This document shows positions 1 to 48,630 of a stretch of 48,630 nt of DNA, in pieces. The DNA is from Gammaproteobacteria bacterium (GTDB taxonomy: Bacteria > Pseudomonadota > Gammaproteobacteria > SZUA-229). A program made the translations under genes and the position numbers. Under the pieces are notes generated by a model. The model saw only the letters and a list, made by a program, of their open reading frames with translations, searched no databases and was not told where the DNA came from. Where the stretch lies: assembly GCA_029287435.1 (NCBI GenBank), contig JARFRD010000033.1:1-48630 (forward strand), written 5' to 3'. The number at the start of each line of letters is the position of its first letter. Position 1 is the stretch's first letter.

Positions 1-179
1 GCCAGGTCCTGAACCATCAGCGTCTTGTCACCGAATTCGACACGTTTGCCTGCAGAACGGCTGCTCGCCAGCGCATAGACTTCACCGACCGGGAACTTTC
101 GCTCGGCCAGTATGGACAACATGGTTTCACCAACAGCACCGGTGGCACCGACAACAGCTACATCATATGTTTTGCTCAT
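1..179 (-). CDS. asd: Aspartate-semialdehyde dehydrogenase, N-terminal part (cut by window edge)
   Basis: Aspartate-semialdehyde dehydrogenase reduces aspartyl phosphate to the semialdehyde, the branch point to lysine/diaminopimelate, threonine and methionine. Only the first 59 codons lie in the window; the gene runs off the left edge. The protein starts [20 protein letters not shown], a Rossmann nucleotide-binding beta-alpha-beta with the family's GATGAVG loop. An [10 protein letters not shown] segment follows, matching the NADP-phosphate-contacting region of Asd. The ATG at 177-179 is the only sensible start because it directly precedes the first beta strand. It lies downstream of leuB on the same strand, separated by about 150 bp that hold an inverted repeat. 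The leuCDB-asd order is common in gammaproteobacteria such as pseudomonads. The catalytic cysteine lies outside the window and cannot be checked. Confidence 0.93.
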
Positions 180-227
180 AATTTTTACTTCGCTAAAAAA
201 TCTAAATATTAAAACACGTTATTTTGA

Positions 228-318
228 ACCGCAGAGACGCGGAGACACAGAGAAAACCAAATCAATATCTACGGCGTCGCAGGCGCAAAAAAACTCTCCG
301 CCGTCGCGTCTCTGTGGT
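228..318. repeat. REP/MITE-like inverted repeat between leuB and asd
   Basis: The left arm (228-256) begins ACCGCAGAGACGCGGAGA. The right arm (294-318) is its imperfect reverse complement and ends TCTCTGTGGT. The arms enclose about 40 bp. The right arm ends 10 bp from the leuB stop codon, so the element could fold in the leuB 3' UTR. The same purine-degenerate consensus (CCRCRGAGRCRCRGAGA) recurs at 30306-30436, which makes it a dispersed repeat family and not a gene-specific terminator. No transposase is nearby. Confidence 0.7.
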
Positions 319-328
319 AAAAAATTCT

Positions 329-1402
329 TTACTGCAATTCAGCCAGGACTGCTTCACCCATTTCTACCGTACCTACTTCTTTACAGCCTGCTGCCATGAT
401 ATCCGGCGTACGCAGTCCTTTATCCAGCACCTTGCCAACAGCCGCATCGATCTCCTCAGCCAGATCAGCGCGATCGAGGCTGTATCGCAGCATCATGGCG
501 AGAGACAGGATGGTCGCCAGTGGATTGGCCACACCCTTGCCGGCGATATCCGGCGCAGAACCATGTATCGGTTCGTACATACCCTTCGAATTTGCATCCA
601 GTGATGCCGATGGCAGCATACCGATAGAACCGGTCAGCATCGCCGCCGCGTCAGACAGGATGTCACCGAACATGTTCTTGGTGACCATGACGTCGAACTG
701 CTTCGGCCATTTCACCAACTGCATCGCCGCGTTATCGACATACATGTGGCTCAACTCAACTTCGGGATAATCCTGGGCAACCTTCTCTGCCATTTCGCGC
801 CATAGCTCGGAGACTTCGAGGACATTAGCCTTGTCCACTGAACACAGGCGTTTGTTACGTTTCATCGCGATATCAAAAGCCACCCGACAGATACGATCCA
901 CCTCGTGTTCGCTGTAAACCAGTGTGTTAAAGCCTTCGCGTTCACCATTTTCAAGTTCACGAATACCGCGTGGCTCACCAAAATAAATACCGCCGGTGAG
1001 TTCACGTACGATCATGATATCCAGCCCGGATACGACTTCAGCTTTTAGTGAAGACGCATCGGCCAGTTGCGGGTACAGAATCGCGGGACGCAAATTTGCA
1101 AACAGGCCAAGCTCCGAGCGTAATCCCAGCAAGCCACGCTCGGGCCGAAGCTCGCGAGGCAGACTTTCGTACTGTGGCCCGCCAACCGCACCGAGAAGTA
1201 TCGCGTCGGACGCTTTAACCAGCTCAAGGGTCTCATCCGGCAGGGGTTTACCCGCGGCATCGTAACCGGCGCCACCAATCGGTGCTTCAACCATCTCAAG
1301 GTCGATGCCATTAGCGACCAGGTATTCAAGCACTTTGACCGCTTCGGCAACAATTTCGATGCCGATACCATCACCGGGCAGAATGGCAATTTTATGACTC
1401 AT
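329..1402 (-). CDS. leuB: 3-isopropylmalate dehydrogenase
   Basis: LeuB oxidatively decarboxylates 3-isopropylmalate with NAD+ to 2-oxoisocaproate, the third step of leucine synthesis, in the cytoplasm. The 357-residue product is the normal family length. It starts [20 protein letters not shown], the typical LeuB/Icd N-terminus. It carries the substrate-binding segments [22 protein letters not shown] and [19 protein letters not shown], then the metal-binding [12 protein letters not shown] and the NAD-binding [14 protein letters not shown]. It is separated from leuD by a lipoprotein gene and has its own -10-like box and leader hairpin upstream, so it may be transcribed apart from leuCD. Function is secure from motifs and the leuCD context. 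Confidence 0.97.
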
Positions 1403-1425
1403 AAGTTATCCAGTTTTGATGAAAT

Positions 1426-1454
1426 CTCCCGCAGATTGCGGGAGGCAAATTATA
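1426..1454 (-). promoter_or_regulatory. Candidate leuB promoter -10 box with leader hairpin
   Basis: On the minus strand a perfect TATAAT (1449-1454) is followed 4 nt later by a perfect 8-bp hairpin (CTCCCGCA / TGCGGGAG, 1426-1444, 3-nt loop). The leuB ATG follows about 23 nt further on. I see no good -35 hexamer at 17 nt. The hairpin would sit near the 5' end of a leuB transcript. No T-run follows it, so it is not an intrinsic terminator. A stabilising or regulatory leader role is inference. Confidence 0.4.
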
Positions 1455-1487
1455 CGCTATTTAATTCAGCAACCGCTGACGCTGCTC

Positions 1488-1520
1488 AAATAAAATGCGC
1501 CTGAGCTTCGATATTCAGGC
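1488..1520 (-). terminator. Weak candidate terminator after the DUF2846 lipoprotein gene
   Basis: Directly after the lipoprotein stop codon the minus strand reads GCCTGA, a 10-nt loop, then TCAGGC, followed by GCATTTTATTT. The stem is only 6 bp and the T-tract is interrupted, so termination would be partial at best. Confidence 0.3.
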
Positions 1521-2068
1521 TACTTTTTATCGGCAAACGGATCCTGTGTTTTATCGACCGTAAAACCTTCTTTGTCAGCAGCGGGCTGGGCTATTGTCTC
1601 CTGCGCCACTGGACCCGCATAGTCAGTCTCGCTGATTTCATCCTGCGCTGTTTTCTCATCGGCTGTTTCAATCCAGAATGTGCGCGTGTTCATTTTATCC
1701 GGCTCGAATTTGAGCGAGGTTTTTACCCGCAGGTAATAACTTTTTCCAGCCTCGGTGTTCAGCTTGATCGCTTCCCGGGTCTGGTACTGGTCAGCAGGAT
1801 TCAAACCAATACTGTGGCTACCCGGCTGTAAATAGACATAGCGGTAATCACCGCTGGCTATTTTGAATTTTTCATTGCCGTCGATTACAACCTTCGGCGA
1901 CATCATGAAATTGGTCGATGAACTTGGCCGATACACATACACCACAGAATCCTGTTTATCAGTTTGCGGCGCCGGCATGAATACCGACTCTTTAGTCGAA
2001 CATGCCACCAGCAACAAAGCAGTTGAAAGCAGCAGCGCTTTCAAAACATGACGCATTGTAACCATCAT
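1520..2068 (-). CDS. DUF2846-type lipoprotein inside the leu cluster
   Basis: This is a predicted envelope lipoprotein of 182 residues. The N-terminus has a hydrophobic stretch ending in the lipobox LLVAC, about residue 23, for lipidation and signal peptidase II cleavage. The mature part contains a VVYVYRPSSS strand, a 'VVIDGNEKFKI' segment and a 'YVYLQPGSHSIGL' segment. This is the layout of DUF2846, a small beta-rich domain in which a display element is followed by a turn rich in Gly and His. The C-terminal 50 residues are polar and acidic. The first ATG is at 2068, with further ATGs at 2065 and 2056; AAAGG about 9 nt upstream fits the first. It sits between leuD and leuB on the same strand but has no known role in leucine synthesis. 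Molecular function is unknown. Confidence 0.72.
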   Translation of the reverse strand: MMVTMRHVLKALLLSTALLLVACSTKESVFMPAPQTDKQDSVVYVYRPSSSTNFMMSPKVVIDGNEKFKIASGDYRYVYLQPGSHSIGLNPADQYQTREAIKLNTEAGKSYYLRVKTSLKFEPDKMNTRTFWIETADEKTAQDEISETDYAGPVAQETIAQPAADKEGFTVDKTQDPFADKK

Positions 2069-2095
2069 AATGTGATGCCTTTCGTGTTTGATTAA

Positions 2096-2737
2096 TTATT
2101 TACCTGGAAAAAGCCAGGGTGCAGTTTGCTGCCTGTTTTGCTCATAGGCCTTGATTGCTTCAGCATGCTGCAATGTCAGACCAATATCATCCAGTCCGTT
2201 TAACAAACAATGTTTCTTGAAATCATCGATTGCAAAAGCGTAACTTTCATCACCTGCAGTCACAGTCTGCGCCTGCAGATCGACTGTAAATTCAATACCG
2301 CTGTTGTGCTCCACCAGGGCAAACAGTTTATCAACAACACTGGCATCAAGAGCGATCGGCAACAGACCGTTTTTAAAACTGTTATTAAAAAAAATGTCTG
2401 CAAAACTCGGCGCAATAACCGCGCGAAAGCCGAAATCAGTCAATGCCCATACGGCATGTTCGCGTGACGAGCCACAGCCGAAGTTTTCTCTTGCCAGCAA
2501 GATCGTGGACTTGTCATACGGCGGCTGGTTGAGTACAAAATCAGGATTAATACGGCGTGTTGCATTATCAATATCCGGAGCACCTTCATCGAGGTAACGC
2601 CAGTCATCAAAAGCATTAGGACCAAAACCACTGCGCTTGATCGATTTCAGGTATTGCTTGGGGATAATGGCATCGGTATCGACATTAGGTCGATCAAGCG
2701 GTGCAACAATTCCAGTATGTGTTGTAAATGCCTGCAT
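2096..2737 (-). CDS. leuD: 3-isopropylmalate dehydratase small subunit
   Basis: LeuD is the small, swivelling subunit of isopropylmalate isomerase. Together with LeuC it interconverts 2- and 3-isopropylmalate through a 4Fe-4S centre in the cytoplasm. The 213-residue length is normal for bacteria. Recognisable family segments are [20 protein letters not shown] at the start, [11 protein letters not shown] (substrate and swivel region), '[15 protein letters not shown]' and '[17 protein letters not shown]'. It lies 9 bp downstream of leuC with an AAGAGA-type ribosome site, so the two are surely co-transcribed. The next gene downstream is a DUF2846 lipoprotein and not leuB. Confidence 0.97.
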
Positions 2738-2746
2738 AGTTATCTC

Positions 2747-4159
2747 TTATTGATCTGACATTAATTCGTTAACATCAACAAAATGTCCGCTAACAGCTGC
2801 GGCTGCAGCCATTGCAGGACTGACCAGGTGCGTGCGACCACCCTGCCCCTGACGACCTTCAAAATTCCTGTTCGATGTCGATGCACAGCGCTCGCCCGCT
2901 TCCAGCCTGTCGGCATTCATCGCCAGACACATGGAACAGCCGGGTTCACGCCACTCGAATCCGGCGTCGATAAACACCTTGTCGAGCCCTTCCTGTTCGG
3001 CCTGCTGCTTGACCAGGCCAGAGCCAGGTACAACCATAGCCAGCTTCACGCTGTTGTTTACCTTCCTGCCTTTTGCGACCTCGGCAGCTGCGCGCAGGTC
3101 TTCAATGCGTGAATTTGTGCACGAACCTATAAACACTTTGTCTACTGCTACCTGGTTAATTGGTGTACCGGCCTCAAGACCCATGTAAGCCAGCGCCTTG
3201 CGCATACCGTCAGCTTTAACCGCATCGGATTCCTGCGCCGGATCTGGCACATCGGCATCAACCGCGATCACCATTTCGGGTGATGTGCCCCAGGTTACCT
3301 GGGGTTTGATACTCGCCGCATCAAGATGCACAACTTTATCAAAGCTCGCCTCAGCATCTGAATGCAAAGTTTGCCAGTGCTCGATTGCACGATCGAGTAT
3401 TTCACCCTGAGGGGCATAGGGCCTGTTCTTAACGTATTCAATCGTGGTGGCATCGACAGCAACCATGCCGGCACGCGCACCGGCCTCGATAGCCATATTG
3501 CACACGGTCATGCGGCCTTCCATGCTGAGCGCCCGGATTGCATCACCACCGAATTCGATGGCATAGCCGGTTCCACCCGCGGTTCCAATCTCTCCGATAA
3601 TGGCCAGCACGATATCCTTGGCGGTAATACCAGGATTGACTGCGCCGTCAACAGAGACCAGCATGTTTTTGCTCTTCTTCTGCAACAGGCACTGGGTTGC
3701 GAGCACATGTTCAACCTCTGATGTACCGATACCAAACGCAAGTGCACCGAATGCCCCATGTGTTGATGTGTGCGAATCACCACAGACAACCGTCATACCC
3801 GGCAAGGTTGCTCCCTGTTCTGGCCCGATCACGTGCACGATACCCTGGCGCACATCAGACATATCAAACTCGGTGAGACCAAATTCCTCGCAGTTCTTGT
3901 CCAGGGTCTCAACCTGGATACGTGATACCGGGTCTGCGATGCCGGCACTGCGGTCGGTTGTCGGTACATTATGGTCGGGTACCGCCAGGATCGAACTGCC
4001 ACGCCAGGGATTGCGTCCAGCCATACGCAGACCTTCGAAGGCCTGCGGTGAAGTGACTTCATGCACAAGGTGACGGTCAATATAAAGCAAGGCAGTACCA
4101 TCATCCTCTGTGCGTACCACGTGTTCATCCCATAATTTGTCGTAAAGCGTCTTGGCCAT
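2747..4159 (-). CDS. leuC: 3-isopropylmalate dehydratase large subunit
   Basis: LeuC is the aconitase-family subunit carrying the 4Fe-4S cluster of isopropylmalate isomerase. The 470-residue product matches the family. It contains [20 protein letters not shown], the cluster-ligand region [13 protein letters not shown], and the second and third cysteine ligands in '[11 protein letters not shown]'. '[14 protein letters not shown]' near the C-terminus contacts substrate. The ATG at 4159 fits the conserved [15 protein letters not shown] start. Only a weak purine stretch precedes it. The gene is divergent from a LysR regulator across a 107-bp intergenic region that contains a symmetrical LysR-type site. 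Confidence 0.97.
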
Positions 4160-4220
4160 AGTGCTGCTATCTACCGGCGATTACCGGGTTGATGTTTAAC
4201 ATGCTGCAAGAATAAGCAAA

Positions 4221-4247
4221 AATAATCCATTACACAAATTCATTATT
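4221..4247. promoter_or_regulatory. Candidate LysR-type operator between leuC and the regulator gene
   Basis: A perfect inverted repeat, AATAAT (4221-4226) and ATTATT (4242-4247), is separated by 15 bp and contains a T-N11-A core. This is the usual architecture of a LysR-family recognition site. It lies only about 20 bp upstream of the regulator start, where autoregulation and control of the divergent leuC would both be possible. The assignment rests on symmetry and position only. Confidence 0.4.
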
Positions 4248-4266
4248 TTCATATATTCTATTCCTT

Positions 4267-5139
4267 ATGGATATAGACAGTATCAGAACCTTTTTGTCGC
4301 TGGCCGAGACAGGCTCATTCTCACGCACAGCTGAAGCCCTGCATGTCACCCAGCCGGCAGTGAGCAAACGTATTGCTGCCCTGGAGCATCTGCTTGACTG
4401 CGCGTTATTCGACCGGCTGGGCAAGGAGGTTCATTTAACACAGGCAGGTAAAGCACTTTTGCCCAGCTACCAGCGCGTTATGGCCGAGCTCGATGAATCC
4501 CGACGCATTATCAGCTCGATGAAAACAGAAGTTCGCGGGCAACTGCGCTTCGGCACCAGCCACCATATTGGTCTGCATCGCCTGCCTCCCGTGCTACGCC
4601 AATATTCTGAGCTGCACCCTGATGTTGAGCTGGATATCCAGTTTATGGATTCAGAACAGGCCGCAACGCTGATACTCAAGGGCAGCATCGAGCTTGCGCT
4701 GATCACGCTGCCAGGGCATGTCGCTGAACCACTGGCCACGCAACCGATCTGGACAGACCCGATGTATTGCGTATGTGCACCGGAACATCCGCTGGCGAAA
4801 CAGAAAACGGTAAGCCGGCGCGAGTTGAAACAGCATGGCGTCATTCTGCAGGCAAGCAATACGCATACGCGCAACATTGTAGAAAAAGCGCTGCAACTGG
4901 GTACACAAAACAGGGTCGTGATGGAGAGTAACTACCTGGAAACGATCAAGGCAATGATACAGAACAACCTGGGCTGGGGTGTACTGCCGGAATCAATGAT
5001 TGATAAAAGCCTGGTAAAACTTTCTGTCAATAAATCAAAGATGAAACGTGAACTGGGTGTTATCTACCATGCAGCAAGAACGCTCTCGAATCCGGCCAGT
5101 GCACTGTCAGACCTGCTGCAGCAACACACTTCAAGCTGA
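4267..5139 (+). CDS. LysR-family transcriptional regulator, probably of leuCD
   Basis: This 290-residue protein is a standard-length LysR-type regulator. An N-terminal winged helix-turn-helix spans about residues 2-60 and contains 'TFLSLAETGSFSRTAEALHV' and 'QPAVSKRIAALEHLL', the family's recognition helix. The remaining 200 residues form the two-lobed periplasmic-binding-like effector domain, with 'LRFGTSHHIGLHRLPPVLR' at its start. It is divergent from leuC, an arrangement also found in pseudomonads, so control of leucine biosynthesis is the best guess. The effector is unknown. The start at 4267 is chosen because MDIDSIRTFL is the canonical LysR N-terminus, although the ribosome-binding site is poor. 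Its 3' end overlaps the convergent MFS gene by 9 bp. Confidence 0.9.
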   Translation: MDIDSIRTFLSLAETGSFSRTAEALHVTQPAVSKRIAALEHLLDCALFDRLGKEVHLTQAGKALLPSYQRVMAELDESRRIISSMKTEVRGQLRFGTSHHIGLHRLPPVLRQYSELHPDVELDIQFMDSEQAATLILKGSIELALITLPGHVAEPLATQPIWTDPMYCVCAPEHPLAKQKTVSRRELKQHGVILQASNTHTRNIVEKALQLGTQNRVVMESNYLETIKAMIQNNLGWGVLPESMIDKSLVKLSVNKSKMKRELGVIYHAARTLSNPASALSDLLQQHTSS

Positions 5140-6306
5140 TTGCCAGGGCTCCTGTTTTTGACTGCCAATAAAGCGCCAGACAATCACGCTGGCAACCAGG
5201 GTACACACGGAAGCGAACATGAACAGGGAGGCAGCTCCCCACTGATCCCATACAATACCACTGATGAAACTGCCTGTTGCCACACCCGCACCGTAACTCA
5301 CGCTTGAATACAGCGCCTGTCCTCTGCCCTGATGGCTACCGGTAAAGAAATCATGCACCAGTGAAATACCAACGGCATGGAATACACCAAACGAAAACGC
5401 ATGAATCAGCTGCGCCAGAAAGAGTATGCCCAGATCATTTACAAAAAACCCGATCAACAACCAGCGTAACGAAGTCAGCAATAAAGTGATCAGTAACAGT
5501 TTTCTGGCACCGTGCGCTGGCAGCAGGCGATGCATGATCAGAAAGATAATGATTTCAGCCAGCACACCGGTTGCCCACAGGATACCGATCATATGCGAGT
5601 CATAACCGGCCTCTTCAAGATAAATGGTGTAAAACGTGTAATAAGGCCCGTGACTGCACAACATGAGAAAGCAGACAACAAGAAATGCAATCACTTTTGG
5701 CCGTTTTATTACATGCCAGATATGGGCATGCTCGGTATGCGGCGCGGTGAGTTTTTCAGGCACCACAAAACTGAATACCGCAATACCGAGAAAAGTCAGT
5801 AGCACAACATAGGGAATCACATCGGTGCTGTAGCGATCGAGAAGATCACCCAGAATTACCACCACCAGGATGAATCCGAGGGACCCCCAGAGCCTGATCA
5901 TGCTGTAACGATGTGAATGCTCACCGAGATGATTCAGCGTCATGGCTTCGAACTGCGGCAAGGTAGCGTTCCAGAAAAAACTGAACAGCAACATGCTTAA
6001 TGCCAGCCACCACAGTTCGCTATTCACCAGCACCAGCGAGAAACTCAGCAAGGCGAGTACGCTGGCGATACGAATAATCAGCATAGAACGCCGGGTGTGG
6101 TCTGCTAGCCAGCCCCAGATATAGGGCGCCACCAGTTTAGTCATTGGCAGGATCGCTACCAGACTGCCGATTACAAGACTGCTGTAACCAAGATGTTTCA
6201 GATACAGGCTCCAGTAAGGAACCAGCACACCCAGCGACGCAAAATAGAACAGGTAAAAACCTGATAGTCGCCAGTATGGAATAGCGGGCGCCTGCTGGTT
6301 AACCAT
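5131..6306 (-). CDS. MFS transporter, 3-phenylpropionate-permease-like (HcaT type)
   Basis: This is a 391-residue inner-membrane permease with about 12 hydrophobic segments. The N-terminus 'RLSGFYLFYFASLGVLVPYW' and the following 'SLYLKHLGYSSLVIGSL' match the MFS_1-like/HcaT subgroup. So do 'FFWNATLPQFEAMTLNHLG' and 'RYSMIRLWGSLGFI'. A cytoplasmic loop 'GWLADHTRR' corresponds to MFS motif A. Substrate cannot be inferred: members of this subgroup are often annotated as phenylpropionate or nucleoside transporters without data. It is the last gene of a prmB-aroC-MFS run on the minus strand, 81 bp after aroC. It converges on the LysR gene with a 9-bp coding overlap, so no terminator separates them. 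Confidence 0.85.
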   Translation of the reverse strand: MVNQQAPAIPYWRLSGFYLFYFASLGVLVPYWSLYLKHLGYSSLVIGSLVAILPMTKLVAPYIWGWLADHTRRSMLIIRIASVLALLSFSLVLVNSELWWLALSMLLFSFFWNATLPQFEAMTLNHLGEHSHRYSMIRLWGSLGFILVVVILGDLLDRYSTDVIPYVVLLTFLGIAVFSFVVPEKLTAPHTEHAHIWHVIKRPKVIAFLVVCFLMLCSHGPYYTFYTIYLEEAGYDSHMIGILWATGVLAEIIIFLIMHRLLPAHGARKLLLITLLLTSLRWLLIGFFVNDLGILFLAQLIHAFSFGVFHAVGISLVHDFFTGSHQGRGQALYSSVSYGAGVATGSFISGIVWDQWGAASLFMFASVCTLVASVIVWRFIGSQKQEPWQSA

Positions 6307-6387
6307 TCAATACCAACCCGTGTTGTGTAATGAATAGAACAGGATTACGGCCTGGCAGGTAGGCAGGTATATCACGCCGATGTGGCT

Positions 6388-7485
6388 TCAGCTATGTGCA
6401 GGAATGACCGGGGTAGCCGATTCGACATCAGCATTCTGACCGCGGTGACGCAATACATGATCCATCAACACGATAGCCAGCATTGCTTCACAGATTGGTG
6501 TGGCGCGGATGGCGACACAGGGATCATGACGCCCATGCGTGACAATTTCAGTGGCATTCCCGTCTTTATCGACAGTATCACCAGTGAGCCTGATACTCGA
6601 AGTCGGTTTGAACGCCGTGTGCACGACTATATCCTGGCCTGAAGATATTCCACCAAGCACGCCACCGGCATGATTACTTTTGAAACCCTGTGGTGTTATC
6701 TCATCACGGAACTCGGTCCCTTTGGCAGTGACACAACCAAAGCCATCACCGATCTCAACACCCTTGGCTGCATTAATACCCATCATGGCATGCGCAATAT
6801 CCGCATCGAGACGATCAAAAATGGGTTCGCCTAATCCGGGATGCACGCCCTCGGCGACCACGGTAATTTTTCCGCCAACCGAGTTACCTTCCTTGCGCAA
6901 GGCATCCATGTAGGCCTCGAGTTCTGCAAGCTGATCCCTGTTGCCACAGAAGAACGCGTTGTTGTTGATCTCATCCCGATCCTGCATCTGCATCGCGATG
7001 GGCCCAAGTTGCGACATGTAACCGTAGATGTTGATTCCGTAACGATCTTTCAGGTATTTTTTTGCAATACCCCCGGCCGCAACACGCATAGCTGTTTCAC
7101 GCGCAGAGGAACGACCGCCACCGCGGTAATCGCGTAAGCCGTATTTCTGCTGATAGGTGTAATCCGCATGCCCCGGGCGGAACGAATTCATGATTTTGCT
7201 GTAATCTTTTGAGCGCTGATCCGTATTCGCTATCAGCAGACCGATACTGGTACCGGTGGTCTCACCCTCGAACACACCTGACAGGATTTTGACTTCGTCA
7301 TCCTCACGACGTTGCGTCGTATGTCTCGAGGTACCGGGCTTACGACGATCAAGATCGGTTTGCAGGTCTGCCTCTTCCAGTTTCAGCCCGGGCGGGCAAC
7401 CATCGACGATGCCAAGCAAGGCTGCGCCGTGTGATTCGCCGCTGGTGGTTACTGTAAACAGTTTGCCAATAGTATTGCCGGACAT
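6388..7485 (-). CDS. aroC: Chorismate synthase
   Basis: AroC eliminates phosphate from 5-enolpyruvylshikimate-3-phosphate to give chorismate, the last common step of aromatic amino acid, folate and quinone synthesis. It requires reduced FMN. The 365-residue protein has the usual length and begins [20 protein letters not shown], which contains the first chorismate synthase signature. '[20 protein letters not shown]' is the second signature and '[19 protein letters not shown]' the third; histidines from these regions are the catalytic acids. It lies 57 bp after prmB on the same strand, the same pairing as in E. coli and many relatives, so the two are likely co-transcribed. Confidence 0.98.
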
Positions 7486-7542
7486 GATTTGTAGCTGTGA
7501 TCCTGTTGAGGTTTATCCAGTGAGGGGTGATGTTACCATCAT

Positions 7543-8463
7543 TCAGAGTGCATCGAACATCGGCTGGTATTCATCAAGCTGAGACGCGGTCAGAAGGAAT
7601 ACGCCATCCCCGCCATGTTCAAACTCCAGCCAGGTAAAGCTCACTTCCGGTAACAGATCGATCAATGCCTGCATTGAATACCCAACTTCGACAACCAGGA
7701 TGCCATGATCGGAAAGATATTGCCGCGCCTGTTTCAGTATTTGTACAACCTTGTCCATGCCATCTGATCCAGCCACGAGTCCTCCGCCGGGCTCATGGCG
7801 AAACTCTTTCTCCAGCGTGGACATTTCTGCCTCGGATACATACGGCGGGTTTGAAACAATGATATCGAAGCGTTGTTGCGGGATGCTGTTGAACAAATCG
7901 GATTCGATCAGCTGCAGGCGATCCTGCAGACCATGATCATCCCGGTTAATATCTGCCACTTCCAGTGCATCCGCAGATATATCACTGGCAACGACATGCG
8001 CCTGCTCGAACGCATAGGCACAGGCAATAGCAATACATCCACTACCCGTACATAAATCGAGTATACGGCTTACCTTGTCCGCATCAACCCAGGGTTCAAA
8101 ATGCTGGTGTATCAGCTCAGCAATCGGCGAGCGCGGTATCAGTACGCGCTCATCAACGTAGAAGCTCAGACCCGCAAACCATGCCTCGTTGGTGATATAG
8201 GCCGCCGGTTTACGCTCAGCCAGCCGAACCCTGTAATTTTCCAACACGGCACACTTCTCTTCGTGTGTGAGATTACAGTCAAAATAACTTTCACTCAGGT
8301 CTGGTGGTAAATGCAGGGTCGCAAGACACAGGTAGACCGCCTCATCCAGCGCGTTTGGCATACCGTGCGCGAAGCAGAGATCCGCCTGTGTAAACTGACT
8401 CATACCCCAGCGAACCAGATCTCGTATTGTATGCAATTCACCTGCAATGGCACGAACGTTCAT
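7543..8463 (-). CDS. prmB: 50S ribosomal protein L3 glutamine methyltransferase
   Basis: PrmB transfers a methyl group from S-adenosylmethionine to a glutamine of ribosomal protein L3. The 306-residue protein has an N-terminal helical domain, then a Rossmann methyltransferase fold with the SAM-binding 'ILDLCTGSGCIAIACAYAF'. The catalytic NPPY motif of N5-glutamine methyltransferases is present in 'FDIIVSNPPYVSEAEM'. The length and N-terminal region fit PrmB better than the release-factor enzyme PrmC, which is usually shorter, and location immediately upstream of aroC is typical of PrmB. The start MNVRAIAGEL at 8463 is 51 bp from the divergent copper-chaperone reading frame. Confidence 0.93.
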   Translation of the reverse strand: MNVRAIAGELHTIRDLVRWGMSQFTQADLCFAHGMPNALDEAVYLCLATLHLPPDLSESYFDCNLTHEEKCAVLENYRVRLAERKPAAYITNEAWFAGLSFYVDERVLIPRSPIAELIHQHFEPWVDADKVSRILDLCTGSGCIAIACAYAFEQAHVVASDISADALEVADINRDDHGLQDRLQLIESDLFNSIPQQRFDIIVSNPPYVSEAEMSTLEKEFRHEPGGGLVAGSDGMDKVVQILKQARQYLSDHGILVVEVGYSMQALIDLLPEVSFTWLEFEHGGDGVFLLTASQLDEYQPMFDAL

Positions 8464-8541
8464 AGTTTACGGATTTAATCACATCGTGTTTTACGAGTCA
8501 GTTATAATTCACCCTTGTTTTTTTCCCGAATGTACATACAT

Positions 8542-9000
8542 ATGAAATTACTGTTACCCGGACTTGTCTTATTAGCCACCAGCATGAATACCTACGCAGA
8601 TAATGCGTTAGAAATTGAGGACGCCTGGATTGCAGAAGCTCCACCCGTGAGTAAAGTAATGGCGGCTTACATGGAAATAGAAAACGAAACCAGTGAAGAC
8701 AGGCAGGCCACGTCAATTACATGCAGTAACTTTGAACGCGCAGAATTCCATCGCACTGTTGAACAGGATGGTATGGCGCGCATGCAGCACCAGGAGGCAC
8801 TGACGATACCTGCCCACTCTGAACTCAAACTGGAACCCGGCAGTTACCACATCATGCTGTTCACGCCATCGCAGCGCCTGAAAGCCGGCGATACAACCGA
8901 ATGCACGATGACGTTTGATCATGGCACCAAGTTAGACATTGAGCTGGAAGTGAAAAAGGCGTTTGAAGACCACTCGCATCACGAACATCATCATCACTGA
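8542..9000 (+). CDS. Periplasmic copper chaperone PCu(A)C family protein
   Basis: This is a secreted protein of 152 residues in the PCu(A)C family (DUF461), which delivers Cu(I) to the CuA site of cytochrome oxidase. A signal peptide MKLLLPGLVLLATSMNTYA is cleaved before DNALEIEDAW. 'APPVSKVMAAYMEIEN' is the usual start of the cupredoxin-like fold. The copper site region reads 'FHRTVEQDGMARM' and, 40 residues on, 'GSYHIMLF'. This keeps the downstream H-x-M pair, but the first ligand segment has a histidine without the usual H-x-M methionine. The tail is very His-rich (HSHHEHHHH), possibly an added metal site. The ATG at 8542 is preferred because it places the signal peptide at the N-terminus; an in-frame ATG at 8530 and a TTG at 8515 are less likely. 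Confidence 0.85.
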   Translation: MKLLLPGLVLLATSMNTYADNALEIEDAWIAEAPPVSKVMAAYMEIENETSEDRQATSITCSNFERAEFHRTVEQDGMARMQHQEALTIPAHSELKLEPGSYHIMLFTPSQRLKAGDTTECTMTFDHGTKLDIELEVKKAFEDHSHHEHHHH

Positions 9001-9014
9001 TTAGCCGTTTATTT

Positions 9015-9875
9015 ATGAGCGCGACATTAAAGCAGAAGCTGCTCGCTTTCCCTTTTTACCTGTTACCGCATCATGCGATCTCATGGTGCATGTTCAGGAT
9101 CGCTCGCATTCAATGGAAACCGTTTAAAAACCTGGCGATTCGTATCTATACAAAACTGAACACTGTCAACATGGACGATGCGGTTATTACTGACAAGTAT
9201 GCCTATGCAAGCCTGAATGCTTTTTTCACGCGCGCGATCAAGCCTGAACGCCGTCCCCTGGATGCCGATCCGGTGAACTGGGTATGCCCCGTCGACGGCA
9301 GCGTAAGCCAGGCTGGGAAAATTGACGGTGACCGCATTTTCCAGGCAAAAGGCCACGATTTCAGTTTGCTGGAACTGCTCGGTGGTGATTACGCAGTAGC
9401 GAAACCTTTCGAGAACGGCGAGTTTACTACCCTGTATTTATCACCCCGTGATTATCACCGGATTCATATGCCGCTTGATGGTCAACTCAGAAAGATGATT
9501 TACGTGCCAGGCAGGCTGTTCAGCGTGGCCGAACACACTGTCAACAGCATCCCGAGACTGTTTGCACGTAACGAACGCTGCGTTTGTCTGTTTGAAACCC
9601 AACAGGGGCCGATGGCGATGGTACTGGTAGGTGCAATCAATGTATCAGCCACGGAAGTGGTCTGGCATGGACTGGTATCACCCGGCAACAGCGGTGTCAC
9701 CCACTTCGACTATGCAGAAGGCGAAATCACTCTACAGCGTGGTGATGAAATGGGTCGTTTTAACCTGGGCTCAACCGTGATACTGGTTACCACCGCAGGA
9801 TTTAACTGGGATGATGCCATACAGCCGGGTAAAACTGTTGTTATGGGGCAGTCTGTCGGCCGTATGCAAGTTTGA
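9015..9875 (+). CDS. psd: Phosphatidylserine decarboxylase proenzyme
   Basis: Psd decarboxylates phosphatidylserine to phosphatidylethanolamine at the inner membrane. The 286-residue proenzyme contains the self-cleavage motif LGST near the C-terminus. Cleavage between Gly252 and Ser253 would produce the beta chain and the alpha chain carrying the pyruvoyl group from Ser253. Other family motifs are 'FFTRAIKPERRPLD', 'VCPVDGSVSQAGKI' (containing the catalytic Asp of the D-H-S triad) and 'LSPRDYHRIHMPLDG' (containing the His). It follows the copper chaperone by 14 bp on the same strand, so co-transcription is likely. It converges on the dynamin-like GTPase gene. Confidence 0.97.
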   Translation: MSATLKQKLLAFPFYLLPHHAISWCMFRIARIQWKPFKNLAIRIYTKLNTVNMDDAVITDKYAYASLNAFFTRAIKPERRPLDADPVNWVCPVDGSVSQAGKIDGDRIFQAKGHDFSLLELLGGDYAVAKPFENGEFTTLYLSPRDYHRIHMPLDGQLRKMIYVPGRLFSVAEHTVNSIPRLFARNERCVCLFETQQGPMAMVLVGAINVSATEVVWHGLVSPGNSGVTHFDYAEGEITLQRGDEMGRFNLGSTVILVTTAGFNWDDAIQPGKTVVMGQSVGRMQV

Positions 9876-9894
9876 TCGCTGCTCGTTAGCTTGA

Positions 9895-9910
9895 GCATTG
9901 TGAACAATGC
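9895..9910. terminator. Small hairpin between convergent psd and GTPase genes
   Basis: GCATTGT and ACAATGC form a near-perfect palindrome in the 36-bp gap between the two convergent stop codons. It could act in both directions, but no T-run follows on either strand, so classical intrinsic termination is doubtful. Confidence 0.25.
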
Positions 9911-9911
9911 C

Positions 9912-11420
9912 CTAGTTCACATTATCCTTTTTTCGCTCTACAGCAACATTTTCTGATTCATCATGCGTTTCAACCACTTTCAGCATTTCAGCCTGTGGTG
10001 ATTCTTCGATAACGCCTGAAGGATTGGTAAACCGATCGTTCATCGTCTGTACAAATTCACTTGCATCCGCTTCCACGGCAGACAGCAGCCGGCGGGTACG
10101 TGATGACCATCCGTTCGGTGTCGGTTGAAACACGCTACGAATCGGCCGCGTATTTCTGAGAAAGGCATTTTTTATACTACCGGCCAGTGTATCCGTCTCC
10201 ATACGTTTTGCCATGCGTTTTGCGACAAAACTGCGAATACTGAAATGTACCGTACCGGCAACCGCTGCAATCAACATTACCTTTAACGATGACATCACTG
10301 CAGCCTCGGTGAAATCAAAAGCGAACAGCCCCCACGGATTGAACCAGTTACTCAGCAATGCCATCGCTGTCATGATCAGGCCAAAGACAATGGCATCACC
10401 AACCAGCACAGTCTTCATCCAGCGACTCATCGCCGCACTCACCTTTGGTACGACAACATTTTCGATATCATTGGCGATGTGGTCCAGTGCACCGATAATT
10501 CGATATGAACGCTCGACTTCCACCTGATGAATGCGCTCATAGATATCAGCGATATCGGTATCACGTTTTGATTCAAAACGCTTGCGAACCGTCTCGTCTT
10601 CGATTGGCACAGCCACTTCTTCGTTGTAAATAGCATAAAAACGACCTGCGGTGAGGCCTTTTTGTGCAATGGCACGCTGCCATGCAGCCACTACCGCCTC
10701 AGGGTTGTCTTCTTTTGCCGCGGTATCAATCTGGTTGAGGATATACAGGAACTTTTCTGAATCATTGCGACTAATCGTATCGCCGACAAGATGATCCAGC
10801 GTATCATGCATCGCACCTGGTTCCGGGTGTCGTGCATCGAAGAACACCAGCACCAGGTCGGAAATATCGAGAATATGGTTGGTAAGCCTCAGGATAGTAT
10901 TGCGCTGTTCATCAGCATCGAACCCCGGGGAGTCAATGATGATCTTGCCACTGACTTTTTCAGAATTCGATGTCTTCATCTGCAGGTAGGCATCAATACG
11001 ACGACCTTCCCCTTCCGACACCTTGTCGATTTCATCACTCATCTGGTAGAAGGGGAAACGTGGATCAGAATCCAGCGCAATACCAGGCAACACCCGGTTC
11101 TCTTCCTGTGATGAATAACAGATGACGGTAAATTTATCGTCGACGGCCTGGTTGCCAGTTAACTGCAGCTTCTGGCCCAGAAAATGATTGATGAATGAAG
11201 ACTTGCCGGCGGAAAAAGTGCCAAGAACGGTAACCAGCGGCCACCATGGAATACGTGTCGCATACGACTCGCTGGTTTTGAGCAAGCCCATGCGATAGGC
11301 AATTCTATCCAGCTTTTTAAAACGAACGACCGCATCCAGCAATAGCGGATTTTCATTTTCCAGATGCGACTCGAGCTTGGCCAGTCGCTCTCTGATTGCT
11401 TTATCGGGTCTGGCCAACAT
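9912..11420 (-). CDS. Dynamin-like membrane GTPase, last gene of the RND/ParA cluster
   Basis: This is a 502-residue GTPase of the dynamin superfamily. The G1 loop is GTFSAGKSS (about residues 68-76), G3 is DSPGFDADEQ (about 164) and G4 is NQID (about 230). 'QAVDDKFTVICYS' probably supplies the switch I region. Two hydrophobic helices follow the GTPase and stalk region, about residues 339-360 and 376-398, so the protein is anchored in the inner membrane with the GTPase in the cytoplasm. Relatives remodel or tether membranes. The second ATG (11420) is preferred because AAGGAG lies 6 nt upstream of it; the first ATG at 11423 is too close. It is 30 bp downstream of the coiled-coil membrane protein gene and is the last of eleven co-directional genes. 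Its specific target is unknown. Confidence 0.82.
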   Translation of the reverse strand: MLARPDKAIRERLAKLESHLENENPLLLDAVVRFKKLDRIAYRMGLLKTSESYATRIPWWPLVTVLGTFSAGKSSFINHFLGQKLQLTGNQAVDDKFTVICYSSQEENRVLPGIALDSDPRFPFYQMSDEIDKVSEGEGRRIDAYLQMKTSNSEKVSGKIIIDSPGFDADEQRNTILRLTNHILDISDLVLVFFDARHPEPGAMHDTLDHLVGDTISRNDSEKFLYILNQIDTAAKEDNPEAVVAAWQRAIAQKGLTAGRFYAIYNEEVAVPIEDETVRKRFESKRDTDIADIYERIHQVEVERSYRIIGALDHIANDIENVVVPKVSAAMSRWMKTVLVGDAIVFGLIMTAMALLSNWFNPWGLFAFDFTEAAVMSSLKVMLIAAVAGTVHFSIRSFVAKRMAKRMETDTLAGSIKNAFLRNTRPIRSVFQPTPNGWSSRTRRLLSAVEADASEFVQTMNDRFTNPSGVIEESPQAEMLKVVETHDESENVAVERKKDNVN

Positions 11421-11450
11421 CATCTGCTCCTTAGGTTGTTACCTGTCAGC

Positions 11451-12473
11451 TTAACTGCCACCAGCAGCTGGTTGCCCGGGCGCCTGTCTCTGTAATTGAG
11501 GCACCGGGGACGGCATAGGCTGTATATACACAGGCTGTCCACTGTTCATTGGCAGTGGCGGCAATGGCGACGAATAGGAATCCGATGTAAACGGCATCAT
11601 ATCGTTCATGAAACCCATGGGGCCGCCCGACAAGGTGCGATTCAAGCCACCCATGTCTCGTTGCATACCATAAACTGAGCGGTTCATATTACTCATGGTC
11701 TGCGTCATATGAGCCATGTTATTACTCATCGGTTTCAGAGCTTCCATCTGGTAGGACATGGTGCGGATCTCACCGGACATGTCTCGCATATCCTGAGACA
11801 TGTCACGCATATCCGAAGTTACCCTTGGGGTTGCATCCGACACGATAGTCGCCATGCGGGTCACACTGTGTGACAGCACCGCGATATCATGCGTCAGGTG
11901 ATAAATCAGGTAGAAACCATAACCGGCGAGCAGAATAAAAGCGAACATGGTCGGGTAGACAACCATTTCCCAACGTCGCGCGCTCTTGTCAAAAGTATCT
12001 GCAAGACGCCCTAGCGCCACATCGGCATCGGCGACATAACCCTGGCTCAGGATCTTTTCTGAAGCCGCTAGCTTGGCCGCTGAAGCTTTCTGTTTTACTT
12101 CTTTGACACCTTCGGGCGTATCAGATCTGCGTGACTTGATGATGTCATCGGCAACGTGCAGTTTCTTGAGCTCATCGATCGCCTTCTTTTTTTCTTCTGC
12201 GGTTGAAGCCCCGGTGATAATGGCATCGAGTGCTTTCTTCTCTTCCTCAACGCTCATCTTTTTCTTGATGATGGTTTCAGCGTCTTTTCTTTCCTGCTCA
12301 GTCAGAGCAGCCGCCATCTTCTCAGGCTTGGGTTTCTTGGCAGCAGCCTTTTTCTTGGGCGCAGCTTTTTTTACAGGCGCAGAAGAAGCCTTTGCAGCCG
12401 GCGTTTCGGCCTTGTCTGCATTGGTACTGGATGTGCTTGTATCAGAAGCATCAGGCTTCTTCTCGTCAGCCAT
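11451..12473 (-). CDS. Single-pass membrane protein with basic histone-like N-tail and Met-rich coiled coil
   Basis: I do not recognise a named family. The 340-residue protein has a Ser/Thr/Asp-rich start and then a Lys/Ala/Pro-rich patch at residues 33-52 resembling AlgP and histone H1 tails. A charged helical region follows (about 55-165, with repeated EEKKKA segments). One transmembrane helix spans about 170-193. After it comes a long helical segment (about 200-290) with repeating M-x-x-M spacing such as 'DMRDMSQDMRDMSGEIRTM'. The last 45 residues are Pro/Gln-rich. With the basic tail inside the cell, the Met-rich coiled coil would be periplasmic. It starts 3 nt after the DUF302 stop without a clear ribosome site, implying translational coupling. 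The basic tail could contact DNA or an acidic partner; this is inference. Confidence 0.75.
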   Translation of the reverse strand: MADEKKPDASDTSTSSTNADKAETPAAKASSAPVKKAAPKKKAAAKKPKPEKMAAALTEQERKDAETIIKKKMSVEEEKKALDAIITGASTAEEKKKAIDELKKLHVADDIIKSRRSDTPEGVKEVKQKASAAKLAASEKILSQGYVADADVALGRLADTFDKSARRWEMVVYPTMFAFILLAGYGFYLIYHLTHDIAVLSHSVTRMATIVSDATPRVTSDMRDMSQDMRDMSGEIRTMSYQMEALKPMSNNMAHMTQTMSNMNRSVYGMQRDMGGLNRTLSGGPMGFMNDMMPFTSDSYSSPLPPLPMNSGQPVYIQPMPSPVPQLQRQAPGQPAAGGS

Positions 12474-12476
12474 ATA

Positions 12477-13064
12477 TTAAAATTCGCCGGTAGCGCCTCT
12501 ATTCATAATATCGAGAATAATTTCTTTAACATTTTCAGCTTCTGCCTTGAGCTCGGGTGGCAGTGGTTTGCCGCCATAAATCATACCGTCCATGTTAAGA
12601 GTATAGAGCCATAATTTGCCTTCTTTATCCTCAATCAGGGTAATTCGGCATGGCAGGTAGCTGGAAAAGGCATCACTGTAGTCCAGCATGCGTGATGCAG
12701 TCAGTGCATTACAAAACATGAATATTTTAACATACCGATATGGCTGCCCGCTCATGGCTTCCACTTCCTTGTACAATGGCATTTCACCAACATTCTTGAA
12801 GTTGTGTTCATTTGCAACAAACTTCATGGTTTCCTCAACATCGGCAGCAGTCATGCCTTCTTCGACAGGTATTTTCCAGATGCTGGCCTCAGCCATGCTC
12901 TGTGTTTCAATCAGTTTTTCACCCATATCGATAAATACATCCATCGATTTGTCTTCAAACTGATCGAGTGAACTCATCATCGGCTGAATTTTTGTGTAGG
13001 CAAAGCCCGCAGCAATAACCGCAACAAGACCAATAATGGCTAATAAATTTCGAATTGCACCCAT
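12477..13064 (-). CDS. DUF302 domain protein with N-terminal membrane anchor
   Basis: This 195-residue protein begins with one hydrophobic helix (about residues 6-24) and continues with a DUF302 fold. The characteristic segment is 'LPCRITLIEDKEGKLWLY', followed by 'MDGMIYGGKPLPPELK' near the C-terminus. DUF302 proteins have a small alpha/beta domain of unknown biochemical function and are frequent in sulfur- and metal-metabolising bacteria. Here the domain would face the periplasm or remain anchored at the inner membrane. AAAGGG lies about 8 nt before the ATG. The gene is coupled to the downstream coiled-coil membrane protein gene (3-nt gap) and follows the TPR gene by 28 bp. A role with the adjacent RND pump is inferred only from the neighbourhood. 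Confidence 0.85.
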   Translation of the reverse strand: MGAIRNLLAIIGLVAVIAAGFAYTKIQPMMSSLDQFEDKSMDVFIDMGEKLIETQSMAEASIWKIPVEEGMTAADVEETMKFVANEHNFKNVGEMPLYKEVEAMSGQPYRYVKIFMFCNALTASRMLDYSDAFSSYLPCRITLIEDKEGKLWLYTLNMDGMIYGGKPLPPELKAEAENVKEIILDIMNRGATGEF

Positions 13065-13092
13065 TCTAATACCCTTTATCTTTTTGTTTTAT

Positions 13093-13866
13093 TTAGATTT
13101 CTGACGGAGGCGAAAGCAGATTTTGAAGCGCCTGTGCTTTTCCCGGATCAAGCCTGCCGAGCATGTGCATCAAGCTGGCAGCACGCGCGCGCTGCCCCTG
13201 TTTAACCAGAATGGCTGCCGCCTCATAATAGGCCGCAGCGGCTTCTTTGCGGTTACCGCTGTTCAGATAAACATTGCCTAACTCGCCGTAAGCATCATAG
13301 TTATTCTCGCTATTGGCGATCACAGCCTTGTAATTATTCACAGAAGCCTCGATATTACCGCGATGAAATTCCTCGCGTGCATCGATCCACAACTCGCGGG
13401 TTGACACTTCAGTACCCGCCGCAGCAGCTGATGGTGCCTGAGCAGGTTCAACCGGTGGTTGAGGCTCACGAGACGCAAATGGCTGCATCGGTGGACGTGT
13501 TTCTGATCCCGGTTGCGGACGTGTCATTGGTTGCGGTTGTACCGGTTGAGTTGGCTGAACCGCCGCAACAGGCTGTTGCAGGGGTTGCTGAGGGGGCTGC
13601 TGGGCAGGTTGCTGGGCTGGCGCAGCAACGTCTACCGCCGTGCTTTCAGCTTCTGCGACGACCTCATCGGCTTCACCGCCTGTAGAAATATCATATTCAT
13701 CGAGAAACTCGCGAACCTCATCGAATTCTTCAGACAAGTAGGCAAGTGCCTTACCAGCCGGGGTATCTTCACCGGTCAGGTTGTCCCAGTAGACATAGGC
13801 ATAGGTCAGCGCCAGAACAAATGCGATGAGAATGATGTTACTTAAAATCCACCGGATCAATTTCAT
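13093..13866 (-). CDS. Membrane-anchored TPR protein with Pro/Gln-rich linker
   Basis: This 257-residue protein has three parts. There is an N-terminal membrane helix at about residues 5-27 and an acidic segment to about 75. A low-complexity Pro/Gln linker occupies about 85-145 (repeated AQQPAQQPPQQP-like stretches). The C-terminal domain of TPR-like helices (about 155-250) includes 'AREEFHRGNIEASVNNYKAV', 'YDAYGELGNVYLNSGNRKEA' and 'YYEAAAILVKQGQRARAA'. TPR domains are protein-docking modules, so it is likely the scaffold linking other products of this cluster at the inner membrane. TGGAGA lies upstream of the ATG. It is separated from the upstream parA-like gene by 71 bp with no evident terminator. 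The binding partner is unknown. Confidence 0.82.
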   Translation of the reverse strand: MKLIRWILSNIILIAFVLALTYAYVYWDNLTGEDTPAGKALAYLSEEFDEVREFLDEYDISTGGEADEVVAEAESTAVDVAAPAQQPAQQPPQQPLQQPVAAVQPTQPVQPQPMTRPQPGSETRPPMQPFASREPQPPVEPAQAPSAAAAGTEVSTRELWIDAREEFHRGNIEASVNNYKAVIANSENNYDAYGELGNVYLNSGNRKEAAAAYYEAAAILVKQGQRARAASLMHMLGRLDPGKAQALQNLLSPPSEI

Positions 13867-13937
13867 AATAATCTCCAGAATCTGTATAACTTGATTAAAC
13901 CATTGTTAGCCATTGCTATCTACTACCATCCATCTGA

Positions 13938-14573
13938 TTAATAAAGCTTTTTTGCGAGATGTTTCATTTCCCACGCCGCTTTACCCATCGGGTCCTGTTC
14001 AAACACGGCCAGCCCTTCGCTGAATGAGCGCCGGTAAGCCGTACGCTGGTATAGCCGGACATCCAGGTGTTCGATGTTGGGCAGCAGCTTGATCGCTTCC
14101 TCCGCTTCGCCCGTTTCCCGGACACCGATATGCGTGTCTGCACGGTTAATGAAGCCAAGAATTTCCGGTTTCTTTTTCTTATCAATATTCGATAAAACTA
14201 TCTTAAGGAATCGCTGTGTTGACCAGATATCAGCCTGGCTGGGTTGTACCGGTATCAAAATTCTTTTTGCCAGTGAAATTGCCTTTTCCAGATCCGGCAT
14301 ATTCGTGGCACTAACATCGGCAATTATCTGTGGTGCTTTTTTACCCTTTTTGGCTTTGCTTAGCGCTTCCAGCTCTTCAATATCATTGGAAACAATTAAC
14401 GGTGGCTCGTAACCATCTTCTTCACGAATCTCAGCGGTATCGCTGAGCGTGGCCTGGGGATCAAGATCGAATACTCGTACGCCTGACTTTTCATGCGCCA
14501 GCCAGACAGCAAGGTTGAAAGCCACTGTGCTCTTACCTGTTCCCCCTTTCAAATTACCGATAACAGTCAACAT
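13938..14573 (-). CDS. ParA/MinD-type positioning ATPase
   Basis: This is a 211-residue P-loop ATPase of the ParA family. It has the deviant Walker A motif KGGTGKST at about residues 9-16 with the signature lysine, and 'GVRVFDLDPQATLSD' as the switch region. Walker B is 'QIIADVSATNMPD', less canonical than the usual D-T/A-P. 'RILIPVQPSQADIWS' and 'ILGFINRADTHI' are typical. It is shorter than plasmid ParA, lacks an N-terminal DNA-binding domain and has no adjacent ParB. This places it with orphan ParA proteins that position cargo such as carboxysomes, chemosensory clusters or flagella. It lies in the middle of an envelope-protein operon, so the cargo may be a product of that operon; this is inference. 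Confidence 0.87.
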   Translation of the reverse strand: MLTVIGNLKGGTGKSTVAFNLAVWLAHEKSGVRVFDLDPQATLSDTAEIREEDGYEPPLIVSNDIEELEALSKAKKGKKAPQIIADVSATNMPDLEKAISLAKRILIPVQPSQADIWSTQRFLKIVLSNIDKKKKPEILGFINRADTHIGVRETGEAEEAIKLLPNIEHLDVRLYQRTAYRRSFSEGLAVFEQDPMGKAAWEMKHLAKKLY

Positions 14574-14588
14574 ATACGTACCCTTGTG

Positions 14589-15374
14589 TTATTTTTTGCT
14601 TCCGCTGTTCACGGACTGTTCTGTTTTGAATTCGGTTAACTGGGAATCGACTGTTTTATAACCATCGGGGACTTCAAATAAACCTGCATGCATGGTTTCT
14701 ACCGTGATATTGCGTAATTCGTCGATACCACCATCATCGTCTTGCTGGCGAACCACGATACCAAGTTCGGCGTCGATCCACTGAATACCGTGCACACTAC
14801 TGCCGTCGGGCGAGAAAACGATCATATCCACTTTTCGGACTTTTCTGCCATTGAATTCCTGGTTATCAAGCAGCTTGACATCAAGCACTGTGCCATCAGG
14901 ATTTTCCTGGCGTAATGGAATCTTGTATTGCTTGTCCAGCCACTGAAATATGTGCATATCACGTCCGCTAACATCCATCGTAATCAGCCATTTCTCAGCC
15001 TGGCGACCTTTCAGCTCAACGGTTTTAAGATGCGTACATTCAGCGCCGGGGAAATTGTCACAGGGATTTTCACTTGTGGGCTGCTGTTCGGTACCAAGCC
15101 TCATCTGCTCCTGATTCATATCACGCTGAACATACAACTTTTTTTCTGTATCCAGCCAGGTGATTTTCTTGTTCCTGGTATCGAAGATTTGAACCATGGG
15201 TACGCCCTGGTCCAGGTATTCAAAACGTACGTTACCGTCAGACCAGTACATTCTGGCATGACTGACATCACTGCCACGCAACTGAACCGCATCGGCAGTG
15301 AATGACACCGCCTGTGTTTTAGAACTAAAGGCGATGGTTAAAAGAATTAGTAATAAATTAAAACGTTTTTTCAC
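14589..15374 (-). CDS. Exported DUF4412-like protein
   Basis: This is a predicted secreted protein of about 261 residues. A signal peptide (KKRFNLLLILLTIAFSSKTQA) precedes a beta-rich domain. 'ARMYWSDGNVRFEYLDQG' followed by 'QIFDTRNKKITWLDTEKK' resembles DUF4412 and LolA-like folds, where repeated strands surround a hydrophobic cavity. A second half repeats the theme ('GRKVRKVDMIVFSPDGSSV'). The cysteine pair at 'NPCDNFPGAECTHLK' could form a disulfide. No ATG fits; the GTG at 15372-15374 is chosen because it begins the signal peptide directly. The open frame extends to 15431 but that extension would mask the signal. It starts 60 bp downstream of the sulfur-globule-like gene. Binding of a lipid or another hydrophobic ligand is conceivable but unproven. 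Confidence 0.68.
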   Translation of the reverse strand: MKKRFNLLLILLTIAFSSKTQAVSFTADAVQLRGSDVSHARMYWSDGNVRFEYLDQGVPMVQIFDTRNKKITWLDTEKKLYVQRDMNQEQMRLGTEQQPTSENPCDNFPGAECTHLKTVELKGRQAEKWLITMDVSGRDMHIFQWLDKQYKIPLRQENPDGTVLDVKLLDNQEFNGRKVRKVDMIVFSPDGSSVHGIQWIDAELGIVVRQQDDDGGIDELRNITVETMHAGLFEVPDGYKTVDSQLTEFKTEQSVNSGSKK

Positions 15375-15434
15375 ACTTAATAAATCCAGATGGCTGGCAG
15401 CTGTAACAGCCGCCAGCCACGGAAACCACACAAC

Positions 15435-15881
15435 TTACTGCGCAGGTGCTGCTGGCGCTGCAGGCGCTGCAGGTGCTGCTGGACGTGGTGGAGGCGCATA
15501 ACCATAAGGCGCATAACGTGGACCACCATAGTAGCCACGACCATCACGCCAGTCACCACGGTAATCACCGTAATAATCGCCGCGGTAATCACCACGACCA
15601 TAGTAGCGCTGGTCACCACGACCACGGCCTTCACCACGACCACGGCCACGACCTGAACCACGACCAGAGAAGTTCATGGAGAAATCGCCATCAACCTCAC
15701 TGTCCAGATCACCATAGGTGTCACCGTAGCCTGAGCCATAACCTGAACCATAGCCTGAACCATCGCCATAACCATATCCGCGACTATCGCCACGACCATA
15801 GCCGTCGTCTCCCCACCATGCACTTGCAGATGTGGAAATGACCAGAGCTGCAGCAGCAGCCATCACTTTCAATGTTTTCAT
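15435..15881 (-). CDS. Exported Gly/Tyr/Arg-rich low-complexity protein, sulfur-globule-protein-like
   Basis: This 148-residue protein has a clear signal peptide, MKTLKVMAAAAALVISTSASA, cleaved before WWGDDGYGRG. The mature part is built of simple repeats: GYGSGYGSGYG, then GRGRGRGEGRGRG, then Asp/Tyr repeats (GDYRGDYYGDYRGD), and a final PAAPAAPAAPAAPA tail. Gly- and Tyr-rich secreted proteins of this kind coat periplasmic sulfur globules in purple sulfur bacteria and relatives, and the composition and signal peptide fit that family. Low complexity makes homology hard to prove; a structural or RNA-like RGG phase-separating protein is an alternative. The ATG at 15881 is preferred over an upstream start at 15920 because AGGTAA precedes it and it begins the signal peptide. 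It lies in the middle of the RND-to-GTPase operon. Confidence 0.55.
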   Translation of the reverse strand: MKTLKVMAAAAALVISTSASAWWGDDGYGRGDSRGYGYGDGSGYGSGYGSGYGDTYGDLDSEVDGDFSMNFSGRGSGRGRGRGEGRGRGDQRYYGRGDYRGDYYGDYRGDWRDGRGYYGGPRYAPYGYAPPPRPAAPAAPAAPAAPAQ

Positions 15882-16010
15882 TGATTTACCTTTTTCACCC
15901 TCTTCGAATTTGTGTGGCATTGAATCGAGGGAGTTTACTCAACACCAACGGGTACCACTGACTGAATCCCAAAAGAACTCATCGCAGTAGATTCTTGTGT
16001 CACGACCGAC

Positions 16011-16541
16011 TTACTCGTCCTGAGTCGGATATGGTGCCATATTTCCATAAGGCATACCCGGCCAATTGCTGCCGCCATACGGCGTCAGCAATGGATCACC
16101 ACCAAAGCCGGGTACGTTGCCGAAATATGGCATACCATAAAACGACGATCCACCCATGCCTGGATAAGTCATATAACCTGGCAAGCCCCCATACGGCGTA
16201 CCCATCATTGGTGTGGAATACATACCGTAGGGAGACACATAACCAGGTTGATAACGCTGTTCCTGTTGCGCAGGTATTTCCTTCTCTTCCTTCTTGCTGT
16301 CCTGCTCCAGGTCTTCCGGTGTAACGTATCGCGGATTCGTTATGTAGGAAGGTGGACCCCGCTGTTGCCACGGATCTGGCAATGCCCAGGGATTGCCACG
16401 CGATTCCGCCAGCCGTTCACCGTTTAGCTCACCAGAAGCAAATGATTCCTCAGCGTAAATGTTATCGTTCAATCCTTCAGAAACTGAATCCTGAATGAAT
16501 ACGATCAAAAACAGAACGACACTTGTTCTCGACCAGTTCAT
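16011..16541 (-). CDS. Exported Pro/Gly/Tyr/Met-rich protein of unknown function
   Basis: The protein has 176 residues and no recognised domain. An N-terminal hydrophobic stretch (NWSRTSVVLFLIVFIQDSVS) looks like a signal peptide. An acidic and polar part extends to about residue 95 and includes 'PEDLEQDSKKEEKEIPAQQE'. The C-terminal 80 residues are a low-complexity matrix of Pro, Gly, Tyr and Met, with repeats like MMGTPYGGLPGYMTYPGMGG. This composition resembles extracellular or globule-coat structural proteins and that of the next gene in the operon. The ATG at 16541 is preferred; a GTG at 16550 is also in frame. Position between two other secreted low-complexity proteins suggests a shared structure. 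No function can be assigned. Confidence 0.65.
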   Translation of the reverse strand: MNWSRTSVVLFLIVFIQDSVSEGLNDNIYAEESFASGELNGERLAESRGNPWALPDPWQQRGPPSYITNPRYVTPEDLEQDSKKEEKEIPAQQEQRYQPGYVSPYGMYSTPMMGTPYGGLPGYMTYPGMGGSSFYGMPYFGNVPGFGGDPLLTPYGGSNWPGMPYGNMAPYPTQDE

Positions 16542-16599
16542 CACAACCACATTCCATCACCCGTTTAACCATTAGCAGGCTAAACCAGAGCGCTCTTTG

Positions 16600-17136
16600 T
16601 TAGTACCCGCGGTATCCATAATACCCGGGTCTGACAGGAGGCGGCCTCTGAACCGGCGGCCTCTGTATTGGTGGTCTCTGTGGATACTGCTGTCTCCACG
16701 CTGGCTCAGGTGGTACTTCCCGTGCACGCATTTGAGCTTCAAGTTGTTCTTCAAGGCCATCAGGCACATAATGGTATTCACCCTCTTCCGGCACCCATCG
16801 TTGAGGCCTGTCACGTCCTTCTGGCCAGGGCATTTCAGGTTTGAACAAAGGTGACTCTGATCGCCCTTTGCGATACTCATCTGCCCGGTCACCTGAGGGG
16901 AAAGCATCAATACGCGACAGGGCTGATGACATGTACGGCCCTGGTGGTGGCGGCGGCATCGTATCTTCTTGCCTGAACCTTTCAGGCCAGACCGGGTATG
17001 CCGGCGGTAGCTGAGCCTGTCGAATTTCACTCGCTTCAGCGCCAGATACAGACATATCAGCTTCAGCTTGTACTCCAGCTGACAATAATATTAGAGACAT
17101 CATAAGGATGGGGGGTGTTTTCTTCATGACGTACAT
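16600..17136 (-). CDS. Exported Pro/Arg-rich protein coupled to the RND pump gene
   Basis: This protein of 178 residues has a signal peptide (KKTPPILMMSLILLSAGVQA). The mature part is rich in Pro, Arg and Glu, with PPPPPGPY near residue 65 and a C-terminus of repeats such as RPPIQRPPVQRPPPVRPG ending in YYGYRGY. No domain is recognised. The ribosome site AGGAG overlaps the stop codon of the RND gene (17147-17149) and lies about 8 nt before the ATG at 17136, so translation is coupled to the pump. Another ATG at 17127 is possible. The Tyr/Gly ending resembles the sulfur-globule-like protein two genes on. An envelope structural or pump-accessory role is a guess. Confidence 0.68.
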   Translation of the reverse strand: MYVMKKTPPILMMSLILLSAGVQAEADMSVSGAEASEIRQAQLPPAYPVWPERFRQEDTMPPPPPGPYMSSALSRIDAFPSGDRADEYRKGRSESPLFKPEMPWPEGRDRPQRWVPEEGEYHYVPDGLEEQLEAQMRAREVPPEPAWRQQYPQRPPIQRPPVQRPPPVRPGYYGYRGY

Positions 17137-17146
17137 CAACTTACTC

Positions 17147-20100
17147 CTATTCATCTTCTATCTTAAGGCGAATGCCGCGTCGACCTTTTGGAGCGGTTTT
17201 ACGGACTGGCGCCTTTTTAACAGGTGCTTTTTCAGGCGTAGATGTTTTGGATTCGGTTTTTTTCGCAGTTGTCTTCTTTGCAGCTGCCTTCTTCGCCGCA
17301 GGCGCAGGTTTTTGCGCAACAAGCTCTGCTGAAGGCACAGGCGCTGTCTCCTGCGCTGCCTTTTTCACCGGTGCTTTTTTAACTTCAGCGGCCTTCTCTG
17401 GTGTGGCCTTCCTGGCCTCTGACTTTTTAGGCTTTTTGGCTTCTGCCTTTTTAGGCTCGGCTTTCCTGGGTACAGCTTTCTTTGGTGTGGCTTTTTTTGG
17501 AGCCGTTTTTTTGGGCTCAGCGGGCCTGTTTTCAGCCGTGGCAGATTCAGCTTTCTTTGTCTTTTTCTTTGGCGCCGCTTTTTCAGTCTTATTCTGTTCA
17601 CTCGCGGCAGGCGTTGAATCCGGCGCTGTTGGCGCAGGCCCTGAAGGCGGAGATGATGGTGGCGTCGATGATGGTGGCGGTGGTTCATCCGACTTGCCGA
17701 ACTTACTCAAAATACCACCGACCAGCATCTTCAGCATTATGAATACGGAACGCAGAATCAGGAATATCCAGCTAAACAGGCTAATAATGCCAGCGTAGAT
17801 ACGCATCCATAACGGCGTCTTGTATTCTTCAACCACATCATCGGCTGCTTCTATAGCCTCGCCTTCGATCCTCTCGAAATCCGGACTCAGCTCTAATTCA
17901 CCAGAATCCATATCGGTTTCGAGGTAAAAACGCTTGCGCAGGCTGATGCAACCTAATGGGATAATTATCACGGCCATCAAAGTCGCAACACCAGCACCGA
18001 ACAGCAGACTCACCGCCATGCCCTGGAAGATCGGATCAAAGATAATCGCGTAGGCACCGGCCATCAGTGTCAGCGATGTAATCAGGATCGGGCGCATACG
18101 AATTTCAGCACCCGCGACGGCTGCTTCACGTACCGGACGACCTTTCGCCACTTCAATTTTCACGAACTCAACAATCAAAATGGACTGGCGCACGATAATC
18201 CCACCGAGCGCGATCATGCCAATCATGGAGGTTGCGGTGAATTCAGCACCCAGCAACCAGTGTCCCGGAACGATACCAATCATGGTGCAAGGTATGGGGG
18301 ACATGATCAGGCCAGCGATTGCAAAATCACGGAACTCCCAGACAATCAGGCCATAAATCAGTACCAGCGCTGCCATGAATGCGATACCCATGTCTCGGAA
18401 CGTCTCGAAAGTAACTGTCCACTCACCCGTCCACTCGAAGCCAGACTGATCATCATTATCCGGTGGGCCAATCAGGTTGAATGGCATACCTTCCATGATC
18501 ACACCATCAGGCGTGGTGTATTCATCGCTAAAGGCTTCAATATTAAACATGCCGTAAATCGGCGCACCAAGGCGGCCTTCCATTTCACCTACCACGTATT
18601 CAATGGCACGCAAATCCTTGTGATAAATGATTGGGTCTTCTTCAACCAGGATGAAATCACCCAGTTCACTCAAAGGCACGGTAATTCCGCTTGAGCTCAT
18701 CACCGGAAGATTGCTCAACTGGTTTACCTGCGAGCGTGTTGCTAATGGCACCTGGATAACGATATAAGTCGGCTCGATAACGGAAGCAAGTTTGACGTCT
18801 CCGAGTTTGTATCCACCCATGGCCATGGCCAGCGTGTTATTGATCGTAGCAACGTTAATGCCACGGCGAGATGCCTTATCGACATTAACTTCGAAACGCC
18901 AGTACTGGTGAGGATCAATCAGATAATTGTCGACATCAACCACGCCTTCGGCCTGCTCAAAGAACTCGGTCATTTTGCGCGCAACTTCACGTCGCGTGTG
19001 TTCATCCGGGCCATGGATTTCAGCAACCACGGTTTGCAGTACCGGTGGCCCCGGTGGCATTTCTACAACAGCGATTCGTGCACCAAATTGCTCAGCAATC
19101 GGCTGTAATATCGAACGAGCTTCTACAGCAATCGCGTGACTACCGCGTTCCCTTTCCTGCTTGTCTTTCAACAATACCAGCAAATCACCTTCCCATGGCT
19201 TACTACGCATGTAGTAATGACGCACCATGCCATTGAAGTTGAACGGCTGCGCAGTACCCGAAAATGACTGAACGGCCTCTACCTCTGGTATTTGTTTGAC
19301 TGCTTCAGCCAGCTCATGAGCCACGTTAGCGGTAACCGGTAAGGCGGTTCCTTCTGGCATATTGATGATGACACTGAACTCAGGCTTGTTATCAAACGGC
19401 AGCATCTTCACTGCTACCCACTGGGTTGGATAGAACAGCAAACAGGTTGCAGCTGTTACGCCAATAACACTGATAAGAAAAAGGATACCCAGCTTTCTGC
19501 TTTCCACCAGTGGCATGATGATTGGCCGGTAAAATTTACCGATAATTTTGTGTGTCCGCTGTTCACGTTTTTCTGCTGCTTCCAGTGCTGCAAGTTTCGG
19601 TCTCACCTTTAACGCAAACCATGGCGTGAATACAAAAGCTGCGATCAGAGAGAAGAACATGGCCGAAGCGCCGAGTACAGGGATCGGACGCATGTATGGC
19701 CCCATCAGGCCACTCACCCAACCCATTGGTAGTAGCGCGGCGATAATGGTAAATGTCGCAAGAATCGTCGGGTTACCGACTTCACGAACCGCGTCGACAG
19801 CATCATTGATGTTCGTTCGCCCTTTTATCAACCAGTGCCGGAATATGTTCTCGACCACCACGGTCGCGTCATCAACAAGAATACCGATGGAGAAAATCAG
19901 TGCGAACAGGCTCACACGGTCGATGGTGTAATCCACCATCATGGCCCACCAGATCGTTAGCAGAATTACGATTGGAATAACCGTGATAACAACGAACGCG
20001 GCACGTACACCCAGACCAATCAGACACAGGATCGATACGATAATACAGGCCTCGAACATGGCCTTTAATAACTCATTTACCTTGTCGTTAGCTGATTTAC

Positions 20101-21208
20101 CGTAATCACGTGTGACATGCAAAAATACATTATCCGGTATCAGTGTACCCTTGAGTTCTTCGACCTTGGCCAGAATATCCCTGGACACGGTCACACCATT
20201 ACTGCCCTCTTTCTTGGCGATGGTAACGGTAACTGCAGGATCACCATTAGCGCGGTTCTCACCCCGGTAAGCGGGTCCGGAATAAAAATAGGAAACCTGG
20301 CTGGCATCCTCGGGGCCATGTGATACTTGAGCGATGTCACGCATGTAAACAGGCGCGCCATTGGCAGTACCGACAACCAGTCTGTTAATCGCATCGGCCG
20401 TTCTCAGGAAGGTGCCGGAATAGACAGTGAACGATGTACTACCGGATTCAACTGCACCCACATTCGCTTCAGAGTTAGCTGTTTTAACTGTCTCGGCAAC
20501 CTGTTGCAAACTGATACCATAGCCGGCGAGACGTTCGGGCAGGACCTCAATACGGATCTGGTCTGCGCGGCCACCTACAACAAAGCCTTTACCGGTATTC
20601 TTGATTTGGCCAAGTTCCTGCAGCAGGTCGTTACCCAGAATGCGCAGGGTACTGTCATCGATCTCACGCGACCACAGGGTTACGCTGACCGTTGGCACAT
20701 CGTCGACCGCGATCGGCTTGATCAGCGGCATCATTACATCGGGCGGTATCTTGTCCCGGTTAGAGCGTATCTTTTCGTGAACTTTTACAATGGAGTCGCC
20801 CAGGTCCTCGCCAACATAGAACTGAACAGCAACCATGGCTTTGCCGCGCTCGGTGCCCGAGTAAACATGACGTACACCCGGAATTTCGGAGAGTAGACGT
20901 TCGAGCGGGTCAGTAACCAGTGACTCAACCTGGTATACAGAAGCACCAGGGTAGGAAATATACAGGTCAATCAATGGCACCGATATCTGTGGATCTTCCT
21001 GGCGAGGGGTGAATATCAGGCCCATCACACCAATCAACAGACAGGCAATCAACAACATCGGGGTTACCGGCGTATTGATGAAGGTTTTTGCTATATTACC
21101 GGCGATACCCAGGTCATGATGTTCACCGGGTGGCATCTCAGTGACCGCCTCTTCGCTTTCCGAAGATGCTTGTGCCTTTTTCTTGTCGTTGTCCTGTTGC
21201 TCTGCCAT
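17147..21208 (-). CDS. RND efflux permease with long lysine-rich cytoplasmic C-terminal extension
   Basis: This 1353-residue inner-membrane pump belongs to the RND superfamily (AcrB/HAE-HME type). The first transmembrane helix is at about residues 47-66. Transmembrane helix 4 carries the proton-relay pair Asp446-Asp447 in 'SIGILVDDATVVVENIF', and the last standard helix ends near 1090. The two periplasmic porter halves occupy about 70-380 and 600-935. Beyond the usual end there is a linker, an additional hydrophobic stretch (about 1132-1165), a Pro/Ser segment (1174-1200), and about 140 residues of Lys/Ala/Pro repeats like AlgP or histone H1 tails. By normal RND topology this tail should be cytoplasmic. 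The membrane fusion protein lies 105 bp upstream; no outer-membrane channel gene is present in the cluster. Substrate is unknown. Confidence 0.9.
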   Translation of the reverse strand: MAEQQDNDKKKAQASSESEEAVTEMPPGEHHDLGIAGNIAKTFINTPVTPMLLIACLLIGVMGLIFTPRQEDPQISVPLIDLYISYPGASVYQVESLVTDPLERLLSEIPGVRHVYSGTERGKAMVAVQFYVGEDLGDSIVKVHEKIRSNRDKIPPDVMMPLIKPIAVDDVPTVSVTLWSREIDDSTLRILGNDLLQELGQIKNTGKGFVVGGRADQIRIEVLPERLAGYGISLQQVAETVKTANSEANVGAVESGSTSFTVYSGTFLRTADAINRLVVGTANGAPVYMRDIAQVSHGPEDASQVSYFYSGPAYRGENRANGDPAVTVTIAKKEGSNGVTVSRDILAKVEELKGTLIPDNVFLHVTRDYGKSANDKVNELLKAMFEACIIVSILCLIGLGVRAAFVVITVIPIVILLTIWWAMMVDYTIDRVSLFALIFSIGILVDDATVVVENIFRHWLIKGRTNINDAVDAVREVGNPTILATFTIIAALLPMGWVSGLMGPYMRPIPVLGASAMFFSLIAAFVFTPWFALKVRPKLAALEAAEKREQRTHKIIGKFYRPIIMPLVESRKLGILFLISVIGVTAATCLLFYPTQWVAVKMLPFDNKPEFSVIINMPEGTALPVTANVAHELAEAVKQIPEVEAVQSFSGTAQPFNFNGMVRHYYMRSKPWEGDLLVLLKDKQERERGSHAIAVEARSILQPIAEQFGARIAVVEMPPGPPVLQTVVAEIHGPDEHTRREVARKMTEFFEQAEGVVDVDNYLIDPHQYWRFEVNVDKASRRGINVATINNTLAMAMGGYKLGDVKLASVIEPTYIVIQVPLATRSQVNQLSNLPVMSSSGITVPLSELGDFILVEEDPIIYHKDLRAIEYVVGEMEGRLGAPIYGMFNIEAFSDEYTTPDGVIMEGMPFNLIGPPDNDDQSGFEWTGEWTVTFETFRDMGIAFMAALVLIYGLIVWEFRDFAIAGLIMSPIPCTMIGIVPGHWLLGAEFTATSMIGMIALGGIIVRQSILIVEFVKIEVAKGRPVREAAVAGAEIRMRPILITSLTLMAGAYAIIFDPIFQGMAVSLLFGAGVATLMAVIIIPLGCISLRKRFYLETDMDSGELELSPDFERIEGEAIEAADDVVEEYKTPLWMRIYAGIISLFSWIFLILRSVFIMLKMLVGGILSKFGKSDEPPPPSSTPPSSPPSGPAPTAPDSTPAASEQNKTEKAAPKKKTKKAESATAENRPAEPKKTAPKKATPKKAVPRKAEPKKAEAKKPKKSEARKATPEKAAEVKKAPVKKAAQETAPVPSAELVAQKPAPAAKKAAAKKTTAKKTESKTSTPEKAPVKKAPVRKTAPKGRRGIRLKIEDE

Positions 21209-21313
21209 TGTTTCTTAATTAACTCTTGCTGGTTTATGTTTTCACTGCCATTTGCAGTGAACACACCCTTGCAACACGCCTTTGGTCGTTATTGCATTTA
21301 AATACCCGGGTAG

Positions 21314-22459
21314 CTACTTAGGTTTATCCCAACTAACCGGAGGACCATCGTTATCCGACTGCGTCAACACGCGTTCACCCGGCTTCAAGCCTGAAAGCAC
21401 AATGACATGATTTGCATCCAGCTCTATACCGGTTCGGATCAAGCGTAATTTTGGAACGCCGTTTTCATCCAGTACTTTTACTGAAGGCAAACTGCCGCGC
21501 TTGGATATGGCCGACTTGGGTATAACAGGCAAGGCACGGGTTGGGGAGTTGACATCCGGCACCATCACCTCTGCGTACATACCAGGGCCACCGGGTACAC
21601 CTTCGGGAAGGTCAAACTTCACGGTAATAGTGTGTTGCCGCTCATCTGCCTTGGGCGCAATCTGGGCAACACGTGCGTTGACACGGGTATTGTTCACATC
21701 AAGGCGTGCTGGCACGACCATGTCCTTGTGCAAGCCAGGAACAAGTCGTGAAGGCACTTCGGTCCTGATACGCAGGAACTTGGAATAGGAGAATTTGATC
21801 AAGGGCTGGCCCGGCTGCACGGTATCACCGACTTCAACCAGCTTGTCGGTAATTACGCCATCGAACGGAGCCAGTGATTTGGCATCGCGAATCTTGGCTT
21901 CAATCTCACGCAACCCGGACTCTGCCTGTTGAATAGCGGCACGCGCATTCTGCACCTGCGAACCCTGGGTTACGAGGTCAGCGTGACGCTCAATACCCTT
22001 GTCACCGCCACTGCCAAACAATCCGTCGCTACCACCACCATCAAAAAAGTTACCAAACATGGCGGGGAACTCCATCCCGGCCATTGGTCTTGGGTTATAA
22101 ACACGCGGATTCCATAGTTCACGCGTGTACTGAACCTGCGCATTTTGCATACTTGTATAGGCTGAGTTCAGTTGCGCTTCAGCTGCGCGCTTCCTGGCCT
22201 GCAACTGTGCATCATCGATTAGAACGAGTTCTGTTCCCGAAGAAAACTCGTCACCTTCTTCACCTGCAATTGACTCCACAACACCCGGTACCTGCGCAGA
22301 TAAAGTGACCTCCTTCAGTGGTATAACTGTACCCCCCAGAATGACATAACCACCGTGAGGCGCGACACCGACAGTTACAACATTATCCGCCTGTGCTGTT
22401 ACCGAAATAAAGCCGAGAAGGAATAAGGAAGATTTAAGAATTTTACTTGTTATAGGCAT
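21314..22459 (-). CDS. Periplasmic membrane fusion protein of the RND pump
   Basis: This 381-residue adaptor has a signal peptide (residues 1-24). A lipoyl-like half follows ('VTLSAQVPGVVESIAGEEGD', 'APFDGVITDKLVEVGDTVQP') that brackets the alpha-hairpin, then a beta-barrel and a membrane-proximal domain (to about 370). It should connect the RND protein to an outer-membrane channel. The alpha-hairpin is interrupted at about residues 116-156 by a Pro/Phe/Gly-rich insert with 'NPRPMAGMEFPAMFGNFF' and a run of glycines, unusual at the tip that normally contacts the channel. It is the first gene of the eleven-gene run, 105 bp before the permease gene. Upstream there is a TATAAT box and three ATGAG motifs. 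Confidence 0.9.
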   Translation of the reverse strand: MPITSKILKSSLFLLGFISVTAQADNVVTVGVAPHGGYVILGGTVIPLKEVTLSAQVPGVVESIAGEEGDEFSSGTELVLIDDAQLQARKRAAEAQLNSAYTSMQNAQVQYTRELWNPRVYNPRPMAGMEFPAMFGNFFDGGGSDGLFGSGGDKGIERHADLVTQGSQVQNARAAIQQAESGLREIEAKIRDAKSLAPFDGVITDKLVEVGDTVQPGQPLIKFSYSKFLRIRTEVPSRLVPGLHKDMVVPARLDVNNTRVNARVAQIAPKADERQHTITVKFDLPEGVPGGPGMYAEVMVPDVNSPTRALPVIPKSAISKRGSLPSVKVLDENGVPKLRLIRTGIELDANHVIVLSGLKPGERVLTQSDNDGPPVSWDKPK

Positions 22460-22524
22460 ACCTGGAGCGACCTTTCATGTTCAATTAAGTCGAATATGTT
22501 CATCTTGAATACAGCGCTGGCCGG

Positions 22525-22571
22525 CTAAAAATGAGACATACTCACAAATGAGAATGCACTCTTTAATGAGT
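22525..22571. promoter_or_regulatory. Three spaced ATGAG boxes upstream of the RND operon
   Basis: On the plus strand, ATGAG occurs at 22531-22535, 22548-22552 and 22566-22570, spaced 17 and 18 bp. Two of the boxes lie in short palindromes: CTCACAAATGAG, and ACTC/GAGT around TTTAAT. The group lies 65-110 bp before the membrane fusion protein start, between that gene and the -10-like box at 22609. Repeated half sites on nearly the same helical phase suggest a regulator-binding region. The factor is unknown. Confidence 0.35.
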
Positions 22572-22608
22572 GATTTCAAGTACTTTCGCACCATAATGGA
22601 CCAACGGT

Positions 22609-22614
22609 ATTATA
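22609..22614 (-). promoter_or_regulatory. Candidate -10 box for the RND/ParA operon
   Basis: The minus strand reads TATAAT in a longer alternating TA stretch (22609-22620). It is about 150 bp upstream of the membrane fusion protein start, giving a leader that includes the ATGAG boxes. I see no convincing -35 hexamer at 16-18 nt, so an activator may be needed, or the true start may be elsewhere. The 200-bp region otherwise contains no gene. Confidence 0.3.
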
Positions 22615-22660
22615 TATATAGGATAAATAGCACGATATTTCAGCTTATCTTAATATTCGA

Positions 22661-23635
22661 TCACTTACTTGTCATACCGAAGGCTAAAACCTGTTGTATT
22701 TCCTGACTATTTGTCAATAACATCAGTAAACGATCAAGCCCCAGGGCAACGCCACTGCAATCAGGCAAGCCATGATCAAGCGCAGCCAATACTTTTTCAT
22801 CGATGCTCATAGGTTTGAGTCCTTTATTGACACGACTCGCATTCTCTACTTCAAAGCGATGTCTTTGCTCTTTAGCATCCTGCAACTCGTGAAAACCATT
22901 CGCGATTTCACGTTCACCATAAAATAGCTCAAATCGTGCCGCGACCTGTTGACCGCACTCATCGGTTCGCAGCCGCGCGAGTGCACATTGTGACTGAGGG
23001 TAATCGTATATGAATGTAAATGTATCTGACGGCATTGATGGCAACACCAACTGTGTTAACAACCAGTCAAGCCATTCATCAACGTCATCATCGAGTCCAA
23101 CCGGTTGCTCGATGTTATTGTCACTTGCACATTGCAGGCATTCGTTTGCTGTAACCGTATGGGGATTTATTCCCGCATACTGCCTGAAAGCCTGCGCATA
23201 AGTTAAACGCTGCATCGTCTGCGTTGATACCGAATCCTCGCTTACCAGCAAGCGCACCAGTTGCTCAACTTCATCCATGAGCTGAAACATGTCGAAGCCC
23301 GGGCGATACCACTCCAGCATAGTGAATTCCGGCTGGTGGTTTGGGCCAAGTTCCTCATCACGGAATGCCTTGCAGATCTGAAATATTGCCTCACCATACG
23401 CAACCAGTAATCGCTTCATGTCATATTCAGGCGAAGTATTCAGGTACAGGGATTTACCCGAGAAGCGCGTGGAAAAACTTTGAAGGTTAGGATCGGTGGT
23501 CGCAGATGAAGACAGTAATGGCGTTTCCACCTCGAGCACGCCTTGTTCATCAAAAAAGGCCCGAATGTTCTTCAACATGCAGGCCCTCGCCTTGATAAGT
23601 TCCAGCGATGCAGTGGGTCGCCAGCGCTGACTCAT
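22661..23635 (-). CDS. epmA: EF-P (R)-beta-lysine ligase
   Basis: EpmA (PoxA/GenX/YjeA) is a class II lysyl-tRNA-synthetase-like enzyme that attaches (R)-beta-lysine to Lys34 of elongation factor P. The 324-residue length matches the E. coli protein and lacks the tRNA anticodon-binding domain of LysS. Class II motifs are present: 'FFDEQGVLEVETPLLS' (motif 1), 'FRDEELGPNHQPEFTMLEW' (motif 2) and 'GVALGLDRLLML' (motif 3). It lies 15 bp after efp on the same strand, so enzyme and substrate are co-expressed, and epmB is divergent from efp. The complete EF-P modification set except the hydroxylase EpmC is in one place. Confidence 0.95.
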   Translation of the reverse strand: MSQRWRPTASLELIKARACMLKNIRAFFDEQGVLEVETPLLSSSATTDPNLQSFSTRFSGKSLYLNTSPEYDMKRLLVAYGEAIFQICKAFRDEELGPNHQPEFTMLEWYRPGFDMFQLMDEVEQLVRLLVSEDSVSTQTMQRLTYAQAFRQYAGINPHTVTANECLQCASDNNIEQPVGLDDDVDEWLDWLLTQLVLPSMPSDTFTFIYDYPQSQCALARLRTDECGQQVAARFELFYGEREIANGFHELQDAKEQRHRFEVENASRVNKGLKPMSIDEKVLAALDHGLPDCSGVALGLDRLLMLLTNSQEIQQVLAFGMTSK

Positions 23636-23650
23636 AGGTACTTTTTAATC

Positions 23651-24214
23651 TTATGCTCTTGAAACGTACTCACCTGTACGCGTGTCAATTTTGAGCACAT
23701 CGCCTTCATCGATAAATAAGGGCACTTTCACTTCTGCACCAGTTTCCAGGGTCGCAGGTTTGGAGCCACCCTGCGCAGTATCACCTTTCAACCCGGGATC
23801 AGTCTGGCTCACGGCAAGTTCAACGAAGTTGGGTGTGGTAATGGATAAGGGTGCGCCATTCCACAGAGTCATCTGGCAAGGCTCCTGCCCCTTAAGCCAT
23901 TTTGCAGCGTCCCCTACGGCTATGCTATCAGCTGCATGCTGCTCAAAGGTTTCGGGCTCCATGAAATGCCAGTACTCACCATCATTGTATAAATACTCTA
24001 CGTCGCGTTCTTCCACGTCCGCGGCTTCAACCGACTCGGTGGTCTTGAAGGTGCGCTCAAGCGTACGCCCGGTCTTGAGGTTCTTTGCCTTGATCCTGTT
24101 GAATGCCTGGCCCTTGCCGGGTTTAACCAGGATATTCTCGGTAATCGAGCACGGATCGCCATCAAGCATGATATTCAATCCGTTTTTGAATTCGTTTGTA
24201 TTGTAAGATGCCAT
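23651..24214 (-). CDS. efp: Elongation factor P
   Basis: EF-P enters the ribosomal E site and relieves stalling at polyproline stretches. The 187-residue product has the three beta-barrel layout (KOW-like N-terminal domain, central domain, C-terminal OB fold). The loop [11 protein letters not shown] carries Lys34, the residue that receives beta-lysine. '[16 protein letters not shown]' and the C-terminal '[17 protein letters not shown]' are highly conserved. The neighbours are epmA (downstream, 15 bp) and divergent epmB, in agreement with beta-lysylation at Lys34. Several proteins in this window contain proline runs (for example the TPR linker and the PPPPPGPY protein) and would be natural EF-P clients; that link is inference. 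Confidence 0.98.
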
Positions 24215-24296
24215 GTTGTTACCTGTTTTTTACAGGGCGCAATTTTAACCTGATAACCAGACAAATCACATATCTATTCAAGAGAATCAGCCTTTC

Positions 24297-25301
24297 ATGC
24301 AACCAATCCAGCTTGTCAATACGCATGAATCGCCGCGGTGGCAAAACCAGCTGGCTAATGCCATCACATCGACTGAAGAACTACTCAAACTGCTGGGGCT
24401 TGATCATCTTCTGGATACAGCCATCTTGCAGCCCGATTTTCGTCTGTGCGTGCCACGCCCCTATGTCACGAAAATGCAACCGGGTGATGCCAGCGATCCG
24501 CTACTGAAACAGGTATTACCCGGTCTTGAAGAAGCCGCTGGTGATGGTGTACTGGATCCGGTCGGCGATCTCAATGCCATGACCACGCCGGGACTGTTAC
24601 ACAAGTACCAGGGTCGCGTATTACTGGTCACCACCGGCGCCTGCGCCATACACTGCCGCTACTGCTTTCGTCGTCACTTTCCCTACAGTGAGGCCAACCC
24701 GGGCAAACAGGCCTGGCAACAGGCGCTTGACTATATCAAACAGCACCGAGACGTACACGAGGTCATACTCAGTGGCGGCGATCCACTGGTGATGGATAAC
24801 GCCAAACTACGCGATCTACTGCAGCAACTTGAAGGTATCCCGCATGTAACATGGCTGCGTATCCACACCCGGTTGCCCGTTGTCTTGCCCGCACGCATTG
24901 ACGACGAACTACTCGAGCTGTTACAAAGATCCCGCTTCACAACCAGCATGATCATCCATGCCAACCATGCCAATGAACTGGGCGCTGATGAAATACGGGT
25001 TTTGAGCAGGCTGGCAAATGCGGGAATCAGGCTGCTGAACCAGAGCGTGCTGTTAAAGGGAGTGAATGACAACAGCGATGCCCTTATCGATCTGAGCCAG
25101 CGCTTGTATGAAGCCGGAGTACTGCCTTATTATTTACATCTTTTGGACCCGGTCCAGGGTGCCATGCATTTCGATGTGCCTGATAATCGGGCTGTTCAAA
25201 TCATCGATACCCTCAGGGAAAGATTGCCCGGTTTCCTCGTACCCAGGCTGGTACGTGAAGAGCCCGGAAAAGGCTCAAAAACAGCAATTTTCGCGATCTG
25301 A
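24297..25301 (+). CDS. epmB: EF-P lysine 2,3-aminomutase (radical SAM)
   Basis: EpmB (YjeK) converts (S)-alpha-lysine to (R)-beta-lysine using a 4Fe-4S cluster, S-adenosylmethionine and pyridoxal phosphate. EpmA then ligates the product to EF-P. The 334-residue protein is close to the E. coli length. It contains the radical SAM motif C-x3-C-x2-C in 'CAIHCRYCFRRHFPY'. 'EVILSGGDPLVM' is the usual glycine-rich SAM contact, and PLP contacts occur in the C-terminal part ('LPYYLHLLDPVQGAMHFDV'). It is divergent from efp-epmA with an 82-bp shared regulatory region. The start is the ATG at 24297. The short length, lacking the C-terminal oligomerisation region of catabolic lysine aminomutases, supports EpmB. 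Confidence 0.95.
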   Translation: MQPIQLVNTHESPRWQNQLANAITSTEELLKLLGLDHLLDTAILQPDFRLCVPRPYVTKMQPGDASDPLLKQVLPGLEEAAGDGVLDPVGDLNAMTTPGLLHKYQGRVLLVTTGACAIHCRYCFRRHFPYSEANPGKQAWQQALDYIKQHRDVHEVILSGGDPLVMDNAKLRDLLQQLEGIPHVTWLRIHTRLPVVLPARIDDELLELLQRSRFTTSMIIHANHANELGADEIRVLSRLANAGIRLLNQSVLLKGVNDNSDALIDLSQRLYEAGVLPYYLHLLDPVQGAMHFDVPDNRAVQIIDTLRERLPGFLVPRLVREEPGKGSKTAIFAI

Positions 25302-25415
25302 GCTACACTTGTGGTGTTCAAAACAAAAAGAATAAATCCATTGCTATCCTGTTGTTTTATATAAAGAAGACAGCAGTCAGGCTATTTGACGCGCAAGATC
25401 GATAATTGATAGAAG

Positions 25416-27248
25416 ATGAAATTACATATTCCAGAACAAAATGCCCCGGCTGCGGATGCCATCCCGAACCATCCGCGCAAGCTGAAAAAGTGGCTGTCCG
25501 ATCTGCCTCACGCCAACATGGGCGAGATGACCAAGCAGATATTCAATGCTGTTCGCGAGCTGAACAGGCAAACCATGCCAAACAAGCACCGCCTGGAAAA
25601 CCTGGAACAGCTGCGTGAACCACTACGCAACATTTTTAACAACCTGGAAAAATATTTCATCAACCGTACATTACCGCTTCCTGAAAAGAGCCAGAAAATC
25701 GTACACCTGAACCAGTCCCTGCTGCAGGAGGTTTCTTACGGTTACAAGATCATCGTGTATGAAGCGGCGAATGCAATCGACAAGAAGGTTGATACAAAAA
25801 CACAAACGATTGCCATATTACGCGCCATTCGTTACCTGTCTGAATTACTGTTGCGTGCCAGTGAAGTTTACGAACCATATCCTGCAGGTACCTGGTATGA
25901 CATTCACCAGATGTATGCCTATGCAGAATCAAAAGGTATTCAGAACAAGGCCATGCCCGATAACGAATACGAACACAAAAAGGCAACAATAGAAGACTTT
26001 TACAAGCAGGTTCTGTTGTTTTCACTTGCTCGTCCAATTGCGCTGCGCCAAAGTGATTCCGAACGCGTCTACTCAAGACTGGCCGACTGGGCCAGGCTTA
26101 CCCGTCTTGGTAAAGATCCGCATGAAAACCAGATTAATCGTTACTTTTGTGCCAGCATGGACCTGGACCGACCACCCAGTTATCTTTCGGAACGGGATTG
26201 CCGTGGTGATGCCGATGTGCGCACGCTTGATGCCTCAGAACTGGTAGACAGTATTCGCAAGCAGATAAGTGAAATGAGCGATACAGACTCGCTTGCTGTT
26301 GGCAGCACCCTGTCACAGGAAACCTTGCAGGTGCTTGCCATGTCCTGGGGGATTTGTGCCAAGCGTCGTTTCTCACGTGCTGACCGCCGTGGTCACATCA
26401 AGGCAGCGATCGGCCTCGCGAATGCCGCGAGCGAGATTGCCAGTGAAGGTCAGCCAATCGACCTGGAAAAAGAAGCCGAAGAAATCATGCCCGGCCGCCG
26501 CCACGATATTACGCTGGAAGCCATCCCGGAAGACTTTGATGAAACCCGCTCTGAACTGAATACCGGCTATGTAACCCATCATGAACTTGGTGGCGATGGT
26601 GGCGAAGATGCCTGGGACATGGTTGCAAAAGGTCGCGTTTTAACCGAGACCTACGAGCGAACACGGCAGTTTCTCGATGATGAGAAAATGGGCCTGAACA
26701 AGGATAAAGACGAGCTGCAGTGGGAAATCGTGAATGTCAGCGCAGGTGGATATTGTCTGCGCTGGGACTCGGATACCACTTCAAAAGCACAGATCGGTGA
26801 AATCATTGCGTTACGCGAAAAAGAAGCCAGTGGTGATTTTGCATGGCGCATAGGGGTTATTCGCTGGATGCAGTACACACGCGAGAACGGGCTCGAGATT
26901 GGTGTACAGGTGCTATCACCCAAAGTCATGGCTGCTTCCGCGCAAAGAGCCAACAGGCCAGATGAGGCACCATTTGACTGCCTGATGCTGCCTGGCATCA
27001 AACCGCTGAAACAGCCGCCGACGGTATTACTTCCCGCGCACGCTTTCAGGAACAATGACCGGCTTAGAATCGCATTTATGGATCAGGCCATGAAGATACA
27101 ACTGGGCTCGGTGAAAGAGCATACCGGCTCGTTTACGCAATTCCAGTTCAGCACCAGCGAGGAAGCGGAACGGGTCGAAAAGGCAGAAAAGGAAAAATCT
27201 GCCGCCAAGAACAAGGATAATTTTGATGAACTTTGGTCATCACTATAA
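25416..27248 (+). CDS. PilZ-like C-terminal domain protein upstream of fimX
   Basis: This 610-residue soluble protein has two recognisable parts. The first 420 residues are largely helical, without a family I can name. A C-terminal region (about 425-540) resembles a PilZ domain, with 'WEIVNVSAGGYCLRWDS' matching the N/D-x-S-x-x-G half of the c-di-GMP site. The usual R-x-x-x-R motif just before it is not evident; 'TYERTRQFLDDEKMG' is the nearest arginine-rich stretch, so ligand binding is uncertain. The tail (about 575-610) is highly charged. It precedes the FimX homologue by 56 bp on the same strand. A similar gene adjoins fimX in pseudomonads, suggesting a joint role in twitching motility. 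No signal peptide or membrane helix is seen. Confidence 0.72.
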   Translation: MKLHIPEQNAPAADAIPNHPRKLKKWLSDLPHANMGEMTKQIFNAVRELNRQTMPNKHRLENLEQLREPLRNIFNNLEKYFINRTLPLPEKSQKIVHLNQSLLQEVSYGYKIIVYEAANAIDKKVDTKTQTIAILRAIRYLSELLLRASEVYEPYPAGTWYDIHQMYAYAESKGIQNKAMPDNEYEHKKATIEDFYKQVLLFSLARPIALRQSDSERVYSRLADWARLTRLGKDPHENQINRYFCASMDLDRPPSYLSERDCRGDADVRTLDASELVDSIRKQISEMSDTDSLAVGSTLSQETLQVLAMSWGICAKRRFSRADRRGHIKAAIGLANAASEIASEGQPIDLEKEAEEIMPGRRHDITLEAIPEDFDETRSELNTGYVTHHELGGDGGEDAWDMVAKGRVLTETYERTRQFLDDEKMGLNKDKDELQWEIVNVSAGGYCLRWDSDTTSKAQIGEIIALREKEASGDFAWRIGVIRWMQYTRENGLEIGVQVLSPKVMAASAQRANRPDEAPFDCLMLPGIKPLKQPPTVLLPAHAFRNNDRLRIAFMDQAMKIQLGSVKEHTGSFTQFQFSTSEEAERVEKAEKEKSAAKNKDNFDELWSSL

Positions 27249-27304
27249 TCCAAACAATCAGACACACAGCGCAAGCAATAGAGAGTTAAAACCGGGTAAC
27301 ACAA

Positions 27305-29395
27305 GTGGAAGATAAAACCATTAACCTAGTCGTCATCGATGACTCATTTGACACAGAAGAGAAAGTAGTCAGCACACTACGCAACGAGGGTTATGCTGCT
27401 CGTTCAAGCCGCGTTGAAGACGAAGAGGACCTGTGTGAAATCATAGCCAAGAAGGAACCCGACCTTGTTCTGTATACCAAAGGTATGGAGTTCATCTCAC
27501 TCAAAGACACCTGTGACTGCCTCAAGAAACATATGAATGGCACGCCCGTACCGGTGATTGCCGTTGAAAAAAACGGCACTGAATCCTCCACAGTCGAAGC
27601 AATGAGAGACGGCGCTGTTGACCTGTCGTCTTACGGCAACATGGAGCATCTGCGTATGGTCATCGACCGCGAAGTCAATGCACTTCGCAACTGGCGCCAG
27701 ATGAACAAACTCGAAACTTCAATGAAAGAATCCGAACGACGCTGCTCTTCGCTGCTCGACAGCTCGCGTGACGCAATTGCTTACGTTCATGAAGGTATGC
27801 ATGTTTATTCAAATGCCTCCTACCTGGAACTGTTCGGACTCGAAGAATCTGACGAACTCGAAGGCATGCCTATTCTGGATATGGTCGCACCTGATAACAG
27901 GGATGATTTCAAATCGTTCCTGCGTGATTATCTACAGAAAGACGCGACCACTGAAGCACATAAAACACATTTACAAAAACCGGACGGCACACAGTTCGAA
28001 GGTGAAATGGAATTTTCGCCAGCGAGCATTGAAGGCGAACCTTGTATACAGGTCATTATTCGCAAGGAAGATGTTGATAGTGAAGCCATGCAGGAAAAAC
28101 TCAAGGAGCTGAGTCAGAAGGACCAGCTTACAGGGCTCTACAATCGCCAGTACTGTCTCGATGTTCTCGAAAACACCATCAGCAAATGTGAAGACGAAGA
28201 AATGAAAGCTGCCCTGATGGAAGTGCAACTGGATAACTTCGAAGATATTAAAAACAATGTAGGTGCTATCCAGGCTGACACGGTTATCAAGGAAGCCGCG
28301 AAAGTACTGCAGGGCGCTACACATAAAGGCGATGTTGTTTCATACATGCACCCAAGCTTTACTGTCATTGCCTACAAGCAGGATGAAGACTCGGCTTACG
28401 ATTATGCAAGAGAACTGCAGAACGCCGTAATGGACCTCGTGGTGAATATAGGCGACGAGAAAATCAATACAACATGTTGCATAGGCATCACACTGATCGA
28501 CAAGACTTCACCTGAAGTAAGCGAGGTCCTGCGACGTGCTGACAAGGTACTGGATGAAGCAGCCGATGCTGGCACCAACCAGATCAAGACCTATGTACCG
28601 GAAAAGGGTGAACTCACGCGCAAGGAAGTTGATACACGTTTCAGGGATCAGCTAACCCAGGCACTTAAAGATGATCAGTTTGTACTGCATTACCAGCCAA
28701 TTATCAGTCTGCATGGTGATACCGATGAGCGTTATGAAGTATTCGTTCGCATGCTCACAGAGGAAAGCAATGAACTCATCATGCCGCAGGATTTTCTGCC
28801 GGCAGCAGAACGCATTGGCATGGCAATCGCGATTGACCGCTGGGTGCTCTATCGTGTCATCCAGGACCTGATCAAGCGCACTTCCGAAGGCAAGACAACT
28901 CGCTTCTTCATCAAGCTGTCGGCAGCATCAATCAAGGACGAAACCCTGATCGAGTGGATTGAATTCCAGATCAAGGATAAAGATCTGCCAGAAAATGCGC
29001 TTGTCTTCGAAGTGAAAGAATCTGTTGCAGTAACCAACCTGAAGAATGCCAAAGACCTCGCCCAGGGACTGAAGAAAATCAAATGCGGCTTCGTACTCGA
29101 TGATTTTGGCTCAGGCACCAATCCGTTCCAGCTACTGGAACATATAGAAGTGGATTACATTCGCCTCGACAAGACATTCATGGGTGATCTGACTGAAAAC
29201 GCACAAACACAGGAAACTGTACAGAAACTGGCTGAACAGGCTTCGGAACTGGGCAAGTTCACCATTGCCCAGTTCGTGAAAGATGCTAACAGCCTGTCAC
29301 TGCTCTGGGGTATGGGTGTCAACTTCATCCAGGGCCACTTCCTGCAGGAACCGCAGGCCGAGATGAATTACGACTTCACGGACATTGCCGGCTAA
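27305..29395 (+). CDS. fimX: FimX-type c-di-GMP receptor (REC-PAS-GGDEF-EAL, catalytically degenerate)
   Basis: This is a 696-residue polar regulator of type IV pilus assembly; length and domain order match FimX of Pseudomonas (691 residues). An N-terminal receiver-like domain (about 5-125) keeps the acidic pair Asp12-Asp13 but lacks the phospho-acceptor Asp (position read as LVLYTKG). A PAS domain spans about 145-255. The GGDEF domain (about 270-430) has MHPSF (348-352) in place of GGDEF. The EAL domain (about 445-690) has EVF (478-480) in place of EAL, although 'FVLDDFGSGTNPF' is preserved. It should therefore bind c-di-GMP but neither make nor cleave it. GTG at 27305 is the start, with GGTAA upstream. 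It is co-oriented with the PilZ-like gene. Confidence 0.88.
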   Translation: MEDKTINLVVIDDSFDTEEKVVSTLRNEGYAARSSRVEDEEDLCEIIAKKEPDLVLYTKGMEFISLKDTCDCLKKHMNGTPVPVIAVEKNGTESSTVEAMRDGAVDLSSYGNMEHLRMVIDREVNALRNWRQMNKLETSMKESERRCSSLLDSSRDAIAYVHEGMHVYSNASYLELFGLEESDELEGMPILDMVAPDNRDDFKSFLRDYLQKDATTEAHKTHLQKPDGTQFEGEMEFSPASIEGEPCIQVIIRKEDVDSEAMQEKLKELSQKDQLTGLYNRQYCLDVLENTISKCEDEEMKAALMEVQLDNFEDIKNNVGAIQADTVIKEAAKVLQGATHKGDVVSYMHPSFTVIAYKQDEDSAYDYARELQNAVMDLVVNIGDEKINTTCCIGITLIDKTSPEVSEVLRRADKVLDEAADAGTNQIKTYVPEKGELTRKEVDTRFRDQLTQALKDDQFVLHYQPIISLHGDTDERYEVFVRMLTEESNELIMPQDFLPAAERIGMAIAIDRWVLYRVIQDLIKRTSEGKTTRFFIKLSAASIKDETLIEWIEFQIKDKDLPENALVFEVKESVAVTNLKNAKDLAQGLKKIKCGFVLDDFGSGTNPFQLLEHIEVDYIRLDKTFMGDLTENAQTQETVQKLAEQASELGKFTIAQFVKDANSLSLLWGMGVNFIQGHFLQEPQAEMNYDFTDIAG

Positions 29396-29403
29396 GCAGT
29401 TAT

Positions 29404-30288
29404 TCAGCCCGCTGCCTGCAGTGCAGCAATACGCTCCTGCAGCGGCGGGTGACTCATAAACAGCTTGCGCATACCTTCGGCTAGCCCCGCGTTAATGCCA
29501 AACGCAACCATCTGATCCGGCAAACTGGATGGTTCATGTACTGCCTGCAAGCGCTGTAGTGCCGCAATCATTTTCTCTCTTCCCGCAAGAGATGCACCCC
29601 CGGCATCGGCCCGGAATTCACGCAATCTCGAGAAATACATCACGATCGCACTGGCGAGGATACCAAACACGATCTGCGCCACAATACTGGTAATGTAATA
29701 CGCCGGGCCGTAACCGCGTTCAGTCTTGAATACCACGCGGTCAACAATATGACCGACAACGCGTGAGAAAAATATGACGAAGGTGTTTACCACGCCCTGA
29801 ATCAGCGCCAGGGTCACCATGTCACCATTAGCAACATGGGAAACCTCGTGTCCGAGTACGGCCTCGGCTTCATCCATTTTCATGTTATTGATCAGGCCGG
29901 TACTTACCGCAACCAGTGCACTGTTGCGTGTCATACCGGTTGCAAAGGCATTGATATCGGGTGAGTTGTAGACAGCGACTTCAGGCATGGCAATACCTGC
30001 CTGTTCAGCCTGGCGCTTAACGGTTGTCAGCAACCATTCCTGCGTTTTGTTTTGCGGTTGTGTAATCACCTGCGCGCCAGTCATGCGCTTGGCACTCCAT
30101 TTCGATATAGCCAGCGATATAAACGAACCGCCCATACCAAACACAGCAGAAAAGATCAGCAGTGCCTGTAAATCCAGGTCAACATTGTTTTCCTGTAGCA
30201 GGGAATCAACACCCAGCAAACTGAGTACGATGCTCAGGATAACCAGCACAGCGATGTTAGTTGCAAGGAATAACGCTATTCTTTTCAT
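29404..30288 (-). CDS. htpX: Membrane metalloprotease HtpX
   Basis: HtpX is a zinc-dependent inner-membrane protease that removes misfolded membrane proteins. The product (294 residues from ATG 30288) has two N-terminal membrane helices (about 5-28 and 40-62). The zinc motif is HEVSH (about residues 147-151) in '[17 protein letters not shown]', with two more hydrophobic segments after it. The third zinc ligand is the Glu in '[18 protein letters not shown]'. '[18 protein letters not shown]' is a family hallmark. The open frame begins two codons earlier with TTG, but the ATG at 30288 fits the family start MKRI. It converges on fimX with only 8 bp between stop codons. A dispersed inverted repeat fills its upstream region. 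Confidence 0.95.
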
Positions 30289-30305
30289 ATTCAAACCCGT
30301 TTATT

Positions 30306-30436
30306 GCCACGGAGGCACAGAGAACACGTAGATATTTTTTAATATGCGGTCAATAGCCGAAGATTCAAGATTCAGGTTAAAAAACCGAAGTCGACATAAC
30401 TACAAGAATCCTTCGTGTTCTCTGTGCCTTCGTGGC
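30306..30436. repeat. REP/MITE-like inverted repeat between parC and htpX
   Basis: The left arm (30306-30331) is GCCACGGAGGCACAGAGAAC plus CACGTAG. The right arm (30411-30436) is its reverse complement with two mismatches. The arms enclose about 79 bp of AT-rich sequence. The right arm ends 2 bp from the parC stop codon and the left arm is 17 bp from the htpX start. Aligned to the element at 228-318, the arms differ almost only by G/A transitions (consensus CCRCRGAGRCRCRGAGA). No open reading frame lies inside. Confidence 0.75.
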
Positions 30437-30438
30437 GA

Positions 30439-32709
30439 TTATTCCTCTACGTGCGGATTTTGCTCAACTTCGAGACGATCGACACTGCGGTAACCGCGCG
30501 GCAGTTTGAGTCCACGCCGGCCGCGCTCACCGTAGTAGCTATCGACTTCATCGGGCTTCATATTCTTGTATTTCTTCCCGGAATGCACAGTCATCTTCTC
30601 GCCATCCTGGATTAACGACAACGCGCAGACCGACTCTTCGCCTGACTTGAGCCTGGCTGCGGGTACATTGATAATCTTGTTACCCTTGCCTCGCGCCATT
30701 TGCGGCAGCTCAGCAAGTTCCGTAACCAGCATATGGCCTTCCGTGGTTATCGCCACGATATAGTCGTGCTCGATATCGCGCACAGGCACAGCCGGTAGCG
30801 CTTTGGCCTGTTTGCCAACATTCAATACTGCTTTACCATTTTTGGTTCGAGCCTGGATATCGCCCAGACGTACGACGAAACCGTAACCAAAATCACTGCC
30901 CAGCAGATACAAATCATCCGGCGCACCGATCATGGCCGATATAAATACTGCGCCCGATGGAATATTAAAGTAACTGGTCAGTGGTTCACCCTGGCCACGC
31001 GCCGATGGCAATTTATGCGCCGGCAAAGTGTAGGCACGGCCGGTCGAGTCCATGAATACGGCTAGCTGGTTGCTCTTGCCGCAGGCAGAATCCTGGTATT
31101 CATCACCCGCCTTGTAATTAAGTTTGCGCGCATCAATTTCATGCCCCTTGGCAGCGCGCACCCAGCCTTTTTTCGACAGCACCACTGTAATCGGATCACT
31201 TGAGATCAATGCAGTTTCATCCATAGCCTGCGCAGATTCGCGCTCGATGATCGGTGAACGTCGTTCATCACCATATTTTTCCGCATCAGCCACGATTTCT
31301 TTCTTGATCAGAGTCTTCAGGCGTGTTGCTGAACCCAGAATCTTCTCCAGCTGCTCACGTTCTGTAGCAAGCTCTTCCTGCTCGCCACGAATTTTCATTT
31401 CTTCAAGTTTTGCAAGATGACGCAGTTTCAGTTCAAGGATAGCTTCGGCCTGCTCATCACTGATCTTGAAACGCTGCATCAATACCGGTTTGGGCTTGTC
31501 ATTCTCACGAATGATTGCAATGACTTCATCGATATTCAGGAATGCAATTAACAATCCCTCGAGAATATGCAGGCGCTTGTTAACCTTATCGAGTCGCCAC
31601 TGCAGGCGTCGGCGCACGGTAACCGTGCGGAACTTGAGCCACTCGTTTAACAGCAGTAACAGGTCCTTGACCTGCGGTCTGCCATTGATACCGATCACGT
31701 TCATGTTGATGCGGTAACTACGTTCGAGATCCGTGGTCGCGAACAAATGCTTCATTAAATCTTCTTTATTAATCCGGTTTGATCGCGGCACAATGACAAT
31801 GCGCGTTGGATTTTCATGATCGGATTCATCACGCAGGTCCTCGACCATTGGCAGCTTTTTCGCAGTCATTTGCTGCGCTATCTGTTCCAGTACCTTGTTG
31901 CCGGATACCTGGTAAGGCAGGGCCGTGATGATGATGTCACCATCTTCCACTTCATATACCGCACGCTGACGGATATTGCCGTGCCCGGTACGGTAAGCCT
32001 CAAGGATTTCTGCACGTGGCGTGATTATTTCTGCTTCGGTCGGAAAGTCCGGTCCCTTGATGTGTTCACAGATATCTTCGAGCGTTGACTTGGGTTTATC
32101 CAGAAGACGTATACAGGCACTCGCTACTTCATTCAGGTTGTGCGGCAGGATATCGGTTGCCATACCCACAGCAATACCGGTACCGCCGTTTAGCAGCACA
32201 TTGGGCAGACGCGCCGGCAGCATTTCAGGTTCTTGCATAGTGCCGTCAAAATTCGGTATCCAGTTAACCGTGCCCTGCCCCAGCTCACCAAGCAGGACTT
32301 CAGCATACGGCGCCAGTCTCGATTCGGTATAACGCATCGCGGCAAAAGACTTGGGGTCGTCCGGCGATCCCCAGTTACCCTGGCCATCAACCAGCGGATA
32401 ACGGTAGGAGAATGGTTGTGCCATCAACACCATGGCCTCGTAACAGGCACTGTCGCCGTGTGGATGATATTTACCCAGCACGTCACCGACAGTGCGTGCC
32501 GATTTCTTGTGCTTGGATGCAGCACTCAGCCCCAGCTCCGACATGGCATAGACAATACGACGCTGTACCGGCTTGAGGCCATCACCGATATAAGGCAGTG
32601 CACGATCGAGAATAACGTACATGGAATAATCCAGGTAGGCTTTCTCGGTGAATTCGTAAAGCGGCAGCTGTTCGATGCCTTCGAAATCGATTTCAGATTG
32701 ATCGGTCAT
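30439..32709 (-). CDS. parC: DNA topoisomerase IV subunit A
   Basis: ParC is the DNA-cleaving subunit of topoisomerase IV, which decatenates daughter chromosomes. The 756-residue length fits ParC and not the longer GyrA. The catalytic tyrosine is Tyr127 in '[17 protein letters not shown]'. The quinolone-resistance region '[17 protein letters not shown]' keeps the sensitive-type Ser87 and Glu91. The C-terminal part is a beta-pinwheel whose repeats include '[20 protein letters not shown]'. It lies 55 bp after parE on the same strand. The gap holds a half copy of the dispersed repeat, and a full copy follows the stop codon. Confidence 0.98.
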
Positions 32710-32742
32710 AATTTAATAAAACTATTATTAATATTTTGTTCA

Positions 32743-32755
32743 CCGCAAAGGCGCA
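32743..32755. repeat. Half copy of the CCRCRGAGRC repeat between parE and parC
   Basis: CCGCAAAGGCGCA matches the outer 13 bases of the repeat arms at 228 and 30306 with one substitution (AAG for GAG). Only one arm is present, 9 bp from the parE stop codon. It may be a decayed remnant; a chance match to a 13-mer of this composition cannot be excluded. Confidence 0.35.
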
Positions 32756-32764
32756 ATATAATTT

Positions 32765-34648
32765 TTAAACAACAGCCAGGTCGCCTTTCTTTTCTAACCA
32801 CGCCTTGCGATCGGCAGCACGCTTTCTTCCTAGCAACATATCCAGCATCTGGTTGCTCTTGTCGCCCTTGTCCAGCGTCAACTGCACCAGCTTGCGTGTA
32901 TCAGGCGACATCGTGGTTACACGTAATTGCATCGGGTTCATTTCACCCAAACCTTTAAAGCGGGTTACGCTGACCTTGCCGCGTTTCTTTTCTGCCGCTA
33001 TACGATCAAGTACACCTTCTTTTTCAGCTGCATCCAGCGCATAGAACACTTCCTTGCCTACATCGATGCGGTACAGGGGAGGTATAGCGATATAAATATG
33101 CCCGGCTTCTACCAGCGGCCTGAAATGACGCAGGAACAAGGCACACAGCAGTGTCGCAATGTGATAACCGTCAGAGTCTGCGTCAGCGAGCACACAGACC
33201 TTGCCGTAACGCAGATCCCTGATGTTACTCGAACCGGGTTCAACGCCCAGGGCCACGGATATGTCATGCACTTCCTGTGAAGCAAGCACCTGGTCCGGCG
33301 ACACTTCCCAGGTATTCAGAATTTTTCCGCGCAGCGGCATGATCGCCTGGTATTCCCTGTCACGCGCCTGCTTGGCCGAGCCGCCAGCAGAGTCGCCCTC
33401 AACCAGGAAAATCTCGGTTCGTGCAGAATCCTGCGATGAACAGTCCGCAAGTTTGCCCGGCAGTGCTGGGCCGGTCGTCACTTTTTTCCGTACTACCTTG
33501 CGCCCGGCACGCAGCCGTTTTTGTGCATTCTCGATCGCCAGCATCGCAATGGCTTCACCGGCATCAGTGTGTGTATTCAGCCACAGGCTGAATGCGTCCT
33601 TGACGACACCGGAAACAAAAGCAGCACATTCACGTGATGACAGGCGTTCCTTTGTCTGCCCGGAGAACTGAGGGTCTTCCAGTTTTACCGACAGCACGTA
33701 ACAGACACGATCCCAGACATCTTCCGGACTGATTTTTACGCCACGCGGTACCAGGCTGCGGAACTCACAAAACTCGCGCAGCGCTTCGGTCAAACCGGTG
33801 CGCAAACCATTCACATGGGTACCGCCCTGCGCCGTCGGAATCAGGTTAACGTATGATTCTGCAACCAGCTCACCCGCTTCAACCAGCCAGGTCAAAGCCC
33901 AGTCCACGGTCTCATTGCTACCAGACAGATTTCCGGTAAAAGGCTCCTGCGGCATGGTTTCCTTATCGAACAGGTTTTCGCCGAGATAATCCTGCAAGCC
34001 ACCTTCATATAACCAGCTGTCTTTCTCGCCACTCTTCTGGTCAACAAACGATACTTGCAGGCCCGGGCATAATACAGCCTTGGCGCGCAGCACGTGTTTT
34101 AAGCGCGGAACCGAGAAATTAATCGAATCAAAGTATTTCTTTTCTGGCCAGAAATGGATCACGGTACCGGTATTGCGTTTGCCGACGGTGCCGTTTTTCT
34201 TCAGGTTGCTGGTCTTGGCGCCCTTCTTGAACACCATGTTGTAGACATTGCCATCACGTTTTACTTCAACCTCGAGCTTCGATGACAACGCATTAACCAC
34301 GGAGACACCAACACCGTGCAATCCGCCCGAGAACTGGTAATTTTTATTGGAAAACTTTCCGCCTGCATGCAGTTTGGTAAGGATAACTTCAACGCCTGGA
34401 ATTTTTTCTTCCGGGTGTTTATCAACAGGCATACCCCTGCCGTCATCACTGACAGAAAGTGAGCCATCCTTGTGAAGCACGACGTCTATTTTGCTGGCAT
34501 GGCCGGCAATCGCCTCATCGACACTGTTATCGATAACTTCCTGGGCAAGATGATTGGGACGGCTGGTATCGGTATACATACCCGGCCGTTTTTGTACCGG
34601 TTCAAGGCCGGTTAATACCTCGATGGCAGAGGCATCGTATTTACTCAT
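32765..34648 (-). CDS. parE: DNA topoisomerase IV subunit B
   Basis: ParE supplies the ATPase of topoisomerase IV. The 627-residue size separates it from GyrB, which is about 800 residues in gammaproteobacteria. The GHKL ATPase fold shows 'EVIDNSVDEAIAGHASKID' (Mg-ATP Asn), 'SDDGRGMPVDKHPEEK' and 'GGLHGVGVSVVNALS'. The Toprim domain contains 'FLVEGDSAGGSAKQARDREY' and 'VLADADSDGYHIATLL', carrying the catalytic Glu and the DxD metal ligands. The start MSKYDASAIEVLTGLEPV at 34648 matches the family. It is the first gene of the parE-parC pair and is divergent from the addA-like gene across 102 bp. Confidence 0.98.
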   Translation of the reverse strand: MSKYDASAIEVLTGLEPVQKRPGMYTDTSRPNHLAQEVIDNSVDEAIAGHASKIDVVLHKDGSLSVSDDGRGMPVDKHPEEKIPGVEVILTKLHAGGKFSNKNYQFSGGLHGVGVSVVNALSSKLEVEVKRDGNVYNMVFKKGAKTSNLKKNGTVGKRNTGTVIHFWPEKKYFDSINFSVPRLKHVLRAKAVLCPGLQVSFVDQKSGEKDSWLYEGGLQDYLGENLFDKETMPQEPFTGNLSGSNETVDWALTWLVEAGELVAESYVNLIPTAQGGTHVNGLRTGLTEALREFCEFRSLVPRGVKISPEDVWDRVCYVLSVKLEDPQFSGQTKERLSSRECAAFVSGVVKDAFSLWLNTHTDAGEAIAMLAIENAQKRLRAGRKVVRKKVTTGPALPGKLADCSSQDSARTEIFLVEGDSAGGSAKQARDREYQAIMPLRGKILNTWEVSPDQVLASQEVHDISVALGVEPGSSNIRDLRYGKVCVLADADSDGYHIATLLCALFLRHFRPLVEAGHIYIAIPPLYRIDVGKEVFYALDAAEKEGVLDRIAAEKKRGKVSVTRFKGLGEMNPMQLRVTTMSPDTRKLVQLTLDKGDKSNQMLDMLLGRKRAADRKAWLEKKGDLAVV

Positions 34649-34691
34649 GTTCTAATTATTAACTCTTCTAAACGTAGTTTTTTTAATCAAA

Positions 34692-34723
34692 GCGCGGAGC
34701 TATATATCGGGATTTTACTCCGC
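34692..34723. promoter_or_regulatory. Inverted repeat in the parE / addA divergent intergenic region
   Basis: GCGGAG (34694-34699) and CTCCGC (34718-34723) form a 6-bp inverted repeat around 18 AT-rich bases, about 45 bp from the parE start and 28 bp from the addA start. It could be an operator or a small transcript hairpin. The CGCGGAG sequence also resembles part of the dispersed repeat. There is no T-run. Confidence 0.25.
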
Positions 34724-34750
34724 TGACCGTAGGCCCTATGCTATCAGCCT

Positions 34751-37700
34751 ATGAATGCGACCAACAGTCCCGAAAAAGACAGCTCAGACAGCCTGGTTGC
34801 GGCACATCCCGGCGTCAACGCCACGGTCTCGGCTTCCGCCGGCAGTGGCAAAACCTGGCTGCTGGTGACACGGATTATACGCCTGTTACTCGATGATGCG
34901 GAACCCGGCAGCATTCTGGCACTGACATTTACCCGCAAGGCCGCCGCCGAGATGCAAATGCGCCTGCAGGAACGCCTGTTTCAACTCGCAAGTTGCGATC
35001 AGGATCAATTAATCAGCCTGCTACAGCAGGCCGGTGCAAACACCGACGAAGCCACGCTGTATCAGTCACGTCTGTTATATGAAAAACTGCTATACAGTGA
35101 GATTCCAGTCCGTCTGCAGACATTCCACTCTTTTTGCCAGGACATCCTGTCACATTTCCCGCTGGAAGCCGAAATCACGCCGGGATTCGAGTTAATTGAA
35201 AACACGGCCCTGTTACAGCAACAGGCATGGGATGCCCTGTTCACCGAAGCAACGCAAAATACGCATGGTCATCTTGCCAACGATCTCGATGTTTTAATGC
35301 AGGCTTGCAATGGACCGACCAACACCAAAACGGCGCTGAACAGTATGCTTAACCATCGTAATGACTGGTGGGCCTATTGTGAACATCAAAGCGATGCCGC
35401 GGCCTATGCCAGCCAGCGCCTACAGCAGCAACTGGACATCGACACTTCAGTCGATCCATATGCTGATTTCTTTTCATCGAATGATAGAAACACGCTGGCA
35501 AGCTTCAGTGAGTTACTTGGTAAACACCCAACCAAGCCGCATAGCCAGCAAAAACATCACCTCGACCGTGCACTGAGTGCAGACACGCTCGACCAGGATG
35601 CATTTGACAGGCTACAGCTCGCGTTCCTGACGACAAGCAATCAACCGCGGTCGCGCAAACCCAGCAAGGCACAGGCGGCCAAAATGGGCGATGCTGGTGA
35701 ACAGCAGTTCCTTGATCTGCATAACAGTGTTTGCGCAGCCATATTGCATACCCGTGAAATCATCAAACGCATACAGACACTGGAACTCAACGCGGCATGG
35801 TTTCGAACGGGCGAACACTATATCGAGATTTATCAGCGCATCAAACGCGAGCAACGCGTGCTCGATTTCGCCGACCTCGAATGGCACAGCTACCGCCTGT
35901 TGAACACGGCGGATAATGCCAACTGGGTACAATACAAGATTGATCAGCGCATCAATCATGTCCTTATCGATGAATTCCAGGACACCAACCCGACCCAGTG
36001 GCAACTACTGACACCTTTACTGCAGGAAATTGCAGCAGGCGATGACGAACGCGCACGCAGCATATTTCTTGTTGGCGATGAAAAGCAGTCAATCTACAGT
36101 TTCAGGCGCGCAAACCCGGCCTTGCAACAACAGGCTTCCGACTGGTTAAGCCAGACATTGTCTGCACGATCAACACCGCTGGATTCATCCCGGCGTTCCT
36201 CGTCAGCAATCATCGATGCTGTAAACGCCGTGTTTACCCAGGAAGAAATCCTGCAATACATGCCCGGTTATACCCAACACGATACTCACCTTCGTGACCT
36301 GCCGGGCACGGTAACTGTGTTTCCGTTGTGCACACTGGAACCATCCGAGGAAGATGAAACTGTCGAAACAACCCGGCTCAGAAACCCGCTGCTGCAACCA
36401 CGCGCTGAAAACCTGGAAACAGCCCGCGCGATAGAGGCTTCACTCATCGCCGATCAAATTGAAAAACTCGTAGCGATGCCGGCCTGTATCACTGATACAA
36501 ATCAAAAAGGAGAAAGCTATGTACGCAAGGCAACCTACAGCGACATAATGATCCTGATGCGTAATCGAACACATATCAGCGAATATGAGTCGGTGTTACG
36601 CGACCGCGGCATACCTTTTATCGGCAGCCAGCGCGGCAGCCTGCTGGACAACCAGGAAATCCAGGACCTCGAGGTCTTACTCGACAGCCTGATCACACCA
36701 TTCAACAACCTGTCGATTGCACAGGTATTAAAATCGCCGGTGTTCAGCGCATCCGATGACGACCTGATAGCAATTTCACAGGCACACCGGGATAAAAAGT
36801 GGTTTGAACGGTTACAACTGGTCGCTGCAGACAAAGATGCGCAGCACCCGCTGAGTCGTGCCGCGCACTGGTTGTCACACTGGAGTAAGCTCGCTGACAC
36901 CATCCCCGTCCACGACCTGATTGATCGTATCTACGCTGAAGGCAACATCGTTGAACGCTATTCCAGTTCCGTGGCACCTGCCCAGCGCCAACGTGTGCGA
37001 GCGAATCTTCAGCGCTTTCACGAAATGTCACTTGAACTGAATAGCGGTCGCTATCCAAGCCTGAGTCATTTCCTCCACTACCTGCGCAGTATCAGGCTGC
37101 ACAAGGATAGCCGGCCTGATGAACCTGCCGCCAGCAACCAGCTCGCGCGTGTTAGCCTGTTAACAATTCACGCCAGTAAAGGCCTCGAGGCGCCTGTAGT
37201 GATCCTTGCAGACTGTGATCACAAAAGTAAACGTCATAATGCCTATTCAACCCTGGTTAACTGGCCAGCGGGAGAAAGCAAACCGACCAGCTTCCAGCTC
37301 ATCACTAGCAAGGACAACATCGACAGTGTCACCACCAATGTACTCGAATCGCGTGAGCACGCACAGCACCGGGAAGAGCTCAATCTCCTGTACGTGGCGT
37401 TGACACGTGCCAGGCAACACTTGCTGGTCACCGGTGTCAGTGCCGAACGTAGCAATATGTCGAGCGGCTGGCATGCGCTGATTGAAACCGCGATGCAGAC
37501 ACTTACCGATGCAGGTGATGATTCCATTTATCGATATAGCCGTGGCAGCACTACCGGCATACCGGATGAACACACAGCCACTGCAACAGACCAGTCCCTG
37601 ATGACATCAGAAGCCGTGATAGCAACCGATCCACGATTAAAACAACCGATAACCGGTATCGATACCATGGAAACAGTGATTGCACCAAGCTTTAGCTTTC

Positions 37701-38221
37701 AGGATCGTGATGACATTGGCAGTGGCTATGACCGTGATGAAAGCCTCAAGCGCGGACACATCATACACCGCGCCCTTGAACTGTTCTGCCATGAACCACC
37801 CCGCACAATCGAGCAAACACGGCAGCAACTCAGTAACGAACTTGCGATCGACATGAATGACGCAGAGTTAAATGAGTGCATTGAAGAAGCCCATGCCACG
37901 ATCAACAACGAACAGTTCACAAACCTGTTTAAACCATTGGACAAGGCCAGGTGCTACAACGAACTGCCGGTGATGTATGCGCAGGAGAACAAGATGGTCT
38001 ATGGCATCATCGACCGCCTGATCGTGCACGAAGACAGGATTGAACTGATTGACTACAAGACGCACCGTATTAGTGACGAGAGCACCCTGTCAACACTCAG
38101 CCAGAATTACAAACAACAACTCTCGTTGTATCGGGAAGGTATCAAGCGAATATGGCCAGAGCGACCAGTAAAAAGCGGGCTACTGTTTACCAACAGTGCC
38201 CGCCTTATCTGGATTGATTGA
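34751..38221 (+). CDS. AddA-type UvrD/RecB helicase-nuclease
   Basis: This 1156-residue double-strand-break repair enzyme has superfamily 1A helicase and RecB-type nuclease domains. Helicase motif I is SASAGSGKT at about residues 27-35, and motif Ia is in 'ILALTFTRKAAAEMQMRL'. Motif II is 'VLIDEFQDTNPTQW' (about 403), motif III 'VGDEKQSIYSFRRANP', and motif V is in 'VSLLTIHASKGLEAPVV'. The C-terminal nuclease has 'RIELIDYKTHRI' (about 1098), the catalytic D-Y-K triad shared by AddA, AddB and RecB. Length matches AddA (about 1150-1240), processing DNA ends to Chi-like sites. AddB normally lies immediately upstream, but here the neighbour is parE on the other strand. Start ATG 34751 fits the open frame. 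Its stop is convergent with dsbC. Confidence 0.87.
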   Translation: MNATNSPEKDSSDSLVAAHPGVNATVSASAGSGKTWLLVTRIIRLLLDDAEPGSILALTFTRKAAAEMQMRLQERLFQLASCDQDQLISLLQQAGANTDEATLYQSRLLYEKLLYSEIPVRLQTFHSFCQDILSHFPLEAEITPGFELIENTALLQQQAWDALFTEATQNTHGHLANDLDVLMQACNGPTNTKTALNSMLNHRNDWWAYCEHQSDAAAYASQRLQQQLDIDTSVDPYADFFSSNDRNTLASFSELLGKHPTKPHSQQKHHLDRALSADTLDQDAFDRLQLAFLTTSNQPRSRKPSKAQAAKMGDAGEQQFLDLHNSVCAAILHTREIIKRIQTLELNAAWFRTGEHYIEIYQRIKREQRVLDFADLEWHSYRLLNTADNANWVQYKIDQRINHVLIDEFQDTNPTQWQLLTPLLQEIAAGDDERARSIFLVGDEKQSIYSFRRANPALQQQASDWLSQTLSARSTPLDSSRRSSSAIIDAVNAVFTQEEILQYMPGYTQHDTHLRDLPGTVTVFPLCTLEPSEEDETVETTRLRNPLLQPRAENLETARAIEASLIADQIEKLVAMPACITDTNQKGESYVRKATYSDIMILMRNRTHISEYESVLRDRGIPFIGSQRGSLLDNQEIQDLEVLLDSLITPFNNLSIAQVLKSPVFSASDDDLIAISQAHRDKKWFERLQLVAADKDAQHPLSRAAHWLSHWSKLADTIPVHDLIDRIYAEGNIVERYSSSVAPAQRQRVRANLQRFHEMSLELNSGRYPSLSHFLHYLRSIRLHKDSRPDEPAASNQLARVSLLTIHASKGLEAPVVILADCDHKSKRHNAYSTLVNWPAGESKPTSFQLITSKDNIDSVTTNVLESREHAQHREELNLLYVALTRARQHLLVTGVSAERSNMSSGWHALIETAMQTLTDAGDDSIYRYSRGSTTGIPDEHTATATDQSLMTSEAVIATDPRLKQPITGIDTMETVIAPSFSFQDRDDIGSGYDRDESLKRGHIIHRALELFCHEPPRTIEQTRQQLSNELAIDMNDAELNECIEEAHATINNEQFTNLFKPLDKARCYNELPVMYAQENKMVYGIIDRLIVHEDRIELIDYKTHRISDESTLSTLSQNYKQQLSLYREGIKRIWPERPVKSGLLFTNSARLIWID

Positions 38222-38252
38222 TTTGGATTGATTGAACCAGGTCAAACACCCG

Positions 38253-38269
38253 AAGCAGCATGCCTGCTT
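38253..38269. terminator. Candidate hairpin between convergent addA-like and dsbC genes
   Basis: AAGCAG (38253-38258), a CATGC loop and CTGCTT (38264-38269) form a 6-bp stem in the 55-bp gap between the two stop codons. Flanking T/A runs are short, so it would be a weak terminator usable in both directions. Confidence 0.3.
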
Positions 38270-38276
38270 AAACCTA

Positions 38277-39011
38277 TCAGTGCATTTTAGTTGCTGCTGA
38301 CAGTTGCAACCTGTCCAGCTCAGCTGCCAGCTTGGCAACAGGCACGTATCCCGCCAGCAACTGGCCATTCTGCAGGATAATTGCCGGGGTACCGTTTACA
38401 CCCAGGTTCCTGGCGACAGCAAGGTGCTCGTCGATTGGGTTGTCACATTTTTTAGGCTCGATCTCGGCACCGGCCTTGGCCATATCCAGTGCTTCGTTCT
38501 GGTCATCAGAGCACCAGATAGATACGGTTTTCGTATAATCCGCATGTCCTTTTAGTGGCATGAAAACATACCTGACCTTGATGCCGCTTGCCATGTAGCC
38601 ATCCATTTCATCGTGCAGCTTGCGACAATAAGGGCAATCAACATCGGTTATGACGGTAATTGTGTGTTTGACCTTCTTCGGGGTATACACAATCATGTTG
38701 TCTTCGCCCAGTGTATTGAGTTCCTGCAGGCGTATACCGGCCATGGCCTCATCGGTGTAGTTCTTGCGTGACTTCAAGTCCACCAGGTTACCATCAAACA
38801 TATAGCGTCCGTCTTTGGTCATATAAATGACCTGACCGCTGACGACAGCCAGAAAAACATCATCAATAGGTGTTTTTTCTACATGTGTAAGGGTGAATTT
38901 AGGAAAGCGCTCAGCAAACACTTTCTTGAATTCTTCCATGTCATCTGCAAATACAGACATCGTGGCGCCAAGGCTGAGCGCAAGCAGCATGCTTCGTAAA
39001 AATATGTTCAT
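38277..39011 (-). CDS. dsbC: Periplasmic thiol:disulfide isomerase
   Basis: DsbC is a V-shaped dimeric periplasmic isomerase that corrects wrong disulfides. From the ATG at 39011 the protein has 244 residues. A signal peptide ends at about residue 22 (ALSLGATMSVFA, before DDMEEF), followed by an N-terminal dimerisation domain. A thioredoxin domain follows with active site C126-P-Y-C129 in 'ITDVDCPYCRKLHDEM' and the cis-proline region 'LGVNGTPAIILQNGQ'. A second cysteine pair ('IWCSDD' and 'PKKCDNP') corresponds to the structural disulfide of DsbC. The open frame begins earlier (39050), but that start would hide the signal peptide. Location next to xerD is the same as in E. coli. Confidence 0.94.
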   Translation of the reverse strand: MNIFLRSMLLALSLGATMSVFADDMEEFKKVFAERFPKFTLTHVEKTPIDDVFLAVVSGQVIYMTKDGRYMFDGNLVDLKSRKNYTDEAMAGIRLQELNTLGEDNMIVYTPKKVKHTITVITDVDCPYCRKLHDEMDGYMASGIKVRYVFMPLKGHADYTKTVSIWCSDDQNEALDMAKAGAEIEPKKCDNPIDEHLAVARNLGVNGTPAIILQNGQLLAGYVPVAKLAAELDRLQLSAATKMH

Positions 39012-39154
39012 AATTCCGATTGAGTTGTAGTTCACCTGACTAGACAGCATCCATTATAGATAATTCCAGCCCCGGACAAAAAAAAAGGGCCTCGAAACCG
39101 ACAAATATCGCCGCAGGGCCGATTGGCGGCTCATTGTATACCATCTAGTCCTGG

Positions 39155-40078
39155 CTATGCACGCGGGTGATGATGCTTGTACAGGTCTCGCAAGCGCTGG
39201 TCAGCGACGTGTGTGTAGATTTGTGTGGTTGAGATATCACTGTGCCCCAGTAACATCTGCACAACCCTCAAGTCAGCACCATGGTTCAAAAGATGGGTAG
39301 CAAATGCATGACGCAAGGTGTGAGGCGATAATTTATCCGGATCAATCCCGGCAGTTACTGCGTGGCGCTTGATCATGTACCAGAATGCCTGTCGGGTCAT
39401 AGCGGCGCCTCTCTGTGTAACGAATATGGCATTGGTAACCACCTGTTTACCTTGCATCAATGAAGGTCGTACGTGGCGTAAATAGGCATTGATCCAGTCC
39501 AGCGCGACCTCGCCTACCGGTACCAGCCGCTCCTTGTTGCCTTTTCCCATTATCCTTAACACACCAGGTTCGACAGATAATTGCGACAACTGCAAATTCA
39601 CCAGCTCCGATACGCGCAAACCCGTGGCATATAACAGTTCCAGCATGGTTCGATCACGATAACCTATATCATCCTTCGTGTTCGGTGCATCAAGTAGCCG
39701 TATTACCTGTTCTTCATTAAGTGTATCGGGTAATGAGCGCTGCGGCTTAGGTGATTCAAGTAATCGTGTAGGGTTTTCGCTTATGCGTTTGTCGCGAAGC
39801 AGCCAGGCATAGAAGCGTCGCAGCGAGGACAGCAGTCTTGCTGTGGAACGGCTTTTATGTCCCTGTTTGAATTTATCTGACAGATAATGCTGTACATCAG
39901 CTGTTGTCACTGACATCAGCTGGCATTCATTCTGCGCCAGCCAGATTGAAAAACCGGCAATATCGTTGCGATAAGCAGACAGGGTATTTTCACTCAGGCC
40001 ATGTTCCATCCATAAGTGATCCAAGAACTGCTCCAGCAGTTGCTGGTCATGCACAGGGATATGATCTGCTTTCGCCAT
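39155..40078 (-). CDS. xerD: Site-specific tyrosine recombinase XerD
   Basis: XerD, with XerC, resolves chromosome dimers at dif under FtsK control. The 307-residue protein has the SAM-like N-terminal domain (about 8-95, containing 'LSENTLSAYRNDIAGF', typical of XerD). The catalytic domain has Arg155 ('ATGLRVSEL'), Lys179 ('MGKGNKERLVP'), His253-x-x-Arg256 ('SPHTLRHAFATHLL'), His279 ('LLGHSDISTTQIY') and nucleophile Tyr288. It is 143 bp upstream of dsbC on the same strand, as in E. coli. PepA, encoded later in this window, is an accessory protein of Xer recombination at plasmid sites in E. coli; a link here is not implied by the layout. Confidence 0.95.
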   Translation of the reverse strand: MAKADHIPVHDQQLLEQFLDHLWMEHGLSENTLSAYRNDIAGFSIWLAQNECQLMSVTTADVQHYLSDKFKQGHKSRSTARLLSSLRRFYAWLLRDKRISENPTRLLESPKPQRSLPDTLNEEQVIRLLDAPNTKDDIGYRDRTMLELLYATGLRVSELVNLQLSQLSVEPGVLRIMGKGNKERLVPVGEVALDWINAYLRHVRPSLMQGKQVVTNAIFVTQRGAAMTRQAFWYMIKRHAVTAGIDPDKLSPHTLRHAFATHLLNHGADLRVVQMLLGHSDISTTQIYTHVADQRLRDLYKHHHPRA

Positions 40079-40170
40079 GGGTAACCACTATAGGCAATGA
40101 GAGTACTGCTTGTCTACGAAATCAACCATAGACTTAAGGATCTCTCAATCCACAATTTCTGATAATTTGC

Positions 40171-40205
40171 GAAAAAAAAGCCACCTACATTGTAGGTGGC
40201 TTTTG
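40171..40205. terminator. Strong bidirectional intrinsic terminator between histone-like gene and xerD
   Basis: GCCACCTACA (40180-40189) and TGTAGGTGGC (40191-40200) form an almost uninterrupted stem, with eight A's before it and four T's after it on the plus strand. Read on the minus strand it is GC-rich stem followed by T8, a strong rho-independent terminator. It would end transcription of the histone-like gene. It lies about 290 bp after that gene's stop but only 36 bp after the end of the -1-frame extension. Confidence 0.85.
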
Positions 40206-40235
40206 TCTGTTGCCAGTTAGCCTGATTTACCGACA

Positions 40236-40529
40236 TCACTTCCTGTTTTTCTTTGACTTCATGGCCTTGTTAATCTTGGCCATCTCCTTTTTCTGCCAGC
40301 GTTCAATAAATGCAGATATCGCCTTTTCCTTCTTTTCGGCCATCTTTTCGAGCATTGCCTGGCGCTTCCTTGCTGCCCGTACTTCTGCTCTGGCCTGTTT
40401 TAGCGCTGCATTCGTCGCGGCTATCTTCTCGCGTATCTTTCTGCGAGCCTCTGCCGCCGAATCGGGCTTTCGAGTCGCTGTCGCCTTAGCTACTATCGAC
40501 GACGACCCGCTTTTTTCCTGGCTGGGCGC
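40236..40529 (-). CDS. Start-less -1-frame extension of the histone-like gene (frameshift product or broken gene)
   Basis: In the frame -1 to the histone-like gene, translation is open from the AAG codon at 40529 to a TGA at 40236-40238: 97 codons. The segment downstream of the zero-frame stop encodes a coherent charged helix, including 'EARRKIREKIAATNAALKQ', 'RKRQAMLEKMAEKKEKA' and 'FIERWQKKEMAKINKAM'. This looks like real coding sequence and matches the Lys/Ala composition of the gene before it. No ATG, GTG or TTG occurs near its beginning; the first ATG (40355) would leave 39 residues, though AGGAAG lies near it. A -1 shift at the A AAA AAG heptamer would fuse it to residue 133 of the histone-like protein, giving about 230 residues. 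Alternatives are a sequencing indel, a recent frameshift mutation, or a short independent gene. Confidence 0.5.
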   Translation of the reverse strand, partial: APSQEKSGSSSIVAKATATRKPDSAAEARRKIREKIAATNAALKQARAEVRAARKRQAMLEKMAEKKEKAISAFIERWQKKEMAKINKAMKSKKNRK

Positions 40530-40535
40530 TTTTTT
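40474..40535 (-). promoter_or_regulatory. Candidate -1 ribosomal frameshift signal: A AAA AAG heptamer plus stem-loop
   Basis: The minus strand contains A AAA AAG in the zero frame (40535-40529), the dnaX-type slippery heptamer. A second A6G run occurs at 40516-40510 in a different phase. A 10-bp stem follows: GTCGTCGTCG (40506-40497) pairs with CGACAGCGAC (40483-40474) with one mismatch and one G-T pair, around a 13-nt loop that contains the zero-frame stop. The stem begins 3 nt after the second A-run and 22 nt after the heptamer. Spacing from the heptamer is longer than in known cases, so either A-run could be the slip site. Confidence 0.45.
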
Positions 40536-40927
40536 GCTTTACGTTTAGCGACTTTCTTCTTCGCTTTGCGTTTAGCGACCTTTTTCTTGGCCTTCTTCTT
40601 GGCTACTTTCTTTTTAGCTTTACGCTTGGCCACCTTCTTCTTGGCCTTCTTCTTGGCTACTTTCTTTTTAGCCTTGCGCTTGGCCACCTTCTTCTTGGCC
40701 TTCTTCTTGGCTACTTTCTTTTTAGCCTTGCGCTTGGCTACTTTCTTCTTAGCCTTACGTTTTGCTACCTTCTTCTTGGCTACTTTACGCTTAGCTACTT
40801 TCTTCTTAACTTTACGTTTAGTTGCCTTCTTTGCAGTAGTTTTCTTCTTCTTACGAGCAGCAGTTTTTTTCTTCACTGCACGCTTAGCCGTAGTTTTCTT
40901 TTTACTTTTAGTTTTAGCTCGAGCCAT
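40493..40927 (-). CDS. Histone H1/AlgP-like lysine-rich DNA-binding protein
   Basis: This is a 144-residue, extremely basic protein composed almost only of Lys, Ala, Arg and Val in repeats such as KAKKKVAKRKAKKKVAKKK. It ends RPARKKAGRRR. Such proteins (AlgP, histone H1-like Hc1 types) bind DNA nonspecifically and compact or regulate the chromosome. GAGGA precedes the ATG (40927) by about 8 nt. A well-formed promoter lies about 35 bp upstream. The central part is encoded by three near-identical 54-bp DNA repeats, so the copy number may vary between strains. The stop overlaps the -1-frame extension described separately. The gene is alone between two strong terminators. Confidence 0.85.
   Translation of the reverse strand: MARAKTKSKKKTTAKRAVKKKTAARKKKKTTAKKATKRKVKKKVAKRKVAKKKVAKRKAKKKVAKRKAKKKVAKKKAKKKVAKRKAKKKVAKKKAKKKVAKRKAKKKVAKKKAKKKVAKRKAKKKVAKRKAKKRPARKKAGRRR
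40590..40752. repeat. 54-bp tandem repeat within the histone-like gene
   Basis: The sequence GGCTACTTTCTTTTTAGC begins at 40601, 40655 and 40709, giving an exact 54-bp period over about three copies, with decayed units on both sides. Each unit encodes 18 residues of the KAKKKVAKRKAKKKVAKK type, so length changes keep the frame. Confidence 0.85.
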
Positions 40928-40960
40928 TAGTGCATCCTCTATGTGTGAGTTACCACCAAA

Positions 40961-40988
40961 AGTATAAAACTAATTTTCGAATTATCAA
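40961..40988 (-). promoter_or_regulatory. Sigma-70-type promoter of the histone-like gene
   Basis: On the minus strand TTGATA (40988-40983) and TATACT (40966-40961) are separated by 16 bp, and an oligo-A/T tract lies immediately upstream of the -35 box (possible UP element). Transcription would start near 40954, leaving a leader of about 27 nt containing GAGGA before the ATG. Confidence 0.6.
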
Positions 40989-41301
40989 ACTTTTTTTTAA
41001 TTTAAAAACAACTAACTTATCTTCGAATATATAAAATTTGAGCTCCTTTTGTTTCATCATTGCCTGTTTTTATAAAAAAGCGAATCATTTTTTTACAAAT
41101 CACTGAATACAAAAACATCATCATGTTCACTGGAAACAATTCAACTCGATTTAACATAACAACATTTTTATCTAGATAAGCAACTTACCTGGCAACAGGT
41201 TTCATATAAATTCATCGCAAACACACGCTCGATTCAAACGATAAAGACACCATGCAATACATAATCAACCAGGCTGTCTAAATAAAAAAACAAACCTGCG
41301 C
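40989..41301. other. AT-rich non-coding stretch upstream of the histone-like gene
   Basis: About 310 bp without a credible gene on either strand. It is markedly richer in A/T than its surroundings, with many A4-T8 tracts compatible with bent or nucleoid-protein-bound DNA. I found no tRNA, repeat arm or clear small-RNA promoter in it. Confidence 0.5.
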
Positions 41302-41344
41302 ATATATAAAAAAGCCCGCCAGAGGCTTATTCTGGCGGGCTTTG
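41302..41344 (-). terminator. Strong intrinsic terminator after the TraF-like gene
   Basis: GCCCGCCAGA (41314-41323) and TCTGGCGGGC (41331-41340) form a perfect 10-bp GC-rich stem with a 7-nt loop. On the minus strand it is followed by a run of six T's and lies about 40 bp after the stop codon at 41382. Confidence 0.88.
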
Positions 41345-41381
41345 CTCAATATTCAGGGGCTAAAAATAGTCTGATGCAGCT

Positions 41382-42551
41382 TTAGAATCTGAAGCCTGTC
41401 TGTAAAAAACCACCCAGTGAATCATTCTGCGAAATAACCGCCACATCCAGGTTAAATCCAAACCAGAATCCAAGACCCGCGGTATACATCGTGTCTTTAG
41501 CGGCTTCCGATATGCCATCAGCGAGATTCTTTTGCGCACCCAGTCGGATCTGCATGAAGTCGAAAGCATTAAGCTCACCACCGATGGCAGCATATTGCGT
41601 TTTTAATGCAGTAAAGCTCTGGCTCGTAAATAACGCATCACTTTCCAGTAAATCCAGGTCTGCGCCTAACGTTACATAGCGGTTTCGATAAGCCAGACCC
41701 AATCGTGCCTGTGTATCAAAGCTCAATGTCGCCGGCACATTGGATGAATTAACAAACTTTATGGTGTTACTAACCAGGTTTGTAGCCACAAGACCTATTT
41801 GCGTGTTTTCTGTGAGCCCCATTACAAGCCCAAGATCGAATGTTGTAAAGTTACCTAGATCTATAGTGGAGCCATCGAGTAAGTCACGCAGGCCTGTATC
41901 TATTGTTGCGATTGGCTCCCTCAAATAAATATTTTCAACCTGTACATACTTGGGCTTGATACCAACCGCGAGTTTCCGGTTAAACACCTTGAAGTTTCTA
42001 GCCAGCGACACACCCAGCTCGTTTGTCGACACACCTTCGAGTTCAAGTATATTTGCGTTAGGATTCGTTAGTAGATCAGCCACATCCTGCGAGATATTGG
42101 TTACTGTACCCGCAGAAATCACATCTGCACGCGCGCTAAGCGCAAATGCCCAGGTTTCCCCTGAGTAACCGGTCGAAAAAGCAGCGGTGGCTTCGGGTGC
42201 AATCACATCACCGTCCATCGACTGTACAATAGACAGGGCTCTCGCAGCTTCTGTTAAATTGCCTGCCTGGGCATTGTCATAGGCATCCTGGAATTGCTCA
42301 ATGCTATCGACCAGGCCATCACTGTCATTCAGAAATGCGCCTGCACCAACCAACAGGGAAAAGTCTTCACGGCTTGGCTGATATGACAACATACCGGGAT
42401 TGGCAAACGGTGCGGTAGCAATATCGGCTGTCGCCACCCGGGCATTACCCATACCCAATGACCTGGCTTCAACCGAGAACGGTACTGCATCCACCGCACT
42501 TGAGAGGACAGCTAAAACAGCTGCTGATAAAATTCTTTTATAATGACTCAT
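41382..42551 (-). CDS. TraF-like outer-membrane beta-barrel protein
   Basis: This is a secreted protein of 389 residues. Its signal peptide ends at about residue 22 (VLAVLSSAVDA, before VPFSVEARSLGMGNARVAT). The start 'SLGMGNARVATADIATAPFANPGML' is typical of the conjugal-transfer TraF-like (TraF_2) and FadL/PorV-like barrel families. Alternating short strands follow, and the C-terminus ends in Phe ('GGFLQTGFRF'), the outer-membrane insertion signal. No other conjugation gene is nearby, so the name reflects family resemblance only; a chromosomal porin-like role is more likely. The ATG at 42551 has AGAGGA upstream; the open frame begins earlier at 42602. It shares a divergent promoter region with the RDD protein gene. 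Confidence 0.75.
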   Translation of the reverse strand: MSHYKRILSAAVLAVLSSAVDAVPFSVEARSLGMGNARVATADIATAPFANPGMLSYQPSREDFSLLVGAGAFLNDSDGLVDSIEQFQDAYDNAQAGNLTEAARALSIVQSMDGDVIAPEATAAFSTGYSGETWAFALSARADVISAGTVTNISQDVADLLTNPNANILELEGVSTNELGVSLARNFKVFNRKLAVGIKPKYVQVENIYLREPIATIDTGLRDLLDGSTIDLGNFTTFDLGLVMGLTENTQIGLVATNLVSNTIKFVNSSNVPATLSFDTQARLGLAYRNRYVTLGADLDLLESDALFTSQSFTALKTQYAAIGGELNAFDFMQIRLGAQKNLADGISEAAKDTMYTAGLGFWFGFNLDVAVISQNDSLGGFLQTGFRF

Positions 42552-42674
42552 GAAATCCTCTGATTCCGTAATATATCTGTTACACCACTGAGCATAGTGC
42601 AAAAAAAGTTTTTACGATGTCGGCAACGACAGACGGAGGCAAGCACGGTGCGACAATTCAACACGACTGTGAAT

Positions 42675-43121
42675 ATGAACGAAAATACTGACAACAGGCT
42701 TCAGTACGCCGGGCTTGTGAGAAGGCTGATGGCCATCATGTACGATTTGTTTTTATTGCTTGCGATGCTGTTTATCGCGACCGCCATCGCCATGATTTTT
42801 AACCAGGGCAATGCCATCGAACCGGGACAGGCGATATACCCTTTCTATATTGTTTACCTGCTGGTACTCAGTTTTGTCTTTTACGGCTGGTTCTGGACTC
42901 ATGGTGGCCAGACTCTGGGTATGAAAACCTGGAAGATGCGCCTGCAGCAGGATGATGGCAAGCCTCTGAGCTGGAATCTCGCGCTGATCCGCTTCGCAAT
43001 CGCACTGGTTTCAGTGTCAGTCCTCGGTCTTGGTTTTATCTGGTCGTTATTTGAATCGAAACGACGCTGCTGGCATGACCTGGCGTCACACTCGGTTCTG
43101 CTTGACCTCAGAAACAGATAA
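42675..43121 (+). CDS. RDD-family inner-membrane protein
   Basis: This is a 148-residue membrane protein of the RDD family, with three or four hydrophobic helices. The opening 'QYAGLVRRLMAIMYDLFLL' corresponds to the conserved Arg and Asp positions that name the family. 'WTHGGQTLGMKTWKMRL' and the terminal 'RRCWHDLASHSVLL' are typical too. Function is not established for most members; some are linked to ion transport. The ATG at 42675 is selected because it lies close to the domain start; a GTG at 42597 is in frame but would add a non-conserved leader overlapping the opposite gene's upstream region. It converges on lptG with 10 bp between stops, a neighbourhood also seen in pseudomonads. Confidence 0.85.
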   Translation: MNENTDNRLQYAGLVRRLMAIMYDLFLLLAMLFIATAIAMIFNQGNAIEPGQAIYPFYIVYLLVLSFVFYGWFWTHGGQTLGMKTWKMRLQQDDGKPLSWNLALIRFAIALVSVSVLGLGFIWSLFESKRRCWHDLASHSVLLDLRNR

Positions 43122-43131
43122 GACCAGACGA

Positions 43132-44196
43132 TTAACGCACGCGCCTGATCAGAACCAGGGCGATTGATATCACCAATACAGAGGGTATGCCGGCACTCAG
43201 TACCGGTGGAATCCCGTAGAGAACACCCATGTGGTTAATGATGCGGTTAGCGATATAAAAGCTGACGCCTATAACCACACCCAGTACGATTCGCTGACCT
43301 GAACTGCCACCACGATTCTGGGATGTAAGCACCAACGGTATTGCGATCAGCAACATACCAATAGCAGTTAGAGGTGTGAATACCTTCACCCAGAAAGCCA
43401 GCCAGAACTCATCAGAATCCAGATCGTTCTCATCCAGGTAACGGCTGTACTGCACCAGTTCAACCGCAGACAGGTCAATCGGCTCCAGATTCAACACATT
43501 AAACAGGTCAGTGCTGATCATGGCTGGCCATATTTCCAGTTCACTGGAAGTCGCTTTGGCACTCTCTTGCTTGAACTCCGTATTACTGACATCCTGCAGA
43601 TGCCATGCGTCATTTTCATAATGTGCCTGGTCCGCATGAGTGACTTTTGCCAGTCTACGCTGATCATCCAGTTCATAGACAATGACGTTTGCCAGTTGCA
43701 CATTCGGCAGCACCTGGCCAACGAAAACAAAGTTTTCACCGTATTTCGACCAGAGTCCCTGCCTGTCGCCAGACAGCACCCTGCCCTCGATTGCTTCAGC
43801 GCGTAATGTTTTGGCCGCACTGACTGATATCGGCGCCAGGTATTCACCCATCAGAGCGACGAGTACAACGAGTACGACACCCGCCTGCAAGGCTGAGCGC
43901 ATTATACGCATCACAGATACCCCTGCTGCACGCATCACAACCAGCTCAGAACTCGATGCCAGCGCGCCCAGTGATAACAACCCGCCCAGTAGTATCGCTG
44001 ATGGAAACAGCTGGTAGAGCATTTGCGGCAGTGTCAGTAATACAAAGATTATCGCCTGCAAGGCACCATAGTTATTTGTTCCTACCGCCTGTAGTTCAGA
44101 TACAAAGCTGATAAAAACAAATATTGCGCCGAAAACGAACAGGGACATGAGTGTCCCCATCAAAATTGCAACGGCGATGTAGCGATCAAGAATCAA
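43132..44196 (-). CDS. lptG: LPS export permease LptG
   Basis: LptG pairs with LptF and the ATPase LptB to extract lipopolysaccharide from the inner membrane and push it along the LptC-A-D bridge. The 354-residue protein has N-terminal helices ('RYIAVAILMGTLMSLFVFGA'). A periplasmic beta-jellyroll spans about 130-260, followed by three C-terminal helices. The segment 'SSSELVVMRAAGVSVMRI' is the conserved cytoplasmic coupling helix of the YjgP/YjgQ family. Its start overlaps the lptF stop by 4 bp (ATGA), showing translational coupling. Gene order lptF-lptG identifies this one as LptG. Confidence 0.96.
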   Translation of the reverse strand: MILDRYIAVAILMGTLMSLFVFGAIFVFISFVSELQAVGTNNYGALQAIIFVLLTLPQMLYQLFPSAILLGGLLSLGALASSSELVVMRAAGVSVMRIMRSALQAGVVLVVLVALMGEYLAPISVSAAKTLRAEAIEGRVLSGDRQGLWSKYGENFVFVGQVLPNVQLANVIVYELDDQRRLAKVTHADQAHYENDAWHLQDVSNTEFKQESAKATSSELEIWPAMISTDLFNVLNLEPIDLSAVELVQYSRYLDENDLDSDEFWLAFWVKVFTPLTAIGMLLIAIPLVLTSQNRGGSSGQRIVLGVVIGVSFYIANRIINHMGVLYGIPPVLSAGIPSVLVISIALVLIRRVR

Positions 44197-45311
44197 GCCG
44201 CAGCCTCTTTAGTGTTTTTCGATTTTGATTTATGTCGGGCGATGGTCATCCCGGCACGCTTATACAGGATTACCGTGGCGATGACTGCAATGATATGCAC
44301 CCAGTGCGTACCTATCCACCAGGGCACCGCCCCCTTGGCAATCCAGGCCTTGCCCATGCCCAGCATGTTCGAATAAACAAGGTATAAAACAATGGCCAGC
44401 GCCATTTTGGAATAACGCCCGCCGCGGGGTGTCGTCTGGCTCATCGGCAATGCCATGAACACGATAATCAACGTCGCAACTGGAATGGAGATACGCCAGT
44501 CGAGTTCAGCCTTGTGTTCCGGTTTGTCTGAGTGCCAGAGCTCGCTGGTGGTTAGCGCCTTGACACGCAGTGGATAGGTACGATCCTCGGGCTCAGGTAT
44601 CAATAATCCATATTCGGAATACTTGATTACCTGGTAATTTGCCGTGCCGGGCTCACCGACATAGTGATGACCATTCTCCAGTAACATGTAATTCCTGTCT
44701 GGGCCTTTAGAAACGTTACGCGCAGTCTGCGCCACATCAACATGTACCTGCCCATCCCTGATAAAGCGCTGAAATACATTTTCCATTACCGTGCCTTCCT
44801 TGTTGGTCGATTCCATAAACACAACTGCCTCGCCCGACAAGGCCTTGTTAAACCGCCCCGGTGAAAGTGTACTTACCACGCTGACATTACGTATCTCCGC
44901 ATTAATATCTGCCCTTTGCTTGGCAACCCAGGGTCGCATGTAAAGCATCATCACCAGTACGATAAGACTGACAGGAATTGCTATCATAAACAGGGGCCGC
45001 AGCCATTGCCTGGGGCCAACACCACCCGCCATCATTGCCGTCATTTCGCTATCCATGTAGAGGCGACTGAATGCGAGTAACACGCCAAGAAACAGGCTGA
45101 TCGGAATCAACAGCACAATAAACTTCATCTGGCTGTTGATGAACAGAGGTATAACCGTGTTTGTGGTGAGCTCGCCCTGCAAAAACCATTTAAGGAAATG
45201 CACCATCTCGATACTGGTAACCACGATCATCAGTACCAGCATAACTGCGGCCCAGGTAACCAGGATCTCCTTGAGAATGTAACGGTCAACAATGTTGAGG
45301 CGAAGGTTCAT
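44193..45311 (-). CDS. lptF: LPS export permease LptF
   Basis: LptF is the partner permease of LptG. The 372-residue protein starts 'IVDRYILKEILVTWAAVMLV', and the coupling region is 'YMDSEMTAMMAGGVGPRQWL'. A periplasmic jellyroll occupies about 130-260, followed by three membrane helices containing 'IPVATLIIVFMALPMSQTTP'. It is the first gene of the pair, divergent from pepA across 158 bp. That region holds no further gene and no strongly matching promoter that I can single out. The lptF/pepA head-to-head arrangement is typical of gammaproteobacteria. Confidence 0.95.
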   Translation of the reverse strand: MNLRLNIVDRYILKEILVTWAAVMLVLMIVVTSIEMVHFLKWFLQGELTTNTVIPLFINSQMKFIVLLIPISLFLGVLLAFSRLYMDSEMTAMMAGGVGPRQWLRPLFMIAIPVSLIVLVMMLYMRPWVAKQRADINAEIRNVSVVSTLSPGRFNKALSGEAVVFMESTNKEGTVMENVFQRFIRDGQVHVDVAQTARNVSKGPDRNYMLLENGHHYVGEPGTANYQVIKYSEYGLLIPEPEDRTYPLRVKALTTSELWHSDKPEHKAELDWRISIPVATLIIVFMALPMSQTTPRGGRYSKMALAIVLYLVYSNMLGMGKAWIAKGAVPWWIGTHWVHIIAVIATVILYKRAGMTIARHKSKSKNTKEAAA

Positions 45312-45469
45312 AGGGCGGAATTATCACACTGAAAAAGCTCTCATGGCCAGTTATATCAAAAAAATAAAGGCATTGTGTTACATGCCGGAAATCCGTCATG
45401 AAAAAAACATCTGAATTGCATAGAATGCCCGGTATTCATTTTTGATGCTATCTATTATCCGGAGTTCGC

Positions 45470-46966
45470 ATGGAATATACCGTAAAAAGTGGCAGCCCAG
45501 AGAAGCAGCGAATTGGCTGTGTCGTGGCTGGTGTATATCTCTCGAGAAAACTCTCACCTTCAGCGAAAATTCTCGACAAGGCTAGCGGCGGCCTGATCTC
45601 CAACCTTGTCAGGCGCGGTGAGCTCGAAGGCGACCTCGGTGGCACATTATTGTTACACAATGTCGAGAACACCTTGTGTGATCGCGTACTGCTGATTGGT
45701 TGTGGCAAGGAAAAGGACATAAACACCAAAAACTTCCGCGAGATCAACAAAGTTCTGGCCTCTACCCTGAACGCCAGTGGCGCTACTGAAGTCACGTCTT
45801 ACCTGACAGAGCTGCCGGTTAAAGGCAAGGACCTGAGCTGGAAAATCCAGCAGTCAATCGAAGCCATCGATGAAAAGCTGTACAAGTTCAATCAGCTTAA
45901 GTCTGACCAGAAGCCACCTCGCAGGCCACTGCGTAAAATCGTGTTCAGCGTTTCCGGCCGCGGACAACTGGCTGATGGCGAGGAAGCTGTACGCAAGGGC
46001 ATGGCTATTTCTACCGGCATACTGCTGGCAAAAGACCTTGCAAACCTGCCCGGCAATATCTGCACGCCGACTTACCTGGCCAGGCAGGCGCAGAACATGC
46101 AGAAGCAGTACCCGAAAACGAAAGTCAGCGTCAAGGGTGAGAAGGAAATTGAAGCACTCGGTATGGGCGCCTTCATGTCTGTATCCAAAGGCAGCCGACA
46201 GGAAGGCAAGCTCATCACGATTGAATACAAAGGTGGTGAAAAATCACAGAAACCAATCGTACTGGTTGGCAAGGGTGTGACCTTTGATTCCGGCGGCATC
46301 AGCCTCAAACCCGGCGCCAGCATGGACGACATGAAATATGACATGTGCGGTGCTTCCAGCGTACTGGGCGCATTGTCCGCCTGTGCCGAGATGCAGCTTC
46401 CACTCAATATTGTCGGTATTGTACCCGCGGTTGAAAACATGCCAGATGGCATAGCCAGCAAACCCGGCGACATCGTCACCAGCATGTCAGGCACTACGAT
46501 TGAAATTCTGAATACTGATGCCGAGGGCCGCCTGATATTATGTGACGCCCTGAGCTATGCCGAAAAATTCAAGCCTGATGTCGTCATTGATATTGCAACC
46601 CTGACTGGCGCCTGTATCGTTGCACTCGGTGCTCACCCTGCCGGCGTCATGGGCAACCACAATCCCCTGGTACAGGACCTCATAAAAGCAGGCAAAACCA
46701 GCGGAGACCGTTGCTGGGAATTACCGCTGTGGGATGACTACCAGGAACAACTGGACAGCAATTTTGCCGATGTTGCCAACATCGGCGGTAAAGGTGCAGG
46801 CACCATCACTGCTGGCTGCTTCCTTTCGCGCTTTACCAAAAAGTACCACTGGGCACACCTGGATATTGCCGGCGTCGCCTGGAAGAGTGGACATAACAAG
46901 GGCGCAACAGGGCGACCGGTCAGCCTGCTGGTACAGTACATAGTTGATCAGCTTCCCAAATCCTAG
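45470..46966 (+). CDS. pepA: Leucyl aminopeptidase
   Basis: PepA is a hexameric cytosolic M17 aminopeptidase with two metal ions. In E. coli it also binds DNA as a transcription factor and Xer accessory protein. The 498-residue protein has an N-terminal macro-like domain (to about 165) and a catalytic domain. The signature NTDAEGRL lies in 'TIEILNTDAEGRLILCDALS', and metal and substrate contacts occur in 'LVGKGVTFDSGGISLKPGAS'. CCGGAG lies 5 nt before the ATG at 45470. It is followed after 14 bp by holC, then an acidic gene and valS, the usual enterobacterial order with one insertion. Confidence 0.97.
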   Translation: MEYTVKSGSPEKQRIGCVVAGVYLSRKLSPSAKILDKASGGLISNLVRRGELEGDLGGTLLLHNVENTLCDRVLLIGCGKEKDINTKNFREINKVLASTLNASGATEVTSYLTELPVKGKDLSWKIQQSIEAIDEKLYKFNQLKSDQKPPRRPLRKIVFSVSGRGQLADGEEAVRKGMAISTGILLAKDLANLPGNICTPTYLARQAQNMQKQYPKTKVSVKGEKEIEALGMGAFMSVSKGSRQEGKLITIEYKGGEKSQKPIVLVGKGVTFDSGGISLKPGASMDDMKYDMCGASSVLGALSACAEMQLPLNIVGIVPAVENMPDGIASKPGDIVTSMSGTTIEILNTDAEGRLILCDALSYAEKFKPDVVIDIATLTGACIVALGAHPAGVMGNHNPLVQDLIKAGKTSGDRCWELPLWDDYQEQLDSNFADVANIGGKGAGTITAGCFLSRFTKKYHWAHLDIAGVAWKSGHNKGATGRPVSLLVQYIVDQLPKS

Positions 46967-46980
46967 GAGCACATGAGTCA

Positions 46981-47424
46981 GTGAGTTCAGCTGAAAAATC
47001 GCGCGTCGACTTTTACAAGCTAAGCAGCCACAATGAGCATGCGGTTAAACGCTTCTGCTGCCAGCTGGCAGACAAGGTGGTGAAGCTGGGTCACCCGGTT
47101 TTTGTTCTGACCAGTAATGCTTCGGAGTCCCAACTGCTTGATGACATGATGTGGACATTCAGTGACAGCAGTTTCCTGCCGCATGAAATTCAGGGAGATG
47201 CTGCACCAAAGGATACACCTGTCATCATTGGGCACCAGTTACCTGATGGCAGACAACACCTGCTTATCAACCTGACAGATAGCATACCTGAGCATACCGA
47301 CCGCTTCGAACGCATTGCCGAGATCATCAATGATGATCCTGTAACCGTAGCCAGCGGGCGTGCACGTTATGCAAACTATAATAAGCAGGACTATCCCTTG
47401 CATTACCACGACATAAAAGTCTAA
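46981..47424 (+). CDS. holC: DNA polymerase III chi subunit
   Basis: HolC (chi) connects the polymerase III clamp loader to single-strand-binding protein. The 147-residue protein carries the HolC features 'AVKRFCCQLADKVVKLGHPV', 'LLDDMMWTFSDSSFLPHEIQ' and 'TPVIIGHQ', ending close to 'NYNKQDYPLHYHDIKV'. The start is a GTG at 46981; AGGAG, which overlaps the pepA stop codon, lies 11 nt upstream. The nearby ATG at 46973 runs into a stop after three codons. It lies between pepA and valS, as in E. coli and relatives. Confidence 0.94.
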   Translation: MSSAEKSRVDFYKLSSHNEHAVKRFCCQLADKVVKLGHPVFVLTSNASESQLLDDMMWTFSDSSFLPHEIQGDAAPKDTPVIIGHQLPDGRQHLLINLTDSIPEHTDRFERIAEIINDDPVTVASGRARYANYNKQDYPLHYHDIKV

Positions 47425-47428
47425 CGTC

Positions 47429-47914
47429 ATGGCAGATTACGATCCCAGCTCAATTCCCATACTCGATGACATCATTGCCAAAGGCGATACTGAGAAAGCC
47501 GCGAACCGCCATGAGAATGACCTGCTGGAATCACTCGAGCCGGAACAGGAACAGGATCAGGCACTGGATGTAGCGACTCAAAATGCAGAAGCAGTTCCAG
47601 AGCCAGAGCCAGAGATAAAGCCAGAGATGGAGACAGGGCTGAGCTCGCAGGATGTGCATACCGAGAAAGAGAACCTGTACGCACCAGAATCCGCCCCCGT
47701 ATCGGATGAAAGCCAGTTCAATACCAACGCGGACCACCCTTCTGACGAAATAACTGAAGAACCACCCATTGCCATCGAAAAGCTGACTGAAGATATCCTG
47801 GCCAGCATCATGCCGGATATGGAACGCCTGCTCAGGGACCGAATCCGCTTGGCACTGGAACAGCAACTGCAAAACGACGACAGCCAGGCCACAGATACAA
47901 CCCCTGGCTCATAG
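47429..47914 (+). CDS. Acidic conserved-type protein between holC and valS
   Basis: This 161-residue, strongly acidic protein has no recognised catalytic domain. The N-terminus MADYDPSSIPILDDIIAKGD looks like a short conserved docking segment. The middle (about 30-110) is disordered and Glu/Pro-rich. The C-terminus (about 112-150, with 'IEKLTEDILASIMPDMERLL' followed by 'RDRIRLALEQQLQ') is a predicted amphipathic helix. It starts 4 nt after the holC stop, so it belongs to the pepA-holC run. Proteins with this layout are frequently found between holC and valS in gammaproteobacteria, but I know no function. It is certainly expressed as part of the run if that is transcribed. Confidence 0.72.
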   Translation: MADYDPSSIPILDDIIAKGDTEKAANRHENDLLESLEPEQEQDQALDVATQNAEAVPEPEPEIKPEMETGLSSQDVHTEKENLYAPESAPVSDESQFNTNADHPSDEITEEPPIAIEKLTEDILASIMPDMERLLRDRIRLALEQQLQNDDSQATDTTPGS

Positions 47915-47934
47915 GCTGCGTGCCCTGCATGCGG

Positions 47935-47940
47935 TATAAT
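47935..47940 (+). promoter_or_regulatory. Candidate -10 box upstream of valS
   Basis: A perfect TATAAT lies 25 bp before the valS start, just after the stop of the preceding gene. No clear -35 hexamer is seen at 16-18 bp, so it may be a minor internal promoter giving valS a very short leader. Confidence 0.35.
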
Positions 47941-47965
47941 CGCGCGCTTTTAACCGTTGAATTTC

Positions 47966-48630
47966 ATGTCCATGGACAAGACCTACAATCCCCAGGCGAT
48001 CGAGCAGAAGTGGTATCAGACCTGGGAACAGAATGGCTACTTCGATCCGGATGCTCCTGCACCCGCTGCTGAAGGTAAAAAAAGTCGCGAATCCTATTGC
48101 ATCATGATCCCGCCGCCCAATGTGACCGGGCGTCTGCACATGGGCCATGCCTTCCAGGATACCATCATGGATGCCCTGATCCGTTACCACCGCATGTCTG
48201 GCGACAAAACGCTGTGGCAGGTTGGTACCGATCATGCCGGTATCGCAACCCAGATGGTCGTCGAACGCCTGATCAACGCTGAAGGCAAAACACGCCACGA
48301 TTTCGGTCGCGAGAAATTCACCGAAAGAGTCTGGGACTGGAAGGAACATTCCGGCGGTACGATTACCAGCCAGTTAAGGCGCATGGGCGCATCACTCGAC
48401 TGGTCGCGTGAACGCTTTACCATGGACGAAGGACTGTCCGAAGCCGTCAAGGAAGTATTCGTTCGCCTTTATGATGAAGGCCTGATTTACCGCGGCAAGC
48501 GCCTGGTGAACTGGGACCCGGTGTTACATACCGCGGTCTCCGACCTGGAAGTACTGTCCGAAGAAGAAAACGGGCACATGTGGCACATGCGCTACCCGCG
48601 CAGCAACGGTGCCGGCCATGTCGTGGTGGC
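47966..48630 (+). CDS. valS: Valyl-tRNA synthetase, N-terminal part (cut by window edge)
   Basis: ValS charges tRNA-Val with valine. About 221 codons are in the window and the gene continues beyond the right edge. The class I signature HIGH appears as HMGH in '[20 protein letters not shown]'. '[19 protein letters not shown]' and '[19 protein letters not shown]' are strongly conserved in ValS. The editing domain and the KMSKS loop lie beyond the end. ATG 47966 (MSMDKTYNP) is used; the ATG at 47972 would also serve. The preceding genes holC and the acidic protein are typical neighbours. Confidence 0.97.

Follow-up and report, generated by a model that had tools for sequence, protein, structure and literature searches.

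A conserved sulfur-globule gene cluster in Gammaproteobacteria with a ParA ATPase that may take the tail of an RND permease as its partner

The window, meaning the whole 48,630-nucleotide stretch of DNA analysed here, belongs to a draft genome of 2.62 Mb and 77% completeness, in which it is contig C98. A sequence-only reading of this DNA had described eleven genes on one strand at positions 9912-22459, and all eleven open reading frames were found over that span on the minus strand. Read 5' to 3', they encode a membrane fusion protein (MFP), an RND permease, two exported low-complexity proteins (LC1 and LC2), a sulfur-globule-like protein (SGP-like), a DUF4412-like exported protein, a ParA ATPase, a TPR protein, a DUF302 protein, a coiled-coil membrane protein and a dynamin-family GTPase. 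The gaps between them range from -8 to about 105 bp, and a scan for promoters and terminators within the cluster, which is weak evidence, revealed none above shuffled sequence. The cluster is flanked by epmA, 201 bp upstream on the same strand, and on the other side by a convergent psd. Adjoining psd, downstream of the cluster, is a gene (8515-9000) for a PCu(A)C copper chaperone whose C-terminus is rich in His. The family labels given in the earlier reading are backed by Pfam and NCBIfam searches for the MFP, RND, ParA, TPR, DUF302 and dynamin genes; the DUF4412 label is reached through orthologs, and the window's own SGP-like copy scores below the profile cut-off.

The MFP, an RND periplasmic adaptor (21314..22459), heads the cluster at most loci and matches TIGR01730 with 158 bits against a cut-off of 94.9. 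The RND permease (17147..21208), compared here with 55 cluster orthologs, matches NF033617 with 412 bits versus a curated HAE-1 subfamily cut-off of 1250, a score that leaves it outside the multidrug HAE-1 pumps. No gene for an outer-membrane channel was found among the cluster genes. Past its last predicted transmembrane (TM) segment, the permease carries an extra cytosolic C-terminal tail of about 201 residues (17150..17752), which in the window is composed of 21% K, 18% A and 15% P with a net charge of +31. Near the end of this tail is the motif RRGIRLK (17162..17182), shared by every one of the 55 RNDs from ParA loci. A 128-aa protein (L062:1921-2304 and about 27 other loci, mostly 55-87% identical) is often encoded directly upstream of the MFP-RND pair, including where the RND lies apart from ParA. 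It matches no family in Pfam or NCBIfam and has no significant counterpart in the PDB, and the window's genome holds copies of its gene elsewhere (contigs C194 and C160).

Next to the pump are the exported proteins. LC1 (16600..17154) is Pro-rich with an (M)PPPGPY motif that sits at the matching place in other families, and is possibly an SgpD-like protein; LC2 (16011..16550) has an NPW motif and counterparts in other loci. The Gly/Tyr/Arg-rich SGP-like protein (15435..15920) scores 18.8 bits against the sulfur-globule profile PF17228, below the cut-off of 26.7, which is exceeded by its syntenic orthologs in several families. All three exported types, recognised by PPPGPY, by NPW or by Gly/Arg/Tyr-rich composition, recur across loci. 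The DUF4412-like protein (14589..15431) has a GTG start; translation probably begins downstream of it, near 15374. The window copy itself does not match the DUF4412 profile PF14371, which is matched by 15 of 18 aligned members; one member of this alignment matches MucB_RseB. A structure model built from two sequences of this family had a mean pLDDT of 47 and was set aside rather than taken into a fold search. Elsewhere in the window's own genome, four to five sulfur-globule-like genes form an array of their own (L146, G000:C200:14924-19684).

The ParA ATPase (13938..14573) is ParF-like, with the deviant Walker A sequence KGGTGKST, and its closest solved structures are those of TP228 ParF and 5u1g, a chain deposited as ParA. 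Its profile matches are CbiA, ParA_partition (below its cut-off) and ParF. Across 20 orthologs the KG-GKST core, D36, D38-P39-Q40 and D86 are invariant, as is expected of a ParA-type ATPase, and conserved arginines (R177, R181 and R182) are compatible with nucleoid binding and a partner-stimulated ATPase. No ParB or ParG partner gene was found among the cluster genes or their neighbours. A plasmid origin of this ParA was considered and rejected: every plasmid relative is less than 60% identical, and the best among the matches listed is about 35% identical.

Downstream of ParA are three membrane proteins: the TPR protein (13093..13866, from profile match and topology), the DUF302 protein (12477..13064; PF03625, 43 bits against a cut-off of 23) and the coiled-coil protein (11451..12473), in which a cytosolic K-rich N-tail is followed by one TM segment and a Met-rich periplasmic coil. 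Because all three have single TM anchors, N-terminal in the TPR and DUF302 proteins, and predicted periplasmic parts, they could join a site at the inner membrane to the periplasm. The last gene encodes the dynamin-family GTPase (9912..11423), which matches PF00350 with 58.7 bits against 27. Its G1 (GTFSAGKS), G3 (DSPGFD) and G4 (NQID) motifs are conserved in 15 orthologs and place it in the dynamin superfamily. Dynamin is found in 89 of 370 genomes of the class, 39 of them lacking a Pfam SGP, and was dropped as a core marker of the cluster on account of this wide distribution. Since it is far more widespread than the other cluster genes, dynamin is best regarded as an optional or recruited part, and its role is the weakest part of the proposal made below.

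The earlier reading had suggested searching genomes for the co-occurrence and order of these families, and held that a neighbourhood conserved in no related genome would count against a shared system. When ParA was searched in 96 relatives and the neighbourhoods were inspected, those genera of the family that have ParA showed the same gene order, and other families a less complete version of it. A class-wide sample of 370 genomes yielded 64 ParA matches. Allowing for local losses, the order MFP, RND, exported proteins, DUF4412, ParA, TPR, DUF302, coiled coil and dynamin is kept in about 28 gammaproteobacterial families, so that the outcome named in the earlier reading as a refutation did not arise. 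Because it recurs in so many families, the arrangement is, as judged by gene order, far beyond chance. Counting ParA as present at a match of at least 170 bits, 48 genomes have both ParA and a Pfam SGP, 11 have ParA only, 8 have SGP only and 303 have neither (Fisher p ~5e-41, a nominal value, as the genomes are related and the counts are not phylogenetically independent). By family, 23 have both, 5 ParA only and 3 SGP only. In the 122 dsrA-positive genomes the numbers are 43 with both, 7 with ParA only, 8 with SGP only and 64 with neither. The presence of dsrA was therefore rejected as the cause of the ParA distribution, many dsrA-positive genomes being without both ParA and SGP.

The exceptions can be inspected individually. 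Several ParA-only genomes have an SGP-like gene adjoining ParA that is missed by Pfam, and two genomes (G085 and G222) have a minimal pair in which only SGP and ParA stand side by side. In three SGP-positive genomes that lack ParA (G001, G002 and G137), a contig end cuts the cluster at or just after the RND. One of these, G001, is a single-contig genome whose contig begins within the cluster RND (L159, G001:C1:17-3934), and an assembly gap is the probable reason for its lack of ParA. Some genomes with globule proteins are without ParA, and ParA is thus not required for globules. By its gene content, order and distribution, the cluster is a sulfur-globule gene cluster. The original suggestion that its products build, load and position one envelope-associated structure is strengthened by the synteny and by the co-occurrence with SGP; it is weakened for dynamin, which ranges far more broadly than the cluster, and its element of joint positioning stays at the level of a proposal.

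The comparison of orthologs brought out a feature that was absent from the earlier reading, namely that the RND tail motif tracks ParA. In the RNDs of ParA loci, the last TM segment is followed by a tail of low complexity, mostly rich in Lys, that ends in RRGI(R/K)LK or a close variant. The strict pattern matches 52 of the 55, the others being YRGIRLK, TRGIRLK and that of G109, where the motif is in the next frame. Tail length and charge vary, and the motif is the constant part. It occurred in 0 of 2750 shuffled RND tails and in none of the other cluster proteins. The motif is also retained in six genomes where ParA is present and the RND lies elsewhere (G085, G222, G319, G402, G068 and G196). 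The ParA matches of G162, G272 and G362 were considered as possible paralogs, an explanation countered for G272 and G362, in which a divergent ParA is found together with motif-bearing RNDs. Divergent ParA proteins of 35-42% identity lie away from the cluster in families f81 and f110 (L145, G133:C18; L142; L143), and the motif persists in the RNDs that were read from these two families. This suggests that ParA and the motif-bearing RND can be separated in the genome.

The reverse situation is seen where ParA is absent. In family f77 (G129, G247, G343 and G418), the MFP, RND, LC, SGP, DUF4412, TPR, coiled-coil and dynamin genes are kept, DUF4412 directly adjoins TPR, and the RNDs stop 26-41 aa past the last TM segment without the motif. 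In this family a gene for an MlaC-like lipid-transfer protein lies directly after dynamin (L189:5082-5684; L191:15729-16313). Two further genomes (G340 and G351) have a smaller cluster with a motif-less RND and no ParA, and the ParA-less G186 has a degenerate RND end. Among readable RND ends, 66 have ParA and the motif, 1 has ParA without the motif, none has the motif without ParA and 7 have neither (nominal p 4e-9, from a test designed after the motif was seen and with a small ParA-less set). The 66 comprise the 55 ParA-locus RNDs and those of G085, G222, G319, G402, G068, G196, G272, G362, G370, G238 and G133; left out of the count were G372, an unclear case, and also G137 and G002, whose contigs end just past the RND. 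The single exception is G199, where the best RND match of a ParA-positive genome has a basic tail and no motif. This match may be a paralog, since the G199 cluster contig ends before the RND. In a tree of the RND core, motif-less orthologs fall at no fewer than four places among motif-bearing RNDs, a pattern indicating that ParA and the RND motif have been lost jointly, at least four separate times.

These losses bear on what the cluster does. It is very improbable that this is an ordinary efflux operon beside unrelated genes, with common descent as the sole reason for the preserved neighbourhood. Efflux pairs do occur widely, and both dynamin and the separate 128-aa gene are more widely distributed, but the order is kept in about 28 families with differing outer flanks, and the joint losses of ParA and the RND tail largely contradict this explanation. 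A second possibility is that the ParA partner is the coiled-coil or the TPR membrane protein, with the RND tail serving as a passive linker or nucleoid tether. ParA partners have been described as acting via a positively charged, disordered N-terminus (PMC10241942), a rule that the cytosolic N-tail of the coiled-coil protein, K-rich in the window and its close relatives, would fit. However, this K-rich character is not conserved beyond the close relatives, and both proteins stay in the ParA-less f77, G340 and G351, whereas the RND tail is lost, which makes the idea distinctly unlikely. It is also rather unlikely that the role of ParA is to bring the RND export machine to particular envelope sites, with sulfur globules as no more than an indirect correlate. 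The motif is on the RND, and the RNDs of f33 and G068 lie apart from ParA yet bear it, as such a role would predict; against it, ParA adjoins SGP genes even without the RND (G085 and G222) and tracks SGP among dsrA-positive genomes.

The reading that we favour, and consider reasonably probable, is that the sulfur-globule cluster includes its own ParA system for positioning or partitioning, in which the ParF-like ParA would use the RND tail as its partner. That ParA partitions or spaces extracytoplasmic sulfur-storage inclusions, gripping the RRGIRLK tail of the RND across the inner membrane, is a more specific proposal to which we would give an even chance. Both the binding of the RND tail by ParA and the positioning of globules are inferred from sequence comparison. 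In the proposed mechanism, nucleoid-bound ParA would grip the RRGIRLK end of the RND tail, which would in turn stimulate its ATP turnover, and the resulting ParA gradient could space or share out RND complexes together with the attached periplasmic globule pockets. What the RND and MFP bring to the periplasm would be hydrophobic, either a sulfur species or a lipid, and the exported Pro/Gly/Tyr-rich proteins would coat the globule there. A scaffold for the site, spanning the inner membrane, may be formed by the TPR, DUF302 and coiled-coil proteins, and dynamin might shape the membrane pocket. ParB proteins carry a GLGRGL-type ParA-contact motif, and its likeness to RRGIRLK can be taken as a lead only.

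To our knowledge, little is understood of how sulfur globules are built, placed and inherited in bacteria, and no description linking sulfur globules with ParA, dynamin or RND was found in the open-access literature. The cluster points to a few genes and a motif of seven residues that can be tested, and its presence can mark the genomes of sulfur oxidisers that are likely to form globules. If the proposal is true, it would extend the ParA family by a new cargo, by a transporter as a partner of a new type and by a partner motif at a C-terminus, and would show how a cytosolic motor could position something in the periplasm.

Parts of this system can be recognised in several that are already known. 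Like HAE-1 RND pumps, the cluster has an MFP and an RND permease with a conserved core, including the VDDA segment; unlike them, it has no outer-membrane channel gene, scores well below the curated pump cut-offs and has an RND with an extra tail and RRGIRLK. The SgpA-D proteins of Allochromatium vinosum are likewise exported, repetitive globule proteins. SgpD is abundant, sulfide-induced and found on globules, and its gene adjoins one for a hydrophobic/amphiphilic exporter; globules appear normal without it, and the study draws no connection with ParA, with a permease tail or with a dynamin (PMC10386293). The nearest solved relative of the ParA belongs to TP228 ParF-ParG and is also a small ParA without an N-terminal domain, whereas the cluster ParA is chromosomal, tied to sulfur-globule genes and found with no ParG or ParB gene. 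In the McdA/McdB system, too, genes for parts of an inclusion or organelle accompany that of a ParA-type ATPase, by which the structure is probably positioned, and the partner has a charged, disordered segment. No McdB or carboxysome genes were found in the cluster (McdB, which is poorly conserved, was judged by annotation), and here the cargo would be extracytoplasmic and the candidate partner the C-terminal tail of the RND permease. That tail resembles published ParA partners in being basic and disordered with a conserved end, which lies at the C-terminus of the RND rather than at the N-terminus as in those partners (PMC10241942).
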